64,000 nucleotides of DNA from Hymenobacter yonginensis (GTDB lineage Bacteria; Bacteroidota; Bacteroidia; Cytophagales; Hymenobacteraceae). This document shows positions 1-64,000 of this stretch, one piece after another. The stretch lies in the NCBI RefSeq assembly GCF_027625995.1, contig NZ_CP115396.1:2232001-2296000 (forward strand), read 5' to 3'. The first letter of the stretch is position 1; every line of letters begins with the position of its first letter. Made by a program: the position numbers and the translations under genes. The notes beneath the pieces were generated by a model. The model had not been told where the DNA came from. It made no database searches and worked only from the letters and a program-made list of their open reading frames with translations.

Positions 1-102
1 GTGCGCAAGCCCAAAGGCGCCCTGCCGGGCCAGGTGCTGGTCGAGCGTGAAAAGGTGGTGCTGGTAGTGCCGCTCAACCCGTTCGAGCGCAACGGCGGGT
101 AA
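1..102 (+). CDS. C-terminus of NFACT/RqcH-like protein (partial)
   Basis: An open frame enters from the left edge and ends at a TAA at 100-102. Only the last 33 residues are visible. They begin VRKPKGALPGQVLVERE and continue with short beta-strand-like stretches. This resembles the tail of the NFACT-R (DUF814) domain of RqcH/YloA proteins, which act in ribosome-associated quality control and end in a VRKP.GA.PG pattern. The family call rests on that short motif alone. A strong terminator follows at once, so this is the last gene of its transcript. Confidence 0.5.
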   Translation: MRKPKGALPGQVLVEREKVVLVVPLNPFERNGG

Positions 103-134
103 GCCCCCTGCCGGAGGGCGCCGCAAACGGACAC

Positions 135-171
135 AAAAAAGCCGCTCCAGCTAAGCTGAAGCGGCTTTTTA
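135..171 (+). terminator. Rho-independent terminator after the partial RqcH-like gene
   Basis: A-run, stem GCCGCT.CAGC / GCTG.AGCGGC with a three-base loop, then TTTTT. It lies 33 bp after the stop codon at 102 and just before the convergent tRNA gene, so it may work in both directions. Confidence 0.85.
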
Positions 172-177
172 TTGGAG

Positions 178-259
178 TGCGCGCGGGGAGATTCGAACTC
201 CCACACCCGAAGGCACCACCCCCTCAAGATGGCGTGTCTACCAGTTTCACCACGTGCGC
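178..259 (-). tRNA. tRNA-Leu(GAG)
   Basis: Read on the minus strand, the sequence folds as a class II tRNA. It has a 7-bp acceptor with one A.C mismatch, a D-arm with the leucine-type GGTGAAACTGGTAGACAC, an anticodon stem CCATC/GGTGG around the loop TTGAGGG, a long variable arm (TGCCTTCGGGTG), a T-arm GGGAG-TTCGAAT-CTCCC and discriminator A. The anticodon is GAG. CCA is not encoded (ACTCC follows), as is common in this phylum. Confidence 0.93.
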
Positions 260-539
260 AGATTGGCAAGCACTCCTTTCAAACTTGCTCAAGCCGAAGC
301 CTGAGGCCTTACTGAGGTGGTAAAGCGAGAGCAAAAGTAGGGACTCTGACCGGGTGGCGCAAGCCCCATCCCGTATTTTTTGCTGATTTTGGCCGCCCCG
401 CCCCCTAGTGCTTCCCGTTGTGCACTCAGGATCAGCGAAAAGCCGACTCATTAAAATTTCATACTACTGCACTCATTTTGCCGAAAAGCGGCTGCGCTGG
501 CATGCTGGACAAGCGTTTCACCTCCACTTACTGATGCTT

Positions 540-1016
540 ATGCACGACTTACTGCCTGCCGGCTCCTCGCACGGCAACTTTTTCGCTCGGTTTGCGGGCC
601 GGGTTACGGCGTGGTCGGGCACGACGCTGGCCTTCTGCCTGGCGCTGGGCACGGTGGTCGTCTGGGCCCTAACCGGCCCTATTTTCCAGTATTCCGAAAC
701 CTGGCAGCTGGTCATTAATACCAGCACCACCATCATCACCTTTCTGATGGTGTTCCTGATTCAGCGGGCACAGAACAAGGACTCCCTGGTGCTGCACCTC
801 AAGCTCAACGAGCTCATTGCCGCGCACAAAGGCGCCAGCAACCGGCTCATCAATGCCCAGGACTTTTCGGAAGAGGAAATCCATCTGCTCCACCGCTACT
901 TCACTAAGCTGGCCGAAATGGCCCGGCAGGAGCACAATCTGGGCCGGACGCACAGCGTGGAGGAAGCCGAGGAAAACCACGAAACCAAGCTGCAGGCCGG
1001 CCATCAGCCCCGCTAG
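540..1016 (+). CDS. Low-affinity iron permease family protein
   Basis: A 158-residue membrane protein. Two hydrophobic segments lie at about residues 24-46 (TTLAFCLALGTVVVWALTG) and 57-80 (STTIITFLMVFLIQRAQN). The C-terminal half is charged and helical (LKLNELIAAHKGASNRLI). This is the pattern of the Iron_permease family (PF04120), named for yeast Fet4; in bacteria the substrate is generally untested. The frame is open further upstream, but the paired methionines at 534 and 540 precede the conserved region and I chose 540. The neighbours (Dps and a VIT-type transporter) also handle iron, which supports a metal role. Confidence 0.8.
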   Translation: MHDLLPAGSSHGNFFARFAGRVTAWSGTTLAFCLALGTVVVWALTGPIFQYSETWQLVINTSTTIITFLMVFLIQRAQNKDSLVLHLKLNELIAAHKGASNRLINAQDFSEEEIHLLHRYFTKLAEMARQEHNLGRTHSVEEAEENHETKLQAGHQPR

Positions 1017-1021
1017 GGCAC

Positions 1022-1061
1022 AAAAAAGCCGGCCCGCTTCAGGAAGCAGACCGGCTTTTCT
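1022..1061. terminator. Bidirectional terminator between iron permease and dps
   Basis: AAAAAAGCCGG, inner stem GCTTC/GAAGC, then CCGGCTTTTC. It lies between two convergent genes and has A- and T-runs on opposite sides. Confidence 0.75.
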
Positions 1062-1084
1062 TGGTGCCTTTAGCAGGCGGGCGC

Positions 1085-1762
1085 TTACTCGGCGCGGGCC
1101 AGTGGCGTGTCCACCACGTGCTCCGACACGAACCACACCTGCAGCTCGTTGAGGCGCATTACGTCGCTCACGGCCAGGTCATTCGTGCCGTCGTCGCCGG
1201 CGTCGTCGGCTTCTTTGGCAAACTTGTGGCAGTTCTTGAGAATGATCTGGTGGGCTTCCAGCAGGCGGCCTACCTGAATAGGAGCCTCTTCCCGGTCGCG
1301 GGGAGGGCGCGGAATGCTGGTCAGCTCGGCTACGTCGTGGGCCATTGCCACAGCCACGCCACCCAGAATCTGGATGCGCTCGGCAATGGTGTCGACCAGC
1401 GTGCTTTGCTCTTCATAATGCTTGTCGTAGAGCAGGTGCAGTTGGTAGAAGGTAGGGCCTACCACCTGCCAATGGTGCTTTTTGTACAGGTCGCGCAGCG
1501 TAATGGTGTCGGCCAGCAGCTGGTTGAGGTTGGTCACGCTCTGCTGACGGGTTTTCTCGTCGAGGCCGATGGGCAGGCGCTGGGATACGGTGCCGTATTT
1601 CTGCAGCGGCGCCGGGGCGTGGAACTGCTGGTTGAGGATGGGCTGCACGCTGGGAGCAGCTTGTTCTGAAGCGGAAGAGGTGCCGGCTTTGCGGGCAGAC
1701 GAAGCCTTGGAAGTAGCTGGCGCAGCAGGGGCGGCAGGTTTCTTGGCGGGAGCTTTGGCCAT
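1085..1762 (-). CDS. dps: Dps-family ferritin-like DNA-protection protein
   Basis: 225 residues. The first ~45 form a Lys/Ala/Pro/Ser-rich tail of the kind Dps proteins use to bind DNA. The ferritin-like body follows, with the ferroxidase signature HHWQVVGPTFYQLH, then YDKHYEEQ and DTIAERI, matching the His-Asp-Glu ligands at the Dps dimer interface. The family oxidises Fe(II) with H2O2 and stores the mineral inside a 12-mer, protecting DNA under oxidative stress. I start it at the MAKAPAKK methionine rather than an in-frame ATG 22 codons upstream, because the tail begins there. It is divergent from the VIT gene, with a 117-bp intergenic region that must hold both promoters. Confidence 0.93.
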   Translation of the reverse strand: MAKAPAKKPAAPAAPATSKASSARKAGTSSASEQAAPSVQPILNQQFHAPAPLQKYGTVSQRLPIGLDEKTRQQSVTNLNQLLADTITLRDLYKKHHWQVVGPTFYQLHLLYDKHYEEQSTLVDTIAERIQILGGVAVAMAHDVAELTSIPRPPRDREEAPIQVGRLLEAHQIILKNCHKFAKEADDAGDDGTNDLAVSDVMRLNELQVWFVSEHVVDTPLARAE

Positions 1763-1879
1763 GGGAAAAAGGAAGCGAGGTAAGGTCTGAAGAAAGTTGC
1801 CAGCCAGGGGCCGACAATGTGCATCCATACGCTTGAAATCAAATTTGGGTTAGCTTACATCCTATATTTACTCCATCTC

Positions 1880-2587
1880 ATGCAGCACGCCCACACGCAC
1901 CCCCACCCCGAAGACCATCTGACCAGCTCGGCCATGCTGCAGGACATCGTTATCGGCCTGTCCGATGGCCTGACGGTGCCTTTTGCGCTGGCGGCCGGCC
2001 TGAGCGGGGCGGTGCAGTCTTCGGAACTGGTGATTACGGCGGGCCTGGCAGAGATTGTGGCCGGCTCCATTGCCATGGGCCTGGGCGGCTACCTGGCGGG
2101 CCGCACCGAGGTGGAGCACTACGCCGCCGAGCTGGCGCGTGAGCACCAGGAGGTGCAGGAAGTACCGCACGTGGAGCGCGCCGAAGTAGACGAGCTGCTG
2201 GCCGAAATGGGCCTCTCGGCCGAAACCCGCGCCCTGGCCGTGCAGGAGCTCACCGCCGACCCGGAGCAGTGGGTGCGCTTCATGATGAAATACGAGCTGG
2301 GCCTAGAGCAGCCCGACCCGCGCCAAGCCCCCAAAAGCGCCTTTACCATTAGCTTGGCGTATGCGCTGGGCGGCCTGATTCCGCTGAGCGCCTACTTTCT
2401 CACCGACACTCCCACCGAGGGCCTGCTCTGGTCGGCGGTGATAACGCTGGTGTGTTTGCTGCTGTTCGGCTACCTGAAAAGCCGCCTGACGGGCCAGCCG
2501 CCCGTTATCGGGGCGCTGCGGATGGCGGGTATTGGGGCGCTGGCCGCCGGCGCGGCCTTCTTCGTGGCCCGCCTTATCAGTGCCTGA
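1880..2587 (+). CDS. VIT1/CCC1 (VIT) family iron/manganese transporter
   Basis: 235 residues. A His-rich start (MQHAHTHPHPEDH) is followed by the VIT signature QDIVIGLSDGLTVPFALAAG (residues ~20-40), a second helix (ITAGLAEIVAGSIAMGLGGY), an acidic cytosolic helical stretch with many Glu and His (~75-140), and three C-terminal membrane helices. VIT proteins export Fe(II) or Mn(II) from the cytosol by proton antiport, with metals bound by the acidic helix bundle. It is divergent from dps, which fits a shared response to excess iron. No Fur box could be identified by eye. Confidence 0.9.
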   Translation: MQHAHTHPHPEDHLTSSAMLQDIVIGLSDGLTVPFALAAGLSGAVQSSELVITAGLAEIVAGSIAMGLGGYLAGRTEVEHYAAELAREHQEVQEVPHVERAEVDELLAEMGLSAETRALAVQELTADPEQWVRFMMKYELGLEQPDPRQAPKSAFTISLAYALGGLIPLSAYFLTDTPTEGLLWSAVITLVCLLLFGYLKSRLTGQPPVIGALRMAGIGALAAGAAFFVARLISA

Positions 2588-2716
2588 CCTCTACGCGCCT
2601 GCCGCCGGGCGGCTCCTGCCGTAGTTGTTATGGCTGCGGCTGCGCTGTGTGCGTAGACGGAGTAGCCGGGGCGGTTCCAGGCTGCCCCCTTTTTCTTTCC
2701 ATTCCAGCGTTCTGCC

Positions 2717-3259
2717 ATGCCTTTTCCTTTCTTCGGCGATGACAAATCCACCATTGCTAAACTCCTTTCCACGCTGCCGCAGACTGGCCGCCTGGAATGG
2801 ATCGGCCTGCGCCCGGCCCGGCGCGAGCCGCTGCTTTCGGTGCCGGAAGCTACCGTGGAAACCGACCGCCACCTAGCCGGCGACCACGCCCGGCCCAAGG
2901 CCGGCGGCAAGCGCCAGATTACGCTGGTGCAGCAGGAGCATCTGGCGGCCGTTGCCGGCTACCTGGGCCTGGAGGCACCGGTAGACCCCGGCCGGCTGCG
3001 CCGCAACCTGGTGGTGAGCGGCCTGAATCTGTTGGCCCTCAAAAACCGGCAGGTGCTTATCGGCGACACTGTCGTACTGGAAATTACGGGCGAGTGCCAC
3101 CCCTGCTCCCGCATGGAGGAAGAGCTGGGCCCCGGCGGCTACAACGCCATGCGCGGCCACGGCGGCATCACGGCCCGCATTGTGCAGGGCGGCCTCATAC
3201 GGGTGGGCGACGCGGTGCGCGTGGCACCAATGGCGGCTCCTGCCGCAAAGCCGGAGTAA
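2717..3259 (+). CDS. MOSC domain-containing protein
   Basis: 180 residues. The region LLSVPEATVETDRHLAGDHARPK followed by ITLVQQEHLAAVA, NLVVSGLNL and GDTVVLEITGECHPCSRME is the MOSC fold, with its conserved Cys in HPCSRM. MOSC domains occur in molybdenum-cofactor sulfurases, and as stand-alone proteins (YiiM type) linked to molybdoenzymes or detoxification. No PLP-dependent sulfurase domain is attached, so this is the stand-alone form and its sulfur acceptor is unknown. It runs toward the osmC-like gene with only 12 bp between the stop codons. Confidence 0.85.
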   Translation: MPFPFFGDDKSTIAKLLSTLPQTGRLEWIGLRPARREPLLSVPEATVETDRHLAGDHARPKAGGKRQITLVQQEHLAAVAGYLGLEAPVDPGRLRRNLVVSGLNLLALKNRQVLIGDTVVLEITGECHPCSRMEEELGPGGYNAMRGHGGITARIVQGGLIRVGDAVRVAPMAAPAAKPE

Positions 3260-3271
3260 ACCGGAGACGGA

Positions 3272-3694
3272 TCAGGCCAGTATGGCCTGATAGGTGATAG
3301 TAGCCTGCAGCACCTTCGAAACCGGACAGTTCTGGCTGGCATCGTTCACGAACCGCTCAAACTGCTCGGCCGACAGGCCAGGCACGGCCGCATCGACGGT
3401 CAGGTGGGAGCTGACAATGCAGCCTTCGTGCAGGGCTACCGCGCACTGGGCATGAATATGGTCGGCGGTGAAGCCCGCGGACTGCAGGTTGAAAGCCAGC
3501 TTCATGGCGAAGCAGCCGGCATGCGCCGCCGCCAGCAGCTCTTCCGGATTAGTGCCTACTCCTCCCTCTGCGAAGCGGGAGCGGTAGCTGTAACGGGCTT
3601 CCTGCAACACGGTGCTGCCCGTGCTGAGCTGGCCGGTACCATCGGTACCCCGGCCGTGCCATTGCGCGGCTGCGGATCGTTGAATAATAGACAT
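3272..3694 (-). CDS. OsmC/Ohr family peroxiredoxin-like protein
   Basis: 140 residues. Both catalytic cysteines of the family are visible: one in AAAHAGCFAMKL (about residue 55) and one in ASQNCPVSKVL (about residue 123). The glycine-rich EGGVGTNPEELL before the first Cys is also typical. OsmC proteins reduce organic hydroperoxides in the cytosol and are often induced by osmotic or oxidative stress. The start MSIIQRSAAAQWHG is the usual family N-terminus; an in-frame ATG 30 codons upstream adds only atypical sequence. Confidence 0.92.
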   Translation of the reverse strand: MSIIQRSAAAQWHGRGTDGTGQLSTGSTVLQEARYSYRSRFAEGGVGTNPEELLAAAHAGCFAMKLAFNLQSAGFTADHIHAQCAVALHEGCIVSSHLTVDAAVPGLSAEQFERFVNDASQNCPVSKVLQATITYQAILA

Positions 3695-4203
3695 GGCGGG
3701 AAGTGAGAGTATGACGAGCCTGCCGGCCAACAGGGCCCGGCGCGGCCAACCAGCCCGTAAGTTAGCAGACGTACGCAAGCCCACATATATCCGGATGCTT
3801 CCGTTTCGGGACTTACTGGCTCAAAAAGAGAAGTCGGGGCATTGGGCAGGCCGCCAGCTCTGGCTACCGTTGCGGCACCCGGCCTGCCGCGATGACTCAT
3901 ATTGGCAAAATACCACTTACCAGCCCAGTCTAACCGTTCATGCTGATAAGCTGTTTGGTGGGCGCAGGCATGGCTCCAAATTTGGGAAAAGCCTAAACGG
4001 TATAGTTTGTACAGTGTTTGCAAATAGCCGCAATTTTATACAGCATAATTTTTTAATGAATTTTTAATCCTTTTTACCAATCCATTCCGCTTACCGATGC
4101 CGTAAGGCTTGTGTCTACTTGGATAGGTGTATTGGCATAATACAACCATACGCCGTGGACCTTCAGCCTTATTTTCCCTTTCCACCTTACCCTGTTTCCT
4201 GTG
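3695..4203. other. Intergenic region upstream of the DUF4394 gene
   Basis: About 510 bp without a convincing gene. The right half (about 4000-4130) is AT-rich and should hold the promoter of the following gene. I found no clean TTTG/TAnnTTTG pair and no repeat. Confidence 0.5.
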
Positions 4204-7200
4204 ATGAAAACACCCTTACGCTCTGCGTTTACGCCCTTCAACCGCCGTATGTTGGGCCTCACTGTAGGCCTGGGCCTGATGGGCACCGTGGCGGCACAGG
4301 CCCAGACGGTTTATGGCCTCAACCGGACAACCAGCCAGCTGATTGTATCGACCTTTGCGAGCGGTACGCCTTCGTTTCTGCCCATCACGGGCGTAACCGC
4401 CGGCCAGACCATCGTTGGACTGGATTCGCGGCCGGCAACCGGCGAGCTGTTTGCGCTGGGATACACGGGTAGCGGCACGGCGCAGCTCTACACCATTAGC
4501 AAAACTTCCGGCGCGGCTACGCCCATCGGCGGTACACTGGCCCTGGCGCTGGGCAACGGCTTCGAGGGCGTTGGTTTCGACTTCAATCCGACCGTGGACC
4601 GCATCCGGGTAACGAGCCTGACGGGCACCAACTACCGCCTCAATCCCAACAACGGCGCCCTGGCTTTCACAGACGGTGTGCTGAACCTGCCCAGCGGTAC
4701 GCCGGCCGTAGGCTCGGTAGCGTATACCAACAGCTTTATCGGTACGGCTACTACCACGCTCTACGACGTGGACGAGAGCCGCTCGACGCTTTACATCCAG
4801 AATCCGCCCAACAACGGCACCCTGGCCTCGCCCGTGCCCATCACGCGCAACGCACTGCCGCTACTGGCGGCCGGCGACCAGACCGACCTCGACATCTATA
4901 CTGATCCGGCCAGCCGCACCCAAATTGCGCTGCTGACCGTGACGCGGTTCACCAACAACATTCCGCAGACCATCTTTTATACCCTGGATCTGGCTACCGG
5001 CAACGCCTCGCTGCTGATGACTGGCCAGGCAGGGCTGGCAGTGGATGATATTGCGTTTGGCATCGACCGGACGGCGCCGGCCCCGAGCGGGCAGCTGCTC
5101 TACGCGCTGAACACCAACAACACGCTGGTATCGTTCTACTCTAACACGCCCGGCTACATTCTGGCCGCCACGGCTATTACGGGCGTTACCGCCGGCCAAA
5201 CGCTGGTGGGCACCGACTTCCGGCCCAACAACGGCCAGTACATTGGCCTGGGCTACGATGCCACCACTACCGGTGCCAACACGCAGCTCTACAGCATTGT
5301 GCCGGCTACCGGCATAGCTACGCCTATCGGCGCGGCTATCCGGCTGGAGCTGGGCGGCCCGGCCGATAACATCGGCTTCGATTTCAACCCGACCGTGGAC
5401 CGCATCCGGGTGGTGAGCACTAACCGCGCCGATTTCCGCCTCAATCCCAACAACGGCGCCCTGGCCGCCACCGATGGCCAGCTTACGTACGCCGCCGGCG
5501 ACCCGAACGCCGGCACCGCGCCCCGCATCGGCACGGTGGGCTACACCAATAGCTACGTGGGCAGCACCAGCACAACGCTGTATGACATCGACGAGGCGCT
5601 CAGCATTCTGGCCATCCAGAACCCGCCGAATGCCGGCACCCTCAATACGGTAGGCAACAACACCGGGCTGACCCTGAATCCGAACAACGCTCTGGCCGAC
5701 CTCGACATCTTCTTCGACCAGAGCACCTCCACCAACCGGGCGTTCCTGACGGCCAACCCCGGCGGCCAGGCCACCAGCAACCTTTACACGCTGGACCTGG
5801 GCACGGCCAACCCCACGCTGGTGGGCGCCATCGGGCTGGGCATTCCGGTGCGCGACGTAGCCGCCCTGATTGGGGGCGCCAATGCCTCAGCGGCCCTGAC
5901 CGGGCGCCTGCTGTACGGTGTGGCCGGCGGCAACCTGGTGTCGTTTGACTCCGGCAACCCCGGCATTATCCGCACGGCTGTCAACATTACCGGCCTGCCT
6001 GCCAACGGCTCGCAGGTGCTGGTGGGCACCGACTTCCGCCCCGCCACTGGCATGCTGTATGCGCTCGGCTACGACGCCGCCAACCAGCAGGGCCAGCTCT
6101 ACACCCTGAACCTGACCACCGGGGCCCTGGCGCCGGTCGGCAGCCTGCAGGCCATGCCGCTGGGCACCGTGGCCTCCAGCATCGGCTTCGATTTCAACCC
6201 GGTTCCGGACCGGATCCGCATCACGTCGGCTTCTACCCAGGCTAATCTGCGAATGAACCCGAACGATGGCACGTTCCTCACGGACGGCACCCTCTCCAAC
6301 CCCAACGGCGCACCAGCGCTGTCGGCCGTGGGCTACACCAACAACGACAACAACACCGCCACCGGCACCACGCTCTACGGCTACGACCAGGCCCGCAACG
6401 TACTGCTGCGCTCCACCGATGCCAACGCCGGCACCTACGTAGACCAGGGCGCTACGGGTCTGACCATCACTCCGGGGGCTGATTTCGACATCTTCGCCGA
6501 CCTAACTACGCCGGCCACGCCCGTCAACACGGCGTATTTGGTAGCCGCCCCAACGGGCAGCAGCGCCGACAACCTGTACACCGTCGACCTGACCAGCGGC
6601 AGCGCCACGGTGGTAGGCCGCATCGGCAGCGGCTCCAACCTCACCGGCCTGGCTGCCTTCCTGACGCCGGTACTCAACGGCATCACCTGGACCGGCGCTA
6701 TCAGCAGTGACTGGACTAACCCGGGCAACTGGAACCCCATGCAGGTGCCTACTGCCACCGACAACGTCACGATTCCGGACGTCGCCAACGACCCGGTGGT
6801 AAGCACGCCCCAGCAAGTCAACAGCCTGCTGCTGGGCAGCGGCGCTACCCTCACCACGGCCGAGGGTAGCCAGCTCACCCTCAACGGCAACTTCACGAAC
6901 ACTGGCGGCTCGGTGCTAGGTACCGGCAATGGCGAATTCCGCTTCTCGGGCTCTACGGCCCAGACCATCAGCGGCACCAGCACAACCTTTAACAACCTGA
7001 CGGCCGGACCAGCAGGCGTAGTAGCCAACGCCCCGGTACTGGTGCAGCGGGTGCTGCTGCTGAATGGCAACCTCACATCCAACGGCAACCTGACGCTGCT
7101 TTCTAATGCCACCGGCACGGCCCACGTCGTAAACAATGGCTCGGCCGTTGTGAGTGGTACGGCTACGGTGCAGCGCTACATTGATGCCACCCGCAACGGC

Positions 7201-8556
7201 GGTAGCGGCTACCGCCACTACTCGGCGCCGGTGTCCGTGTCCACGGTGGCTGATCTGGCTACCAGTGGCTTCTCGCTGGTGGTGAACCCGGCCTACAACA
7301 CGGCTGCGGTACCAAGCGCCGTTACGCCCTTCCCCACGGTATTTGGGTATCGTGAAAGCCGGGTAACGACCAGCGGCAACCCTACCCCGCAGGATTTTGA
7401 CCGCGGCTTTATATCGCCTAACGCTACCACCGATACGCTGGTGGTTACCCGCGGCTACACGGTGAACATCCCGGCCGCACAGACCGTGGACTTCGTGGGC
7501 ACGCTCAACAATGGCACGTATACCGCCGGCGGCCTGACCCGCGGCACGCAGACCGAATCGGGCTGGCACCTGCGCGGCAACCCCTATCCATCGCCCATCG
7601 ACTGGGAGCTGGTAGTGCGCAACAACGTCGACGCTACCGTGTACGTGTACCGCTCTACGGGCCAGTACGCCGGCACTTACTCCACTTACACAGTAAACGG
7701 CACCGGCACCAACGGCGGCGAGCGGCGCATTGCCTCGGGCCAGGGCTTCTTCGTGCGGGCCAGCGTGCCGGGCACCTCGAACGCCTCGCTCACATTCACC
7801 AACACGGCGCGCTACACCACGTACGAAAACCCCGTGTTCCAGCGCGGCGCAGCCGACTCGCCTCTCGTGCGGCTGGATCTGCGCAGTGCGGCCGGCGCGG
7901 CCGATGAAGCCGTAGTGTATTTCGAGGACGCAGCCACTGCCGGCTTCGACTCGCAGCTGGATGCCTACAAGCTGCAGGGCGGTGCCCCGCTACTGCTGGC
8001 CAGTGAAGCTGCTTCGGGCACGCTGCTCGCCGTAAACGCCCTGCCGCAGCTCGCCCAGCGCGACGTGCTGGTGCCGCTGCGGGTGCAGGCTGCCGCTGGC
8101 AGCTACACGCTGCGTGCCACGGAGCTGTTGCGGCTGCCCGCCGGCACCTACGCCTACCTCCGCGACGCCCAGACCGGTGCCCTCACCGACCTCACGAGCC
8201 AGGCAGAATATAGCTTCTCGCTGAATACCGGGGCCGCTGCTACCGGTCGGTTCTCGCTGCTGCTCACCCAGCAGCGCGTGCTGGCCAACGCGCCGGCGTC
8301 TTTGAGCCAGCAGGTGGCCGTGTTCCCGAACCCCGCCCGCGGTACGGTATCGGTTAGCCTGCCGGCTTCGCTGGCCCGTGAGGCCACGGCCGTGCAGCTG
8401 GTGAACTCGCTTGGCCAGGCCGTACGCAGCCTCACGCTGCCCGCCGGCTCTACCGATGCTCGTCAGGTTTCGCTGTCGGGCGTGGCCGCCGGGGTGTACA
8501 CGCTGCGTCTGCAGACCACCCAGGGCACCATCAACAAGCGCCTGATCGTAGAATAG
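4204..8556 (+). CDS. Secreted triple-DUF4394 protein with T9SS sorting domain
   Basis: 1450 residues. A signal peptide ends near residue 32 (VAAQAQTVYG). Three DUF4394 repeats follow, each carrying GFDFNP.(V)DRIR(V/I), at about residues 124, 390 and 659, and each opening with a GxLLYxL/LV.F element. A linker with TWTGAISSDWTNPGNW starts near 826; such modules are common in Bacteroidota surface proteins. The last ~75 residues (VFPNPARGTVSVSLP through YTLRLQTTQGT) form a type A T9SS sorting domain, so the protein is probably exported and cell-surface attached. DUF4394 is predicted to be a beta-propeller-like fold of unknown function. GTG at 4201 directly precedes the ATG used here. Confidence 0.92.
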   Translation: MKTPLRSAFTPFNRRMLGLTVGLGLMGTVAAQAQTVYGLNRTTSQLIVSTFASGTPSFLPITGVTAGQTIVGLDSRPATGELFALGYTGSGTAQLYTISKTSGAATPIGGTLALALGNGFEGVGFDFNPTVDRIRVTSLTGTNYRLNPNNGALAFTDGVLNLPSGTPAVGSVAYTNSFIGTATTTLYDVDESRSTLYIQNPPNNGTLASPVPITRNALPLLAAGDQTDLDIYTDPASRTQIALLTVTRFTNNIPQTIFYTLDLATGNASLLMTGQAGLAVDDIAFGIDRTAPAPSGQLLYALNTNNTLVSFYSNTPGYILAATAITGVTAGQTLVGTDFRPNNGQYIGLGYDATTTGANTQLYSIVPATGIATPIGAAIRLELGGPADNIGFDFNPTVDRIRVVSTNRADFRLNPNNGALAATDGQLTYAAGDPNAGTAPRIGTVGYTNSYVGSTSTTLYDIDEALSILAIQNPPNAGTLNTVGNNTGLTLNPNNALADLDIFFDQSTSTNRAFLTANPGGQATSNLYTLDLGTANPTLVGAIGLGIPVRDVAALIGGANASAALTGRLLYGVAGGNLVSFDSGNPGIIRTAVNITGLPANGSQVLVGTDFRPATGMLYALGYDAANQQGQLYTLNLTTGALAPVGSLQAMPLGTVASSIGFDFNPVPDRIRITSASTQANLRMNPNDGTFLTDGTLSNPNGAPALSAVGYTNNDNNTATGTTLYGYDQARNVLLRSTDANAGTYVDQGATGLTITPGADFDIFADLTTPATPVNTAYLVAAPTGSSADNLYTVDLTSGSATVVGRIGSGSNLTGLAAFLTPVLNGITWTGAISSDWTNPGNWNPMQVPTATDNVTIPDVANDPVVSTPQQVNSLLLGSGATLTTAEGSQLTLNGNFTNTGGSVLGTGNGEFRFSGSTAQTISGTSTTFNNLTAGPAGVVANAPVLVQRVLLLNGNLTSNGNLTLLSNATGTAHVVNNGSAVVSGTATVQRYIDATRNGGSGYRHYSAPVSVSTVADLATSGFSLVVNPAYNTAAVPSAVTPFPTVFGYRESRVTTSGNPTPQDFDRGFISPNATTDTLVVTRGYTVNIPAAQTVDFVGTLNNGTYTAGGLTRGTQTESGWHLRGNPYPSPIDWELVVRNNVDATVYVYRSTGQYAGTYSTYTVNGTGTNGGERRIASGQGFFVRASVPGTSNASLTFTNTARYTTYENPVFQRGAADSPLVRLDLRSAAGAADEAVVYFEDAATAGFDSQLDAYKLQGGAPLLLASEAASGTLLAVNALPQLAQRDVLVPLRVQAAAGSYTLRATELLRLPAGTYAYLRDAQTGALTDLTSQAEYSFSLNTGAAATGRFSLLLTQQRVLANAPASLSQQVAVFPNPARGTVSVSLPASLAREATAVQLVNSLGQAVRSLTLPAGSTDARQVSLSGVAAGVYTLRLQTTQGTINKRLIVE

Positions 8557-8561
8557 CCGTT

Positions 8562-8610
8562 ACACTGCGGCCCGGCTGCCCAACCGTTGCTGGCAGCCGG
8601 GCCGCAGTGT
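8562..8610. other. Perfect 19-bp GC-rich hairpin between two genes
   Basis: ACACTGCGGCCCGGCTGCC at 8562-8580 is the exact reverse complement of 8592-8610, with an 11-base loop. No T-run follows, so it is not a normal terminator. It lies 5 bp after the DUF4394 stop and 39 bp before the PID-CTERM start; an mRNA-stabilising or processing role is possible. Confidence 0.7.
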
Positions 8611-8649
8611 ACCGCACCTTGTCTTCCTCGTTTTGCTAGCCTTCTTCGT

Positions 8650-8865
8650 ATGAAAATCCTTTCCTCTTCTCTTCGTTTCGTGCTAGCTACGGCTGGTATT
8701 GTTCTGGCGTCTGGTGGCCTCAGTTTGGTGCAGGCCCAGGGCCCCGGCTCTGGCGGCCCTACTCCTACGCCCACTGCCGTACCCATCGACGGCGGCGCCT
8801 CCCTGCTGCTGGCAGCTGGTGTAGGTTTTGGCCTCAAAAAACTGCGCGACCACCGCAAACGATAA
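8650..8865 (+). CDS. PID-CTERM protein-sorting motif mini-protein
   Basis: 71 residues. A signal peptide (KILSSSLRFVLATAGIVLASG) is followed by a low-complexity GPGSGGPTPTPTAVP spacer and the tripartite C-terminus P-I-D-G-G, a hydrophobic stretch (SLLLAAGVGFGLKKL) and a basic tail (RDHRKR). That is the Bacteroidota PID-CTERM sorting signal, which resembles PEP-CTERM and LPXTG tails and implies a dedicated processing enzyme; none is visible in this window. Almost nothing of the mature protein would remain outside the signals. It follows the DUF4394 gene and ends in a strong terminator. Confidence 0.85.
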   Translation: MKILSSSLRFVLATAGIVLASGGLSLVQAQGPGSGGPTPTPTAVPIDGGASLLLAAGVGFGLKKLRDHRKR

Positions 8866-8886
8866 GCTGCTCTGCTGTAAACGTAC

Positions 8887-8922
8887 AAAAAGCCCGCTCC
8901 ACCCCGTGGAGCGGGCTTTTTG
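8887..8922 (+). terminator. Terminator after the PID-CTERM gene
   Basis: AAAAAGCCCGCTCCAC, loop CCC, GTGGAGCGGGCTTTTT: a perfect 16-bp symmetric hairpin 21 bp after the stop codon. Confidence 0.92.
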
Positions 8923-9173
8923 CGTATTAGCATCCGACTGAACTGCTTGGTAGCTGCAGTACCGTTTGCAGACATCTGCCGCTACATGCGGCTAACGGTT
9001 GTAGTATAAAATTATGGCTTCACCGGATACTTTGCGTGTCCACAACCGTTCTCAAACCAATACTCACATTGTTTAACTGTAAAATATTTATCCCCTTTTA
9101 AACACATACACAACTGATTATTACAATATTCATAAATAACACAAGCATATTTTATCCCGAGTAAAATCCAAGA

Positions 9174-9200
9174 TTTGCTCTCTTCTCGTATATATCTTTG
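9174..9200 (+). promoter_or_regulatory. Bacteroidota-type promoter
   Basis: TTTG at 9174-9177 and TATCTTTG at 9193-9200 (consensus TAnnTTTG), with a 15-bp spacer that is a little shorter than usual. It faces the small gene at 9330 and would give a leader of about 120 nt. The flanking 8925-9329 sequence is AT-rich and otherwise empty. Confidence 0.55.
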
Positions 9201-9329
9201 AATACTATTTTTGCTACAATTATTAGCTGCGCTTTAGTGCAGCAGCCGCTCCGATTTACGCTTACTCCTGCGCATCACACCTGGCCCAGGTTCCATTGAG
9301 TCTGCTTCTCACCACGAATCCCCATTCGT

Positions 9330-9539
9330 ATGGAACGTCATGTGCTTACCTCATCTTTGCCGACTACTGCCATAGCGGTGCTGCTGCTGGCCAGCGGTAT
9401 CCTGTCGGCCAATACCCTATCGGGCTGTGTCGGGTCTGCTGGCTTATTGAATACCGACGCCGACCAGCGCCACACTGATCCGGCCGGCAAATCCAGATCC
9501 AGACACCGTGTGGCCCGCCACCGGCGCGTGCTTGCCTGA
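9330..9539 (+). CDS. Small putative exported protein, unknown
   Basis: 69 residues: a short N-terminus, one hydrophobic segment (TTAIAVLLLASGILSANTLSG) that could be a signal peptide or membrane anchor, then a hydrophilic tail rich in Arg and His (SRSRHRVARHRRVLA). I do not recognise it. Support comes from context only: a TATCTTTG promoter element upstream and a strong terminator 18 bp after the stop. A different frame open from 9296 overlaps it. It could instead be a non-coding transcript. Confidence 0.35.
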   Translation: MERHVLTSSLPTTAIAVLLLASGILSANTLSGCVGSAGLLNTDADQRHTDPAGKSRSRHRVARHRRVLA

Positions 9540-9557
9540 GTTGCGTGAACAGTAAAC

Positions 9558-9598
9558 CAAAATGCCCGGCATGCTACTCTGCATACCGGGCATTTTGG
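9558..9598 (+). terminator. Terminator after the small gene at 9330
   Basis: CCAAAATGCCCGG, inner ATGC/GCAT, CCGGGCATTTTGG. The A- and T-runs on either side make it usable in both directions. Confidence 0.85.
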
Positions 9599-9637
9599 TG
9601 GTCAGACCATTTCTAATCTTCCTCCTAGCAACTGCAA

Positions 9638-9666
9638 ACGCCCAGACCTCGGCCTGGGCGTCATTT
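9638..9666 (-). terminator. Hairpin downstream of rtcB
   Basis: ACGCCCAG/CTGGGCGT stem, 30 bp beyond the rtcB stop. The T-run lies on the plus-strand side, so for rtcB it may act as a 3'-end stabiliser rather than a classical terminator. Confidence 0.5.
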
Positions 9667-9695
9667 TTCTGCGCAGTAATTCAGCGCAGCGCCTG

Positions 9696-11096
9696 TCAAC
9701 CGCCTTCCATCCGCACGATACGCGGCGTGAACGAGCCCAGCACATCCACCAGCTCGGTTTGGCTCTGCATCACGGCCCGAATGTCCTTGTAGGCCTGCGG
9801 GGCTTCGTCGAGGCCGCCGCCAATCAGCTCGATGCCGTGCTGCTGCAGGTAGCGCCGCACTTCCGCTTCGCCTAGCTCCTGCTTGGCCCGGGTCCGGGAC
9901 ATGGCCCGCCCCGCCCCGTGCGACGCCGACGACAGCGAGGCCGCCTCGCCCCGCCCCCGCACAATAAAGCCAGGAGCCGTCATGGAGCCGGGAATGATGC
10001 CAAGCACCCCGGCCCCGGCCGGCGTAGCGCCCTTGCGATGCACAATGGCCTCACGGCCATCGACTAGCCGTTCTTTCCAGGCGAAGTTATGGTGGTTTTC
10101 CACTTTCGCCAAGGGCCGCTCGCCTAAAGCTTTGGCCAGCCGCTGATGAATCTGGTGGTGGCAGGCCGAAGCGTAGTCACCGGCTAGGTTCATGGCGGCC
10201 CAGTATTCCTGGCCGGCCTCGCTATCCAGCGAAAGCCAGGCTAAGTGCTGCGCTTCGGCGGGCAGCTGGCAAACGTCTTTGGCGAGCTTGGTGTAGTGGT
10301 TGGCCACGCTGGCGCCCAGCCCCCGCGAGCCGCTGTGCGAGAGCAGCCCCAGGTACTGGCCTACCGGCACGTCCAGCTCATTGGTGGGGTCGAGGATATC
10401 GACCACGCCCCATTCCACGAAGTGGTTGCCGCCACCGGACGTGCCGATTTGCTCGGCAGCAGTGCCCTGCTTGTTACGCAGGAAGTTAATGTCGCGGAAC
10501 TCGGGGCGCTCCAGCACGGCGTGGTCGAGCTTCTGGCCGCGCACAAAGCCCTGCTTGTTGCCGAACCGCGTGTGCTCCAGCAGCAGCTTGCGCAGCTCCT
10601 GCACCCGCTGCTCCAGAAACTTGGGCGGCAGCGCAAACACTGACAGCGCCATCCGGCACCCAATGTCCACGCCCACGGCGTAGGGAATCACGGCGTTGTC
10701 GGTGGCCAGCACCCCGCCGATGGGCAGGCCGTAGCCGTGGTGGGCATCGGGCATGAGGGCGCCGGCCATGGTCACGGGCAGTTTCATGGCCGTTTCCATC
10801 TGGTGGATGGCGCCCTGCTCAATGTGTTCGGCCCCGAAGACGGCGTAGCTTTTCCGCTCGGCGAGGGCAATATGGCGGCTGGGCGCAGGCAGCAGCGCGG
10901 CGGCCGTATGGCTCCAGTCGAGGTCGGTAAGGAAGTCAGTAGGGTTTGCCAGCAGCGCCGTGAGCAGAGCCAATTGGTCGGTTTGAGAGAGTTTTTTGAG
11001 GTGCTTGCGCTGCAGCTGGGCCAGCGCCAGACCAATTGCCCGGCCCTCGGGAAACCCGAGCTGGCGCAAGTCGTTGCCACGTAATTGTGAAGCCAT
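9696..11096 (-). CDS. rtcB: RtcB family tRNA-splicing/RNA ligase
   Basis: 466 residues. Conserved RtcB elements appear in order: MPDAHHGYGLPIGGV, GVDIGCRM (metal-binding Asp and Cys), GGGNHFVEW, LLSHSGSRGLG, VENHHNFAWKE, HRKGATPA (the guanylylated His, about residue 350) and SHGAGR near the C-terminus. RtcB joins 2',3'-cyclic-phosphate ends to 5'-OH ends using GTP and Mn(II), so it repairs RNAs cut by ribotoxins. I start at MASQLRG; the 28-codon upstream extension is not family-like. It lies downstream of the Ro60-like gene and the tRNA-like modules on the same strand, the classical RNA-repair linkage. Confidence 0.95.
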   Translation of the reverse strand: MASQLRGNDLRQLGFPEGRAIGLALAQLQRKHLKKLSQTDQLALLTALLANPTDFLTDLDWSHTAAALLPAPSRHIALAERKSYAVFGAEHIEQGAIHQMETAMKLPVTMAGALMPDAHHGYGLPIGGVLATDNAVIPYAVGVDIGCRMALSVFALPPKFLEQRVQELRKLLLEHTRFGNKQGFVRGQKLDHAVLERPEFRDINFLRNKQGTAAEQIGTSGGGNHFVEWGVVDILDPTNELDVPVGQYLGLLSHSGSRGLGASVANHYTKLAKDVCQLPAEAQHLAWLSLDSEAGQEYWAAMNLAGDYASACHHQIHQRLAKALGERPLAKVENHHNFAWKERLVDGREAIVHRKGATPAGAGVLGIIPGSMTAPGFIVRGRGEAASLSSASHGAGRAMSRTRAKQELGEAEVRRYLQQHGIELIGGGLDEAPQAYKDIRAVMQSQTELVDVLGSFTPRIVRMEGG

Positions 11097-11250
11097 GATG
11101 GAGGAATTCGTGAGTGAGAAGTAGTTAATATTGAGTAGCTGGTATTGAGTATTAAGTACCAATCGTTGCTTATCAAGCAATTAACTATGATCTGTGAATG
11201 ATGGATAATGCGGATAACTGAGTAGAATTTTGTGTTGTATTTGCCGGATG

Positions 11251-11330
11251 AAAAAAGCTGGGCAACAAGCCGAACCGCCGCTTGGTAGTGACAGGACGAA
11301 GTATGGCGGCCCTACGGCACCAGCTTTTTT
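11251..11330 (-). ncRNA. Y-RNA-like module E (no tRNA-like domain; doubles as terminator)
   Basis: Last and shortest of five related units, about 80 nt on the minus strand. It opens with AAAAAAGCUGG and closes with CCAGCUUUUUU. Inside are the shared elements: 5' UGCCGUA, then an 8-bp helix GGGCCGCC/GGCGGUUC (two G.U pairs), then AUACUUCG, and on the 3' side UUGUUGCC. The T- and D-arms of units B-D are absent; a ~25-nt loop replaces them. The closing hairpin plus U-run should terminate transcription ~150 bp before rtcB. Confidence 0.7.
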
Positions 11331-11336
11331 CCGCCA

Positions 11337-11463
11337 ATTGGGCAACAGGGTGCAGGGCCCACATGCGTGCTCTAACCAACTGAGCTACTGCCTTGCGGCA
11401 GGTGGGACTTGAACCCACGACCCCACCGACCCCATCGAAGTAAGGCCCTGCTACGGCACCAAT
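11337..11463 (-). ncRNA. Y-RNA-like module D with permuted tRNA-like domain
   Basis: 127 nt. The stem has 5' AUUGGUGCCGUA and 3' CUGUUGCCCAAU, then a perfect 8-bp helix GCAGGGCC/GGCCCUGC and UACUUCG. The tRNA-like part is in circularly permuted order: T-arm (GUGGG-UUCAAGU-CCCAC), acceptor-like helix CUGCC/GGCAG capped by a GCAA tetraloop, then a D-arm UAGCUCAGUUGGUUAGAGCA. The former 5' and 3' ends of a tRNA are thus joined, and the Y-type stem takes the place of the anticodon arm. The order matches the tRNA-mimic domain described for bacterial YrlA RNAs. Confidence 0.82.
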
Positions 11464-11476
11464 CAGCCGGCAATTT

Positions 11477-11619
11477 GTACGGGGCAACAGGCGCCCGGCC
11501 TCCAAAAACCTGCTCTACCAACTGAGCTACAGCCGCCGCCGAAGCAGCAGCCAGCGGGACTCGAACCCGCGACCTGGGCGTTAAAAGCGCGAAGTATGGC
11601 CCGGCTACGGCACCCGTAC
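11477..11619 (-). ncRNA. Y-RNA-like module C with permuted tRNA-like domain
   Basis: 143 nt, closed by GUACGGG/CCCCGUAC. It shares UGCCGUA and UGUUGCC, then an upper helix GCCGGGCC/GGCCGGGC (7 of 8 pairs) and AUACUUCG. The tRNA-like part is permuted: T-arm GCGGG-UUCGAGU-CCCGC, a 10-bp acceptor-like helix capped by UUCG, then D-arm UAGCUCAGUUGGUAGAGCA. Because the T-loop sequence precedes the D-arm and the acceptor is closed by a tetraloop, it cannot be a translating tRNA. Upper-helix bases differ from the other units while pairing is kept. Confidence 0.82.
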
Positions 11620-11654
11620 AGAGTTACGCTAAAGTAAATAGGCAATAGAAATAG

Positions 11655-11799
11655 AATAAGACCGGGGCAACAGGTGAGAAACAGTGGCTGATGCCACCTC
11701 TGCTCTACCAGCTGAGCTACTGCCCGCCCTGACGCGGCCGGCAGACACGACTCGAACGTGCGACCCGAAGAAACGCTTCTCCACGGCACCCGACTTATT
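11655..11799 (-). ncRNA. Y-RNA-like module B with permuted tRNA-like domain
   Basis: 145 nt. An outer AAUAAG/CUUAUU pairing continues into GGGUGCCGUG and CUGUUGCCCC, then upper helix GAGAAGC/GUUUCUC. The motif after the helix is UUUCUUCG, a variant of UACUUCG. T-arm GCACG-UUCGAGU-CGUGU comes next, then acceptor-like CUGCC...GGCAG with a longer capped loop, then D-arm UAGCUCAGCUGGUAGAGCA and an extra small hairpin GUGGC-AUCA-GCCAC. The order is permuted as in units C and D. Confidence 0.8.
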
Positions 11800-11823
11800 A
11801 TAACGTCCTGAAACCACGGCGCT

Positions 11824-11942
11824 GGGGCAACGGTCAGCCGGCGGATTGTGCCCCGGCCGTAGCCGCGGCATGGGACTCGAACCCGGCAGCACTTCCGAAG
11901 AAGCCTGCTTCACCAGCGAAGTACCGCCCGCTTACGGCACCC
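11824..11942 (-). ncRNA. Y-RNA-like module A (degenerate tRNA-like domain)
   Basis: First unit transcribed after the Ro60-like gene, 119 nt. It has GGGUGCCGUAA at the 5' side and ACCGUUGCCCC at the 3' side, a 9-position helix AGCGGGCGG/CCGCCGGCU with one mismatch, then UACUUCG. A UUCG-capped hairpin (GGCUUC/GAAGU) follows, then a weakened T-arm (UUCGAGU loop, only three stem pairs) and an acceptor-like hairpin capped by UACG. The UAGCUC D-arm is missing. It therefore keeps the Y stem but has a diverged mimic domain. Confidence 0.7.
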
Positions 11943-11963
11943 AACGGCCGTAGTTCAGGGGTT

Positions 11964-12008
11964 GGAACGGGCGCCCGAGGCCAAATTGCCCCGGCGCCGC
12001 GCCGTTCC
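11964..12008 (-). other. GC-rich hairpin between ro60 and module A
   Basis: GGAACGG/CCGTTCC outer stem with nested GGCGCC pairing. It lies between the TROVE stop and the first Y-RNA-like unit and could be a processing or attenuation structure separating mRNA from RNA array. There is no T-run. Confidence 0.45.
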
Positions 12009-12162
12009 GGCCGACGGCTGCCGAATAGTGGTCAGCCGCCTTCCCAAAGAGTTTACGATGTACTGGACATGATTATTGCGTGAGGCTTGTAGAAAATCGG
12101 GCAGAGGCCCGGGAGCAGCGGCAGCTTTTCTTGGCGGAATACCACTCCCGGGGTTGCGGGTA

Positions 12163-13689
12163 TTAGAAGTCAATCGATTCGATTTCGGTGAGGGCGGAGC
12201 CACCGTTTTCCAGCGCCGCCAGCACGTCGAACACTTTGTCGGACCAGCCAGCAATCAGGGCCACTCCGTCCTCGGCGCGCACGTCGAGGGGGGCGGTGCC
12301 GTGGCCGGCCAGGTCGAAGAGGTACAGCCGCGCCTGGGGCGCCACCGTGCGGCGGTAGTCGGCCCACTCCTTGGCGATGCTAGTGCCAAAGGGGGCGGAG
12401 TTCCAGAGCTGGCAGTCGGTAAACACCAGCACCTTGTCTACCACCTCGCGGCGGCGCTTCAGGTCCTCGATAACGAGGTAGCCGTTGGTGCTGTAGCCGA
12501 CCTCGCCTTCGCGCCGGTAGAACTCGTCGACGTTGCGCAAAACCGGGCCGCGGGGCAAGCTCAGCCGCTTCCAGGTGTTGCCGAACATGCCGGCCACCAC
12601 GTGCTGGCAGCGGCTCTGCAGCAGCATACCCAGCACCAGGCCCACGTCGTAGAGCAGCACTTTGCTGCGCGGCGACACCGGCTGCTGCATCGAGCCCGAC
12701 ACGTCGCAGGCAATTACCACGCGGGTGTCGGGGCCGAAGCCGCGCAGGTTGGCGGCGCTGTGGCTGATGGCGTCTTCCAACGCCGCCAGCACCGCCGACA
12801 CGTGGCCGCCGTGCAGGGCTTTCACCTCGCGGTAGGCCGCCAGAAACCGGAAGGGCAGCTGCTTGCTGCGCGCCACCGCAAACCGGTCGGCCAGGGCGGC
12901 GCACACCTCCACCATCGTTTCGGCCGACACGTCGGCTTCGAGGATATTGCGCAGGTTGCGCAGCAGGGCCATGTAGCCCAGCTTGCCGCTGCCAATCAGC
13001 TCGGTCCATTTCTGGCGGAAGGCCGCCGTGCGCTCCGCCGGCGTGGCGTAGGTCACCTGCCCCAGCGCCGACAGCTCGGTTTCCCAGGTGTAGGGCGTGG
13101 GCAGCGTGCCCGCCACCAGGTGGTTGAACAAGGCTTGCTGCTCGGCGTTTTTGGCGGCAGGGTGCACCAGAAACAGCGCGTCGCGGAGGCGAACGGCGCC
13201 GGCCCGGTCGTACTTGGCCAGCTGGTAGCCGTCGAAACGGTTGAAGCTTTGGGCCAGGCCTTTCTGCACCTGCTTGGAGAGGCGGTTGAGGGTTTTGCGG
13301 CCGGTGCGCTGGTTGGCCTGCGTGTAGAAGGCCAGCAGCTCCGTGATTTCGTCGGGGCGCTGCACGATGCGGGCTACCAGGCGGCTCACGAGGCTGTCGC
13401 CGCAGTGGCGACGGGTCAGCTCCACGGCCAGCACCAAAGGCACGGAGCGTAGGTGCATCCGCTCCCGGGCATACACCGCCAGCTGGGCCACAAAGCGAGG
13501 CTCGCACCGCGCCACCAGCTCCCGGAGTCGCGTCAGCCGCGTATCGGCCGTTTCGTAGAACTGGTCGGCGAGGGCCGTGGTGGCCACGGCGGCGTACAGC
13601 TCCAGCGCAGGCGACAAAGTGAAAGCGGCAGCCCCGGCGTGGTTTACGGTATCGGGCCGGGCTTTGCGGAAGGGTAAATTAAAACGCAT
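12163..13689 (-). CDS. rsr: Ro60/Rsr-like TROVE domain protein
   Basis: 508 residues. The first ~320 are helical HEAT-like TROVE repeats (LTRLRELVARCEPRF, GDSLVSRLVARIVQRPDE, YMALLRNLRNILE). A von Willebrand A domain follows, with the MIDAS motif ACDVSGSMQ near residue 330 and a later VLVFTDCQLW. Ro60/Rsr proteins form a ring that binds misfolded RNA ends in its cavity and Y RNA on its outside; in Deinococcus and Salmonella Rsr works with Y RNAs and nucleases in RNA quality control. Five Y-RNA-like modules follow directly on the same strand, then rtcB, so ligand RNAs and ligase are probably co-expressed. No RtcR-type sigma-54 regulator is visible nearby. Confidence 0.95.
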   Translation of the reverse strand: MRFNLPFRKARPDTVNHAGAAAFTLSPALELYAAVATTALADQFYETADTRLTRLRELVARCEPRFVAQLAVYARERMHLRSVPLVLAVELTRRHCGDSLVSRLVARIVQRPDEITELLAFYTQANQRTGRKTLNRLSKQVQKGLAQSFNRFDGYQLAKYDRAGAVRLRDALFLVHPAAKNAEQQALFNHLVAGTLPTPYTWETELSALGQVTYATPAERTAAFRQKWTELIGSGKLGYMALLRNLRNILEADVSAETMVEVCAALADRFAVARSKQLPFRFLAAYREVKALHGGHVSAVLAALEDAISHSAANLRGFGPDTRVVIACDVSGSMQQPVSPRSKVLLYDVGLVLGMLLQSRCQHVVAGMFGNTWKRLSLPRGPVLRNVDEFYRREGEVGYSTNGYLVIEDLKRRREVVDKVLVFTDCQLWNSAPFGTSIAKEWADYRRTVAPQARLYLFDLAGHGTAPLDVRAEDGVALIAGWSDKVFDVLAALENGGSALTEIESIDF

Positions 13690-13821
13690 AAAAATGGCGG
13701 TAAAAAGATGAGAATGACACGCATTTAATTGAGAAATAAGCCGGGTTTTTGCGCGCTATAATTCAGACATAGTTTTCCTGTTTCGAATAAAAATTAATTT
13801 ATTCTATTGAAAAATTAGCAT

Positions 13822-13858
13822 GAAAAAAGCCCGGCTTCTGGGGAGAGCCGGGCTTCTT
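13822..13858 (-). terminator. Minus-strand terminator upstream of ro60
   Basis: AAGCCCGGCT/AGCCGGGCTT stem followed, on the minus strand, by TTTTTT. It implies a minus-strand transcript ending here, separate from ro60. Confidence 0.75.
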
Positions 13859-13879
13859 CACGAAGGCATCAGACGGAAG

Positions 13880-13990
13880 TTATCCGCGTGAATCTTTCGA
13901 TAAAAAGTCCCGGCCGCACATATCCCACTCGCGGCGATTTTGCCGTTTACTCGGGAAGGATAGCGCAACGTAAGCAGCTGGCTGGTGCAT
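13880..13990 (-). CDS. Candidate 36-residue protein
   Basis: ATG at 13990 to TAA at 13880. The product is hydrophilic, with KRQNRREWDMCGRDFLSK in its second half. It lies between two minus-strand terminators (13822-13858 and 14013-14048), which suggests a small independent gene, but I see no good promoter in the short gap upstream. I do not recognise the sequence. Confidence 0.25.
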   Translation of the reverse strand: MHQPAAYVALSFPSKRQNRREWDMCGRDFLSKDSRG

Positions 13991-14012
13991 GGCCGAAGGG
14001 GATAAGGGGTTG

Positions 14013-14048
14013 AAAAACAAACAACCCGAACCTTCTGGGTTCGGGTTG
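14013..14048 (-). terminator. Minus-strand terminator of a small transcript
   Basis: CAACCCGAACC/GGTTCGGGTTG, loop TTCT, then TTTGTTTGTTTTT on the minus strand. Confidence 0.85.
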
Positions 14049-14078
14049 CGGAAGTGTCAGAGGGAATCTGCTACTGCT

Positions 14079-14156
14079 TCAGCTATACCGAACCATGGAC
14101 GATGCACTTGGCTTCATCCGGTCTTGCTCAAAGGTGTAGTTGATGTGGCGCAGCAT
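14079..14156 (-). CDS. Candidate 25-residue peptide or sRNA
   Basis: ATG at 14156, stop at 14079; it begins MLRHINYTFEQDRMKP. It is placed well inside a complete small transcription unit: promoter at 14179-14210, predicted start near 14172, terminator at 14013-14048, giving a transcript of about 160 nt. The product is unknown. The transcript could equally be a non-coding RNA. Confidence 0.35.
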   Translation of the reverse strand: MLRHINYTFEQDRMKPSASSMVRYS

Positions 14157-14178
14157 GGGGTTGTTGTGTTTGGTGTCA

Positions 14179-14210
14179 CAAATATGAAAGGACTTTTTAT
14201 AGCCACCAAA
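14179..14210 (-). promoter_or_regulatory. Bacteroidota-type promoter, minus strand
   Basis: Read on the minus strand: TTTG (14210-14207), a 20-bp spacer, CATATTTG (14186-14179), one mismatch from TAnnTTTG. Confidence 0.55.
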
Positions 14211-14310
14211 TTAATTTCAAAAATATTTTAATTATTTTTTTTCAATACATGACTCTATTCGTTCCATTTATCGGCTACCCTTTAATAAACGTCATGATTT
14301 TCTGCATCCC

Positions 14311-14418
14311 GTAGAGGCGCATATTTGCGTCTCGTCGTTGAACGAACGGCACCGTACTATTGGAACCGCGCCTTATAAACAACATCACCAACGACGAGAC
14401 GCGAGTACGCGTCTCTAC
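14311..14418. repeat. Dispersed inverted repeat, family 1 copy a
   Basis: Arms of about 30 bp, GTAGAGGCGCATATTTGCGT at the left and the related complement ending GCGTCTCTAC at the right, with CGTCGTTG at the inner edge. Further copies lie at 21929, 36670, 46056, 47909 and 62630. Confidence 0.85.
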
Positions 14419-14486
14419 ATGCGTTCTGAAATCCTGCCCCCCCTTGCCACCATCCTCCGGCCCTGGGTTACGTACTTGCGCAGCAT

Positions 14487-15392
14487 ATGCCGCGCCTCGC
14501 CACCTCCGAACGATACAGCATCAGCCTGCCTGATGGCCACCGCTTCCCGATTGCCAAGTACGAGCTGATTCGGGAGCAGCTGCTGTGGCAAGGCATTGCG
14601 CCCGCCGCCGACTTCTACGACCCCGGCCTGGCCAGCGAGGAAGACATCCTGCGGGTACACTCCGCCGATTACTGGCACCGCGTGCGCGACCTGCAGCTGA
14701 CGGCCGCCGAGGTGCGCCGCCTGGGCTTGCCGCAAAGCCCGGAGCTGGTGCGCCGCTCGCTGAGCAGCGTGGCGGGCACGGTGCAGTCGGCGCAGGAAGC
14801 GCTGCGCACGGGCATCGGCATGAGCCTGGCCGGCGGCACCCACCACGCGTTCCGCGACCGGGGCGAGGGATTCTGTGTGCTCAACGACATTGCCGTGGCC
14901 GCCGCGCACCTGCTCCACCACGGCCTGGCCCGGCAGGTGCTGGTCGTGGACCTCGACGTGCATCAGGGCGACGGCACGGCCAGCATCTTCCGGGATGAGC
15001 CGCGCGTGTTCACCTTCAGCATGCACGCCGGCGCCAACTACCCGCTACGCAAGGAGCAGTCGGACCTGGACATTGCGCTGGATTTGGGCACCGACGACGC
15101 CACCTACCTACGCCTGCTCCACGACACGCTGCCCGGCCTGCTGGCGCGTGTGCAGCCCGATTTCGTGTTTTTCCAGGCCGGCGTAGACGTGCTGGCCACC
15201 GACAAGCTGGGCAAGCTGGCCCTCACGCTCTCCGGCTGCCGCCAGCGCGACGAGTACGTGCTGCGCCTCTGCCACCAGCACCGCCTGCCCGTAGCCGTAA
15301 GCATGGGCGGCGGCTACTCCGAACGCCTCTCCGACATTGTAGACGCCCATTGCAACACGTTTCGGGTAGCGTATGAGGTGTGTTTTTTGTAA
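14487..15392 (+). CDS. Histone deacetylase/AcuC family protein
   Basis: 301 residues. The arginase/deacetylase fold signatures are present: GGTHHAFRDRGEGFCVLND (tandem active-site His, about residues 116-118), VVDLDVHQGDGTA (Zn-binding Asp and His) and FFQAGVDVLATDKLGKL (second Asp), ending with VSMGGGY (the Tyr/Gly motif). Bacterial members remove acetyl groups from acetyl-CoA synthetase, polyamines or other small amines; the substrate cannot be inferred here. The ATG at 14487 gives the expected N-terminus. A family-1 repeat sits just upstream, so the promoter must be close. Confidence 0.93.
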   Translation: MPRLATSERYSISLPDGHRFPIAKYELIREQLLWQGIAPAADFYDPGLASEEDILRVHSADYWHRVRDLQLTAAEVRRLGLPQSPELVRRSLSSVAGTVQSAQEALRTGIGMSLAGGTHHAFRDRGEGFCVLNDIAVAAAHLLHHGLARQVLVVDLDVHQGDGTASIFRDEPRVFTFSMHAGANYPLRKEQSDLDIALDLGTDDATYLRLLHDTLPGLLARVQPDFVFFQAGVDVLATDKLGKLALTLSGCRQRDEYVLRLCHQHRLPVAVSMGGGYSERLSDIVDAHCNTFRVAYEVCFL

Positions 15393-15424
15393 TGAGGTGA
15401 TGGGGTTATGAGGGTATGAGGTGG

Positions 15425-15457
15425 CAGGTGACAGGTGACAGGTGACAGGTGACAGGT
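15425..15457. repeat. CAGGTGA tandem heptamer
   Basis: Nearly five uninterrupted copies of CAGGTGA just downstream of the deacetylase gene. Confidence 0.85.
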
Positions 15458-15464
15458 AAAGAAA

Positions 15465-15565
15465 GAACGTCATTCCGAGCGGAGCGAGGAATCTCGCCAG
15501 TGTGGTAGACAATGCCACTCCAACGTCAGCACGCGAGATTCCTCGCTCCGCTCGGAATGACGTTC
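15465..15565. repeat. Inverted repeat, family 2-like (33-bp arms)
   Basis: Arms start GAACGTCATTCCGAGCGGAG and end with its complement, around a 35-bp centre. The GTCAT...GAGC core and the AGCACGCGAGAT element also occur in the 52-bp repeats near 30.4 kb. Confidence 0.85.
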
Positions 15566-15618
15566 TCATTTCACCACCCACCCCATCACCCCATCACCTC
15601 ATAACCTACCTTTACACC

Positions 15619-16674
15619 ATGAACCTGCACAACCCTGCCACCGACCTGCCTGCCGCTAATGCTTTGCCTGTGCCTTCTGCCGGCGAGCCGGTGGGCACGC
15701 CGGCGCAGCAGGCTTTTCGGGCGGCGGTAGCGCAGGTGGAGGGGCTGCGGCAGCGCCTGCGGGAGTTGCAGGAGGAGCAGAAGGACGCCCGGCGGCGCTA
15801 CTGGCAGCAGGTAGGTCCCGCGGCCCGGGCGGTAGTGGAAGCGCGGCAGGCGCTATTTGCGCCGCTGGAAGAAGCGTTGCTGCTGAGCTACTTCAGCCGC
15901 CTGGAGGAGCAGCAGATTACGGCTCTGCTGGTGGGCAATGCCCGGGCCCTGCAGAACCGCTTCGGGGAAGATGCCGCCGACATCCTGCGCAAATACGCCC
16001 CCCGCCGCCGCGCCGCCGATGCCGACGACGACGATGCCGACGACGACGATGCCGACGACGACGATGAACAGCAGCCCCAGGAGCCGAAAGAAGCCGCCGA
16101 GCCGACAGACAGCAGTTTGCCGCCGCACGAGCAGGCCGCGGCGCAGGCACGCAACCGGCGCAAATCGAAGACCGAAAAAGCGCAGGAAGCAGCCGAAAAA
16201 GCTGCCCGTCAGGCCCAGCAGGAGCTGCTTTCCAACACCAAAACCCTGTACCGCCAGCTGGCCCGCACCCACCACCCCGACCTGCAGCGCGACCCGGAGG
16301 CCCAACAGGTCAAAACGGCCCTCATGCAGCGCATCACAGAGGCCTACGAAACCAATGACCTCTACACGCTGCTGCAGCTGCTCTCCGAAGCCGCCCCCAC
16401 CGACTCCACCGACGACACCCTGCTTGCTCGCCACACCCAAGCCCTGCACCAGCAGCAACTGGAGCTCAAGCAGCAGCTCAACGAGCTGAAATTCGGCGAC
16501 AACGGTTTCATGGGCAGCACCGGCAAGAAGCGCGAGCAGGAAATCCGCCAGCTCAAGCGCCAGCTGCGCGCCGAAACCGACTACCTGCACCATATCGGAC
16601 AGCTGATACGGGAGCCTGAAGGCCTGCGCGACGTGCTGCGCGAGCTGGCCGCCGCCGGCCACGATACGGTGTAG
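15619..16674 (+). CDS. J-domain-like coiled-coil protein
   Basis: 351 residues. The N-terminal half is charged and helical (VEGLRQRLRELQEEQKDARR). An acidic linker at about 135-145 is encoded by three perfect 15-bp repeats (A-D-D-D-D each). A stretch at about 208-255 reads TLYRQLARTHHPDLQRDPEA, then LMQRITEAYETNDLYTLLQ. This matches helices II-III of a DnaJ J-domain with an intact HPD motif, which stimulates Hsp70 ATPase. A coiled C-terminus follows (QQQLELKQQLNELKFG). There is no Gly/Phe or zinc region, so it is a type III-like J protein. The partner Hsp70 is not in the window. Confidence 0.75.
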   Translation: MNLHNPATDLPAANALPVPSAGEPVGTPAQQAFRAAVAQVEGLRQRLRELQEEQKDARRRYWQQVGPAARAVVEARQALFAPLEEALLLSYFSRLEEQQITALLVGNARALQNRFGEDAADILRKYAPRRRAADADDDDADDDDADDDDEQQPQEPKEAAEPTDSSLPPHEQAAAQARNRRKSKTEKAQEAAEKAARQAQQELLSNTKTLYRQLARTHHPDLQRDPEAQQVKTALMQRITEAYETNDLYTLLQLLSEAAPTDSTDDTLLARHTQALHQQQLELKQQLNELKFGDNGFMGSTGKKREQEIRQLKRQLRAETDYLHHIGQLIREPEGLRDVLRELAAAGHDTV

Positions 16675-16692
16675 CTTGGCTACACACAGCCA

Positions 16693-16773
16693 GTAGCGCG
16701 AACTTTGTAGTTCGCGCCCCAGAACGAAATCATCCAAACGGCGCGGGGACGCGAACTACAAAGTTCGCGCTAC
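16693..16773. repeat. Inverted repeat, family 4 (24-bp arms)
   Basis: GTAGCGCGAACTTTGTAGTT... and its exact complement flank a 33-bp centre. It lies between two convergent genes and may act as a shared terminator. Confidence 0.85.
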
Positions 16774-16791
16774 GGCCCGTTTGCGTGGCAG

Positions 16792-17685
16792 CTAACCCAG
16801 AAACTCCACCACCTGCTGCAGCACGGCCGGGTCGCGCATGATGCGGTTGTGGCCCAGGCCGGTGGTGGGGCGAAAATCCAGGGAGGGCCAGCTGGCGGCA
16901 ATGGCTTCAGCCTCGGCGAACGGGATACTGGCGTCGGCGTGGTCGTGGAGCAGCAGGGCGCGGCCGACGGGCAGCTGGAGGCCCATGTGCAGCAAACTGA
17001 AGCTCTCCGCGTCGCGGCCGTGCTGCTCGCGCACGTGGCGGGCTATGCGGGCCATGACGGCCGGGCGCAGCTGTAGCAGCGCGGCAAACCGCTGGGCCAC
17101 CGCCGTGGTGCTGGCTGGCACCGCCAACAGCACCAGCCGCGGCAGCTGCCCGCCGGTGGCCTGGTTGAAGCGCACCGGAATACCCGCCACGGCCGCCCCA
17201 CCGAAGGAGTGCGCCACCACGCCGTACACCTCGCCCACCGCATCGGCTACGGCCTGCACCGCCGCCCCAAAGGCCGGCAGCGTGGTGCGCGTGCCCGACG
17301 AAGCACCGTGCGCCGGCCCATCCAGCGCCACCACCCGGAAGCCGGCCGCCACCAAGGGCCGCACCATGGCGCCCCAGAAGCTGGCCCGGTGCTCCCAGCC
17401 GTGCACCAGCAGCATCGTGCGCGTGCCGCCGGGGTTCCACTCGTAGGCTGCCACTTGGCTACTGCCCACGGGCACCCAGAATTGCCGGGCATCGGCCAAT
17501 GCCGCCGCTTCCCACTTCTTGGTAGGCAGCGGGCGGGGCGTGGTGAACAGGCGCCACGCCTGCCGAAACGCCCACTCCGTGGACAGCGCCGACAGCAGCC
17601 GGAATTTCAAACGCATCAGCCCGATACCGGGCGGCAGAGACGGCGAAACGGCCGTAGCAGAAGAGGAAACAGGCATTGTAGGCAT
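16792..17685 (-). CDS. Alpha/beta hydrolase
   Basis: 297 residues. The fold signatures are TMLLVHGWEHRASFW (oxyanion loop), VVALDGPAHGASSG, the nucleophile elbow GVVAHSFGGAAVAG (Ser about residue 163), LLLHDHADASIPFAEA (acid) and GLGHNRIMRD (His). Esterases and lipases of this type act on small esters; the substrate is unknown. It is the third gene of a minus-strand operon headed by the regulator at 18860-19645, 20 bp after the preceding stop. A second ATG three codons downstream is an equally good start. Confidence 0.88.
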   Translation of the reverse strand: MPTMPVSSSATAVSPSLPPGIGLMRLKFRLLSALSTEWAFRQAWRLFTTPRPLPTKKWEAAALADARQFWVPVGSSQVAAYEWNPGGTRTMLLVHGWEHRASFWGAMVRPLVAAGFRVVALDGPAHGASSGTRTTLPAFGAAVQAVADAVGEVYGVVAHSFGGAAVAGIPVRFNQATGGQLPRLVLLAVPASTTAVAQRFAALLQLRPAVMARIARHVREQHGRDAESFSLLHMGLQLPVGRALLLHDHADASIPFAEAEAIAASWPSLDFRPTTGLGHNRIMRDPAVLQQVVEFLG

Positions 17686-17705
17686 TCAGTCAAACTGGCG
17701 GCAAG

Positions 17706-18848
17706 CTAGCGAACCGCCGGGCATTCGGCGTAGAGCAGCAGGACCTCGGCCAGCGGGCTAACCGGCAAATCCAGGAACCGGACTCCGTAGCGCAGTTCCG
17801 TGGGGCTTTCCACCGAACGGCGGCCCAGCGCTATTAGGCGGTACAGCCGTTGGGCATTGCGCTGGTCGTGGAGCGCCACGGCGTCGGCGAAGGCAAAGGC
17901 GTTGGCAGGCATACTGTAGCCGAGCACCAGCGGGCCGCTGTCTATGTCGCCGGTGCTGGTGTTGTAGGCGCCGGCCCGCTCCCGGTACAGCCGCAGCACA
18001 CCCAGGTTGGTGCTGAAATGCTGCTGGTACAGCTGATACTGCTGCCGGGCAAATTTGGGGTCGAAGCGAGCCAGAAACCAGATGCTCCAGCCCACCATCG
18101 AGCCCCGCGCTTCTTCCTGCGGCCGGCCCTGCGCATCCACCTGCGAGGCAAGCACGCCGGTTTTGGGGTCGAGGTAGTGCCGGCGGGCCCGCGCCACCCA
18201 GCGCTCAGCTGCCATGCGGTAGGGGCTCCCGCTAAGCTGGCTGTGCAGCGCCAACGACGCCAGCGCCACCGTGTTGTCGGGCACCCAGCGCCGCCCAACA
18301 TACGACTCCAGGCAGCCACTTGGCGCCTGAGCGTAGCGCCGGTACAGCGCCCCCGAAAGCGTATCGTGCAGGCCGGCGTAGGTGGTAGTGGGGTCGAGTT
18401 GCCGAAGGCAGCCCAGCATCAGGTTGAGGTGGCCCAGGTACAGCACTGAGCCAGTTGTGTCGATGGGGCTGGCCGCGGTAGCTAGCGGCTCGAAGGTGCC
18501 GCGGATGGGTGGCTGCAGCACCTGCGCAACGGCCAGCGCCACATAGCGCGCTGCTTCTGGCCGCAGCGCCGGCTGCTGCTCTGCCCGGCTGGCCAGCGCA
18601 TACGCTGTGAAAGAAAGAGAGAAGAGCGCCCATTCCGGGTTCTGGCTGTTGATACTGGCCAGGTCGGTGCCAACGCCCGCGCCCTCCTCAATAACTTGCT
18701 CCAGATACCGCACACGCTTGTTCAGCTCCGCGTCGGCGGGGGGCTGATAGTTCTGCCAGCTCAACAGCACGAAGCCGATCAGCAGCAGAAACCCCAGCAG
18801 CAGCCGGGGCCTTGTAGTTAAGTTCGTGAAGTAGTCTGAGAAGCGCAT
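17706..18848 (-). CDS. Membrane-anchored alpha/alpha-barrel-like protein
   Basis: 380 residues. One N-terminal membrane segment (RLLLGFLLLIGFVLLSW, about 15-31) precedes a large extracytoplasmic part of repeated helices with aromatic and Asp/Trp motifs (INSQNPEWALFSLSFTAYAL, RRWVPDNTVALASLALHS, GWSIWFLARFDPKFARQQY). This recalls the (alpha/alpha)6 fold of linalool dehydratase-like proteins, but I cannot confirm it from motifs. It lies 11 bp after the regulator gene and 20 bp before the hydrolase, so the three are probably co-transcribed. Confidence 0.6.
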   Translation of the reverse strand: MRFSDYFTNLTTRPRLLLGFLLLIGFVLLSWQNYQPPADAELNKRVRYLEQVIEEGAGVGTDLASINSQNPEWALFSLSFTAYALASRAEQQPALRPEAARYVALAVAQVLQPPIRGTFEPLATAASPIDTTGSVLYLGHLNLMLGCLRQLDPTTTYAGLHDTLSGALYRRYAQAPSGCLESYVGRRWVPDNTVALASLALHSQLSGSPYRMAAERWVARARRHYLDPKTGVLASQVDAQGRPQEEARGSMVGWSIWFLARFDPKFARQQYQLYQQHFSTNLGVLRLYRERAGAYNTSTGDIDSGPLVLGYSMPANAFAFADAVALHDQRNAQRLYRLIALGRRSVESPTELRYGVRFLDLPVSPLAEVLLLYAECPAVR

Positions 18849-18859
18849 ATATCTGCTGC

Positions 18860-19645
18860 CTACCCGTCCAGCCGTGCCAGCAGCTCCTCCACCTGCCGCT
18901 CAAGCCGCGTCACCCGGTCCTCAATGCGCGACGGCGGGCGCAGGTGCGTGGTAAACACCGCCTTCACTTCCCAGATTTCCAGCGCCTGCTCCAGGGCAAA
19001 TTCCTGTGCGCCGTAGTCGGGGTTGTCGGCACGGAGCCGGAGCACGTTGGCGGGCAGCCGCTCGGAGAGGCGGCGCACCAGCAGGCTGTTTTGCGTAACG
19101 AAGGCGTAGATGCGGCCCGGCCGCAACGTGGCCGTGGCCTTGTCTACGCGGCAGCACAGCACCACGTCCTGGTGGCGCAGGCCCTGCTGCTGGTGCTGCA
19201 TTTCGGCCCCCACAATCTCGAAGGCCCGGGTGGCCGGCCCCAGCTGGTGCGGAAACGTGAGTGGCGGCAGCGCGTCGATGAAAGCGGTGTTGTGGTGCTG
19301 CACGATGTACTCGAGCAGGCGGTCGGCGGGCACGAAGGGGGTGAGCCGGGCCAGCCGGTCGGCCGTGGCGGCAACTGGTGTGGCGGGTGCTTCGGGGGCC
19401 GCTTCCTGCCGGAAAATATCAAAGTGGTAGAGCTCGTTTACGGTCAGCTCTTTCGTAAGTAGCAAGTCTACGGACAAGCCAAAATGATGAGCAATCTGGA
19501 TCAGCGTCTCCATTTTTGGCTCAGACCGGCCTTCCTCATACGCCCCCACGCTGGGCCGGGCCAAGCCAAACAGCTCGGCAAAAGCGGCCTGACTCAGCTT
19601 TTTGACGGTTCTGATCTTGCGAATGTTCTTCCCTACGTACGACAT
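18860..19645 (-). CDS. XRE-family regulator with S24/LexA-like domain lacking the catalytic dyad
   Basis: 261 residues. The N-terminal helix-turn-helix reads GKNIRKIRTVKKLSQAAFAE followed by LFGLARPSVGAYEEGRSEPK. After a Pro/Ala linker, the C-terminal domain follows the S24/LexA pattern (FEIVGAEM..., LRHQDVVLC, GRIYAFVTQNSLLVRRL, LRADNPDYG). The nucleophile Ser of the GdSM motif is Glu (GAEM), and the usual Lys in the xVKRL strand is Arg, so autocleavage should not occur. A coiled tail (RVTRLERQVEELLARL) ends it. It heads a three-gene operon, and two matching palindromes overlap its promoter, suggesting self-repression. Confidence 0.82.
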   Translation of the reverse strand: MSYVGKNIRKIRTVKKLSQAAFAELFGLARPSVGAYEEGRSEPKMETLIQIAHHFGLSVDLLLTKELTVNELYHFDIFRQEAAPEAPATPVAATADRLARLTPFVPADRLLEYIVQHHNTAFIDALPPLTFPHQLGPATRAFEIVGAEMQHQQQGLRHQDVVLCCRVDKATATLRPGRIYAFVTQNSLLVRRLSERLPANVLRLRADNPDYGAQEFALEQALEIWEVKAVFTTHLRPPSRIEDRVTRLERQVEELLARLDG

Positions 19646-19649
19646 GAGG

Positions 19650-19695
19650 CAAAAATATTTTCTGCTCAAAACTTGAGCCTATCTCAAACTTTGAG
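19650..19695 (-). promoter_or_regulatory. Promoter with two palindromic operators upstream of the HTH regulator
   Basis: On the minus strand TATTTTTG (19657-19650) matches TAnnTTTG and lies 4 bp before the ATG, implying a leaderless or nearly leaderless mRNA. Two 13-bp palindromes, CTCAAACTTTGAG (19683-19695, perfect) and CTCAAAACTTGAG (19665-19677, one mismatch pair), are 18 bp apart centre to centre and occupy the region just upstream of the -7 box. They are likely sites for the adjacent repressor. Confidence 0.65.
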
Positions 19696-19858
19696 TACAC
19701 TTGTATCGTAAAGCTAGCACATATTCCCGATGACCGTTTTTCAGTCCGCTATTTTTTTGAGCCATTAGAATAACGCTCCTCCTGCACTGCGCGACAGGCT
19801 GCTTCCCGATACTGCTTACCTTCTGGCCGGTTTTCTCCTCCTTCCTTCTGCTTACGCT

Positions 19859-20272
19859 ATGGCCAACTCCTACTTCTATACCATTCAGAATTACCTGCTG
19901 GAGCTTGACTTCGATATTCGCCACCAGGATGAGGCCAACAATCTGCTGGTAGTAAGCAAGCCGGAGCTGGGCATCGAGCATTTGGTGCTGGGCTGCGGCG
20001 AGCCGCTGCTGATTCTGGAGCAGTACCTGCTGGAGCTGCCCGCCCCCAGCTGCGACATCTACCAGCGGCTACTGCAGAAAAACCGCGACATCATCCACGG
20101 GGCTTTCGTGCTGGACGAAACGGGCCGCAAGGTCATCTTCCGCGACACGCTGCAGCTGGAGCACCTCGACCGGCCCGAGCTGGAGGCCGTTTTCAACTCG
20201 CTGGGGCTGCTGCTCAGCGAGTTCAGCGACGAGTTGATTGCGTTTTCGAAACCGGGTTCTGAGGACGCCTAA
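19859..20272 (+). CDS. YbjN/YjfI-like (DUF2170-type) small acidic protein
   Basis: 137 residues, acidic, alpha/beta. It has the look of YbjN/type III secretion chaperone-like proteins: an N-terminal helix (IQNYLLELDFDI), a strand pair (NNLLVVSKPELGIEHLVLGC), then LLQKNRDIIHGAFVLDETG followed by VIFRDTLQLEHLDRPELEA and a C-terminal helix. In other bacteria YjfI (DUF2170) sits beside a PspA homologue (YjfJ); here the next gene is a PspA homologue too, which favours that relation. Possible roles are adaptor or chaperone for the membrane system that follows. The family assignment is by eye. Confidence 0.65.
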   Translation: MANSYFYTIQNYLLELDFDIRHQDEANNLLVVSKPELGIEHLVLGCGEPLLILEQYLLELPAPSCDIYQRLLQKNRDIIHGAFVLDETGRKVIFRDTLQLEHLDRPELEAVFNSLGLLLSEFSDELIAFSKPGSEDA

Positions 20273-20286
20273 CTGTCAGGCTAACC

Positions 20287-20453
20287 TGACTGTCATGCTG
20301 AGCGGAGCCGAAGCATCTCTACCGCTTCGTTGCAATGGTAGTTAGACAGTCAGAGGTAGAGATGCTTCGACTACGGCTGCGCACCCTGGCTCGATACGCC
20401 GCATGCTCAGCATGACGATCGGTGCGACGGTCCGCGCAGCATGACGTTCTGAT
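20287..20453. repeat. Family 2 repeat cluster
   Basis: GTCATGCTGAGCGGAGCCGA and AAGCATCTCTACCGCTTCGT are followed by inverted copies (GGTAGAGATGCTTCGACTAC, GCATGCTCAGCATGACG). It fills the gap between the YbjN-like gene and pspA. Confidence 0.8.
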
Positions 20454-20485
20454 GTTCCTCAACACCTTATAAACTCCCAACAGCC

Positions 20486-21190
20486 ATGAACCTCTTCAAC
20501 CGCATCTTCAAAATCGGGCAGGCCGAAGCGCATTCGGCGGTCAACCAGTTCGAGGACCCTATCAAAATGACCGAGCAAGGCCTGCGCGACCTACGCCAGG
20601 ACTTGGACAAGGCCCTGCACGCGCTGGCGGAGGTGAAGGCTCTGGCCATCCGCAGCCGTAACGAGGCCGAAGCGGAGCGCAGCCGCGCCCTCGACTACGA
20701 AAACAAGGCCGTGTTGCTGCTCCAGAAGGCCCACCGCCAGGAGCTGGAAGCCGCCGAAGCCGACCGCCTCGCCACGGAAGCCCTGCTCAAGAAAACCCAG
20801 CACGAAGCCCAGGCCGCCCGCGCCACGCAGGAACAGCAGAAGTTTGAGGCCTCAGCCCAGCAGCTCGACCAGAACGTGCAGCAGCTCAAAAGCACCATCT
20901 CACAGTGGGACAACGAGCTGAAAACCCTGAAAGCCCGCGTGACGGTGAGCACGGCCACCAAAACCATCAACCAGCAGCTGGCCCAGCTGGATTCGTCGGG
21001 CACGGTGGCGCTGCTGGAGCGCATGAAGGACAAGGTGGCCACCGAGGAAGCCCTGGCCGAATCGTACGGGCAGATTGCACAGGAAAGCAAATCTATCGAC
21101 CAGGAAATCGATAAGGCGCTGGGCAAGGACGGCAGCGGCCAAGCCTCCGCCGATTTGCAGGCTTTGAAGGCCAAACTGGGGCTGGGGTAA
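20486..21190 (+). CDS. PspA/IM30 (ESCRT-III superfamily) protein
   Basis: 234 residues, almost entirely helical. The start MNLFNRIFKIGQAEAHSAVNQFEDP followed by IKMTEQGLRDLRQDLDKALH is the PspA/Vipp1 pattern (amphipathic helix, then the EDP element and the long coiled hairpin). PspA proteins are bacterial ESCRT-III relatives that polymerise on the inner membrane and repair or remodel it under stress. The cluster (YbjN/YjfI-like, OB-fold membrane protein, flotillin, AAA+ ATPase) suggests a membrane-maintenance unit rather than the phage-shock operon, as no PspF, PspB or PspC is present. Confidence 0.92.
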   Translation: MNLFNRIFKIGQAEAHSAVNQFEDPIKMTEQGLRDLRQDLDKALHALAEVKALAIRSRNEAEAERSRALDYENKAVLLLQKAHRQELEAAEADRLATEALLKKTQHEAQAARATQEQQKFEASAQQLDQNVQQLKSTISQWDNELKTLKARVTVSTATKTINQQLAQLDSSGTVALLERMKDKVATEEALAESYGQIAQESKSIDQEIDKALGKDGSGQASADLQALKAKLGLG

Positions 21191-21244
21191 ATTCCCATTC
21201 AACATCTTCGGCACTGGCGTCCTACCCCTCTTTCTATTCTGCCC

Positions 21245-21904
21245 ATGACCGAACTTCTACACGCTGCCGTTTCGCCGCCCAACCTGCTGCCGACTGGCCT
21301 GCTGGTATTCGTGCTGCTCTATTGGCTGACGGTGCTGCTGGGGGTGCTCGACTTCAAGACCATCGACGTGGATACCGACCACGCCGGGCACCTGGGCACT
21401 GATGGCCACGCCGCGCCCGATACGGCCCATGCGGGCGTGAGCTGGCTGAACCACGCGCTGGCATTTTTCAACCTGGGCCGGGTGCCGCTAATGGTGTTCG
21501 TGAGCCTGGTGGCGCTGCCGTGGTGGGTGGGCAGCATCCTGCTGAATTACTACCTGGGCAACACATCGGGGCTGCTGGGGCTGGCACTGCTGATGCCGCT
21601 GCTGCTGGGCAGCCTGCTGGTGGGCAAGGTGCTGACCACGCCGTTTGTGCGGCTGTTTGCGGCCATGGAGCACAACCACGACAGCGGCGCGCAGCCGCTG
21701 GGCAAAGTCTGCACGCTGCTGCTGCCCGCCAGCCAGGAGCAACTGGGCCAGGCCAGCGTGCCGCAGCGCGCCGGCGCGCCGCTGGTGCTCAATGTGCGGG
21801 CCGCCTCAGCCGCCACCGAGCTAAAAAAAGGCGACACGGCCCTGATAATAGACTACGATGCCGCCCGCCGCTGCTACCTTGTGGAGCCCTATGACGCGCC
21901 CTGA
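21245..21904 (+). CDS. YqiJ-like OB-fold (DUF1449/NfeD-like) membrane protein
   Basis: 219 residues. There are three hydrophobic segments, at about 15-38 (GLLVFVLLYWLTVLLGVLD), 75-100 and 110-135 (LLGLALLMPLLLGSLLVGKV). A soluble C-terminal domain of beta strands follows (QPLGKVCTLLLPAS, KKGDTALIIDYDAARRCYLV), as in NfeD/YqiJ OB-folds. In E. coli YqiJ is encoded beside the flotillin YqiK, and here too a flotillin follows. The OB domain is thought to partner the SPFH protein at the membrane. It is 54 bp after pspA and probably in one operon. Confidence 0.82.
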   Translation: MTELLHAAVSPPNLLPTGLLVFVLLYWLTVLLGVLDFKTIDVDTDHAGHLGTDGHAAPDTAHAGVSWLNHALAFFNLGRVPLMVFVSLVALPWWVGSILLNYYLGNTSGLLGLALLMPLLLGSLLVGKVLTTPFVRLFAAMEHNHDSGAQPLGKVCTLLLPASQEQLGQASVPQRAGAPLVLNVRAASAATELKKGDTALIIDYDAARRCYLVEPYDAP

Positions 21905-21928
21905 ACGCGGCTCAGAGTGGTGCCCAAT

Positions 21929-22026
21929 GTAGAGACGCGACACTTCGCGTCTCGTCGCTGAACGACCCGGAACCACGCCACCAACCAACGTCAGCAACGA
22001 CGAGACGCGAAGTGTCGCGTCTCTAC
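21929..22026. repeat. Family 1 inverted repeat, copy b
   Basis: GTAGAGACGCGACACTTCGC...CTCGTCGCTG and the near-complement ...CAACGACGAGACGCGAAGTG...CTCTAC, between the OB-fold gene and the flotillin gene. Confidence 0.9.
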
Positions 22027-22128
22027 ATCGGTCAATACAAGCTCTTAACATCCTGCTCCTGCGCGGCAGCTACCCATATTTTTCTCTTTCTTTCTCTCGA
22101 TTTGCCTCTACTCCTACTCCTTACCTCC

Positions 22129-24288
22129 ATGCTGGAACAACTCTCTCTTGCGGTGCTGGTCATCGTCGCCGTTCTTATTCTGGGCTTTATTGCCATTGTG
22201 GCCCGCATGTATAAAAAGGCCGTGCAGGGCGAGGCCCTAGTGCGCACGGGCATGGGCGAAACTAAGGTATCGTTCAGCGGCATCTTCATTGTGCCGGTGT
22301 TGCACAAGTTGGAGGTGATGGACATCAAGCTCAAAACCATCATCATCCAGCGGGCCGGCTCCGAGGGGCTGGTGTGCAAAGACAACCTGCGGGCCGATGT
22401 GAAGGTGAACTTCTTCGTGCGCGTCAACAAAACCCACGACGACGTGCTGAACGTGGCCCAGAGCATCGGGGCACACCGCGCCTCCGACCCGCTGGCCCTG
22501 GAAAACCTCTTCGACGCCAAGTTTTCGGAAGCCCTCAAAACTGTGGGCAAGCACTTCGATTTTATTGAGCTGTACAACTCCCGCGAGCAGTTCAAGCAGG
22601 AAATCCTGCGCATCATCGGCACCGACCTCAACGGCTACGTGCTCGACGACTGCGCCATCGACTACCTGGAGCAAACCCCGCTCACGGCCCTGAACCAGGA
22701 CAACATTCTGGACGCCGAGGGTATCAAGAAGATTATTGCCCTGACCTCGGAGCAGAAAATCCAGGCCAACTCCATCCAGCGCGAGCAGCAGAAAACCATC
22801 AAGAAGCAGGACGTAGAGGCCCAGGAAACCATTCTGCAGCTGGAAAAGCAGCTGATTGAAAACCAGGAAAAGCAGAAGCGGGAAATTGCCAACATCAAGG
22901 CTCGCGAAAACGCCGAGGCGGCCAAGGTGCAGCAGGAAGAAACCCTGAAATCGGAGAAGGCGCGCATTGCCACCGAGGAAGAAGTGGGCATTGCCGAGCA
23001 GAACCGCGACCGGCAGGTGCTGGTGGCCGAGCGCAACAAGCAGCGCACCGATGCCGTGGAAACCGAGCGTGTAGCCCAGGCCAAAGCCCTGGAAATAAAC
23101 GAGCGGGAGCGGATTGTGGCCCTGGCCCAGATTGAAAAGGAGAAGGCCCTGGAAGAAGAGAAAAAGAACATCCAGACCATTATCCGCGAGCGAATCACGG
23201 TGGAAAAGGCCACGGTGCAGGAAGAAGAAAAAATCAAGGATACCCGCGCCCAAGCCCTGGCCGAGCGCGAAAAGCTGGTGGCCCTGACGGCCGCTAAGCA
23301 GCAGGCAGAAGCCGCTACCGTCACGCTGGTAGGCAACGCCGACATGGAGCGCCAAGCCGCCGAGTTCCGCGCCAAGCAGGCCCTCATTGATGCCGAAGCC
23401 GAGAAGGCCGCCGCCGAGTTCAAGGGCCAGGCCATCCGCACGCTGGCCGAAGCCGAAGCCAGCAAGGCCACGGCCGTAGGCCTGGCCGAAGCCCAGGTGA
23501 TGCAGGCCAAAGCCACCGCCCGCCAGAAAGAAGGCGAAACCGAGGCCGCCGTACTCCAGCTCACCGCCGCCGCCGAGGCCCAGGCCATCCAGGCCAAAGC
23601 CGGTGCCCAGGCCGAAGCCGACGAGAAGCTGGGCTTAGTAGCCGCCAAAGTGAACCGCGAAAAAGGCCAGGCCGACGCCGACATCATCCAGTTCCGCGCC
23701 GACGCCGACCAGAAGAAGGGTCTGGCCGAAGCGGCCGTATCGGAGCAGAAATTCGCGGTGGAAGCCAAGGGCATCGAAGCCAAGGCCGACGCCATGAAGA
23801 AGCTCGACGGCGTGGGCAAAGACCACGAGGAATTCAAGCTGCGCCTCGACAAGGACAAGTCGGTGGAGCTGGCCCAGATCAACATCCAGAAGGACATTGC
23901 CGCCTCCCAGGCCGGCGTCATCGGCGAGGCCCTCAAGGCTGCCAAAATCGACATCGTGGGCGGCGAAACCATGTTCTTCGACCAGATCATCGGCTCCATC
24001 ACCAAGGGCAAGATGATTGACCGCACGGTACACAACTCCGAAGTGCTGGGCACCGTGAAGGACGCCTTCTTCTCCCAGGACGGCGGCGGCGACTTCAAAG
24101 CCAACCTGCGCCGCTTCGTGGACCAGTTCGGCCTGAGCTCGGAGGACATGAAGAACCTGAGCGTCTCGGCCCTGCTGCTGAAGATGATGAACCAAGCCGG
24201 CGACGACACCACCCGCGCCACCATCACACAGCTGGCCAGCACGGCTGTGGCGCTGGGCATCGGAGACAAGCCGGCGCGGATGCTGTAA
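22129..24288 (+). CDS. Flotillin/SPFH (Band-7) family protein, YqiK-like
   Basis: 719 residues. It has an N-terminal membrane helix (LAVLVIVAVLILGFIAIVARM), an SPFH domain at about 35-235 (GEALVRTGMGETKVSFSGIF, KDNLRADVKVNFFVRVNK), then a very long charged coiled coil rich in Glu, Ala, Lys and Gln (about 240-610) and a helical C-terminus. Flotillins oligomerise at the cytoplasmic side of the membrane and organise membrane microdomains. YqiK-type members pair with an OB-fold membrane protein, here the preceding gene. I start at MLEQLSLAVLVIV; an upstream extension runs through a family-1 repeat and is unlikely to be translated. Confidence 0.93.
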   Translation: MLEQLSLAVLVIVAVLILGFIAIVARMYKKAVQGEALVRTGMGETKVSFSGIFIVPVLHKLEVMDIKLKTIIIQRAGSEGLVCKDNLRADVKVNFFVRVNKTHDDVLNVAQSIGAHRASDPLALENLFDAKFSEALKTVGKHFDFIELYNSREQFKQEILRIIGTDLNGYVLDDCAIDYLEQTPLTALNQDNILDAEGIKKIIALTSEQKIQANSIQREQQKTIKKQDVEAQETILQLEKQLIENQEKQKREIANIKARENAEAAKVQQEETLKSEKARIATEEEVGIAEQNRDRQVLVAERNKQRTDAVETERVAQAKALEINERERIVALAQIEKEKALEEEKKNIQTIIRERITVEKATVQEEEKIKDTRAQALAEREKLVALTAAKQQAEAATVTLVGNADMERQAAEFRAKQALIDAEAEKAAAEFKGQAIRTLAEAEASKATAVGLAEAQVMQAKATARQKEGETEAAVLQLTAAAEAQAIQAKAGAQAEADEKLGLVAAKVNREKGQADADIIQFRADADQKKGLAEAAVSEQKFAVEAKGIEAKADAMKKLDGVGKDHEEFKLRLDKDKSVELAQINIQKDIAASQAGVIGEALKAAKIDIVGGETMFFDQIIGSITKGKMIDRTVHNSEVLGTVKDAFFSQDGGGDFKANLRRFVDQFGLSSEDMKNLSVSALLLKMMNQAGDDTTRATITQLASTAVALGIGDKPARML

Positions 24289-24308
24289 CCTCTAGTCGCC
24301 TCACCCCC

Positions 24309-24341
24309 TAGCCCCCTCTCCGAAAAGGAGAGGGGGAACTA
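24309..24341. repeat. Family 3 inverted repeat after the flotillin gene
   Basis: TAGCCCCCTCTCCGAAAAGG and AGAGGGGGAACTA form a short hairpin, 20 bp after the stop codon; it may serve as a terminator. Confidence 0.75.
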
Positions 24342-24397
24342 GCTTCTATTTTCTTGGAGCCACAGAATATTGGCCTATAAATCAGGCTCAACTTGGC

Positions 24398-24796
24398 GTG
24401 AAAAGTATCTACTTCCTCTGTGGCTCATTCTTCATAGGGCTTACTATTCTCCTTTTACCGCAGAAATTAAAAGAATGGGAAGTAGCGCGGGCTGACCATT
24501 TAGTACAGGTCAGAATACATCAGTTTCCTAGCGACTGTGGTATCACGAGCAAAGCAAAACGATGGATGCGTATCGAATATCGGAGTCGTATTTACTCAAA
24601 GCAAATAAGCCATGGTGACTGTATATCATTGGAAGGAAGGCAACATATCTTGATGAAGCATCTCTCTAAATACCCCGAAATATTCTTGTTTCAAAAAGAT
24701 ACTGGGGTTCTTGAGGTGATAAGCGGTGCCGCCCTATTTACGTTTGGACTTTTCTGCATTGGCACCGGCATTTGGGCCATTCTGACTAAGAAATAG
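24398..24796 (+). CDS. Small two-helix membrane protein, low GC, unknown
   Basis: 132 residues with a GTG start (MKSIYFLCGSFFIGLTILLL). One hydrophobic segment sits at each end (residues ~5-22 and ~107-130, ALFTFGLFCIGTGIWAIL) with a soluble loop between containing two Cys. Base composition is clearly lower in GC than the neighbours, and family-3 repeats flank it on both sides (24309 and 24832). This suggests it entered later between the flotillin and ATPase genes. I do not recognise the family. Confidence 0.6.
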   Translation: MKSIYFLCGSFFIGLTILLLPQKLKEWEVARADHLVQVRIHQFPSDCGITSKAKRWMRIEYRSRIYSKQISHGDCISLEGRQHILMKHLSKYPEIFLFQKDTGVLEVISGAALFTFGLFCIGTGIWAILTKK

Positions 24797-24831
24797 CAGG
24801 TTTCACTCCATAGCTGCCGTTTTGCCATCAT

Positions 24832-24872
24832 CAACCACCCCTAGCCCCTCCTCATCTGAGGAGGGGAACTAG
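24832..24872. repeat. Family 3 inverted repeat
   Basis: CCCCTCCTCA-TC-TGAGGAGGGG hairpin with the CTAG...AACTAG edges typical of this family. Confidence 0.75.
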
Positions 24873-24895
24873 TTTTTAGCGCTGGCTACCTGCTC

Positions 24896-25273
24896 ATGCA
24901 AGCTCCCGATTCCACCACTCCCCCCAAAATGACCCGTCGGCAAGCTGTGGGTATCACAATTGCACTGGCTTTCTGTATTGCCCTTTTTGCCGGTCTTATT
25001 TACTTCATAAGAGCGGATAGAGCCGAAAAGCGCGCGGCTATCCTAAAAAATCCGGGGTACGCTACGGGCATCATTACCCGAGTCAGAAGGTACAAGAGCC
25101 GGCGTGTATCCGTGCGGTATACTGTGGGCGGCGTGGAGCATTTGCTTCGGGCACGGGTGTCCAGAAACTTTTTGCGCACCCACGCCAAAGGCGACACTAC
25201 CGCCGTCATCTACGCTAAATCTGATCCAGCTAATGCTATCCTGAAGGCCCGGTTGCGGTCCTCCCGAAACTAA
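24896..25273 (+). CDS. DUF3592-like membrane protein
   Basis: 125 residues. One membrane segment at about 18-38 (VGITIALAFCIALFAGLIYF) is followed by a soluble beta-rich part: GYATGIITRVRRYKSRRVSV, VEHLLRARVSRNF, KGDTTAVIYAKSDPANAIL. The last element (the drive-value-from-parameters Y..xxPxxA) recalls DUF3592 proteins. It sits 44 bp before the giant ATPase, in the same direction, and may be part of the same transcript. Function unknown. Confidence 0.6.
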   Translation: MQAPDSTTPPKMTRRQAVGITIALAFCIALFAGLIYFIRADRAEKRAAILKNPGYATGIITRVRRYKSRRVSVRYTVGGVEHLLRARVSRNFLRTHAKGDTTAVIYAKSDPANAILKARLRSSRN

Positions 25274-25317
25274 TTAGCCGTTTTTTCTCCCTGCAAGGGT
25301 CTGTGCCTTGCCCTCCT

Positions 25318-28300
25318 ATGGAAGCCCAAGCTACCCAACTCGAAACCGGCACCTACGAAATTCTGCGCAACCGCCTGCTCAAAAGCAGCACCGACCTGCG
25401 CCAGCGCCTCGATACCCTCAACGCGGAGCGCAAGCAGGTGTTCGGGGCCGTGGATACGCGCCTGCTAGGCACCGGCCGCATCAGCACCGAAAACAACTGC
25501 GTGGCCTGGGACATGGTGCCGGTGGGCCAGCGGTTCATTTTCGGCTACAACGTGGTGCTGGGGCTGAAGGCGGAGCCGGATCTGGCCGACGTGTTTGGGG
25601 TGTACGAGTACACCGGGCACGAATTTCATCCGCTGGGGCTGGAGCTGCTGCAGCACCCGCAGTTTCTGGAGGAGTTCCGCAACCTCTACCGCTACTACAA
25701 GAACACCCAGTTCGTGAAGTTCGCCGTCATTGGCGTGCACCTGTTCATGGTGTTTCGGGTGGGCAAGAGTGCGTCGGATGTAAAGACGTTTAAGTGGCTG
25801 ATCCAGGGCGACACGCTCACCTACCTCGACAACCGCTCCGACCACGAGTACACCTTCCCGCCCCAGCACGAGTTCCAGTGGAAGCGCGCCACCCGCGACA
25901 TGCAGCGCGGCGGCAAGCACCCCCACATCAGCATCGAGGACAAGGTGTTCGTGGAAACCGTAGGCGGGGATTTGACCATCAAAATCGAGGACAACACAAG
26001 CACTGGCCAGGGCATTCTGAGCGAGCCGGTCGATGACAAAGACCAGACCCTCGACGACTCGGAAATCTACTACGCGGTAGTCGGCAACCTGATTCTGCTC
26101 AAAATCCGGCCCTACCAGGAGCAGCAGTACCGCCACTTCATCTTCAACCACCGGCTCAAAACCGCCCAGCGCCTCGACGCCCTGGCCGATGCCTGCGTGC
26201 TGCTGCCCGACGGCCAGGGCCTGATTTTCCCGCACGGTTTCTACCTGCAAACCGGCGACAACAAGCTGTTCGACAACGGCCTGCGCGAGATGCTGTTTGA
26301 GAAGCGCGTGGTGTCGCCGAACGGGGAGGATTTCCTGTACGTGTTCTTCAACAAAGACCACGGCACCTACCTGCTGCTGAGCTATAACCGCATTGCCCAG
26401 CGCGTGGACAACCCCATTGTGTGCCACGGCTACGCTTTGTTTGAGAACGGCGAGCTGTGCTACTTCCGCGCCGACGACGAGCCCAAGAAGCACCACGCCG
26501 TGCAAATCTGGCAGACGCCCTACACCGCCCCCGATTTCCAGCTGCCCGTCACCTCCGACTCCTACCTCTACAAGCTGGGCAACAAGGAGATTGTGCGGGC
26601 CATGAGCGAGGTGCAGGAAGTGCTGACCCTCGCCGGCAAAGACGACAGCTACGCCGGCCTCTACCTCGACCTGATCCGCCAGACCACTGCCCTCACCGAC
26701 GCCTACCACTGGCTGCGCGAGCCGGCGGCCCAGGCCCTGGCCGAGCCTCTGGCCGAAATACGCCAGACGGCCACGGCGGCCGTGGAGGAGTTCGAGAAGG
26801 TGCAGAGCATCCGCAAAAACACGGCCCAGCAAACGGCCGCCGTGTTTCAGAAAGCCGACGAGCTGACCGGCCGCATCCGCCGCTCAGCGCCCGATACCGT
26901 CACGGAGTTTGTGCAGCTGCTGGGCGAATTGCGCGGGGTGCGGGGCGAGGTTATTTCGCTGAAGGAGCTGCGCTACGTGGAGTTGCCGGCCGTGGAAAAG
27001 CACGCCCAGGACCTGGAAGCCCTGAGCAAGGAAGTGGCGCTGCAAACCGTGGACTTCCTGCTCCGGCCCGATGCCCTCCTGCCCTACTCCCAGCGCGTGC
27101 AGGCCATTGCCGACGGCGTAGAGCAGGTGCAGAAAACCATCGAGGCCGACCAGCGCGAGCAGGAAACCGCCGCCGTGGCCCAGGAGCTGGAGCTGCTGAT
27201 TGAGGTGGTGAGCAACCTGCCCATCCCCGACCCCACCCAGACTACGGCCATCATCGACAACATCTCGACGGTGTACGCCCGCTTCAACCAGATTCGGGCG
27301 GCGCTGAAGAGGCGACGGCAGGCCCTGGCCGGCACCGAGGCCCAGGCCGAATTCACGGCCCAGCTCAAGCTGCTGGAACAGGCCCTCACCAACTACCTCG
27401 ACCTGGCCGACACGCCCGCCAAGTGCGACGAGTACCTCACCAAGCTGATGGTGCAGCTGGAAGAGCTGGAAGGTAAATTCCCCGACTTCGACCAGTTCAT
27501 CGAGCAGCTCACCACCCGCCGCGAGCAGGTGGTGGAAGCCTTTGAGTCGAAGAAAACGGCCCTGGTGGCGGCCCGCAACCAGCGCGCCACGGCCCTGCTG
27601 CAAAGCGCGGAGCGGCTGCTGAAAGCGGTGCAGAGCCGCGTCAGCCGGCTGGAATCAGTGGCCGACATCAACGGCTACTTTGCCGCCGACGTGATGGTGG
27701 AGAAAGTGCGCCAGACCGCGCAGGACCTGCTCAGCCTCGGCGACTCGGTGAAGGCCGACGACGTGCAGAGCCGCCTGAAAACCCTGCGCGAAAACGCCGT
27801 GCGCCAGCTCCGCGACCGGGCCGACCTGTTCGCCGACGGCGGCCAGACCCTGCGCTTCGGTACCCACGCCTTCACCGTGAACACCCAGCCCCTGGAACTG
27901 ACTGTGGTGCTGCGCGACGGCGACCTGCACTATCACCTCACCGGCACCAACTTCTTCCAGAAGATAACCGACCCCGCCCTGTTGGCCTCCCGGTCCGTGT
28001 GGGAGCAAACCGTGGTATCAGAAAACCAGGACGTGTACCGGGCCGAGTTTCTGGCCTGGCGCATCCTGGAGGCCGCCCAGCACCCCGCCCCCGCCAACTC
28101 CGAGGCCGGCCGGCCCGCCGTGTTGTCGGTGCCCGAGCTAACCCACCTCAGCCCCGCCGAGCTGCTGGCTTACGCGCAGCAGTTCATGGCCGCGCGCTAC
28201 CAGGAAGGCTACCTCAAAGGCGTGCACGACCACGACGCCGCCCTGCTGCTCACGGCCCTCGTCCGCCTCACCCGCACGGCAGACTTACTACGCTACCCGG

Positions 28301-30339
28301 CCGATACCCGCGCCGCAGCCGCCCTCTACTGGCTCCGCTTCGCCGACCCCGACCAGCGCGCCCACTGGGAGCGGCAGCTGCAGGGCATCGGCGTGCTGCT
28401 CCAGGTATTTCCCGATTCCCAGGAGTTCGACCAGCTGAAGGCCGAGCTGCAAACCGCCGTCGAAACCTTCGCTGCCCAAACTAACCTGTTCACGCCAGAA
28501 CAGGTGCAGGAAGCCGGCGACTACCTGTTCCACGAGCTGACCCACACCGGCAGCTTCATCATCTCCCAAGAAGCCGCCGACCTGCACCAGCAGTTCCAGA
28601 AGCAGTTGCAGGACCGCCACGCCACCGACCTCTTCCAGCAGTCCATAGCCCAACTCCAGGACCAGCCCGTAGCGCAGTTCCAGCTGGTGCGGCAGTGGGT
28701 GCAGAGCTGCCTCACCCCCCGGCCCCCTCTCCTTCAGAGAGAGGGAGCCACAGCGACACGGGAAATTCTGCCCACTCCACAGGTAACATCGGACCTACAA
28801 TCGTCAGGCTCCCCCTCTCTGAAGGAGAGGGGGCCGGGGGGTGGGGTCCTCGAAACCGCCGTCCTCCTGCTCACCCACACCTTCGACCCCGCCCGCGTCG
28901 TCCACACGCCCACCACCGAAACCCTCGAAGGCTTCCAGGGCACCCACCCGCGCATCATCACGAACAGCGAGAACCAAACAACGAAAAACGAATACCACCT
29001 CAACTTCCCCGAGTTCCGCCGCCGCCTGCTGCACTACGACCGCGCCACCGTGGCCCAGTTCGAGCAGTTTCAGGAGACGAAAAAGCAGCTGCTGGCCCGG
29101 GCGGCCGAAGACCTGCGCCTGGAGGATTTCCGGCCCCGCGTACTCACGTCATTCGTGCGCAATCAGCTGATTGACAAAGTGTACCTACCCATCATCGGGG
29201 CCAACCTGGCCAAGCAGATCGGGACGGCCGGCGAGGGCAAGCGCACCGACCTGATGGGCCTGCTGCTGCTGATTTCGCCGCCCGGCTACGGCAAAACCAC
29301 CCTGATGGAGTACGTGGCCAACCGCCTGGGCCTCATCTTCATGAAAATCAACGGCCCGGCCATCGGGCACGCCGTCACCAGCGTCGACCCCGCCCAGGCC
29401 CCCAACGCCGGGGCGCGGCAGGAGCTGGAGAAGCTGAATCTGGCCTTCGAGATGGGCGACAACGTGATGATTTACGTCGACGACATTCAGCACTGCCACC
29501 CCGAGTTTCTGCAGAAGTTCATCTCGCTCTGCGACGCCCAGCGCAAGATTGAGGGCGTGTACCAGGGCCACGCCCGCACCTATGACTTCCGCGGCCGCAA
29601 GGTGGCCGTGGTGATGGCCGGCAACCCCTACACTGAAAGCGGCGACGTATTCCAGCTGCCCGACATGCTGGCCAACCGCGCCGACATCTACAACCTCGGC
29701 GACATCCTCACGGCCGGCTCCGAAGACGCCTTCCGCCTCTCCTACCTCGAAAACGCCCTCACCAGCAACACGGCCCTCGCCCGCCTCGCCACCCAAAGCC
29801 CCCAGGACGTGCCCGCCCTCATCCGCCTCGCCGAAACCGGCCAGCAGGACGGCCTCAGCTTCGAGGGCAACCACTCGCCCGAGGAGCTCAACGAGTACGT
29901 GGCCGTGCTCGGCCAGCTGCTGCGCCTGCGCGACGTGGTGGCCCAAGTAAACGCCGCCTACATTGCCAGCGCCGCCCAGGCCGACGCCTACCGCACCGAG
30001 CCGCCGTTCAAGCTGCAGGGCTCCTACCGCAACATGAACAAGCTGGCCGAGAAAGTCCGCCCCGTCATGAACGACCAGGAAATAACGGACCTGCTGGCCG
30101 CCCACTACGAAAGCGAAGCCCAAACCCTGACCAGCGCCACCGAAGCCAACCTGCTTAAGCTGCGCGAGCTACTCGGCTGGCTCACCCCCGAGCAAGCCGC
30201 CCGCTGGCAGCAAATCAAGCAAACCTACCTCGACAACCTCCGCCACTCCGGCCCCGCCCAGCTCCTGCAAATGCTCGAGAAACTGGAAAACATTGCCGGC
30301 GGCCTCAGTGGCATCCGGGAGGCGCTAAAACGCGAGTAA
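25318..30339 (+). CDS. Giant AAA+ ATPase (often annotated DNA repair ATPase)
   Basis: 1673 residues. The N-terminal ~420 are beta-rich with propeller-like repeats (VPVGQRFIFGYNVVLG, AVVGNLILLKIRPY, FLYVFFNKDHGTYLLLSYN). Long coiled coils follow (about 420-880), then helical segments, and a AAA+ module near the C-terminus: Walker A PPGYGKTTL (about 1320), Walker B MIYVDDIQ (about 1385) and sensor-like VVMAGNPYTESG (about 1430). Residues about 1131-1176 come from an inserted family-3 repeat, in frame. Together with PspA and flotillin it may form a membrane-remodelling or stress machine; a DNA role is only a database-style name. ATG at 25318 is preferred over GTG at 25303. Confidence 0.82.
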   Translation: MEAQATQLETGTYEILRNRLLKSSTDLRQRLDTLNAERKQVFGAVDTRLLGTGRISTENNCVAWDMVPVGQRFIFGYNVVLGLKAEPDLADVFGVYEYTGHEFHPLGLELLQHPQFLEEFRNLYRYYKNTQFVKFAVIGVHLFMVFRVGKSASDVKTFKWLIQGDTLTYLDNRSDHEYTFPPQHEFQWKRATRDMQRGGKHPHISIEDKVFVETVGGDLTIKIEDNTSTGQGILSEPVDDKDQTLDDSEIYYAVVGNLILLKIRPYQEQQYRHFIFNHRLKTAQRLDALADACVLLPDGQGLIFPHGFYLQTGDNKLFDNGLREMLFEKRVVSPNGEDFLYVFFNKDHGTYLLLSYNRIAQRVDNPIVCHGYALFENGELCYFRADDEPKKHHAVQIWQTPYTAPDFQLPVTSDSYLYKLGNKEIVRAMSEVQEVLTLAGKDDSYAGLYLDLIRQTTALTDAYHWLREPAAQALAEPLAEIRQTATAAVEEFEKVQSIRKNTAQQTAAVFQKADELTGRIRRSAPDTVTEFVQLLGELRGVRGEVISLKELRYVELPAVEKHAQDLEALSKEVALQTVDFLLRPDALLPYSQRVQAIADGVEQVQKTIEADQREQETAAVAQELELLIEVVSNLPIPDPTQTTAIIDNISTVYARFNQIRAALKRRRQALAGTEAQAEFTAQLKLLEQALTNYLDLADTPAKCDEYLTKLMVQLEELEGKFPDFDQFIEQLTTRREQVVEAFESKKTALVAARNQRATALLQSAERLLKAVQSRVSRLESVADINGYFAADVMVEKVRQTAQDLLSLGDSVKADDVQSRLKTLRENAVRQLRDRADLFADGGQTLRFGTHAFTVNTQPLELTVVLRDGDLHYHLTGTNFFQKITDPALLASRSVWEQTVVSENQDVYRAEFLAWRILEAAQHPAPANSEAGRPAVLSVPELTHLSPAELLAYAQQFMAARYQEGYLKGVHDHDAALLLTALVRLTRTADLLRYPADTRAAAALYWLRFADPDQRAHWERQLQGIGVLLQVFPDSQEFDQLKAELQTAVETFAAQTNLFTPEQVQEAGDYLFHELTHTGSFIISQEAADLHQQFQKQLQDRHATDLFQQSIAQLQDQPVAQFQLVRQWVQSCLTPRPPLLQREGATATREILPTPQVTSDLQSSGSPSLKERGPGGGVLETAVLLLTHTFDPARVVHTPTTETLEGFQGTHPRIITNSENQTTKNEYHLNFPEFRRRLLHYDRATVAQFEQFQETKKQLLARAAEDLRLEDFRPRVLTSFVRNQLIDKVYLPIIGANLAKQIGTAGEGKRTDLMGLLLLISPPGYGKTTLMEYVANRLGLIFMKINGPAIGHAVTSVDPAQAPNAGARQELEKLNLAFEMGDNVMIYVDDIQHCHPEFLQKFISLCDAQRKIEGVYQGHARTYDFRGRKVAVVMAGNPYTESGDVFQLPDMLANRADIYNLGDILTAGSEDAFRLSYLENALTSNTALARLATQSPQDVPALIRLAETGQQDGLSFEGNHSPEELNEYVAVLGQLLRLRDVVAQVNAAYIASAAQADAYRTEPPFKLQGSYRNMNKLAEKVRPVMNDQEITDLLAAHYESEAQTLTSATEANLLKLRELLGWLTPEQAARWQQIKQTYLDNLRHSGPAQLLQMLEKLENIAGGLSGIREALKRE
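28711..28846. repeat. Family 3 repeat inserted in frame in the ATPase gene
   Basis: CTCACCCCCCGGCCCCCTCT...GAGGGAGCC (28711-28749) and its near-complement GGCTCCCCCTCTCTGAAGGA...GTGGGG (28807-28846). The reading frame stays open across the element, which adds a Pro/Gly/Arg-rich stretch (CLTPRPPLLQREG ... SLKERGPGGGV). Confidence 0.9.
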
Positions 30340-30354
30340 GAACGAACCCAGAAC

Positions 30355-30557
30355 GTCATGCTGAGCCTGTCGAAGCATCTCGCGTGCTGACGTTGCCAAA
30401 CTAACTGTCATGCTGAGCTTGCCGAAGCATCTCGCGTGCTGACGTTGCCAAACTAACTGTCATGCTGAGCTTGCCGAAGCATCTCGCGTGCTGACACTAG
30501 TTTAGTAATCAAACGTCAGCACGCGAGATGCTTCGGCAAGCTCAGCATGACGTTCAA
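30355..30557. repeat. 52-bp family 2 repeats, left of the GIY-YIG gene
   Basis: Three direct copies start at 30355, 30407 and 30459 (GTCATGCTGAGC(T/C)TG(C/T)CGAAG then CATCTCGCGTGCTGACGTTG), and one inverted copy ends at about 30553. Spacing is exactly 52 bp. Confidence 0.93.
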
Positions 30558-30578
30558 TAATTAATCAATTACGACCCT

Positions 30579-30875
30579 ATGTATGTCTACATCCTCACCA
30601 ATCCGGCGCACACTGTCCTCTACATCGGCATCACCAACGACTTGCCACGACGCCTGCACGAGCATAGCAATGGTCTGGGCGATGCGGGCAAATTCACGGG
30701 CCGCTATCAAACCAACCTACTGATCTATTTCGAACTATGCCCTGACCCCACCCAAGCCATAGCCCGCGAAAAGCAGCTAAAAGGTTGGACCCGGGCCAAA
30801 AAAGAAGCCCTGATAGCCGCCTTCAATCCGACCTGGACCACTATCGACCCCGCTACCTGGTCAGACGACTTATAG
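30579..30875 (+). CDS. GIY-YIG endonuclease-domain protein
   Basis: 98 residues covering one whole GIY-YIG domain: YVYILTNPAHTVLYIGITND (the G-I-Y and Y-I-G strands are here V-Y-I and Y-I-G), RRLHEHSNG (catalytic Arg), FTGRYQTNLLIYFE and AIAREKQLKGWTR (Glu). Stand-alone members of this YhbQ/UPF0213-type group are common in Bacteroidota, and their substrate is mostly untested. The gene is bracketed by 52-bp repeats (three direct and one inverted copy to the left, three to the right), which suggests it moved or spreads with them. Confidence 0.9.
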   Translation: MYVYILTNPAHTVLYIGITNDLPRRLHEHSNGLGDAGKFTGRYQTNLLIYFELCPDPTQAIAREKQLKGWTRAKKEALIAAFNPTWTTIDPATWSDDL

Positions 30876-30884
30876 TCGCAGCCG

Positions 30885-30921
30885 CCTAAGCGGCATCCGC
30901 GAGTCCCTGAAACAGGAATAA
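30885..30921 (+). pseudogene. Remnant of the ATPase 3' end (copy 2)
   Basis: The last codons read LSGIRESLKQE-stop, against LSGIREALKRE-stop at the end of the real ATPase gene. Downstream identity (CACGAACCCAGCACGTCATG) continues into the next set of 52-bp repeats. Confidence 0.75.
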
Positions 30922-30937
30922 GCACGAACCCAGCACG

Positions 30938-31078
30938 TCATGCTGAGCTTGCCGAAGCATCTCGCGTGCTGACGTTGCTAAACTAACTGTCATGCTGAGC
31001 CTGCCGAAGCATCTCGCGTGCTGACGTTGCCAAACTAACCGTCATGCTGAGGCGCAGCCGAAGCATCTCTACCGCTTC
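30938..31078. repeat. 52-bp family 2 repeats, right of the GIY-YIG gene
   Basis: Three direct copies start at 30938, 30990 and 31042. The last diverges to the GGCGCAGCCGAAGCATCTCT version seen at 20.3 kb. Confidence 0.9.
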
Positions 31079-31145
31079 ATACCATACGCCCCCATACTTG
31101 CATCAGCGGGCTGACCACCAGCTCCGCGCAACAACGCAGCACCTA

Positions 31146-32279
31146 CTAAAAACCAGCAGCCTCTACCAATTCGTCAGGCAGCCGGCTCAGCGCCCCTTCA
31201 GCCAGCGGAATTTCCACGGTAAACACGCTGCCTTTGCCCTCCACGCTGCTCACCGACAGCGTGCCTTCGTGCCACTCCACGATAGTTTTGCAGAGCGACA
31301 GTCCCAGGCCAATGGTTTCCTCGCCCCGCAGGCCCAGCCGCCGGGCCCTGGTAAACCGCTCGAACACGTGCGGCAGCATGGCCGCCGGAATCCCGATACC
31401 GTCGTCGGCTACCTGCACCCGCGCCCGGTCCGGCAGCCCCGTTACGGTCACTTGCACGTAGCCTTCGTCGCGGGTGAACTTCATGGCGTTGCTCACCAGA
31501 TTGATAACCACCTGCGTGAACTTGCTCACGTCCAGGTTCACGTACACCGCCTCGGCCGGCAGCGAATACGTGAAATGGTGCCCCAGCAGCTTATAGCCGA
31601 GTTGCAGCTGCGCCAACGGGCCGCGCATGATGTCGCCCAGGTCCACCCGATCCACCTTCAGGTTGGTGGCCACGGCCGCCGTAAATTCGAGGTTGATCAG
31701 GTCGCGAATCATTTTCACGCTCTCCCGGCTGGTGTTCTCCAGCATGGTAAGCATCTGCGCGACCTGGGGCTGGACCGCCTCCGGCAGCTCTTCGCGCAGG
31801 TATTGCGCCAGCTGTTCCACCATGATAAAGGCCCCGCTCGCGTCGTGCGAAAGCACCTCCAGCGTCACATTTTTGCGGCTGTTGAACAAGTCCGAATTGG
31901 CCTGGTGGTGCTTGGCCGCACTGATATCGTGCAGGGTACAAACCAGTAGCGGGCCACCGGCTTCGCCCACGTGGTAATAGGGAATGGCCGCAAACCACTG
32001 CGCCGACTCGCCCACGCGCTGCAACCGGACCTCGATTTCACTTAGCTGCTCGCCCCGCATCCACCGCGCCCAGTGCTCGGCCAGGTAGGCCTGGTCGTCG
32101 GGGTGAATGCGGGCCAGCAAAGCGGGGAGTTCGGCATTGACGCCGGCATTGGTGCCCAGCAGCACCGGCCCGTAGGCCGCATTCACGAAAACCACCTGCC
32201 CGGCGGCTATGTCGTACACGAACTGCACCTGGGTGCTGGCCTGCACCTGGGCCATGAAAAGGGAAGGAAAATCAAGCAT
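31146..32279 (-). CDS. PAS-domain sensor histidine kinase
   Basis: 377 residues, no membrane segment. A PAS domain occupies about 10-130 (FVYDIAAGQVVFVNAAYGPV, IHPDDQAYLAEHWARW). The dimerisation/phosphorylation helix has H-box LEVLSHDASGAF (phospho-His about residue 150). The ATPase domain shows the N-box VVINLVSNAMKFT, G1 DDGIGIP, F-box FERFTRA and G2 GLGLSLCKTIV. It is a cytosolic sensor kinase that passes phosphate to a response regulator; none is adjacent, so it is an orphan. It could also start at the second Met (residue 9). Confidence 0.92.
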   Translation of the reverse strand: MLDFPSLFMAQVQASTQVQFVYDIAAGQVVFVNAAYGPVLLGTNAGVNAELPALLARIHPDDQAYLAEHWARWMRGEQLSEIEVRLQRVGESAQWFAAIPYYHVGEAGGPLLVCTLHDISAAKHHQANSDLFNSRKNVTLEVLSHDASGAFIMVEQLAQYLREELPEAVQPQVAQMLTMLENTSRESVKMIRDLINLEFTAAVATNLKVDRVDLGDIMRGPLAQLQLGYKLLGHHFTYSLPAEAVYVNLDVSKFTQVVINLVSNAMKFTRDEGYVQVTVTGLPDRARVQVADDGIGIPAAMLPHVFERFTRARRLGLRGEETIGLGLSLCKTIVEWHEGTLSVSSVEGKGSVFTVEIPLAEGALSRLPDELVEAAGF

Positions 32280-32479
32280 GACACAGGATATAGAGAAACG
32301 TCACTATAGACTTGGTTAGAACGACAGCCAGCCGTAAACAACTGAACCTGAAGGCAGGATGCGGCTTGCTGGCCCAATTGAGCAGTTTATCCCCGGTGCC
32401 GTACTTCCATTACCGGCCCCGCCCTTGCCACTGGCGCCCAACCGCCCTACCTTGCTCACCCCGACAACTCCTCTTCCGC

Positions 32480-33016
32480 ATGGGCAAGCACTACCCCGCC
32501 ATCAGCGCCGACATTCAGGCCTTTATCGAGCAACAGCACCTGTTCTTCGTGGGCACCGCCGCCGCCGATGGGCGCGTCAACATCTCCCCCAAGGGCCAGG
32601 ACACCCTGCGCGTGCTCGACGCCAACCGCGTGGCCTGGCTCAACCTGACCGGCAGCGGCAACGAAACCGCCGCCCACCTGCTGGCCCTCAACCGCACCAC
32701 GCTCATGTGGTGCGCCTTCGAGGGCCGGCCCACCATCCTGCGCCTCTACGGCACCGCCACCACCTACCACCCCCGCGACGCCGAGTGGGCCACCCTGCTC
32801 CCGCTGTTCCCGCCCCTGCCCGGTGCCCGCCAGATTCTGGTCGTCGACGTAGACCTGGTGCAAACCTCCTGCGGCATGGCCGTCCCCTTCCTCGACTTTC
32901 AAGCCGAGCGCGACGAGCTAAACAACAGCATGGCCAAGCGCGGCCCCGAGCAGGTAGCGCAGTACTGGCACACCCGCAACACCCGCAGCCTCGACGGCAA
33001 GCCCACCGGCATCTGA
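32480..33016 (+). CDS. Pyridoxamine 5'-phosphate oxidase family protein
   Basis: 178 residues. A split-barrel FMN-binding pattern is clear: FIEQQHLFFVGTAAADGRVN and ISPKGQDTLRVLDANRVAWL (the PKG motif), then TGSGNETAAHLL and a C-terminal strand/helix with LVQTSCGMAVPFLDF. This is the PPOX general-stress subgroup rather than true PdxH, whose PLP-site residues are absent. Members bind FMN, F420 or haem; the cofactor here is unknown. The ATG at 32480 matches the domain start, and a TACCTTGC box lies about 30 bp upstream. Confidence 0.88.
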   Translation: MGKHYPAISADIQAFIEQQHLFFVGTAAADGRVNISPKGQDTLRVLDANRVAWLNLTGSGNETAAHLLALNRTTLMWCAFEGRPTILRLYGTATTYHPRDAEWATLLPLFPPLPGARQILVVDVDLVQTSCGMAVPFLDFQAERDELNNSMAKRGPEQVAQYWHTRNTRSLDGKPTGI

Positions 33017-33084
33017 GCCGGACCAGCGGCATGGGCCCGCAACCAGTGCGCCGCCCGCTAACAGCCAATCAAACACCCCTCCCC

Positions 33085-33188
33085 CAACCTCCTCCGCCAC
33101 TCCGGCCCTGCCCAGCTCCTGCAAATGCTGGAGAAACTGGAAAACATAGCCGGCGGGTTGAGTTGCATTCGGGGGACGTTGAAACGGT
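33085..33188 (+). pseudogene. Remnant of the ATPase 3' end (copy 3)
   Basis: About 100 bp nearly identical to ATPase codons near 30235-30330: RHSGPAQLLQMLEKLENIAG, then LSCIRGTLKR in place of LSGIREALKR. It has no upstream gene and no matching stop. It lies beside the low-GC PIN gene. Confidence 0.85.
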
Positions 33189-33250
33189 CTTTGTCAAGGT
33201 GACTTAACTCCAAGCAGCCTCGCTATTTTCCATATTTCAGCTGAATATTA

Positions 33251-34582
33251 TCACCGTTTTTTATTTTTATGCTTTTTTATTTTCAGTAATGATGCATTTG
33301 CATTTGGTATATACTTAGAATTTCCTTTACTAACACCCAAGTCAATTGACTTAGTATTCTTAATGCTTTTTTCGAAATCAAGCATTTCTATTTTAAATAT
33401 ATCATTGATATTAGAATCATAAAAATTGTCTATTATTTTCCATACAACAGAATCGGCACTACTAACAAATTTTCGTTTTTCTACATAAGACCCATTAAAT
33501 TCCAGCTTAGATTCGGGCGCAACAACCATGGATTCAATTACTAAATTATTGAAACCAAGTGCATAGTCAGCCAATACTTTAACTTCGAATATTAAATTAT
33601 TGTTTGACAAATAACTTTTAGCACCAATATCGGTTTTATACAGTATTCCTACACCAACAGCAACAAACAAGATACCAGAAACACTAATTATATCATTGCT
33701 ATTTTTAAATAAAAAAAATTGCTGTATTTCAGAAAATAATAAATCACTCTCAATTGACACTTCACCTATAATATATCTTGGATTAGCAAAAGCTATTGCT
33801 TCGTTAATTTCTTTTATTTTTTCTTTAAAAATTAAATAAAACAAATTCCTAAACTCGTTTTTCTCTTTTAGGAATATTATTAATCCCTCAGGACTTATTC
33901 CTTTTATTGGAGCATAATGCTCAGACACAAAGCCACCTAGTGTACTGTAAAAAGAAAACTTTTTGTCTAAAACATTATACTCCATTAAATCTTCAATTAG
34001 ATGTTCATGAAGATCATTCCTAGTAGCGTCTAAACTAATAGATTTTGTGGATTGAGTATTTTTCTTATCAAGCCCAAATGCTTTGCTATCGTTACTAATA
34101 AAGACAAGTTCAGTATCATTAGCACCAAGCACTCCTGACATAAAATCTAGAACTGTCTCCCATACTAAGCTATCCTTAAATTCTCTCTCACTTGTGCCAT
34201 TAAACGGCCTTCTTTTAGCCATAGACCGTTTTGCAAGTCTAGCTGTAAACTCACCATGACTAATAACTTTAAAGTTATCATACCCAAACTGTCTTTGCAA
34301 CCATGTCAAATAGCGTTGTCCTTCAGCATCATAATCAAGATTTACTATCTTTAGTACAGGTGTATCAACCAATATAGAACCAAACAACTTGCTATTGTCT
34401 TCGTAGTTTTTATGCTTTGTTTTTAAGGCATTTACATAATTATTCAATACTTCATCCCATACTATTTGAGGAACGTATATTCTTGCATTAGTTCGTCTTA
34501 CATATTCTAAAAATGCTGTCGAATCAGCATTTCTAAACATCCAGTCGGAGTATACAATATTAGTATCTATTATTATTTCCAT
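33251..34582 (-). CDS. PIN-domain (DUF4935-like) protein on a low-GC insertion
   Basis: 443 residues. The N-terminus MEIIIDTNIVYSDWMF carries the first PIN Asp. Further acidic residues occur in RIYVPQIVWDEVLNNY, EFKDSLVWETVLDF and ELVFISNDSKAF, completing the metal-binding set of a PIN ribonuclease. The remaining ~250 residues (EVSIESDLLFSEIQQFFLFK...) are a separate domain I do not recognise. The gene is strikingly AT-rich against a GC-rich background, so recent transfer is likely. Large PIN proteins of this type are often linked to phage defence or toxin-like RNA cleavage, but no antitoxin partner is visible. Confidence 0.8.
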   Translation of the reverse strand: MEIIIDTNIVYSDWMFRNADSTAFLEYVRRTNARIYVPQIVWDEVLNNYVNALKTKHKNYEDNSKLFGSILVDTPVLKIVNLDYDAEGQRYLTWLQRQFGYDNFKVISHGEFTARLAKRSMAKRRPFNGTSEREFKDSLVWETVLDFMSGVLGANDTELVFISNDSKAFGLDKKNTQSTKSISLDATRNDLHEHLIEDLMEYNVLDKKFSFYSTLGGFVSEHYAPIKGISPEGLIIFLKEKNEFRNLFYLIFKEKIKEINEAIAFANPRYIIGEVSIESDLLFSEIQQFFLFKNSNDIISVSGILFVAVGVGILYKTDIGAKSYLSNNNLIFEVKVLADYALGFNNLVIESMVVAPESKLEFNGSYVEKRKFVSSADSVVWKIIDNFYDSNINDIFKIEMLDFEKSIKNTKSIDLGVSKGNSKYIPNANASLLKIKKHKNKKR

Positions 34583-34818
34583 TTTATTCTTTCAAGGCTA
34601 TACTATTGAGTTAGCCACTATAATACGAACAAGTTGCTTCTCTATCCTAAACTGTACTCGATAAGTTGTATCAAGTAGGTGTCTTACACACTAATAATGC
34701 TCAGCCTCTACATCACACTCCCCTTCTGGCGCGAATTTAGTTCGGCGTAACTTGTAACCAGCTAGAATGTTGCGCTTTCACTGCCGCCCCAGCAACAAAC
34801 CGATACCGCCCCAAAACA
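34583..34818. other. Spacer upstream of the PIN gene
   Basis: AT-rich sequence that should contain the minus-strand promoter of the PIN gene. I see no gene and no clear consensus promoter in it. Confidence 0.4.
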
Positions 34819-34854
34819 AAGAAAGGCCCCGCCGCAACCGCGCCGGGGCCTTTC
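34819..34854. terminator. Hairpin terminator downstream of the gene at 34917
   Basis: AGAAAGGCCCCG / CGGGGCCTTTCT, 12-bp stem. It lies 63 bp after the minus-strand gene at 34917-35705. Confidence 0.7.
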
Positions 34855-34873
34855 TCATGCCCAATAATCGTCA

Positions 34874-34914
34874 GGCTCCCCCTCTCCACGGGAGAGGGGG
34901 CCGGGGGGTGAGGC
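34874..34914. repeat. Family 3 repeat
   Basis: GGCTCCCCCTCTCCACGGGA...GAGGGGGCCGGGGGGTGAGGC, abutting the stop codon of the neighbouring gene. Confidence 0.8.
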
Positions 34915-34916
34915 CC

Positions 34917-35705
34917 CTACCGCACCACCCAGCGCCCTTCCCCATCCAGCTGCTCCTGCACCACCAGCAGGTAGGGCGCATCGGCCGCCCCCAGCTTGCT
35001 GTAATCCGGCAGATGCACCTCCGCCTTGTTCTTCACCACCAGCCCCTGCCCCGCTTCCGGCAGCGCCGCCGGGGTGGCCGCCGTGTAGTAGCGCAGCGTC
35101 AGGCCCCGGCCACTGCGGTTGCCCAGCATGGGCGCCACCACGCCCGCCTCGCGCCGGTCGTACACCAGCGCCGGCTTGCCCGGCAGCGTCGCGCCCCGGT
35201 ACTCCGGCACCCGCCGCGCCGCCGTCCGCACAATGCGCCGCACCGCTTCGTATTGCAGCACCAGCTCCGGCTGGGCCAGCTGCTGGGCCTTCACAAACGG
35301 GTCCAGTTGGGTTTCCAGCAGCTCCGAGGCCGCCAGCACCAGCTCCGGCAGCGTCTCGGTGGCCGCCTTGGTGCCCGTCTCAATCTGCCGCGCCTCGCCC
35401 TGCGTGGCCAGCAGCTCCGCTAGGTCGGTTTGCAGCGTCTGGCGCACCTGCGGGTCGTAGCCCGCATCGGCCAGCTCCGATTCGTCAATGGTGCCCACTG
35501 CCGCATCCACCTTCCGGTCCCGCGTCACGCCCGTCGTGGAGTGGTCTTGGGCCGCGGCCACCGCCTCAATGCGGGCCACCAGCGCCGCCAGCGCATCACG
35601 GCCCTGTGCAATTTTCTTAATTACCACCAGCGGCACGCCCGCTTCCGCAAAGAAGCGCAGCACCGCCGCATACATCGTCACCTGGTTTTGTTGTTTGGTA
35701 GTCAT
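34917..35705 (-). CDS. Hypothetical protein, mostly helical
   Basis: 262 residues. It begins MTTKQQNQVTMYAAVLRFFA and has a helical first half with repeated Ala/Glu/Leu/Val segments (ALAALVARIEAVAAAQ, LQTDLAELLATQGEA). A second half with beta character follows (GNRSGRGLTLRYYTAATPAA, APYLLVVQEQLDGEGRWVV). There is no signal peptide, no membrane segment and no catalytic motif that I recognise. It stands alone between a tandem-repeat region and a family-3 repeat. Codon use matches the host, so it is not part of the AT-rich insertion next door. Confidence 0.7.
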   Translation of the reverse strand: MTTKQQNQVTMYAAVLRFFAEAGVPLVVIKKIAQGRDALAALVARIEAVAAAQDHSTTGVTRDRKVDAAVGTIDESELADAGYDPQVRQTLQTDLAELLATQGEARQIETGTKAATETLPELVLAASELLETQLDPFVKAQQLAQPELVLQYEAVRRIVRTAARRVPEYRGATLPGKPALVYDRREAGVVAPMLGNRSGRGLTLRYYTAATPAALPEAGQGLVVKNKAEVHLPDYSKLGAADAPYLLVVQEQLDGEGRWVVR

Positions 35706-35838
35706 AAATAAGCGTAAAGGAGTAAATGAAGGATTTCCGGCCGGTCAGAGCCAGCGGCAAAATCTACTATTTTTTTATATAACAAAACATCTATACTACA
35801 TTAGCCACCCTCTTATCTTACCATATCCTCGATTCCCC

Positions 35839-36048
35839 CAGCTGCCACTTGGCATCTGCCACTTACCAGACAGCATCCACCGCCTGCCAGGTAGCATCTT
35901 CTGCTTGCCAGACGTCATCCACCGCCTGCCAGACACCATCTTCTGCTTGCCAGACGTCATCCACTGCCTGCCAGATAGCATCCACCACTTGCCAGCTAGT
36001 ATCCACTGCCTGCCAGTTATCATCCACTGCCTGCCAGATAGCACCTAC
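35839..36048. repeat. 21-bp minisatellite, 10 units
   Basis: Ten head-to-tail units of 21 bp around the core CTGCCAG(A/T)(T/C)..CATCCAC. Units alternate in their 3' end (CATCCAC versus CATCTTC) in the first half. Because 21 is a multiple of three and stops are absent, several frames stay open on both strands, with heptad products such as WQAVDDV on the minus strand. No flanking gene clearly includes it. Confidence 0.92.
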
Positions 36049-36170
36049 CGATAAGCACAGGCCACTACCCAGGAAAACCACGCCGCCTCCAAATCCACTA
36101 CCGCCGCCGTTACCGTACCTTGTAGCCCCTTTCTCTGCCAACACCGCACAACGCCTTTTTTCGGCGCTCT

Positions 36171-36662
36171 ATGATTCTACGCTTACTCGATATCCGGGCC
36201 CAGTATGAGCCCGACCTCCACCTGCTCCGCTTTCAGTGGCACCCCACGCAACCCGGCCTCCGCCACTTCCGGGCCAGCATGAACCGTGTAGCCCAACTCG
36301 TGGAGCAGGGCACCGTCCACAGCGCTATCCTCGACCTGCACCAGCTCCCCAACCTCGGCCTGGAAGAGCAGTTCTGGCTCACTACTACCTGGCTGCCGCG
36401 CGTGTCCGTGCCCGCCATCCAGCAGATTGCCCTCGTGCTGCCCACCAGCAACATGTACAACCAGATGGTCGTGGAAAGCCTCATCCGCGTCAGCCGCCAC
36501 TTCATCCACTACGACATCCAGTTCTTCGCCAACATCGAAAGCGCCCTCGACTGGTCGCTTGGCGACGCCCGCGCCTCCGCCCTGCCCCAGCTTCAGCACG
36601 CCTGGCACCACGCCCCCGCGCCGCCCCAGCTCCAGCCCGTTCCTGTTTCTATAGCGAGCTAA
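36171..36662 (+). CDS. STAS/SEC14-like hypothetical protein
   Basis: 163 residues, alpha/beta. It opens MILRLLDIRAQYEPDLHLLR, then VEQGTVHSAILDLHQLPNLG, VPAIQQIALVLPTSNMYNQM and HYDIQFFANIESALDWSLGD. The alternation of strand and helix, with an Asp-containing LDL after a central strand, resembles the STAS/SEC14-like small proteins common in Cytophagales, which may bind nucleotides or act as regulators. The last ~30 residues are Pro/Gln/Ala-rich and disordered. Family is tentative. The minisatellite lies immediately upstream. Confidence 0.6.
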   Translation: MILRLLDIRAQYEPDLHLLRFQWHPTQPGLRHFRASMNRVAQLVEQGTVHSAILDLHQLPNLGLEEQFWLTTTWLPRVSVPAIQQIALVLPTSNMYNQMVVESLIRVSRHFIHYDIQFFANIESALDWSLGDARASALPQLQHAWHHAPAPPQLQPVPVSIAS

Positions 36663-36669
36663 GCCCCCA

Positions 36670-36770
36670 TGGAGACGCAATATCTTGCGTCTCGTAGTTG
36701 CTGACGTTGTTTAGCTCCCTCAGTTCGCCTCAGTCGCTCAACGCCAAGACGCGAAGTGTCGCGTCTCTAC
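36670..36770. repeat. Family 1 inverted repeat, copy c
   Basis: TGGAGACGCAATATCTTGCG...GTCTCGTAGTTG at the left and ACGCGAAGTGTCGCGTCTCT at the right. Confidence 0.85.
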
Positions 36771-36788
36771 AACCGCCCACCGTCGTCT

Positions 36789-36829
36789 GGCTCCTCTCTC
36801 CACGGGAGAGGGGACCGGGGGGGTGAGGC
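36789..36829. repeat. Family 3 repeat
   Basis: GGCTCCTCTCTCCACGGGAG...AGGGGACCGGGGGGGTGAGGC. Confidence 0.8.
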
Positions 36830-36890
36830 CGCAAAATGCAGCGGCTCCTACCCGAGCGGACAGCGTGGATTCAACCGAACCCATCGATTC

Positions 36891-37160
36891 TTAGCCGGCA
36901 GCAAACGCCACGATGGCAATAAACACCGCCAGCAGCACCCCAAACACCACCTGACCCATCCGGCCGAGACGCTTGAAGAAGCGCACCACGGCCCCATCAT
37001 CGGGCTTGGCCTCAAATAATTTCGGGGTTTCCAACGTGCGCTGCGAAGGCGCTTCCGCCTCTATCTCGGCGCGGCGAGTGCGCTTCTGCTGCCACTGATC
37101 AGCGCCCGTGTTGTGCGCCTCATCGGGGGTGAAATCTTCTTCCGGGATAGTATTTGCCAT
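36891..37160 (-). CDS. Small tail-anchored-like membrane protein
   Basis: 89 residues. The first ~65 are hydrophilic and charged (MANTIPEEDFTPDEAHNTGA, KRTRRAEIEAEAPSQRT, KLFEAKPDDGAVVRFFKRLG). One membrane helix lies at the very C-terminus (MGQVVFGVLLAVFIAIVAFA). This is a tail-anchored arrangement with the bulk in the cytosol. I do not recognise the family, although small proteins of this form are common in Hymenobacter-like genomes. An in-frame ATG 37 codons upstream is not supported by sequence character. Confidence 0.65.
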   Translation of the reverse strand: MANTIPEEDFTPDEAHNTGADQWQQKRTRRAEIEAEAPSQRTLETPKLFEAKPDDGAVVRFFKRLGRMGQVVFGVLLAVFIAIVAFAAG

Positions 37161-37351
37161 CCTTATCGTACGACCACCCAGCCTGTTTGAGTTGCATCTG
37201 CCCCCCACAGGCGTCCCCAGCCCCCATCTGACGCAGGTTTTGCGCCCCCTACTTCCCCCAAGCCTCCACACCCCTCCGAAACCCTTCCATCTTCCCTTAT
37301 CCCGCTTCCCTAGTCATAGCCAACAAAACCCCGTCCCGCCCGCTGTCGTCT

Positions 37352-37393
37352 GGCTCCCCCTCTCCACCGGAGAGGGGGCCGGGGGGGTGAGGC
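37352..37393. repeat. Family 3 repeat upstream of purU
   Basis: GGCTCCCCCTCTCCACCGGA...GAGGGGGCCGGGGGGGTGAGG. The rest of 37161-37492 holds no gene I can support; the purU promoter must lie between the repeat and 37493. Confidence 0.8.
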
Positions 37394-37492
37394 CACTCGT
37401 TGCCCAACGTCATCAGAAGAAGACTAAGAGTGAGGCCCTATTCTCCCGATCTATTCCTATCCTTGCGGCCGCCTTTCCCCTGCTGATCCGCC

Positions 37493-38323
37493 ATGACCCA
37501 CTACCTCCTCATCAACTGCCCCGACGAGCCGGGCCTGGTGTACCGCATCACCGAAGTGCTCTACCGCCACGGCCTCAACATCCTGCGCAACGGCGAGTTC
37601 GTCGACCGCCACGACCACCATTTCTTCATGCGCACCGAGCTCGAAGGCCCCTGCGAGCCCGCCCGCCTGCTCGCCGACCTGCAAACCGCCCTGCCCCACG
37701 CCACCATCCGCCTCCGCGACGACCGGCCCCGCCGCATCGTGCTCATGGCCACCAAAGAGCACCACTGCCTCTCCGAGCTGCTGCTGCGCCACTTCTTCGG
37801 CCAGTTGCAGGCCCAGGTGCTGGCCGTCATCAGCAACCACGACAACCTGCGCAACCTCACCGAGCGCCTCGGCGTGCCCTACCACTACCTCAGCGCCGAA
37901 GGCCTCTCCCGCGAAGCCCACGAAGCCGCCGTGCTCCAGCAAATCGACGCCTACGACCCCGACTACGTGGTGCTGGCCCGCTACATGCGCATCCTCTCGC
38001 CCGAGTTTGTGGCCCACTTCCCGGCCCGCCTCATCAACATCCACCACAGCTTCCTGCCGGCTTTTGTGGGGGCCAGCCCCTACGCCCAGGCCTACGCCCG
38101 CGGCGTCAAAAGCATCGGCGCCACCGCCCACTTCGTCACCGACCAGCTCGACCAGGGCCCCATCATCACCCAGAGCGTCATCCCCACCGACCACACCCAC
38201 AGCGCCCTCGACATGGCCCAGGCCGGCCGCGACGTCGAGAAAATCACCCTGGCCCGCGCCCTCACCTTGGTGTTCCGCGAGCAGGTCTTCGTCCACCGCA
38301 ACCGCACCATCGTCTTCGAATAG
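37493..38323 (+). CDS. purU: Formyltetrahydrofolate deformylase
   Basis: 276 residues. An N-terminal ACT domain (LLINCPDEPGLVYRITEVLY) is followed by a formyltransferase domain with RIVLMATKEHHCLSELLLRH, NIHHSFLPAFVGASPY (catalytic His) and GATAHFVTDQLDQGPII (Asp). PurU hydrolyses 10-formyl-THF to formate and THF, balancing one-carbon pools and feeding formate to purine synthesis; the ACT domain in E. coli senses Met and Gly. Length is usual for the family. It stands alone between family-3 repeats. Confidence 0.96.
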   Translation: MTHYLLINCPDEPGLVYRITEVLYRHGLNILRNGEFVDRHDHHFFMRTELEGPCEPARLLADLQTALPHATIRLRDDRPRRIVLMATKEHHCLSELLLRHFFGQLQAQVLAVISNHDNLRNLTERLGVPYHYLSAEGLSREAHEAAVLQQIDAYDPDYVVLARYMRILSPEFVAHFPARLINIHHSFLPAFVGASPYAQAYARGVKSIGATAHFVTDQLDQGPIITQSVIPTDHTHSALDMAQAGRDVEKITLARALTLVFREQVFVHRNRTIVFE

Positions 38324-38373
38324 ACAGGCGAGAGCAGCACTGCCAATGGCTGCTATCCTTCCAAACGTCGTCA

Positions 38374-38420
38374 GGCTCCTCCTCTCCACGGGAGAGGGGG
38401 CCGGGGGGGGGGGTGAGGCC
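38374..38420. repeat. Family 3 repeat after purU
   Basis: GGCTCCTCCTCTCCACGGGA...GAGGGGGCCGGGGGGGGGGGTGAGGC, with an expanded G-run. Confidence 0.8.
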
Positions 38421-38516
38421 CTCGTAAAAGCCTAAAGGACAAGGCCCCAATTCTGTTATCTTGTAGCAGCATTGCTGCGCGCAGAATACCCCATTGGCCT
38501 CCAAGCTTTCTGCCCG

Positions 38517-38867
38517 ATGACGACCTTCCCCCTTGTTTCCGGCGCCTTGGCGCTGGCGCACCTGGCCATTGCGGGCTGGGTGCTGCGCTGGCTCTGGCAA
38601 CACTACCGCCCTGGCTCGGGAACCGCCCCCGCCAGCATCGTCGCCGAAGGCACCATTGTGGCCCTCGAAACCGACGCCCAGCGCTGGCTGGAAGAGTTTC
38701 CAGTAGTGCGTTTCCAGGGCCGGCAGGGCCAGTGGCTTACGCTGCGCTGCCACCGCAAGTGCCGCGCCGCCCGCTTCATCACCGGCCAGAAGGTAACCGT
38801 GCGCTACCCGGCCCCCGCCCCCGAGCAGTTCGTGATTCTGAGCCGGCTGGGCCTGCTGTTGCTGTAG
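38517..38867 (+). CDS. DUF3592-like small membrane protein
   Basis: 116 residues. An N-terminal membrane segment (VSGALALAHLAIAGWVLRWL) is followed by a beta-rich part (IVAEGTIVALETDAQR, FPVVRFQGRQGQWLTLRC, TGQKVTVRYPAPAPEQFVI). The layout resembles the protein at 24896-25273 and DUF3592 family members; the gene is not linked to an obvious partner here. Function unknown. The ATG at 38517 comes just before the hydrophobic segment. Confidence 0.65.
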   Translation: MTTFPLVSGALALAHLAIAGWVLRWLWQHYRPGSGTAPASIVAEGTIVALETDAQRWLEEFPVVRFQGRQGQWLTLRCHRKCRAARFITGQKVTVRYPAPAPEQFVILSRLGLLLL

Positions 38868-38957
38868 CCTGACCCTATCACAAACAAGCCAGCCCGGCTC
38901 CCGCAGCCCACCCGAAGGCAGCAGCGGAAATCGGGCCGGCTCATGCGTGGCTCGCTG

Positions 38958-39299
38958 TTAGCGTTGGCGGCGGTAGGGCAGGTACTGGTGAGGCTCAAAC
39001 ACTTCGGCCGCAGCACCAATACCGCCGTGGGCGGCGTAGAAGGCAGCCATGGCCGTTTCCAGGGCTTGGCGGTCGTCCAGCGGCATATCTGCAAACACGT
39101 CTTGGGCATCCAGCGGGGCGGCCAGCGCGCTCAGGCGGCAGCGGCCCACTCCAAACGGGTGCTCAACGAACAGACTGGCGCCATCCTGCGCCAACTGGTC
39201 GTGCTGGTAGCGCCAAGCGTCGCTGAATGGGGGTCGGCTGGCGCCCTGCGCCGGGTCAGTGGGGGCAAAGCCGAGGCTTCGCAGATACAGGTCGTTCAT
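38958..39299 (-). CDS. Hypothetical protein, related to the next minus-strand gene
   Basis: 113 residues, acidic, soluble (MNDLYLRSLGFAPTDPAQGA, RYQHDQLAQDGASLFVEHPF, QALETAMAAFYAAHGGIGAA). The L-R-S-L-G-F start and the short strand/helix layout resemble the product at 39440-39697 (L-L-A-L-G-F), so the two may be divergent paralogues. No known family recognised. Between them lies a short stretch with GTTAGTTGTCAGTTGTCAG and its inverted copy CAACTGACAACT. Confidence 0.55.
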   Translation of the reverse strand: MNDLYLRSLGFAPTDPAQGASRPPFSDAWRYQHDQLAQDGASLFVEHPFGVGRCRLSALAAPLDAQDVFADMPLDDRQALETAMAAFYAAHGGIGAAAEVFEPHQYLPYRRQR

Positions 39300-39439
39300 G
39301 GTTCTTGGTGTTTAGTTGTTCATTGTTAGTTGTCAGTTGTCAGCAGCTATTGGCGCGAGCTGGCCATCAATGACGGAAGCACAGCTGGCCTCAGTCCCGT
39401 GAATCAGCCCTGGCAACGAGCAACTGACAACTACGCCCC

Positions 39440-39697
39440 CTACCCTTCCGCCGCCCAGTTCACCTGGCGCAGCAGCACCCGGAACTCGGCCTCCGAGGCC
39501 AGCCGGCCCTGGAAGCTGTAGAGCAGCTGGCTGTCCACGTTTTCAAGCAGCGTCAGCTCGCCGTCGTCGTAGAGCACGATGGTTTCGAGGCCGCAGGCGC
39601 TGGGGCGGCTGAAGCGGGCCTGCCGGGGCGGCGAGGCGTAGCGCGTGAAGCCCAGCGCGAGCAGCAGCTCGGTTGTGGGCTGGTAGAAGGCAGACAT
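39440..39697 (-). CDS. Hypothetical small protein
   Basis: 85 residues (MSAFYQPTTELLLALGFTRY, LETIVLYDDGELTLLENVDS, RLASEAEFRVLLRQVNW). Soluble, alpha/beta, no known motif. It probably starts at this Met, since the 30-codon open extension upstream has unusual composition. It is the first of a minus-strand pair with 38958-39299 (gap 140 bp). Confidence 0.6.
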   Translation of the reverse strand: MSAFYQPTTELLLALGFTRYASPPRQARFSRPSACGLETIVLYDDGELTLLENVDSQLLYSFQGRLASEAEFRVLLRQVNWAAEG

Positions 39698-39895
39698 GAG
39701 GGAATCCCGTAGCTGGGGCGCCCCACCAGACAATGGAGCGAGAAGGTAGCGCCAACCCGCACAGCGCGGCAGACGGCAGCGGCCCAATGCCCCACCGGGG
39801 CTGGCCTTTCCTCCAAGGTACGCTTAATTATCCCGGCAGTGGGGCAGCGGCGGCCACTGGCCACCTTCGCGCTGGCGCGTACCCGCCTCCGTTCG

Positions 39896-40016
39896 TACCT
39901 TTGCCCCTGCTTATGCGCCTTACCCCACTCTATACGTTCAAGCTCACCCCACCCTGAGGACTGGCCTGCTTACCCTGCGCCGCCGCTTCCTGCCCGGAAG
40001 TGGGCGGCTTTTGTTT
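39896..40016 (+). promoter_or_regulatory. Candidate attenuator leader of sulP
   Basis: TACCTTTG (39896-39903) is a perfect -7 box. About 10 bp later a 14-codon uORF starts (39913-39957, MRLTPLYTFKLTPP-stop). Then comes a terminator-like hairpin, GCCGCC.CTTCC / GGAAG..GGCGGC plus TTTTGTTTTG (39979-40016), 29 bp before the sulP ATG. I could not find a good -33 TTTG. The arrangement suggests conditional termination. Confidence 0.45.
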
Positions 40017-40045
40017 TGCCCAAACCCGTCAATTCTCAGCTGTTT

Positions 40046-41581
40046 ATGTTTCAGGTTCTGCCCTATCTGGCTCAGTACAAAATCAACGTTAAAAACGAAA
40101 TTCTCGCTGGTCTGACCACCGCACTGGCCCTGGTGCCGGAAGTGGTGGCCTTCGCCCTGCTGGCCCACATCAGCCCGCTGGTGGGCATCGGCTCGGCCTT
40201 TGTCATCTGCCTTATCACGAGCGTATTTGGCGGCCGGCCCGGCATGATTTCGGGCGCGGCCGGCTCGGTAGCCGTCGTGATTGTGGCCCTGGTGGCTCAG
40301 CACGGCGTGGAGTACCTGTTTCTGGCCGTGGCCCTGATGGGCGTGCTGCAGATTGCCGTGGGGCTGCTGCGCTTCGGCAAGTTTATCCGGCTGGTGCCGC
40401 AGCCGGTGGTGTACGGCTTCGTCAACGGACTCGCCGTTATCATCTTCATGGCCCAACTGGAGCAGTTCAAGGTGCCTGGCGCGGGCGGCGAAGAGCAGTG
40501 GCTGCAGGGCACCCCGCTCCTGCTGATGCTCGGGCTGGTGGCCCTCACCATGGCCATCGTCTACCTGCTACCCAAGCTCACGAAGGCCGTGCCGGCTTCG
40601 CTGGTGGCCATTATCGTGGTGTCGGCGCTGGTGATTGGGGGCAACCTCGACACCAAGTCGGTGGGCGATATTGCCTCCATCAAGGGCGTGCTGCCCACGC
40701 TGCACTGGCCACAGGTGCCCCTGACCTGGGCTACGCTGGCGCTGGTGCTGCCCTACTCCGTTATCATGGCGCTGGTGGGCCTCACCGAAAGTCTGCTGAC
40801 CCTGACCGTGGTGGACGAAATGACCGACACACGCGGCCACGGCAACCAAGACTGCGTGGCCCAGGGCCTGGCCAACGTGGCCTCGGGCCTCACCGGTGGC
40901 ATGGGCGGCTGCGCCATGATCGGGCAGACGATGGTGAACCTGGAATCCCGGGGGCGCGGGCGGCTGTCGGGCGTGGTGGCGGCCCTGGCGCTGGCGCTGT
41001 TTGTGGTGGCCGGCTCCTCCCTCATCGAGCAGCTGCCGCTGGCCGCGCTGGTGGGCGTGATGTTTATGGTGGTGATTGGCACCTTCGAGTGGGCCAGTTT
41101 GCGCATCCTGCGCCGCATGCCCCGCGCCGACGTGCTGGTGATGCTGCTCGTGACGCTGGTCACGGCCGTGTCGCAGAACCTGGCGCTGGCCGTGCTGCTG
41201 GGCGTGGTGATTTCGGCGCTGGTATTTGCCTGGGAAAACGCCAAGCGCATCCGGGCCCGCAAGCACACCGACGACGCCGGCACCCGCCACTACGAAATCT
41301 ACGGCCCGCTGTTCTTCGGCTCGGTGCAGGCCTTCACCGATAAGTTCGACGTGCAGCAGGACCCCGCGCAGGTGGTCATCGACTTCCGCGAAAGCCGGGT
41401 GGCCGATATGTCGGGCATTGATGCGCTGCACAAGCTCACGGAGCGCTACCACCGCCTGGGCAAAACCCTGCACCTGCGCCACCTCAGCCCCGACTGCCGC
41501 CAGCTGCTGCGCAACGCCGGCGCCCTCATCGAAGTCAACATCCAGGAAGACCCCGAGTACCGCGTGGTAACGGCCGAGTAG
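40046..41581 (+). CDS. SulP family anion transporter with STAS domain
   Basis: 511 residues. A SulP membrane domain of ~10-12 helices takes up the first ~400 residues: LAGLTTALALVPEVVAFALL (the SulP signature), VFGGRPGMISGAAGSVAVVI, YGFVNGLAVIIFMAQLEQF. A cytosolic STAS domain follows (about 410-505; VVIDFRESRVADMSGIDALH). SulP transporters move sulfate, bicarbonate, chloride or C4-dicarboxylates. Substrate is unresolved; the sulfate-assimilation operon at the right end of the window makes sulfate possible but it is 20 kb away. The start at MFQVLPYL fits the family; its leader may hold an attenuator. Confidence 0.93.
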   Translation: MFQVLPYLAQYKINVKNEILAGLTTALALVPEVVAFALLAHISPLVGIGSAFVICLITSVFGGRPGMISGAAGSVAVVIVALVAQHGVEYLFLAVALMGVLQIAVGLLRFGKFIRLVPQPVVYGFVNGLAVIIFMAQLEQFKVPGAGGEEQWLQGTPLLLMLGLVALTMAIVYLLPKLTKAVPASLVAIIVVSALVIGGNLDTKSVGDIASIKGVLPTLHWPQVPLTWATLALVLPYSVIMALVGLTESLLTLTVVDEMTDTRGHGNQDCVAQGLANVASGLTGGMGGCAMIGQTMVNLESRGRGRLSGVVAALALALFVVAGSSLIEQLPLAALVGVMFMVVIGTFEWASLRILRRMPRADVLVMLLVTLVTAVSQNLALAVLLGVVISALVFAWENAKRIRARKHTDDAGTRHYEIYGPLFFGSVQAFTDKFDVQQDPAQVVIDFRESRVADMSGIDALHKLTERYHRLGKTLHLRHLSPDCRQLLRNAGALIEVNIQEDPEYRVVTAE

Positions 41582-41667
41582 CTACCGCCGCTCCGGCAAA
41601 ATACGCCCGGCGCTTCGGCAGCCCGGCTTTTGATGGCACCTTTGAAGTCTATTTTCAGCAGCCCGTG

Positions 41668-43713
41668 ATGAACGCCACCGAACAGGAAGAGAAAGAGTAC
41701 CTGGAAGAAATCAAGGAGAAGCTCACGCTGGCCGTGCGCCGCGTGGACAATGCCGTGAAGCAGTTCTCCACCGAGCTGCGCCAGAAAAAGGAATACATCC
41801 ACGAAAACCAGTCGGGCATGGACGAGGCCGATATGGTGGCCGCTGACCAGTCCATCAACCGCATGGCCCTCACGGGCGAAGGCGCCGTGGGCCGCAAGCG
41901 CCGGCTGCTCAAGCTGGTGCAGTCGCCCTATTTCGGCCGCCTCGATTTCGGTGCCAAGAACCAGCCGGCCGTGCCGGTGTACATTGGGGTGCATTCGTTT
42001 TTTGATGAGCAGCAGCGCCAGAACCTGATTTACGACTGGCGCGCGCCCATTTCCTCGCTGTTCTATGATTTCGAGCTGGGCGAGGCCTCGTACGCCACGC
42101 CGTCGGGCACGGTGCAGGGCCGCATCGAGCTGAAGCGGCAGTACAAAATCCGGGACGGCCGCCTGGAATTCCTGCTCGACAGCGACGTGAACATCCACGA
42201 CGACGTGCTGCAGCAGGAGCTGGCCAAGTCCTCCGACGATAAGATGAAGAACATCGTCGCCACGATTCAGCGCGACCAGAACGCGGTAATCCGCAACGAG
42301 GAGGCCACGGTGATGGTGATTCAGGGGGTGGCCGGCTCGGGCAAAACCTCCATTGCCCTGCACCGCATTGCGTTTCTGCTGTACCGCTACCGCGAAACCA
42401 TTGCCGCCAAGGACATCCTCATCATCTCGCCCAACAAGGTGTTTGCCGACTACATTTCCAACGTGCTGCCCGAGCTGGGCGAGGAGCACCTGCCGGAAAT
42501 GGGCATGGAGGAGCTGGCCGCCGACCTTCTGGAAGGCCGCTACCAGTTCCAGACCTTCTTCGAGCAGGTGACGGCCCTGCTGGAGCACCACAACGCGGCC
42601 TTTATTGAGCGGATCCGGTTCAAGTCGTCGTTTGAGTTCCTGAGCCAGCTCAACCAGTACCTGCTCCACATCGAAAACAACTATCTCACCGTGACGGAGC
42701 TGCGCGTGGGCCGCACGGTGGTGCCCGCCGCTTTCATTCAGCAGAAGTTCCGAACCTACCACCGGGTGCCGCTGCTGAAGCGCTTTGCGCTGGTGGCCAA
42801 CGACGTGCGGGCCCACGTGCGCGACGCCGTGGGCCGCAAGCTCACGGGCCAGGAGAAGGGCACCATCGGCGAGGCCCTGCCCCGTATGTTCCGGCTGCAC
42901 CAGGTGCCGGAGCTTTACCGCGACTTTTACCGCTGGATCGGGCGGCCCGAGCTGCTGAATATGCACCCCAGCCAGCCGCTGGAATACGCCGACGTGTTTG
43001 CCCTGATTTACCTGCGCATCCGCCTGGAAGGCCTGCCCGGCTACGACCACGTCAAGCACCTGCTCATCGACGAAATGCAGGACTACACGCCCGTGCAGTA
43101 CGCGGTACTATCGCGCCTGTTCCACTGCCGCAAAACCATCCTCGGCGACGTGAGCCAGACGGTGAACCCCTACAGCGCGTCGTCGGCCGAAACCATTGAG
43201 AGGGTTTTCCCGCAGGCCGATGTGATGCGCCTCTACCGCAGCTACCGCTCCACGCTTGAAATTACGTCCTTCGCCCAGCGCATCACCCCCAACCCGCACA
43301 TCATCCCGCTGGAGCGGCACGGCCCCGCGCCTGCCGTGCTGCAGTTCGGTAGCCGCGACGAGGAAATGCAGGCCCTCCGGCAGCTTATCACGGACTTTCC
43401 TGGCGCCGGCCACCATTCCCTGGGCATCATCTGCAAGACGCTGCGGCAGGCGGAGCAGGCTTTCGAGGCGCTGGAAGCAGCGGGCGTGTATCTGCTCACC
43501 GATGAGTCCACGAAGTTCAAGGAAGGCATCATCATCACCACGGCCCACCTGGCCAAGGGGCTGGAGTTTGATGCGGTAGTGGTGCCGTTTGTATCGGCCC
43601 GCGTTTACAAAACGGAGGTGGACCGCAGCATGCTGTATGTGGCCTGCACCCGCGCCATGCACCAGCTCACGCTTACCTATTCAGGGGAGCTGACGGGCTT
43701 TTTGTCGGCCTGA
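41668..43713 (+). CDS. UvrD/HelD-like superfamily 1 helicase
   Basis: 681 residues. An N-terminal coiled coil (EQEEKEYLEEIKEKLTLAVR) and FDWRAPISSLFYDF-type element (LIYDWRAPISSLFY) precede the SF1 motor: Walker A VIQGVAGSGKTSIALHR (about 220), a Walker B-type HLLIDEMQDYTPVQ (about 465), and the C-terminal motifs YRSTLEI and TTAHLAKGLEFD (motif V). The arrangement with an N-terminal arm and IYDWRAP is typical of HelD, which clears stalled RNA polymerase. In Bacteroidota these proteins may serve in transcription recycling or repair. GTG at 41665 precedes the ATG used here. Confidence 0.9.
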   Translation: MNATEQEEKEYLEEIKEKLTLAVRRVDNAVKQFSTELRQKKEYIHENQSGMDEADMVAADQSINRMALTGEGAVGRKRRLLKLVQSPYFGRLDFGAKNQPAVPVYIGVHSFFDEQQRQNLIYDWRAPISSLFYDFELGEASYATPSGTVQGRIELKRQYKIRDGRLEFLLDSDVNIHDDVLQQELAKSSDDKMKNIVATIQRDQNAVIRNEEATVMVIQGVAGSGKTSIALHRIAFLLYRYRETIAAKDILIISPNKVFADYISNVLPELGEEHLPEMGMEELAADLLEGRYQFQTFFEQVTALLEHHNAAFIERIRFKSSFEFLSQLNQYLLHIENNYLTVTELRVGRTVVPAAFIQQKFRTYHRVPLLKRFALVANDVRAHVRDAVGRKLTGQEKGTIGEALPRMFRLHQVPELYRDFYRWIGRPELLNMHPSQPLEYADVFALIYLRIRLEGLPGYDHVKHLLIDEMQDYTPVQYAVLSRLFHCRKTILGDVSQTVNPYSASSAETIERVFPQADVMRLYRSYRSTLEITSFAQRITPNPHIIPLERHGPAPAVLQFGSRDEEMQALRQLITDFPGAGHHSLGIICKTLRQAEQAFEALEAAGVYLLTDESTKFKEGIIITTAHLAKGLEFDAVVVPFVSARVYKTEVDRSMLYVACTRAMHQLTLTYSGELTGFLSA

Positions 43714-43793
43714 TGCAGCTTTTCGGCGCCTGTTAGCTGCCTCATGGTATCTCACTCAGCTGACGTATTTCCAGGCATTGCCATCGTCTGATT

Positions 43794-43857
43794 TGGGTGG
43801 CCGGGCAGAGCTTCATACTTAGCCTTGCCCGGCTACCCAGAACAGATTTTTTTTGTC
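43794..43857 (+). terminator. Terminator after the HelD-like gene
   Basis: TGGGTGGCCGGGCA / TGCCCGGCTACCCA stem, followed by a run of eight T at 43847-43854. Confidence 0.88.
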
Positions 43858-43940
43858 TTCGGCCGGTTCGCAATTTTATGTAATTATCCCGCGCCTAAGT
43901 GATACTTTTAAAAACTGCTTACTTCTTCCCGCTCTTCTAT

Positions 43941-46025
<2,085 letters not shown>

Positions 46026-46055
46026 GAAGGTATCTAAGCTGACTCCATAAGCCAA

Positions 46056-46101
46056 CAGCCCGGTGTAGAAACGCAAGATCTTGCGTTTCTACACCGGGCT
46101 G
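46056..46101. terminator. Perfect 46-bp palindrome acting as terminator (family 1 copy d)
   Basis: CAGCCCGGTGTAGAAACGCA and its exact complement meet with no loop. The core GTAGAAACGCAAGATC matches the family-1 repeat. ATTTTGTTT follows, and the element lies between two convergent genes (stops at 46025 and 46148), so a repeat has been recruited as a shared terminator. Confidence 0.85.
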
Positions 46102-46147
46102 ATTTTGTTTAAGTTGTACGGTGCAGACCACCACGACCGGCGCCGCG

Positions 46148-46537
46148 CTACCCTACCAGCTGCTCGAACAGCCGGTCCAGGGTGGCGGCTGGGTCGAGGC
46201 AGAGGCCGGGGTGTACGGCGGAGGTTTGCAGCACAGTGCTGCGCGTGGCCGTGAGCCAGCGAAACCGCTCGGCCACCCCAAACTGCCCGATGGGCCCGCC
46301 GTGGCGGCGGCCTTCACAGATGCGCTGGAACGCGCCCAGCCGGGCCTGCAGCTCGTCCAGGTCGAGGGCAGGGCCACCGAAAGCGCGCAGACGGGCTTCG
46401 TCGAGGTGGAAGCGGCACTGCAGAAACCCCAGCGGGCGGCAGTAGAGCACCACGCCTACGTTGCAGAATTCTTCCCGCTCTACGCGCGGTACCACGCGCA
46501 GCACGGCATACTCAAATAAGTGCTTCTCGGGCAGCAT
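46148..46537 (-). CDS. DUF3037 protein, partner of the HipA-like kinase
   Basis: 129 residues. The opening FEYAVLRVVPRVEREEFCNV and GVVLYCRPLGFL match DUF3037 proteins. The rest is helical (LDELQARLGAFQRICEG, GQFGVAERFRWLTATRSTV). DUF3037 genes are typically found beside HipA-family kinases, as here, where the two overlap by 26 bp and are probably translationally coupled. By analogy with HipBA it may be an antidote or target, but that is inference. The start follows from the overlap and from the family N-terminus. Confidence 0.85.
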   Translation of the reverse strand: MLPEKHLFEYAVLRVVPRVEREEFCNVGVVLYCRPLGFLQCRFHLDEARLRAFGGPALDLDELQARLGAFQRICEGRRHGGPIGQFGVAERFRWLTATRSTVLQTSAVHPGLCLDPAATLDRLFEQLVG

Positions 46538-47306
46538 TGGCTTCCTGAACAAAGGTTTCTGATGCGACCAGGCGGTTTTGCAGGAACTGCACATAGGCGT
46601 CGCGCTGCTGCTCGGGCGTGCGGTCGGGCTCCAGCAGCCACTCGTCGGGCACCAAGGCCACGATGGCGCGCAGCACGTCCGGCGTGAGGCGGGCGCGGCC
46701 TTCGGCGTCCACGGCGGCTAGCTCCGAGGCCAAGGGCAGCAGCACGTGGTCTTTCACCTGCGGAAACGCGCGCGGCTTGGTTTGCTCGGCCCAGTTGGGG
46801 GCGGTGTGGTGCACGTAGAGGGCCGCGCCGTGGTCGATCAGCCACAGCTCCTTATTCCAGAGCAGCAGGTTGGTGTTGCGGGCCGTGCGGTCTACGTTCA
46901 GCGTGAGGGCGTCGAGCCACACCACCTGCGAGGCCAGGCGGGCATCCACGGTGGTTACCAGCGGGTCGAAGGTGCTGGCGCGGGCCAGGTAGTGCAGGGC
47001 CAAGTTGAGGCCGGTGCTGGCGCGCAGCAAATCCTGGATTTCCTCGTCGGGCTCAGTGCGGCCAAACGCTTCGTTGAGGCGGATAAACACCAGCTCGGGC
47101 AGCTTCATGCCCAGCGCACGGGCCAGCTCGCCCACAATCAGCTCGGCCACCAGCGCCTTGGGGCCTTGGCCCGCCCCGCGGAATTTCACCACGTACAGAA
47201 AGCCGTCGTCGGCCTCCACCAACGCTGGCAGCGAGCCTCCTTCGCGCAGTGGGGCCACGTAGCGCGTCACGTCAACGGTTCTCAACGAAAGGTCACTTGC
47301 CAGCAT
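46512..47306 (-). CDS. HipA-family kinase
   Basis: 264 residues, a compact HipA-like kinase without the N-terminal HipA domain. The ATP-binding strand is LYVVKFRGAGQGPKALVAEL (Lys), with helix VGELARALGMKLPELVFIRL. The catalytic segment reads WLDALTLNVDRTARNTNLLL (Asp of the catalytic loop, Asn), and the metal motif is LWLIDHGAALY. HipA of E. coli phosphorylates GltX and causes persistence; here no HipB-like HTH partner is present, and DUF3037 follows instead. Targets unknown. I start at MLASDLSLR, since the upstream 18 codons are not family-like. Confidence 0.88.
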   Translation of the reverse strand: MLASDLSLRTVDVTRYVAPLREGGSLPALVEADDGFLYVVKFRGAGQGPKALVAELIVGELARALGMKLPELVFIRLNEAFGRTEPDEEIQDLLRASTGLNLALHYLARASTFDPLVTTVDARLASQVVWLDALTLNVDRTARNTNLLLWNKELWLIDHGAALYVHHTAPNWAEQTKPRAFPQVKDHVLLPLASELAAVDAEGRARLTPDVLRAIVALVPDEWLLEPDRTPEQQRDAYVQFLQNRLVASETFVQEANAAREALI

Positions 47307-47381
47307 ACAGCGTCGGGGGTCTAAGCAGGTTGGGGCGCAAAGGACGCACAAAAGCCGCACAAAGCAGCCGGCGGCCGGCGG

Positions 47382-47861
47382 TTACGTAATGGCCGACCCA
47401 TCGGCAGCAGCCCCGGGCTCCGAATCCAGCACCAGACTCACCGAGTTGATGCAGTAGCGCAACCCGGCCGGCGCCGGCCCGTCGGGGAAAACGTGGCCGA
47501 GGTGGCCGCCACACACATTGCAGCGGGCCTCGATGCGCTGCATGTGGTGGCTGTCGTCGGGGAGGTAGCAGATGGCGGCGGGCGTGGTGGGCTGGGTGAA
47601 GCTGGGCCAGCCGGAAATGGCGTGGTACTTGGTGGCCGAGTCGAACAGCAGGCTGTGGCAGCCCGCGCAGTGGTAGCGGCCGGGCTCGTAGGAGCGGCAG
47701 TAGGCGTTGCGGTAGGGCGGCTCAGTGCCGCGGCCGCGCAGCACGGCGTACTGAGCGGGCGTCAGGCGCTGCTGCCACTGCTCCTCGCTCAGCTCCACCC
47801 GCCGGGGTGGCTCAGGGTTGGCGTAGCGGGCAAAAATCAGCACGTCTTTCCAGCGCAGCAT
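47382..47861 (-). CDS. msrB: Peptide-methionine (R)-S-oxide reductase MsrB
   Basis: 159 residues. Two Zn-binding CxxC pairs are visible (YHCAGCHSLLF and ARCNVCGGHLGH), plus GWPSF and the catalytic Cys in GLRYCINSVSL. MsrB reduces Met-R-sulfoxide in damaged proteins, using thioredoxin. It adds to the oxidative-stress functions in this window (Dps, OsmC, SelO). The C-terminal extension is short and Ala-rich. No signal peptide, so cytosolic. Confidence 0.95.
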   Translation of the reverse strand: MLRWKDVLIFARYANPEPPRRVELSEEQWQQRLTPAQYAVLRGRGTEPPYRNAYCRSYEPGRYHCAGCHSLLFDSATKYHAISGWPSFTQPTTPAAICYLPDDSHHMQRIEARCNVCGGHLGHVFPDGPAPAGLRYCINSVSLVLDSEPGAAADGSAIT

Positions 47862-47908
47862 AAGGCGGGTTTGGGATTGATGCGGGTTAGTAGGATGCTC
47901 GTATCAAG

Positions 47909-48156
47909 GTGGAAACGCAATACCTGCAGCAGCTCCGGTCCGGCGGCTTTTTCCAGCCGTCGGGCCGGTCGTTGTCAGCTGACGTTGCAGCGACTGGCGT
48001 TGCCGCAGCATCGGCGTGCGGCCGCCTCGTTCATTCAGCGACCGGCCCGACGGCTGGAAAAAGCCGCCGGGCCGGGACCCGTCTTCGAACAACTCGGAAC
48101 TGCGCCGGCTAAACAACATCAGCAACGACGAGACGCAAAATATTGCGTCTCTACAC
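47909..48156. repeat. Composite inverted repeat (family 1 edges with an inner 32-bp-arm palindrome)
   Basis: Inner arms at 47940-47971 and 48039-48070 are exact complements (CCGGCGGCTTTTTCCAGCCG...). The outer edges resemble family 1 (GTGGAAACGCAAT... and ...AAAATATTGCGTCTCTACAC). It fills the gap between msrB and the LRR-kinase gene. Confidence 0.88.
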
Positions 48157-48173
48157 CGTTCTGATAGTCATTT

Positions 48174-49502
48174 CTACCCGGCTACTTCCGCCAATGCAGC
48201 CGCTATTTCTGCAAACAACGGCCGGCTGGCTACCTCCGGCTGCAGGCACTGGTCGCGGAGCTGCTGCAGGCGCGGCAGCAGCGGCTGTTCGGCGGCCGAC
48301 GGGACGCAGTGCACCAGCAGCTCTTCCAGCAGGCAGCCAAAGGCCCGGGCTTCCAGCTGCTGCAGGGCCCGCGCCGTGGTGGCTTGCGGCGCAAAGAAGC
48401 AGGCCGCGCCAAAGTCGCTGAGCAGGGCCGCGCCGGTGCTGGTGTACAGAATGTTGTGGGCGTACAGGTCGCCGTGCAGGATGCCGCGGCGGTGCAGGTG
48501 CGCCACTGCTGATGCTATGCCGTGGGTGAGGCGCAGCACAGCTGGCAGCGCAAACGTGGTGCCGGGCGCGTACACGTCGCGGGTACAGGTGGCGAAGCTG
48601 GGCGGGCCGGCCAGGTTGACGAAATCGGGCGGAATCAGCTCCAGCACCAAGCCTTCGGCCCCGGTTGGGTGGCCGGTCAGACGCCCATCCACGGGCACCA
48701 GGCTGGGGTGGCGGCCGGCGCTGATGCAGGCCACCATTTCGGAGTGCGGCAGGCCGTCGCTGGTCACGGCGCCCTTGAACACCTTCACGGCCACCTCGCG
48801 CGCCGGCTGCAGGCCGCCGGGCTGCCAGCGAGCCTGCGAAATCACGCCCGACGCGCCTTCACCCAGCAGCCGGCCCGGCGTCAGGGTGTCCCAGGCAATC
48901 GTGCCGATGGGATGCTGCGCCAGCGCCGCATCTTCGGCGGCTTCGCTGAACGGGTTGCCGGCGTAGGCCAGCCACGACAGCCGCGGCAGCGCCAGCAACC
49001 ACGCGGGCAGCTCCGCGAGGCGGTTGGCAGCCAGGCGCAGAAGCTCCAATTTGGTGCAGCGAGCCAGAGTTTCGGGCAGCTCGGTGAGGCGGTTGCCGGC
49101 CAACATCAGCTTCTGCAGGTGCTGGCAGTTGCCGATTTCGGGCGGCAGGGCTTCGAGCTGGTTGTCGGTGAGGATAAGCCACTGCAGGGCCGGGGGCAGC
49201 GCCGCGCCGGGCAGCGTCCGGATTTGGTTGGCCTTGAAGCCAATCATACTCAGCTGCGGGCACTCGCCCAGCACCTCGGGCACCGTGGTGAAGCGGTTAT
49301 CGGAGCAAAACAGGATGCGCAGATGGCGCAGGCGGCCAAAATCCGGGGGTAGCGCCGCCAGCGCGTTGCCCGACAGGTTGAGAACTTCCAGCGTATCGGC
49401 CAGACTGAAAATCTCGCGGGGAAACTCGGTCAGGTTTTCGGATAGGTCGAGGCGCCGGGCGCCGGCCAGTTGGCCGCTACGCAGCTCTTCAAGGGTATGC
49501 AT
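48174..49502 (-). CDS. Leucine-rich-repeat protein kinase
   Basis: 442 residues. Residues ~15-195 contain seven or so LRRs (LEVLNLSGNALAALPPDF, LQWLILTDNQLEALPPEIGN, LQKLMLAGNRLTELPETLAR). A eukaryotic-like kinase domain follows from ~210: GRLLGEGASGVISQARW (P-loop), REVAVKVFKGAV (ATP Lys), HRRGILHGDLYAHNIL (catalytic Asp and Asn) and LLSDFGAACFF (DFG). There is no membrane segment. Architecture is like plant and ROCO-type receptors but fully cytosolic. Its signal and target are unknown. I start at MHTLEELR; the 9-codon extension upstream is less likely. Confidence 0.92.
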   Translation of the reverse strand: MHTLEELRSGQLAGARRLDLSENLTEFPREIFSLADTLEVLNLSGNALAALPPDFGRLRHLRILFCSDNRFTTVPEVLGECPQLSMIGFKANQIRTLPGAALPPALQWLILTDNQLEALPPEIGNCQHLQKLMLAGNRLTELPETLARCTKLELLRLAANRLAELPAWLLALPRLSWLAYAGNPFSEAAEDAALAQHPIGTIAWDTLTPGRLLGEGASGVISQARWQPGGLQPAREVAVKVFKGAVTSDGLPHSEMVACISAGRHPSLVPVDGRLTGHPTGAEGLVLELIPPDFVNLAGPPSFATCTRDVYAPGTTFALPAVLRLTHGIASAVAHLHRRGILHGDLYAHNILYTSTGAALLSDFGAACFFAPQATTARALQQLEARAFGCLLEELLVHCVPSAAEQPLLPRLQQLRDQCLQPEVASRPLFAEIAAALAEVAG

Positions 49503-49590
49503 GCCCCAAAGGTCGGCAGCGAACCGCAAACCGGCAGCACACCGCCCTATTCCCGGCTTGCTACTTTATGTTGTGTACGACAAGAGCTAG

Positions 49591-49730
49591 AAAGCTAGTT
49601 CCCCTCTTTGGAAAGGAGGGGTTAGAGGTGGTTGATGATTGGTGGATGGTTCTAGAATCTACTTCTAGTTGACGTCCTGCCGAGTATCAACCACCCCTAG
49701 CCCCTCCTTTCCAAGGAGGGGAACTAGCTT
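49591..49730. repeat. Family 3 repeat pair
   Basis: AGCTAGTTCCCCTCTTTGGA...GTGGTTGAT (49591-49634) and the inverted ATCAACCACCCCTAGCCCCT...GAACTAGCT (49686-49730). Confidence 0.9.
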
Positions 49731-49773
49731 TAGCTCTAGTTTTTGCTGTCCGCAACTTGCATTTGCCCCGCCC

Positions 49774-51366
49774 CTACGAGCTGCACGACAGTGTGGCGCT
49801 GCCGGGCTTGGTGCGCGCCCACTCCGGCCGCTTGGCGGCCAGGTCATCGTGGCCGGGCTGCTCGGTGAAGGGCGTCTTCAGCACCTGCTGCAGCCGGTGC
49901 AGCGGGGCCAGGTCGCCGGCTTCGACGGCTTCGATGGCCTGCTGGGCCAGGTAGTTGCGTAGCACGTACTTGGGGTTAACGGCCAGCATGCCTTCCTGTA
50001 TGGCTTCGGGCGCTGCCGTTTCCTGGCGCAGCCGCCCGGCGTATTGCACCAGCCACGCCCGCAGCGGCACGTGGGCCGCGCTGCCCGGCTCGGTGTAGCA
50101 GGCCGCGGCCAGCAGCGTGTCCAGGGCGTCATCATCTTCCTGCAGCAGCGCCGGCACAGCTTCCGACAGGCCCCGGAAAAACAGCGTCATATCGGCCTCG
50201 GCGGTTTGCAGGGCGGCGGGCAGGGCTTCCAGCAGCGCGTGGTCGGGGGCGGCGAAAGTGGCCAAGCCAAGCTTGCGGGCCATCAACTGGCGGTAGGTGG
50301 CGTTGAAGGTGGCGGCGTACTCGTCGAGCAGCGGGCGTAGCGCCTGCGGGTCGAACAGCAGGGGGCCGAGGGCCTGGGCCAGCGCCATCAGGTTCCAGAG
50401 CCCTATGCGCGGCTGCTGCCCGAAGGCGTAGCGGCGGCCGCCGAAGTCGGTGGTGTTGGGCGTCCAGTCGGGGTCGTAGGGCTCCAGCCAGCCGTAGGGA
50501 CCATAGTCGATGGTGAGGCCCAGGATGCTCATGTTGTCGGTGTTGAGCACGCCGTGCACGAAGCCCACCGACTGCCAGTGCGCTACCATCACGGCGGTGC
50601 GGCGGCTTATTTCGGCAAACCAGCGCACATACACTTCCGGCGAGGGCGCGCCCAGCTCCGGGAAGTACCGCGTAATCACGTAGTCGGCCAGGGCTTGCAG
50701 GTTGTCGATTTCGCCCAGCGCGGCCAGCAGTTGGAAGCTGCCGAAGCGCACGAATGTGGGCGCCACCCGCGCCACCACGGCGCCGGGCTCGGGCCGGGCG
50801 TTGCCGTCGTAGAACATGTCGCGCACCACCTGGTCGCCAGTGGCTGCCAAACTCAGGGCGCGGGTGGTGGGCACCCCGAGGTGGTACATGGCTTCGGAGC
50901 ACAAAAACTCCCGCACCGAGGAGCGCAGCACGGCCCGGCCATCGGCGCGGCGCGAGTAGGGCGTGGGGCCGGCGCCTTTTAGCTGCAGCTCCCACGGGGT
51001 GCCGTCGGTGGCCGTCAGCTCGCCCAAACTCATGGCGCGGCCGTCGCCGAGCTGGCCGGCCCAGTTGCCGAACTGATGCCCGCCGTAGCGCGCCGCAAAC
51101 GGCTTCATGGTTTCGGTTACGAGGTTGCCGGCCAGCACGGCGGCGCCGGGGCCGCGCTCGGCCGGTTTCGCCAAGCCCAGAAACGCCGCCATTTCCTCAG
51201 ACCACGCCAGCAGGTGCGGATCGGCAACGGGCGTGGGCGCGGTGCGCGAATAGTGGTAGCCCGGCACCTGGCGGGGGCTGTTGTCCAAGGAGGCGTCGCC
51301 GCGCAGCGTGTCGACAAAAGAATTCTGAAAAGCGGCGCTTTCCAGCGACTGAAGAGGGTGAGGCAT
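49774..51366 (-). CDS. selO: Protein adenylyltransferase SelO (YdiU family)
   Basis: 530 residues. The signatures ARYGGHQFGNWAGQLGDGRA, WELQLKGAGPTPYSRRADGR and FVHGVLNTDNMSILGLTIDY (with the catalytic Asp and Asn) are those of the SelO pseudokinase family, which transfers AMP from ATP onto target proteins using an inverted active site. The protein ends in ...SCSS, where eukaryotic SelO has selenocysteine; bacterial ones have Cys, as here. It acts in redox homeostasis, modifying glutaredoxin-type targets in E. coli. I start at MPHPLQS, which aligns with the family N-terminus. Confidence 0.95.
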   Translation of the reverse strand: MPHPLQSLESAAFQNSFVDTLRGDASLDNSPRQVPGYHYSRTAPTPVADPHLLAWSEEMAAFLGLAKPAERGPGAAVLAGNLVTETMKPFAARYGGHQFGNWAGQLGDGRAMSLGELTATDGTPWELQLKGAGPTPYSRRADGRAVLRSSVREFLCSEAMYHLGVPTTRALSLAATGDQVVRDMFYDGNARPEPGAVVARVAPTFVRFGSFQLLAALGEIDNLQALADYVITRYFPELGAPSPEVYVRWFAEISRRTAVMVAHWQSVGFVHGVLNTDNMSILGLTIDYGPYGWLEPYDPDWTPNTTDFGGRRYAFGQQPRIGLWNLMALAQALGPLLFDPQALRPLLDEYAATFNATYRQLMARKLGLATFAAPDHALLEALPAALQTAEADMTLFFRGLSEAVPALLQEDDDALDTLLAAACYTEPGSAAHVPLRAWLVQYAGRLRQETAAPEAIQEGMLAVNPKYVLRNYLAQQAIEAVEAGDLAPLHRLQQVLKTPFTEQPGHDDLAAKRPEWARTKPGSATLSCSS

Positions 51367-51533
51367 ACGGAGCATACGAAAGAAGCGGCGGCAACGAAGC
51401 CGCAAGGTCGCCAAAAGCGGCCACCTGCATGCCGTGCAACGGCCGGCTGCTGCCTAAACCAGCTGAGGCCACCGGCAGTTCACGGATGCGGGCGGGCGCT
51501 AACGTCAGGCGCTGACCTTCTGCTCTTTGGCTT

Positions 51534-51878
51534 CTACCCTTTTTTCAGCGGATCGTGGCCCCAGTTCATCAGCGAATAGCGCCAGCGTGAGGTTTTCACG
51601 TCCTTTTGGTCGTGCGGGCCCTGTGCCAGGTGGCGGCTGATGTAGCTGTGCACCTTGTGCATGTGCTGCTCGTCGGCGGCGGTGAGGTCGGCCTTTTTCT
51701 TGTGCAGAATCTGCACGATACGCTCGCCGGAGTGGTGCCCAACGCTGGTGCCGTCGCCGCTGTCCTGTCCCACCGATTTCGATTCTTCGGTTTTCAGCCA
51801 CTTTTCCAGCTCGGCGGCGGTCATGTTCACATCGTGTTTGAAGTCGGCGTAGATGTCGCCGGAAGCAGAAGTAGCCAT
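51534..51878 (-). CDS. DUF3140 family protein
   Basis: 114 residues, charged and helical. DFKHDVNMTAAELEKWLKTE, SGERIVQILHKKKADLTAAD, EQHMHKVHSYISRHLAQGP and TSRWRYSLMNWGHDP make up the whole sequence. This is the pattern of DUF3140 proteins, which are often labelled DNA-binding, without proof. There is no signal peptide. It stands alone between selO and a cupin gene. Confidence 0.82.
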   Translation of the reverse strand: MATSASGDIYADFKHDVNMTAAELEKWLKTEESKSVGQDSGDGTSVGHHSGERIVQILHKKKADLTAADEQHMHKVHSYISRHLAQGPHDQKDVKTSRWRYSLMNWGHDPLKKG

Positions 51879-51989
51879 AGGTACAAAACGGGTAGCAGTG
51901 AAAAGATACTCGGTTGTACTGCGAGCTGGGGCATGCAGGTTACCACACGATTTTGGCTTTTGCCGGTGAAGGGCTACCGGTGGCCGCGG

Positions 51990-52367
51990 CTAGCGCGTTG
52001 GCAGGCCCAGGCGCTGCACAGTTTCGCCTTCAAAGTCGAACTCAATCAGCACGGCCGGCTCCTCGCCTACCACCCAGCCGTCGTGGCCGGGCGCAATGGC
52101 CACGGCCTGCGGGGCTACAAACTGCTCCACCTGCCCGTCGGCGTACTGAATATGAAACTCACCCCGGGCCAGAAACCCCACGTGCGCGTGCTGGCACAGG
52201 GCCGTGCCCACCACCGGCTGCATGTCCTTCGACCACCGGAAGCCCACCGGATACACCACCCGCTTTACCCGCGCCGCGCCGGTGCGCACCACATCAATAG
52301 CAACGCCGCCCACTACCCGGTGGTCGGCTCCCTTCAGCGGGCCCATGAGAGAATCTGGCTGCGACAT
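51990..52367 (-). CDS. Cupin-domain protein
   Basis: 125 residues, single beta-barrel. Motif 1 is visible as VGTALCQHAHVGFLARGEFH (metal-site His residues) and motif 2 as PGHDGWVVGEEPAVLIEFD (His). Cupins of this size bind a metal or small ligand, with diverse roles. The Met at 52367 is preferred; MFVMSQ upstream is possible. No partner gene nearby. Confidence 0.82.
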   Translation of the reverse strand: MSQPDSLMGPLKGADHRVVGGVAIDVVRTGAARVKRVVYPVGFRWSKDMQPVVGTALCQHAHVGFLARGEFHIQYADGQVEQFVAPQAVAIAPGHDGWVVGEEPAVLIEFDFEGETVQRLGLPTR

Positions 52368-52533
52368 AACAAACAACTTTTAACTGGTGAGAAACGACAC
52401 AGAAAGCACAGACGGCAGGCCCCCGGCCGGGCGCGACGGCGTTCCGTCCTTCCGGAATCAAAGTACTCAATCCCCTATAAATCAGCCGGCATTATTTCTC
52501 ACGGAGCCCAGCCGCCCACATGGCCCAAACGGC

Positions 52534-52566
52534 GTCGGCCCCACCTCCAGAGGAAGCGGGGCCGAC
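52534..52566 (-). terminator. Hairpin after the basic secreted protein gene
   Basis: GTCGGCCCC/GGGGCCGAC stem, 34 bp beyond the stop at 52600. No strong U-run, so the call is tentative. Confidence 0.45.
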
Positions 52567-52599
52567 GTTATCGGGGCAAATTAGCGGCGGCCGGGCCGA

Positions 52600-52923
52600 T
52601 TAGCGGCCGGGGAAGCGCTTTACCGGCTCGCGGCGGCCGTAGCCATATTGGTCGTTGCGGCGCTTCTGCTCGTCGCGGGAGTAGCGGCCGTCGCGTTGGC
52701 ATTTGTCGTTGTCGCGGCGGTTGTCGTAGCCGCGGCGGTCCTGGTACTTCTTGTCTTTGCCTTTCTTGTCGTAGCGTTTATCGTCTCTGTGACCTCTGTC
52801 GTGGTCATGGTCGCGGTCAGATTTCCGCTCCCAGCGGTCATCAACACGGGAAGCAAGGGGCGCGGCAGCGGCGGAAGTGGCCAGCAATACAGCGGCGGCT
52901 AAGGACAGCAGGAGCGTTTTCAT
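52600..52923 (-). CDS. Small secreted Arg/Asp/Tyr-rich protein
   Basis: 107 residues. A clear signal peptide (MKTLLLSLAAAVLLATSAAA) is followed by a strongly charged, low-complexity mature part: DDRWERKSDRDHDHDRGHRD, YDKKGKDKKYQDRRGYDNRR, then a Cys and RREPVKRFPGR. It is rich in Asp, Arg, Lys, His and Tyr in short alternation and is surely disordered. I do not recognise a family; proteins of this type are common in Bacteroidota and may bind metals or polyanions in the periplasm. Confidence 0.8.
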   Translation of the reverse strand: MKTLLLSLAAAVLLATSAAAAPLASRVDDRWERKSDRDHDHDRGHRDDKRYDKKGKDKKYQDRRGYDNRRDNDKCQRDGRYSRDEQKRRNDQYGYGRREPVKRFPGR

Positions 52924-53133
52924 GGGAAGGGAGATTACAGGATGAATACCGTTTGGGCAAGGAAGCCGGGTGCGGGCCACAGCCTGCACCGAAGCGTCTG
53001 GCGGGGCATTTGCAAGCATGGTGCCAATGTGGCCGGCCGCGGCCGCGCCCCTGCCCTCGGCTTCCCTCCTTTCCGGCTGCTCTGGTGCACCTCCCAATGC
53101 TTCAAAGCGGCCTAAAAGCAGTCAGCAGACATA

Positions 53134-53177
53134 GAAAAAGCGGAGAAGCTCCGGCCGCCAAGCCTGCTTCTCCGCTT
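53134..53177 (-). terminator. asnA terminator
   Basis: AAGCGGAGAAG/CTTCTCCGCTT stem, followed on the minus strand by TTTTTCTATG, about 100 bp after the asnA stop. Confidence 0.85.
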
Positions 53178-53280
53178 CGCTGTTGGAGGTAGCGAACCTA
53201 TGCAAGTTTCCGGAACGATGCGCGCCTGACTCCGGCGGGCGCCGCTTGCGCATCGCCCCGAAAACCGTTTTCAGGGTGCC

Positions 53281-54288
53281 CTACAGCAGCCCCACCCCGG
53301 CCCCCGCCAGTTCGGTGCGCACAGCCTCGGGCCAGATGCTCACCTGTACTTCCCCGATATGGCCTTTGCGCAACATGAACATGCACACCCGGCTCTGCCC
53401 AATGCCGCCGCCGATGCTCTGCGGCAGCTCGTCCTTGAGCAAACGTGAGTGAAACGACAGCTCCTGCCGGTCTTCGCAGCCGCGCAACGCCAGCTGGCGT
53501 ACCAGCGCGTGCTTATCCACCCGAATGCCCATCGATGATACCTCGAAGGAGGTTTGCAGAATGGGGTGCCAGAGCAGAATGTCGCCGTTGAGGCCGCGGT
53601 AGCCGGCGGCGGTTTCGGTGCTCCAGTCGTCGTAGTCGGGGGCGCGGCCGTCGTGGGCTTCGCCGTGGCTCAGCTCGCCGCCGATGCCCATCAGGAACAC
53701 CGCGCCATACTGCTTCACTACCTCATGCTCGCGCTCCTTGGGCGTGAGGGTCGGGTACTGGCGCAGCAGGTCTTCGGCGTGCACAAACGTGATTTTAGCG
53801 GGCAGCACCGGCGTAATTTCCGGGTAGGCTTCGGCTATGCGGGCCTCGGTGGTACGTAGCGCCTCGTAGATGCGCTCCACGGTGGCCTGCAGAAACTCCG
53901 GCGTGCGCTGCTCGGCGCTGATGTGCTTTTCCCAGTCCCACTGGTCTACGTAGATGGAGTGGATGGGCGAGTAGTCCTCGTCGGGGCGCAGGGCGCGCAT
54001 ATCGGTGAGCAGGCCGCGGCCGGCCTCGATGCCGAGCTCCTGCAGGCGCACCCGCTTCCACTTGGCCAGCGAGTGCACCACCACGGCGCGGCGCTCGTCC
54101 AGGGCCTTCACAGGGAAGCCCACCGGCCGCTCAATCCCGTTCAGGTCGTCGTTGATGCCGGTGCCATCGAGCACGGCAATCGGCGAGGATACTTTCACCA
54201 GGTGCAGCTGCGACGACAATTCCCGGGAGAAGGTGTCTTTCACAAAGCTGATGGCTTCTTCGGTTTTGAGCATTTCGGGGGCAGTCAT
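53281..54288 (-). CDS. asnA: Aspartate--ammonia ligase (asparagine synthetase A)
   Basis: 335 residues, the family length. Typical elements: EEAISFVKDTFSRELSSQLH, VSSPIAVLDGTGINDDLNGI, VHSLAKWKRVRL, SIYVDQWDWEK, DYDDWSTETAAGYRGLNGDI and the class II synthetase motif SIGGGIGQSRVCMFML near the end. AsnA makes asparagine from aspartate, ammonia and ATP. It is transcribed alone, between its own terminator (53134-53177) and a promoter-like sequence at 54397-54425. Confidence 0.97.
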   Translation of the reverse strand: MTAPEMLKTEEAISFVKDTFSRELSSQLHLVKVSSPIAVLDGTGINDDLNGIERPVGFPVKALDERRAVVVHSLAKWKRVRLQELGIEAGRGLLTDMRALRPDEDYSPIHSIYVDQWDWEKHISAEQRTPEFLQATVERIYEALRTTEARIAEAYPEITPVLPAKITFVHAEDLLRQYPTLTPKEREHEVVKQYGAVFLMGIGGELSHGEAHDGRAPDYDDWSTETAAGYRGLNGDILLWHPILQTSFEVSSMGIRVDKHALVRQLALRGCEDRQELSFHSRLLKDELPQSIGGGIGQSRVCMFMLRKGHIGEVQVSIWPEAVRTELAGAGVGLL

Positions 54289-54396
54289 GATGCGTTTTTT
54301 ATTTAAGTGACGTGAATGATTTTATTTAAAAAAGGCACGCGTTTTCCAGCCTCCCCATCGGGAGTTTTTAATTTTCAGAAATTAAGCGTGCCGAAA

Positions 54397-54425
54397 AAAG
54401 TACAACACAAGTTCGGCTGGCAAAA
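54397..54425 (-). promoter_or_regulatory. Possible asnA promoter
   Basis: Minus strand: TTTTG (54425-54421), about 18 bp, then TACTTTTTT (from 54403). The -7 box deviates at its last base. The asnA ATG is about 110 bp downstream. Confidence 0.35.
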
Positions 54426-54449
54426 TCAGGCAACCGGTTCGACAGGCAC

Positions 54450-54480
54450 AAAAAAAAAGCCTTCCGGATGAGGGAAGGCT
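54450..54480 (-). terminator. Minus-strand terminator of a small transcript
   Basis: AGCCTTCC/GGAAGGCT, then nine T on the minus strand. It ends a transcript coming from about 54618. Confidence 0.88.
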
Positions 54481-54505
54481 GCTTAAAAAATCAGTGGTTG
54501 ATTTT

Positions 54506-54595
54506 TTATATCTCCAATGGAGCAATAGCCTTCCTGTCTCGAATCGGATTATTATTCGAGTTATTATTAGGAAGATTATTGCAGAAAAGGCGCAT
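54506..54595 (-). CDS. Candidate 29-residue peptide or sRNA
   Basis: ATG at 54595 to TAA at 54506, encoding an Asn-rich peptide (MRLFCNNLPNNNSNNNPIRD, then RKAIAPLEI). TATACTTG (54632-54625 on the minus strand, one mismatch from TAnnTTTG) lies 30 bp upstream, although no TTTG -33 box is visible. A strong terminator follows 25 bp after the stop. The ~170-nt unit is AT-rich, unlike its surroundings. Coding status is unproven. Confidence 0.3.
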   Translation of the reverse strand: MRLFCNNLPNNNSNNNPIRDRKAIAPLEI

Positions 54596-54736
54596 GGTCA
54601 GGAGCAGTTTTCGTCAGATGTATGCAAGTATAAAAATCAATTTTAGAAACTCCTAAAATAATCAGGTTTAATTTTCTATTTCCGTTGAATTACTTCTTAA
54701 AATACTATTGACCTTTCTCCTATTCTATGTATCGGC

Positions 54737-55447
54737 CTATTCCGTCCCAAGTAGCGCGTCGCGGACGTCGCGCACGGCCCCGGCCACCGAGGCCGGCACG
54801 GGTGTGTCGGGCTGCAGCTGCTTGAGCAGGCGCAGGTACTTGGCGCGGCCCTCCGAGAGCATGAAGCGCGGCACCTCGTACACGAACAGGCTGAAGGGCT
54901 CCACCTTCTGCACTCCTACCAGCACAAACCGGTCGGCGCGCAGGGCGTCGGCGTAGAAGGCGGCCTGCCGGTCGTAGTCGTAGCCGCTGCACTGGGCCAC
55001 AAAGTGCTGATGGTCGCGGGCCAGGGTGGTTTTGAAGTCGATGATGGTGTAAGGCTGGCCGGGCTGATCCACGATAAGATCGGCGCGGAGCTTGCAGAGC
55101 GTGCCGGTTACGGCTTCGGTGAACACGCAGCTGGGCTCGGCAATGCCGGTTTTCAGCCACTCGCTTACCTGCGGGTTCAACTGCACGCCCTCCACCATCC
55201 ACCACACCAGCGTGTCGTTGATGCCGGGCAGGCCGGGCTCGTAGAGGTCGGGCTCGAGCAACGCGGTGTGGAAGGCCGTGCCCAAACCCAGCGCGCCGCT
55301 GGACGTAGTGGGACGCGGCGGCCGGCCGTTCAGCGCGTCGCGCAGGCGGGACAGGTCGGAGTTGGCAATGGCGGGCAGGGCGCGGTAGTCGTCGTAGGGT
55401 ACGCGCAGCAAATCGGGGCGCGGGGTGGTAGCAGCAGAATCAATCAC
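54737..55447 (-). CDS. PD-(D/E)XK exonuclease (RecE/exonuclease VIII-like)
   Basis: 236 residues. The N-terminal segment YDDYRALPAIANSDLSRLRD is the standard opening of exodeoxyribonuclease VIII-like proteins. The nuclease core follows: LGLGTAFHTALLEPDLY (His), KLRADLIVDQPGQPYTIIDF ending in DFKTT (the D...DxK triad) and QAAFYADALRADRFVLVGVQ. Such enzymes resect double-stranded DNA and are usually phage-derived or paired with RecT; no RecT is present here, so it may be a domesticated single gene. I use the GTG at 55447, since the frame upstream lacks family sequence. Confidence 0.78.
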   Translation of the reverse strand: MIDSAATTPRPDLLRVPYDDYRALPAIANSDLSRLRDALNGRPPRPTTSSGALGLGTAFHTALLEPDLYEPGLPGINDTLVWWMVEGVQLNPQVSEWLKTGIAEPSCVFTEAVTGTLCKLRADLIVDQPGQPYTIIDFKTTLARDHQHFVAQCSGYDYDRQAAFYADALRADRFVLVGVQKVEPFSLFVYEVPRFMLSEGRAKYLRLLKQLQPDTPVPASVAGAVRDVRDALLGTE

Positions 55448-55660
55448 GGGAACAGAACAGCTAAGCCAGAGAAAAGGCTCCGCATGGAGGAGTGTGGGAG
55501 GAAGCAGTATAGGTATTTTTCTGCTAGGGCGCCCCAAAAGCCAGCCGGCTGGTGGTATCCGCCCCACGGCGCAACGCGGCAAACCTAACTGACAGGCATG
55601 TTTTTAGGCAAGAGTTGGCCAGCTTGCCACGCCCACCGGCCACGCGCCGCCACTGCCGGG

Positions 55661-56644
55661 CTATTCGGCCTTGTTTTCGGCCGACGCGCCGGTTTGGGGA
55701 GGCATTTCGTACTCGCCCACGCGGCCATACTGGCGCTCCTCGCGGATACCGGCATCGGGGCCGTAGGGGTGGCCGCCGAATCCGTGGCGCATCATGGCCA
55801 CGGCTTTGGCCCAAGTGGGGTCCTGGTCGCGGGAAGTGAAAAGCTGCATCACCGACTGCGTGATAACCGGAATGGGCACCTCCATGTGCAGGGCGTCGGC
55901 CACCAGCCAGTTTACTTCGCCAGTGTCCTCGATGTAGCTGGGCACCGTGAAGCCGGCTTCCTGGTCGTACATCTTCTGCATCAGCTCCACCAGCCAGGAG
56001 CGCACCACCGAGCCGTTGTTCCAGAGCTGCAGGATGGCGCTGATATCGAGCTTTTCGCGGAAGTGTGTGAGCAGGCCCATGCCCTCCCCGATGGCCTGCA
56101 GCATGCCAAACTCGATGCCGTTGTGCACCAGCTTCACGTAATGGCCGGTGCCGGCCAGGCCAGTATGCAGGAAGCCGCCCGGCACCGAGGTTTCCACGAA
56201 AAATTCTTTGAGCTGGCTCACGGCCGCTTCCTCGCCGCCCACCATGTAGCAGGCGCCGGCGCGGGCACCGCCCGGCCCGCCACTGGTCCCACAGTCGATA
56301 AAGTGCAGGCCCTGCTCCTTGAGGCGCGCCGCCCGCCGGATGGAGTCGCCCCAGTAGGAGTTGCCGCCATCCACGATAATGTCGCCGGGCTCGAGGTGAG
56401 GCTGCAGCTGCGCAATCAGGGCATCGACGGCGGCCCCGGCCGGCACGTAGAGAAACACCTTGCGCGGGCGCTCCAGCTGCTGCACCAGCTCGGGCAGGCT
56501 GCTGACCACGCGTAGGTTGTCGGTTTCCAGATCAGGGCGCGGATGCAGATCCAGACCGATGACGGGGTAACCTTTTTCGGCGGCCTGCCGGGCCAGGCCA
56601 GCGCCCATTTTGCCGAGGCCAATGATTCCAAGCTGCGTTTTCAT
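55661..56644 (-). CDS. 6-phosphogluconate dehydrogenase, short (YqeC/GndA-like) type
   Basis: 327 residues, about 140 shorter than classical Gnd. The Rossmann start IGLGKMGAGLARQAAEKGY is followed by IIVDGGNSYWGDS (catalytic Asn region), DCGTSGGPGGARAGACYMVG and YVKLVHNGIEFGMLQAIGEG (catalytic Lys and Asn). Short family members tend to prefer NAD. The enzyme turns 6-phosphogluconate into ribulose-5-phosphate with CO2 release. It is last in a minus-strand group with the glucosidase and the SDR, which suits a glucose to gluconate route. Confidence 0.92.
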   Translation of the reverse strand: MKTQLGIIGLGKMGAGLARQAAEKGYPVIGLDLHPRPDLETDNLRVVSSLPELVQQLERPRKVFLYVPAGAAVDALIAQLQPHLEPGDIIVDGGNSYWGDSIRRAARLKEQGLHFIDCGTSGGPGGARAGACYMVGGEEAAVSQLKEFFVETSVPGGFLHTGLAGTGHYVKLVHNGIEFGMLQAIGEGMGLLTHFREKLDISAILQLWNNGSVVRSWLVELMQKMYDQEAGFTVPSYIEDTGEVNWLVADALHMEVPIPVITQSVMQLFTSRDQDPTWAKAVAMMRHGFGGHPYGPDAGIREERQYGRVGEYEMPPQTGASAENKAE

Positions 56645-56767
56645 GTGGTTTCAGGAAAAGTGTGGTGGTAGTAAGGAACGGGGGTTGTTAAGCGGCCTAG
56701 CCGGCCCGGCGTTCAACGAAGCAGCAAAGCCACTTCGGTAGCCGCAGCAAGCCGGTTTGGCAAAGCA

Positions 56768-57382
56768 TCAGTCCACTTTGCGGGCCAGCACGCGGGCCGG
56801 AGCACCGTCGGCGCCGGCTATTTTCAGGGGTAGGCACAGTAGCTCGTAGCGGCCGGGCGTGGCGTGCTGCAGGGCCAGGCCCTCAATGATGTTGATACCG
56901 GCGTCGAGCAGCGCGTGGTGGGTATCGGCCGGGCCCACCGATATGTAGTCGACCCCGACACAGACGACGCCCTGGTCGCGGAGCCACTCGGCGGCATCGG
57001 CACGGATGCGCACAAAATCGGGGTCGAAAGGTTGGGTGGCCCAGTCGTGGCGGGAGTTGCGGGTTTTGAACAGCACCCGGTCGTGGGGCTGCAGCTGCAG
57101 GTGCTCCACAGCCGCCCGCGTGATAAACCGCTCGTCGTCTACCTCCACCAGCAGTGCCGGCCCCATGAGGGTGCTCAGGTCCAGCTGCGTGACGTCGGGG
57201 CCATCGGGCAGAAAATGGCGCGGGGCATCCACGTGGGTGCCGGTGTGCACGCTGAGGCTCATTTCCGTGACGTTGGCGGCGGCGCCATCGGCCATGCTCA
57301 GGGTTTTGCGGATGCGCACCGGGGCATTGTCGGGCCAGTAGGCCATGCCGTCGGAAATGGTGGTCGTGAAGTCAAGCCACAT
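56768..57382 (-). CDS. Cyclase family (kynurenine formamidase-like) metalloprotein
   Basis: 204 residues. The metal motif HTGTHVDAPRHF, typical of the cyclase/KynB superfamily, lies at about 45-57. Further conserved parts are the strand RVLFKTRNSRHDWATQ and GVDYISVGPADTHHALLDAG (Asp, Ser and His), then INIIEGLALQHATPGRYELL. KynB hydrolyses N-formylkynurenine, but many homologues act on other amides or lactones. Next to glucose-oxidising enzymes a lactone substrate is conceivable; that is inference only. It lies 36 bp after the glucosidase gene. Confidence 0.85.
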   Translation of the reverse strand: MWLDFTTTISDGMAYWPDNAPVRIRKTLSMADGAAANVTEMSLSVHTGTHVDAPRHFLPDGPDVTQLDLSTLMGPALLVEVDDERFITRAAVEHLQLQPHDRVLFKTRNSRHDWATQPFDPDFVRIRADAAEWLRDQGVVCVGVDYISVGPADTHHALLDAGINIIEGLALQHATPGRYELLCLPLKIAGADGAPARVLARKVD

Positions 57383-57418
57383 GATTTTGGGATTTAGGAA
57401 AGCACATCATGCTGAAAT

Positions 57419-60064
57419 CTATTCTTCCAGCTGGCGATACTGCAGGAGCTTGGCGATGAGGCCAGTCCAACCGGTTTGGTGGCTGGCGCCGAGGCCGTGG
57501 CCGGTGTCGCCGTGGAAGTACTCGTGGAAGAGCAGATAGTCCTGAAAGTGCGGGTCGGTCTGGAGCTGGCGGTCGTCGCCGAAGGCGGGGCGGTGGCCCT
57601 GCTCATCGCGCAGAAACAGCTTGGTGAGGCGCTCGGTGAGGGCCTGGGCAATTTCCTGCAGCGTGTGCATGTGGCCGGAGTTAGTCGGGTACTCCACCTT
57701 GAAATCGGGCCCATAGTAGTGGTAGAAGCGCTGCAGCGACTCGATAATCAGGAAGTTCATGGGCATCCAGATGGGGCCGCGCCAGTTGCTGTTGCCCCCA
57801 AACAGCGACGTGCTGGACTCGCCCGGCTCGTAGGCCACCAGGGCATCCGGGCCATCTTCCACCTGCAGCCGAAACGGGTGCTGGAGGTGATAGCGCGACA
57901 GCGCCCGCACGCCATAATCCGACAGGAATTCGGCCTCGTCGAGCATGCGGCGCAGCAGCAGCTTCATGCGGTGGCCGCGCAGCAGCGAGAGCAGGTGCCG
58001 CTGGCCTTTGCCGGGCTCCTGCCAGCGGCTCACGAGGGCGGCCAGCTGCGGGCGGTGGTCGAGAAACCAGTTGAGGCGGCGCACAAACTGCGGCGCCCCG
58101 CGCAGAGCGTCCTCGTCCAGCACCTCCACCGCAAACAGCGGAATCAGGCCCACCATGGACCGGATGCGCAGGCTGATGCGGCCTTTGTCGGGCGTGTTGA
58201 GCACGTCGTAGTAGAACTCGTCCTGTTCGTCCCACATGTCAATTTCGCCCTCCGAGAAGCTGCTCATGGCATGGGCGATGTAGAGGAAGTGCTCGAAGAA
58301 CTTGCTGGCCATGTCCTGGTACACCGGGTTGGTCTTGGACAGTTCCAATGCAATGCGCATCATGTTGAGCGCAAACATGGCCATCCAGCTGGTGCCGTCG
58401 GCCTGCTCGATGTGGCCGCCGGTGGGCAGCGGCGCGCTTCTATCAAACACGCCGATGTTGTCGAGGCCCAGGAAGCCGCCCTCGAATACGTTGCGGTTGT
58501 GGCGGTCTTTGCGGTTCACCCACCACGTGAAGTTGAGCAGCAGTCGATGAAACATTCCTTCCAGGAAAGCAGTGTCGGGGTTGCCGCTGTGCTTGAGGCA
58601 CATTTTGTAGACCCGCCAAGTGGCGTAGGCGTGTACCGGCGGGTTCACGTCTTCCAGCTTCCACTCGTAGGCTGGCAGCTGGCCGCTGGGGTGCATGTAC
58701 CAGTCTTGGCAGAGCAGCCGCAGCTGGTGCTTGGCAAACTCCACGTCCACCAAGGCCAGCGGGATGCAGTGAAACGCCAAATCCCAGGCCGCATACCACG
58801 GATACTCCCACTTGTCGGGCATCGAAATGATGTCGGCGTTGTTGAGGTGGCGCCAGGTACTGTTGCGGCCGTGCCGCCGCTCGGGTGGCGGGGGCGGCAT
58901 GGCCGGGTCGCCGTCGAGCCACTCGGGCACGTCGTAGTAGTAGAACTGCTTGCTCCAGAGCATGCCAGCCAGGGCCTGGCGCTGCACGTTACGGGCGTCG
59001 GCGCTGGCCAGGTCGTGCTGCAGGTCGGCGTAGAACTGGTCGGCTTCGGCTTTACGCTGGCTCATCAGCGCCTCAAACTCCTCGAAGGGCGCCGCGAGGC
59101 CGGGCGCAGCCAGCCGCACGCGCACCGTGCGGCTCTCGCCGGGCGGTACGCTGAGGGAGTAGTGAGCGGCGGCCTTAGTGCCTTCCCGGACCGGGTTGAT
59201 GGCCGTTTTCACGCCCTTGACCACGTACTCATGGATGCCGTCTTTGCAGTACGGGGCGGGGTTGGGGGCCTGGTAGAGGCGGGCGGTGTTGGTTTCGTTG
59301 TCGCAGAACAACAGCTCGCAGGGCTGGTCGGCGGGCTGGTCGCAGTAGAGCTCCAGGGCGGGCAGTTTGGCGTGGTCTACGCAGATGCGGCCGGTGTCGG
59401 TGGCGGCCAAGCGGGGCGTGTAGTCTTCGTTGCCCCAGCTCCAGGTGTTGCGAAACCAGATCTGCGGCAGCACGTGCAGCGGCGCCTCGTGCGGGCCGCG
59501 GTTGTGCACCGTAATCTGCATGAGCAGATCGGCGGGGCCGGCTTTGGCGTAGTCGAGGAAGACGTCGAAGTACCGGTCTTCGCGGAATATGCAGGTATCA
59601 GTAAGCTCAAACTCGGGCTTCTGGCGGTTGCGGCGGCCGTTTTCCTTCACCAGCCAGTCGTACGGGAAGGCATGCTGCGGATACTTGTAGAGCATCCGCA
59701 TGTAGGAGTGGGTGGGCGTGTTGTCGAGATAATAATACAGCTCCTTCACATCCTCGCCATGGTTGCCTTCGGGCCCGCTGAGGCCAAACAATCGCTCTTT
59801 CAGGATGGCATCCTGCCCGTTCCAGAGGCCCAGGCCCAGGCACAGCAGCTGCTGGTCGTCGGAGACGCCGCCCAGCGCGTCCTCACCCCAGCGATAGGCC
59901 AAGCTGCGGGCCATGTCGTGGGTGGTGTAGTTCCAGGGCTGGGCATCGGCGCTGTAGTCTTCGCGCACAGTGCCCCACTGCCGGTCACTCACGTAGGGCC
60001 CGAACTGGTGCCAACGCTGCCGGCCCTCCCGCAGCTCCTGCTGCCGGCGCTGTTCCTCGTTCAT
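57419..60064 (-). CDS. GH63 family glucosidase
   Basis: 881 residues, no signal peptide, so cytosolic. The N-terminal part has RQRWHQFGPYVSDRQWGTVR and LWNGQDAILKERLFGLSGPE. The C-terminal (alpha/alpha)6 part has WEYPWYAAWDLAFHCIPLAL (catalytic Asp region), GFLGLDNIGVFDRSAPL and NSNWRGPIWMPMNFLIIESL, all usual for bacterial GH63 glucosidases, which release glucose from alpha-glucosides or glucosylglycerate/mannosylglycerate-type osmolytes. It is in a group with an SDR and a 6-phosphogluconate dehydrogenase, so the freed glucose may be oxidised. The gap to the SDR is 133 bp and may carry a promoter. Confidence 0.92.
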   Translation of the reverse strand: MNEEQRRQQELREGRQRWHQFGPYVSDRQWGTVREDYSADAQPWNYTTHDMARSLAYRWGEDALGGVSDDQQLLCLGLGLWNGQDAILKERLFGLSGPEGNHGEDVKELYYYLDNTPTHSYMRMLYKYPQHAFPYDWLVKENGRRNRQKPEFELTDTCIFREDRYFDVFLDYAKAGPADLLMQITVHNRGPHEAPLHVLPQIWFRNTWSWGNEDYTPRLAATDTGRICVDHAKLPALELYCDQPADQPCELLFCDNETNTARLYQAPNPAPYCKDGIHEYVVKGVKTAINPVREGTKAAAHYSLSVPPGESRTVRVRLAAPGLAAPFEEFEALMSQRKAEADQFYADLQHDLASADARNVQRQALAGMLWSKQFYYYDVPEWLDGDPAMPPPPPERRHGRNSTWRHLNNADIISMPDKWEYPWYAAWDLAFHCIPLALVDVEFAKHQLRLLCQDWYMHPSGQLPAYEWKLEDVNPPVHAYATWRVYKMCLKHSGNPDTAFLEGMFHRLLLNFTWWVNRKDRHNRNVFEGGFLGLDNIGVFDRSAPLPTGGHIEQADGTSWMAMFALNMMRIALELSKTNPVYQDMASKFFEHFLYIAHAMSSFSEGEIDMWDEQDEFYYDVLNTPDKGRISLRIRSMVGLIPLFAVEVLDEDALRGAPQFVRRLNWFLDHRPQLAALVSRWQEPGKGQRHLLSLLRGHRMKLLLRRMLDEAEFLSDYGVRALSRYHLQHPFRLQVEDGPDALVAYEPGESSTSLFGGNSNWRGPIWMPMNFLIIESLQRFYHYYGPDFKVEYPTNSGHMHTLQEIAQALTERLTKLFLRDEQGHRPAFGDDRQLQTDPHFQDYLLFHEYFHGDTGHGLGASHQTGWTGLIAKLLQYRQLEE

Positions 60065-60197
60065 TGGGGCGTCGTTTAGTGGTTGATTTACTTTGGGGTG
60101 ATAGTTGTCAGTTGCTGGTTGTCAGTCGTTAGTACCGCTGGCCCTGAACTGACAATCGCGGCGCTAGAGGCACTGGCCCCGGTCTGCGGCCAGTGGC

Positions 60198-61016
60198 TCA
60201 GCCGTTGTCGGCGAAGCCGGGGTAGAGCGTCATGCCACCATCGGCAAAGAGCGTGATGCCGGTCACATAATCCGACTCATCGGAGGCCAGCCATACGGCC
60301 ACGTTGCCGATGTCAGCCGGCTCGCCGATGCGGCCGTAGGGAATGAGCGTGAGCAGACTTTTCTCCTCCTGTGGCGTGTCGCGGGCCGAGAGGTTGATGG
60401 GCGTGGCAATGGCGCCGGGGCCGATGCTGTTCACCCGGATGCGGTGCGGAGCCAGCTCCTGAGCCATGGTTTTCATCAACTGCATGATGCCGCCCTTGCT
60501 GGTGGCGTAGTTGACATGGCCGGCCCACGGAATAACTTCGTGCACTGAGCTCATGCAGATGATTTTGCCAGTGGCTTTGGAAATCTCCGGCTGCGGGCCG
60601 CGCCGCACAAACTCGCGGGCGGCCTCGCGGGCGCAGAGAAACTGCCCAGTCAGGTTCACGCCAATAACTTTCTGCCACTGCTCCAGCGTCATATCCAGCA
60701 GCGGGGCATCGTCCTGAATGCCGGAGTTGTTGATGAGGATGTGCAGCGTGCCAGCCTGCTCGCGGATCTGGTCGAACATGTGCAGCACGTCTTCTTCCTT
60801 GCTCACATCGGCCTGCAGCACCGTAGCCTGGCCGCCGGCCTGCTCTATTTCGCGCACCACTTCGGCCGCGTCGTCGGCGCTGTGCGAGTAGTTGACGAAC
60901 ACCCGGGCACCCTCGGCGGCCAGGGCCCGGGCCACGCCGGCCCCAATGCCGGAACTGCCGCCCGTAACGAGGGCTACTTGGTTTTGAAGGCGCTTGGAAG
61001 AAGGAAGTGTAGGCAT
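60198..61016 (-). CDS. SDR oxidoreductase, glucose 1-dehydrogenase-like
   Basis: 272 residues. The classical SDR pattern is complete: VALVTGGSSGIGAGVARALA (TGxxxGIG), INNSGIQDDAPL (the NNAG variant NNSG), IICMSSVHEVIPW (catalytic Ser), YATSKGG (Tyr and Lys) and GITLFADGGMTLYPGF at the end. The C-terminus is like that of glucose/galactose 1-dehydrogenases (Gdh/YdaD group), which use NAD(P). First gene of the minus-strand carbohydrate group. An open extension upstream to 61268 is not family-like. Confidence 0.9.
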   Translation of the reverse strand: MPTLPSSKRLQNQVALVTGGSSGIGAGVARALAAEGARVFVNYSHSADDAAEVVREIEQAGGQATVLQADVSKEEDVLHMFDQIREQAGTLHILINNSGIQDDAPLLDMTLEQWQKVIGVNLTGQFLCAREAAREFVRRGPQPEISKATGKIICMSSVHEVIPWAGHVNYATSKGGIMQLMKTMAQELAPHRIRVNSIGPGAIATPINLSARDTPQEEKSLLTLIPYGRIGEPADIGNVAVWLASDESDYVTGITLFADGGMTLYPGFADNG

Positions 61017-61377
61017 AGTTGACAGGCAAGGTGTATCCTGTAAGACTACGTTGCGCGGCTGTAGGTTACATGAAGTTTCCGCTACCACGGCCGGCCCCCG
61101 CCTGCAGATGGCCCATAATGGCCCAAAAATCCCAGCCTGATTTCCGGTGGATTGGGCCACGCCCCAGGCCCGGCCGGGGTGGGGCTTCGGAAGGCGCGGC
61201 TCTGGGGCGGAAAGGCACGGCACGATGCTACCTAGCCCTGCCGCGCCGTCCTGGCAGGTCGAAGCCAAGCTGCCGGCACCGTCTCACACAATCATTATAA
61301 ACAACTACAATTCAAAATCTTACACCACAAACCATACATACCAGCCTCAGCCCGACAATCCTGTAAATGAAATATAA
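61017..61377. other. Intergenic region between the divergent SDR and cys groups
   Basis: GC-rich to about 61280, then AT-rich with many short CA/AT runs. No gene recognised. The SDR promoter should lie near its left end. Confidence 0.4.
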
Positions 61378-61410
61378 TTTGGAAGTATAAAATTTCCGCT
61401 TCTACCTTTG
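61378..61410 (+). promoter_or_regulatory. cys operon promoter
   Basis: TTTG (61378-61381), a 21-bp spacer and TACCTTTG (61403-61410), an exact TTTG/TAnnTTTG pair. The expected start near 61417 lies about 25 nt before the riboswitch. Confidence 0.8.
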
Positions 61411-61441
61411 TGCTACCAATTCTTTACCCCCCGAAAGGATT

Positions 61442-61535
61442 GTTTTTATACAGAGGCGTGGAGAGACAGGCTCGACGAAACGCCGGCAACCAGCGGATCT
61501 TCCGAAACGGTGCCAAGTCCTGACCATATAAAAAC
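61442..61535 (+). ncRNA. SAM-I (S-box) riboswitch
   Basis: P1 is a perfect 9-bp helix (GTTTTTATA 61442-61450 / TATAAAAAC 61527-61535). Inside, the conserved core reads AGAGGCG, GGAGAGACAGGCTCGACGAA, then CGCCGGCAACC and later ACGGTGCCAAGTCCTGAC. These correspond to the S-box core elements GAGGGA..GGC...GAAACCCGGCAACC and GGTGC.AA.TCC. It binds S-adenosylmethionine and shuts down Met/Cys pathway genes. No terminator hairpin follows P1; the next element is the GTG of a uORF 9 bp later, so translational control is possible. Confidence 0.92.
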
Positions 61536-61543
61536 AACAAGCC

Positions 61544-61642
61544 GTGAAATCCTTGTTCAACACCGCCGCCGTTTCCGCTACCTTCTGTGCCGTACAGCAT
61601 GGATGTTGTGGTATGCGAGGCATGGGCTGTTGTCAGGGCTAG
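61544..61642 (+). CDS. Cys-rich 32-residue leader peptide (uORF)
   Basis: GTG start 9 bp after the riboswitch P1 helix, TAG stop at 61640-61642. The product begins MKSLFNTAAVSATFCAVQHG and ends CCGMRGMGCCQG, so five of 32 residues are Cys and four of them are paired, with two Met between the pairs. It is placed between a SAM riboswitch and cysteine-biosynthesis genes. A role as a cysteine-sensing leader, in which ribosomes pause at Cys codons, is plausible. A possible hairpin (CGTTTTCCTGG / CCAGGGGAACCG) lies downstream. It could instead be a short metal-binding or secreted peptide. Confidence 0.6.
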   Translation: MKSLFNTAAVSATFCAVQHGCCGMRGMGCCQG

Positions 61643-61846
61643 GCACGCTCCCGTTTTCCTGGTTTGTGCGCCGCCTATTTCTGAGCTGACGCGCGCGTTT
61701 GCGTCGTCGGCCAGGGGAACCGTACACCCGTTTCTGTTTCGCTGAAATCCGCGCTGCGCTGCTGCGTATGCCGTTTTCGCCGAAATCATCTTCCGGCCGG
61801 AATGCCGCGCCCTAGGCGGGCCGCTTCCTCCTCCCCTCTTCCTGCT

Positions 61847-62623
61847 ATGCCTGCAGCTGATGCTGCGCCGGCCGTCCACGCCTTGCTGGACCGTCTGCGC
61901 CCTCTCTTAGTGGCCGCCTCCGCCCTGGAGCGGCTGCGTCTGGTGGCCGACACCTTTCCCGGTCAGGCCGTTTTTTCCACCTCTTTCGGGCTGGAAGACC
62001 AGATTATCAGCCACCTGATCTTCGCCCACGACCTACCCATTGAGGTGTTCACCCTCGATACCGGCCGCAACTTCCAGGAAACTTATTCCACCTGGAACAA
62101 GACGCTGATCCGGTACCAGAAGCCCATTGCGGTGTACGCCCCGCAGCGCGAGGCGCTGGAAAACCTGCTCCTGCAGAAAGGCCCGAACTCGTTCTACGAG
62201 AGCGTGGACAACCGCAAGGAGTGCTGCCACATCCGCAAGGTGGAGCCTCTGAACCGGGCCCTGGCCGGCCGCGGGGCCTGGGTGACCGGTATCCGGGCCG
62301 AACAGTCGCAGAACCGGCAGACGATGGACCCCGTGGAGTGGGACGCGGCGCACCAGCTCGTGAAAATCCACCCGCTGTTCGACTGGACCTGGGAACAGGC
62401 GCTGGCCTTCGTGCAGCAGGAGGGCATTCCGGTGAACCCGCTGCACCAGCAGGGCTTCGTGAGCATCGGCTGCGCCCCCTGCACCCGCGCCATCAAGCCC
62501 GGCGAGGATTTCCGGGCCGGCCGCTGGTGGTGGGAAGACCTCTCAGCCAAGGAGTGCGGCCTGCACGCCTCCGCGCATCACGACGGGCCGGATCCGGTGG
62601 TGGAGCCGGTACCAGCCGGATAG
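61847..62623 (+). CDS. cysH: APS/PAPS reductase CysH
   Basis: 258 residues. The PP-loop-type substrate fold shows VFSTSFGLEDQIISHLIFAH and LPIEVFTLDTGRNFQETY. Four cysteines, in KECCHIRKVEPL and GCAPCTRAIKPGE, form the [4Fe-4S] site of the APS reductase type, and ECGLH near the C-terminus carries the catalytic Cys. It reduces APS (or PAPS) to sulfite using thioredoxin. Because no cysC is visible before the cut-off, APS is the likelier substrate. I start at MPAADAAP, 15 codons after another in-frame ATG. Confidence 0.93.
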   Translation: MPAADAAPAVHALLDRLRPLLVAASALERLRLVADTFPGQAVFSTSFGLEDQIISHLIFAHDLPIEVFTLDTGRNFQETYSTWNKTLIRYQKPIAVYAPQREALENLLLQKGPNSFYESVDNRKECCHIRKVEPLNRALAGRGAWVTGIRAEQSQNRQTMDPVEWDAAHQLVKIHPLFDWTWEQALAFVQQEGIPVNPLHQQGFVSIGCAPCTRAIKPGEDFRAGRWWWEDLSAKECGLHASAHHDGPDPVVEPVPAG

Positions 62624-62629
62624 CACGAG

Positions 62630-62728
62630 GTAGAGACGCAACATTTTGCGTCTCGTCGTCAGAACGGCCGGCACCGCGCCGCCTACCCAACATCAGCACG
62701 CGGGAGACGCAAAACATTGCGTCTCTAC
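62630..62728. repeat. Family 1 inverted repeat, copy f, inside the cys operon
   Basis: GTAGAGACGCAACATTTTGC and its near-complement ...GACGCAAAACATTGCGTCTCTAC fill most of the gap between cysH and cysD. Confidence 0.9.
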
Positions 62729-62759
62729 AGCCTTAAAAGCATTTGAATTCCAGACAACT

Positions 62760-63668
62760 ATGAGTACCTCTTTCGATTACCTCGACCGGCTGGAAGCCGA
62801 AGCCATCCACATCCTGCGGGAGGTGGCGGGGCAGTTTGAGCGGCCGGCCCTGCTGTTCTCGGGCGGCAAGGATTCCATTGTGCTCACGCGCCTGGCCGAA
62901 AAGGCCTTCCGCCCCGGCCGCTTCCCCTTCCCGCTGGTGCACGTGGATACCGGCCACAACTTCCCCGAGGTGCTGCAGTACCGCGACGAGCTGGCCGCCC
63001 GCCTGGGCGAAAAGCTGGTGGTGCGCAAGGTGGAGGACACCATTAAGCGGCAGCGCCTGCGCGAGCCGGGCGGCAAGTACCCCAGCCGCAACCCGCTGCA
63101 GACCTACACGCTGCTGGAGGTAATCGAGGAGTTCGAGTTTGACGCCTGCATCGGCGGGGCCCGCCGCGACGAGGAGAAGGCCCGGGCCAAGGAGCGCATC
63201 TTCTCGGTGCGCGACGAGTTTGGCCAGTGGGACCCCAAGCGCCAGCGCCCCGAACTCTGGAACATCTACAACGGCCGCATCCAGAAGGGCGAAAACGTGC
63301 GCGTGTTCCCCATTTCCAACTGGACGGAACTGGACGTGTGGCGCTACATCCAGCGCGAAAATATTCCGCTGCCCGACATCTACTTCGGCCACGAGCGCAC
63401 CTGCGTGGTGCTGCCCTCGGGCCAGCTGCTGGGCCTCACCGAGCATTTGCAGCTCGATGACGAAGATGAAATCGTGACCCGGCAGGTGCGCTTCCGCACC
63501 GTGGGCGACTCCACCTGCACCGCCGCCGTGGAAAGCGACGCCCGCACCGTGGAAGACATCATCCAGGACCTGCTGCTGGCCAAAGTAAGCGAGCGGGGCG
63601 CTACCCGCCTCGACGACAACATCTCCGAAGCCGGCATGGAAGACCGCAAGCGGAACGGATATTTCTAA
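62760..63668 (+). CDS. cysD: Sulfate adenylyltransferase subunit CysD
   Basis: 302 residues. PP-loop ALLFSGGKDSIVLTRLAEKA, then PLVHVDTGHNFPEVLQYRDE, ACIGGARRDEEKARAKERIF and FPISNWTELDVWRYI. The C-terminus (EAGMEDRKRNGYF) is the strict family ending. CysD forms APS from ATP and sulfate, driven by the GTPase CysN that follows. The start at MSTSFDYL is the family N-terminus. Confidence 0.97.
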   Translation: MSTSFDYLDRLEAEAIHILREVAGQFERPALLFSGGKDSIVLTRLAEKAFRPGRFPFPLVHVDTGHNFPEVLQYRDELAARLGEKLVVRKVEDTIKRQRLREPGGKYPSRNPLQTYTLLEVIEEFEFDACIGGARRDEEKARAKERIFSVRDEFGQWDPKRQRPELWNIYNGRIQKGENVRVFPISNWTELDVWRYIQRENIPLPDIYFGHERTCVVLPSGQLLGLTEHLQLDDEDEIVTRQVRFRTVGDSTCTAAVESDARTVEDIIQDLLLAKVSERGATRLDDNISEAGMEDRKRNGYF

Positions 63669-63672
63669 GTGG

Positions 63673-63783
63673 GGTGATGAGGTGATGAAGTAATGAGGTG
63701 AAAGGAGCCGTCCGGTATCCGGTTCAACCTCATCACTCCATCACCACACACTTTTCACCTCATCACCTCATTACTTCATCACC
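63673..63783. repeat. Inverted repeat between cysD and cysN
   Basis: GGTGATGAAGTAATGAGGTGA and its exact complement TCACCTCATTACTTCATCACC lie at the two ends of the gap. GATGAGGTGATG-type words also occur near 15.4-15.6 kb. Confidence 0.85.
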
Positions 63784-63786
63784 AAT

Positions 63787-64000
63787 ATGGACTTACTTCG
63801 ATTTATCACCTGCGGGAGCGTGGACGACGGCAAGAGCACCCTGATTGGGCGGCTGCTGTACGACTCCGAATCGGTGTCGCTGGACGTGCTGGCGGCGCTG
63901 GAGAAGCGGCAGGCTTCCAACGGCACCGTGGATTTGGCCTTGCTGACCGATGGGCTGCGGGCCGAGCGGGAACAGGGCATCACCATCGACGTGGCTTACA
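63787..64000 (+). CDS. cysN: Sulfate adenylyltransferase subunit CysN (partial)
   Basis: The first 71 codons are inside the window; the gene is cut by the right edge. The translation-factor GTPase start is intact: [20 protein letters not shown] (Walker A) and [15 protein letters not shown] (switch I region). CysN hydrolyses GTP to drive APS synthesis by CysD. Whether a CysC kinase domain is fused at the C-terminus cannot be seen. Confidence 0.95.

Follow-up and report, generated by a model that had tools for sequence, protein, structure and literature searches.

The window, by which is meant the whole 64-kb stretch of DNA analysed here, carries on its minus strand a Ro60 gene (12163-13689), followed by five Y-RNA-like units (11251-11946) and an RtcB gene (9696-11096). 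Ro60 is a ring protein of RNA quality control and RtcB is an RNA-sealing enzyme. The gene order, the structure of the units, the diversity of their classes and their mimicry of tRNA were computed directly. The reading that we prefer, and to which we give about an even chance, is that this is a Bacteroidota-type Ro60-Y RNA-RtcB locus encoding a panel of tRNA look-alikes; held by Ro60, these would serve tRNA repair as decoys or tethers. The features are listed below; R1 is a custom covariance model built from 39 class-A units, unit 3 of the window included, with which the whole window was searched.

12163-13689, minus strand: Ro60/Rsr (TROVE + vWA), 508 aa; Pfam PF05731, E 5.8e-31
11958-12045, minus strand: sixth conserved structured element, two hairpins; motif in relatives, folding
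11820-11946, minus strand: Y RNA unit 1; R1 29.0 bits, E 2.9e-6; fold; cluster K
11661-11794, minus strand: Y RNA unit 2; R1 68.5 bits, E 3.5e-17; Rfam YrlA 30.5 bits
11476-11620, minus strand: Y RNA unit 3; fold; consensus of 39 class-A units
11333-11467, minus strand: Y RNA unit 4; R1 84.0 bits, E 1.8e-21; loop comparison
11251-11330, minus strand: Y RNA unit 5; R1 37.2 bits, E 1.6e-8; fold z -2.21; 7-mer found in cluster z32
9696-11096, minus strand: RtcB RNA ligase; Pfam PF01139, E 8.7e-83

Five Y-RNA-like units between Ro60 and RtcB

Besides its Pfam match, the Ro60 protein is matched by two solved TROVE proteins (E 4.3e-26); its vWA_Ro60 match (E 4.4e-5) is under the cut-off of that model, and the match to the NCBIfam Rsr model (E 4.9e-7) is far under. 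The NCBIfam RtcB model also matches below its cut-off. The RtcB coordinates given here use the ATG start read from the sequence, the Pfam query having begun 12 bases earlier. None of Ro60, RtcB and the PARG-like and PcfJ-like proteins had a PADLOC match.

R1 recovers exactly five units in the window, with E values from 3e-43 to 3e-6 and the next match at E 0.75; unit 3, itself in the training set, scores 162.5 bits. Scored with a weight matrix derived from 219 distinct elements (most or all of the window's five among them), the 26-nt 5' element reaches 34, 29, 40, 37 and 36 bits in units 1 to 5 respectively, and 2.63 Mb of shuffled intergenic sequence yields nothing above 9.8 bits. The Pfam TROVE and RtcB matches, together with the R1 search, thus bear out the first-pass annotation in placing Y-RNA-like genes in a Rsr/Ro60-RtcB locus, and five of them between these two genes on one strand. 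It had also proposed a check with the known YrlA model: a permissive search with Rfam YrlA (RF02553) matches unit 4 (39.7 bits, E 5e-7), unit 3 (39.7 bits, E 5.1e-7) and unit 2 (30.5 bits, E 2.3e-4), all short of the gathering score of 69 bits, while units 1 and 5 are absent from its hits. A gathering-level Rfam search alone misses the units, and the permissive search finds three of the five.

Two tRNA calls within the array are misreadings. The Rfam tRNA at 11394-11536 joins the D arm of unit 3 to the T arm of unit 4, and the ARAGORN tRNA-Lys(TTT) at 11544-11615 is the 5' half of unit 3.

A permuted tRNA with a fourth, anticodon-like hairpin

The head of the best-studied class, that of unit 3, is a circularly permuted tRNA: an anticodon-like hairpin is followed by a variable region, a T arm, an acceptor helix closed by a loop and a D arm. 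The consensus of the 39 class-A units has 43 pairs, of which 22 show changes on both sides with pairing kept, and its covariation score is 0.403; shuffles give 0.177 and slid controls no more than 0.127. The 5' and 3' ends form a basal stem with a bulged base, and changes on both sides are seen in 6 of the 10 basal pairs, a count in which the basal helix is favoured because unit 3' ends were picked by pairing with the 5' end. Covariation was relied upon since the single-sequence folding energies are unconvincing alone (z of -1.89, -1.37, -0.40, -1.22 and -2.21 for units 1 to 5). The unit-3 class has four hairpins to the three of the Rfam YrlA model, the extra one standing at the place of the anticodon arm, and it is the anatomy of the units, this fourth hairpin included, that is new.

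Within the window, unit 3 has the basal stem with a bulged U, helix II, T arm, loop-closed acceptor-like helix and D arm, and its anticodon-like hairpin reads GCG-CUUUUAA-CGC. Unit 2 has a T arm, an acceptor-like helix, a D arm and an extra hairpin 3' of the D arm; all of these except the D arm form in its single-sequence minimum free energy (MFE) fold. Unit 4 has a T arm, a short acceptor-like helix, a D arm and a possible small hairpin, which does not form in the single-sequence MFE; its loop, AUGGGGU, is the 7-mer of the tRNA-Pro(GGG) loop in the nearest genome. Unit 1 consists of a basal stem, a UUCG hairpin, a T loop on a 3-bp stem and an acceptor-like helix, without a D arm, and unit 5 of a basal stem and helix II only. 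The latter contains CUGUCAC, a 7-mer of the tRNA-Asp loop, but no good stem closes it; units 1, 2 and 5 all lack a proper anticodon hairpin. Three full tRNA-like domains, one degenerate and one absent had been described, and this division holds: units 2, 3 and 4 have both T and D arms, unit 1 is partial and unit 5 has neither. The 3' end of unit 5 is a U-tract, with terminator-like sites at 11281-11261 (the region holds 5 such sites where 4.2 would be expected), and this unit may also serve to terminate transcription ahead of rtcB.

The anticodon-like loops follow a general pattern. Across three classes (n=49, 34 and 32), U33 is present in 46/49, 33/34 and 29/32 units and a purine at position 37 in 48/49, 19/34 and 29/32; the first of these is the unit-3 class, in whose 7-nt loop positions 34-36 vary. 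The majority triplet identities per class are Lys (26/49), Asp (23/34), Pro (21/32) and Phe (19/26). U33 is rare at several offsets, so that only offsets 26-28 support the anticodon-loop idea, and in class E/M, where 26 of 30 loops were chosen by their CT pattern, U33 is a selection effect. In classes A and B the small stem is mostly 3 bp long; in class B its 5' side belongs to the conserved CUUCG.

Hairpins with a 7-nt loop are commoner than in shuffles (275 of 368 units, compared to 161-185). Exact 7-mers of tRNA anticodon loops occur in 120 of 408 Hymenobacter units (shuffled mean 7.9, maximum 16), a count that takes in 21 ATGGGGT matches, many of them probably variable region and not loop, and in 27 of 202 other units (shuffled mean 4.9, maximum 13). 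When one random member was drawn from each of 36 clusters, with ATGGGGT left out except at position 26, the mean was 6.99 (minimum 3) as compared to 0.63 (maximum 4). Furthermore, the tRNA-Asn anticodon arm is copied exactly, 17/17 nt, in seven genomes of the 50-locus set. The number of distinct real anticodon loops, on the other hand, shows no excess over within-class column shuffles (observed 7, mean 7.54, reached in 3680/5000), so loop identity beyond the U33/R37 pattern is unproven; this test counts against isoacceptor-specific loops. Pooled over loop positions 26-28, there are 9 distinct exact loops as compared to 4.8 (reached in 149/5000), and at position 28 alone 5 as compared to 3.7 (reached in 1471/5000).

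Recurrent classes in the arrays of relatives

The suggestion that five copies is unusual does not hold for this genus, where 50 loci contain 3-11 units each; the 43 named loci of other Bacteroidota contain 1-8. The length of the 5' element derives from a regular expression allowing 24-26 nt only (a longer element is present in locus L037), so that every unit count is a minimum. At least one 5' element lies downstream of Ro60, on its strand, in 80/80 named Bacteroidota loci, none being found on the opposite strand or within Ro60; upstream elements, five in number, are seen only in L273. Units are wholly missing from one Ro60 locus of the same order, L063.

The units sort into recurrent classes of differing structure that are common to several species. 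The cluster labels rest on a rough average-linkage procedure that gave 98 clusters, classes C/F and E/M having been defined later by start triplet and length, and orthologous units are counted although not independent of one another. The first-pass description of a set of specialised RNAs stands in the sense that structurally distinct classes with different tRNA-like parts recur across species. Among Leu- and Ser-type units, the D arm is matched to the right variable arm in 24/35 (Leu 19/24, Ser 5/11; shuffled mean 4.65). Units of Chryseobacterium and Prevotella contain a piece resembling domain IV of 23S rRNA, judged by Smith-Waterman scores against a null of only 150 shuffles, whose maximum is 38, and with two to three other units scoring 45-40; unit 8 of L139, at 38, is not above this null. 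Comparable arrays after Ro60 genes elsewhere in the phylum may likewise be panels of tRNA look-alikes.

RtcB follows the array, in the direction of Ro60, in 50/50 same-genus loci, and is present in 37/37 named Hymenobacter/Solirubrum loci; outside Hymenobacter it was found in only 17/43 named loci (6-kb flank examined).

Discussion

One Ro60 is co-encoded with a panel of Y RNAs, probably made as separate transcripts. These share a presumed Ro60-binding handle, the basal stem with its bulged U and the conserved 5' element (usually 26 nt), and differ in their tRNA-like heads. In the mechanism proposed, Ro60 would hold the Y RNAs, the heads would engage tRNA-handling or tRNA-attacking proteins as decoys or tethers, and cut tRNAs would be resealed by RtcB.

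Like the units described here, YrlA (RF02553; Salmonella YrlA/YrlB) is Ro60-adjacent and has a basal stem and a permuted T arm, acceptor-like helix and D arm, but its Rfam consensus has no anticodon-like hairpin and the unit scores are under its gathering cut-off. In the Salmonella rsr-yrlBA-rtcBA operon, as described in excerpts of PMC7790460, Ro60, Y RNAs and RtcB also share one locus, which is induced by tRNA fragments; the same-genus loci differ in having 3-11 diversified units where that operon has two named Y RNAs, and a PARG-like gene in 16/37 Hymenobacter/Solirubrum loci is a further difference. Its authors suggest that YrlA could competitively inhibit an anticodon nuclease (same excerpts). 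A constant presumed handle with varied heads bearing anticodon-like loops makes this suggestion directly testable, the arrays being a natural variant series in environmental bacteria. Ro60 RNPs with Y RNAs are reported from another Bacteroidota species, Bacteroides thetaiotaomicron (Greiling et al., as cited in a portion of PMC11277228). In Listeria phage CKA15, an Rsr-like gene lies close to three putative Y RNA regions that are highly transcribed and that the authors leave undecided as Y RNAs; the likeness to this phage locus is one of description (extracts of PMC12282133).

Alternatively, these could be ordinary multicopy YrlA-type RNAs whose heads share a single task, the tethering of Ro60 to PNPase, with differences due to drift and dosage; this is possible, if on the doubtful side. 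The Deinococcus Y RNA does tether Rsr to PNPase (passages of PMC8394870 and PMC7790460), and that complex, RYPER, resembles the one proposed here in that the Y RNA head links Ro60 to a partner, the difference being that the heads here are diversified (PMC8394870 and PMC8058203, in part). Consistent with a single job are the sub-cut-off YrlA matches of units 2-4, the free variation in copy number and the number of distinct real loops, which is not above within-class column shuffles. However, different structures are kept in classes that recur between species, class-II heads are mostly isotype-consistent, the tRNA-Asn arm is copied exactly, and U33 and R37 are kept while positions 34-36 vary, which is unexpected from drift alone.

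It is less probable, and in our view unlikely, that the units are sensors, with anticodon-like hairpins that would be sacrificed to tRNases and mended by RtcB and would in this way report tRNA damage. The constant linkage to RtcB in Hymenobacter/Solirubrum loci would fit, as would the signalling of cyclic-phosphate-ended tRNA fragments to the Salmonella operon, but YrlA fragments went undetected in Salmonella under tRNA-cleaving conditions (both from excerpts of PMC7790460). Permuted tRNA genes, from which RtcB would make functional tRNAs by joining the two ends at the Y stem, are very improbable. The order of the tRNA parts and the adjoining RtcB are as this would require, yet the long Y stem, which is conserved, would need removal and some array units have no tRNA part; nor was a contiguous 5'-to-3' cloverleaf with a free acceptor end found, the arms being permuted and the acceptor-like helix loop-closed. 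A decaying tRNA cluster or chance similarity is scarcely credible, since, although tRNA finders call fragments here, it is already contradicted by the covariation, the R1 window search and the position of units downstream of Ro60 in every named locus.

It is a tentative and rather doubtful idea that Bacteroidota Ro60 loci are modular RNA-bait libraries, in which one Ro60 handle would be repeated in up to 11 copies, each displaying a copy of a different RNA region targeted by ribonuclease toxins, in Hymenobacter beside a mending ligase. If true, the baits would copy anticodon loops from many tRNAs and the bodies of class-II tRNAs, joined in Chryseobacterium and Prevotella by the 23S rRNA domain IV-like piece. 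A PrrC-type nuclease was considered as partner; PF13166 is over its cut-off in only 10/81 genus genomes, with near-full-length matches in two (G514, G025), and no link is claimed.

A promoter scan of the locus was uninformative (2 found, 0.9 expected). Three things had escaped the first-pass annotation: the anticodon-like hairpin, the mimics of class-II tRNAs (Leu/Ser) that relatives carry, and the sixth element upstream of unit 1. This element directly adjoins unit 1 and is without the Y-RNA 5' element; its strict motif is found in 18/50 same-genus loci, and 13 of those 18, when folded, give 27 pairs, 7 of them with both-side changes kept.

Arrangement of the locus

The genes for Ro60 and RtcB lie on the same strand, and the roughly 1 kb between them has no long gene; this interval contains five units, in each of which a conserved 5' element is base-paired, around a bulged U, to the 3' end.

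9696-11096, minus strand, RtcB
11251-11330, minus strand, unit 5
11333-11467, minus strand, unit 4
11476-11620, minus strand, unit 3
11661-11794, minus strand, unit 2
11820-11946, minus strand, unit 1
11958-12045, minus strand, sixth conserved element upstream of unit 1, with two hairpins and no Y 5' element (strict motif in 18/50 loci)
12163-13689, minus strand, Ro60

The consensus of the 5' element is RRRUGYCGURRNNNNGYSNUNCUUCG, and its length is 26 nt in 295/296 matches to a regular expression that permitted 24-26 nt only; one longer unit is present in locus L037. The elements of the five units score 29-40 bits with a matrix trained on such elements, compared to a top score of 9.8 bits in 2.63 Mb of shuffled intergenic sequence. 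A covariance model was trained on 39 class A units (unit 3 and its relatives, with unit 3 itself among them); its only significant matches in the window are the five units (E = 3e-43, 2e-21, 4e-17, 2e-8 and 3e-6), the next match being at 0.75. The nearest genome compared has 26% of the window's sampled words in common; its identity with the window is 97% for Ro60 and 100% for RtcB.

Distribution of the arrays

Ro60 is present in 58/119 relatives, and 60 Ro60 loci were retrieved for comparison. Among 50 same-genus loci, the window included, counts that are lower bounds gave three units in 3 loci, four in 4, five in 7, six in 12, seven in 10, eight in 10, nine in 2, and ten and eleven in 1 each, with RtcB after the array in all 50. 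The first-pass annotation had thought five copies unusual; this is not borne out, since same-genus loci carry 3-11 and the window's five are therefore ordinary for the genus. Eleven loci from other families of the order have 4, 4, 2, 10, 5, 2, 8, 0, 6, 2 and 6 units.

A second set, which shares some genomes with the first, comprised named Ro60 loci, the best 80 of 571 confirmed. In each of the 80, one or more elements lie downstream of Ro60 and on its strand, and none lies on the opposite strand or inside Ro60; L273 is the only one of these 80 with elements (five additional ones) upstream of Ro60. The 37 closest (36 Hymenobacter and 1 Solirubrum) carry 3-11 units, median 7, and RtcB follows the array in every one, compared to 1-8 units, median 3, and RtcB within the 6-kb flank in 17/43 for the others.

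Across an even sampling of the phylum, 25/395 genomes contain the element in a strict form, 13 of them in at least two copies; the reversed pattern matches once each in 8 genomes, so the 12 single-match genomes may be chance. TROVE was found in 19/247 phylum genomes, and 18 of these loci were scanned (about 1 kb, threshold 9 bits): at least one element was seen in 14, at least two in 12, and none in 4. Ro60 is thus a minority trait within the phylum, and most of the phylum's Ro60 genes have arrays after them.

Structure of the class A units

A MAFFT alignment of 39 of the 49 class A units, including unit 3, shows six helices: a basal stem with the bulged U, helix II, a hairpin at the place of an anticodon arm, a T arm, an acceptor-like helix closed by a loop, and a D arm. 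The minimum-energy fold of unit 3 has the same helices. Pairing is kept despite changes on both sides at 22/43 pairs, a count in which the basal helix is favoured because unit ends were picked by pairing. Overall, 96.1% of cells pair, and the covariation score is 0.403 vs 0.177 shuffled, with slid controls at or below 0.127. The D-arm pairs do not vary at all. Among the seven in the anticodon-like hairpin, three are invariant, two show changes on a single side and one is changed on both; sequence support for these two helices is therefore weaker. In the main form (n=42) the three pairs of the small stem are formed in 40, 42 and 42 units, and the closing pair changes from A-U to G-C in 8. The Rfam structure line for the bacterial family YrlA has three head hairpins, none of them at the anticodon place, whereas class A does have one there.

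Anticodon-like loops

The data show that the loops in these classes resemble tRNA anticodon loops. The 7-nt loop of class A also has Y32 in 49/49 and carries 14 different triplets at positions 34-36.

Loop features by unit class (n; U33; R37; majority anticodon identity)
Class A: 49; 46; 48; Lys 26/49, with Arg 12
Short GGA-start class: 34; 33; 19; Asp 23/34
Class B/G/N: 32; 29; 29; Pro 21/32, with Leu 4
Other short class (26/30 units used, loops chosen by CT pattern): Phe 19/26

The 35 anticodon-loop 7-mers taken from tRNAs of the nearest genome were sought, as exact matches, just after the 5' element. They were found in 120/408 Hymenobacter units (200 shuffles: mean 7.9, maximum 16) and in 27/202 units of a separate set from other Bacteroidota (1000 shuffles: mean 4.9, maximum 13), where positions further along gave 1/168, 6/161 and 3/151. 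When each of 36 clusters was represented by a single randomly drawn member, the mean was 6.99 vs 0.63. The 17-nt tRNA-Asn anticodon arm is copied letter for letter in seven genomes of the 50-locus set, and in L136 and L073 its stem is identical with one loop base different; units shuffled once each match at most 14/17. Column shuffles within classes gave as many distinct real loops (7 observed vs mean 7.54, no excess), and so tuning of each loop to one tRNA is not proven.

In the window, the loop of unit 3 is exactly that of tRNA-Lys(UUU) and is closed by a stem of 3 bp, its counterparts being CUCUUAA in the nearest genome (L075) and CUUUUAA in L077. Unit 4 has AUGGGGU (Pro GGG), where L077 has AUUGGGU, and unit 5 contains CUGUCAC (Asp loop), which no good stem encloses. 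In unit 1 a UUCG hairpin stands at the place where some relatives in clusters H/O have the Asn arm; we read those units as its counterparts. Unit 2 has no anticodon-like hairpin in front, and one hairpin after the D arm. With a U-tract at its end, unit 5 may act as the array's terminator ahead of rtcB; a terminator scan of the region overall was close to chance level.

tRNA-like bodies and unusual heads

T and D arms are both present in 153 same-genus units, and the D arm is of the Leu type in 24 of them and of the Ser type in 11. The variable/T region was best matched by a tRNA for the same amino acid in 24/35 (Leu 19/24, Ser 5/11), compared to a shuffled mean of 4.65 and a maximum of 12 in 10000. 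At least two kinds of body occur in 31/50 arrays; window units 2, 3 and 4 have the common kind only.

Heads resembling 23S rRNA domain IV (the CGUAACUAUAACGGUCCUAAGGUAGC region) occur in Y RNA units of 196-214 nt, with alignment scores of 65 (L268 unit 3), 62 (L260 unit 4, about 8356-8570), 56 (L247 unit 6), 52 (L139 unit 10) and 48 (L273 unit 2); the units ranked next reach 45 and 40, and the maximum of 150 shuffles is 38. The sole match of L260 unit 4 elsewhere in its own genome is 25 bases (E = 1.6e-4) within an Rfam-called LSU rRNA gene. A recurrent type, GGGGAGGA...GGUUCGA.UCC...GCCCC, is present in L235.2, L242.3, L247.8, L250.1, L254.8, L258.1 and L267.1 (locus.unit); its T arm is enclosed by an outer GGGG/CCCC helix, and it is not permuted.

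Possible function

In other bacteria, Rsr of Deinococcus is tethered to PNPase by Y RNA (PMC8394870, PMC7790460), the Salmonella operon is induced by tRNA fragments and implicated in tRNA repair, with YrlA as a competitive inhibitor of nuclease one possibility raised by its authors (PMC7790460), and Y RNAs are reported components of the Bacteroides Ro60 RNP (PMC11277228). From the anatomy of the units, Ro60 would hold each by its constant stem, each presenting a different tRNA-like head; judged from sequence, the heads could be decoys for tRNA-cutting enzymes or, about equally likely, tethers for tRNA-handling enzymes. In the portions of the literature searched, neither arrays of this sort nor an anticodon-like hairpin within a Y RNA is described, and Chen 2014 may include Bacteroidota arrays.

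Neighbouring genes and viral relatives

A PARG-like gene (both of the examples scanned match PF10021) lies downstream of Ro60 in 16/37 named Hymenobacter/Solirubrum loci vs 0/43 others (tblastn); the window's Ro60-RtcB interval has no ORF of its length. In two loci a PARG_cat_microb gene separates Ro60 from most of the array, which suggests a link to ADP-ribosylation:

L041:3488-4402, PARG_cat_microb gene
L138:8168-9016, PARG_cat_microb gene

In L138 a PcfJ-like protein gene (5280-6584, minus strand) is inserted between units 9 and 10. In other Bacteroidota (L287, L288) a divergent regulator-like gene, WYL-like by eye, faces Ro60, and in Chryseobacterium defluvii a run of 14 tRNA genes lies upstream of it (L260:1293-3289). 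Of 23 IMG/VR contigs found by the element, 7 encode a Ro60 relative (L142, L146, L152, L156, L159, L161, L162); L146 and L156 also encode an RtcB-like protein, and in L161 five elements follow one another. In the window, Ro60 has a histone-deacetylase-like gene (14487-15392) upstream of it, and a SAM riboswitch is present at 61443-61534, plus strand (E = 1.4e-15).
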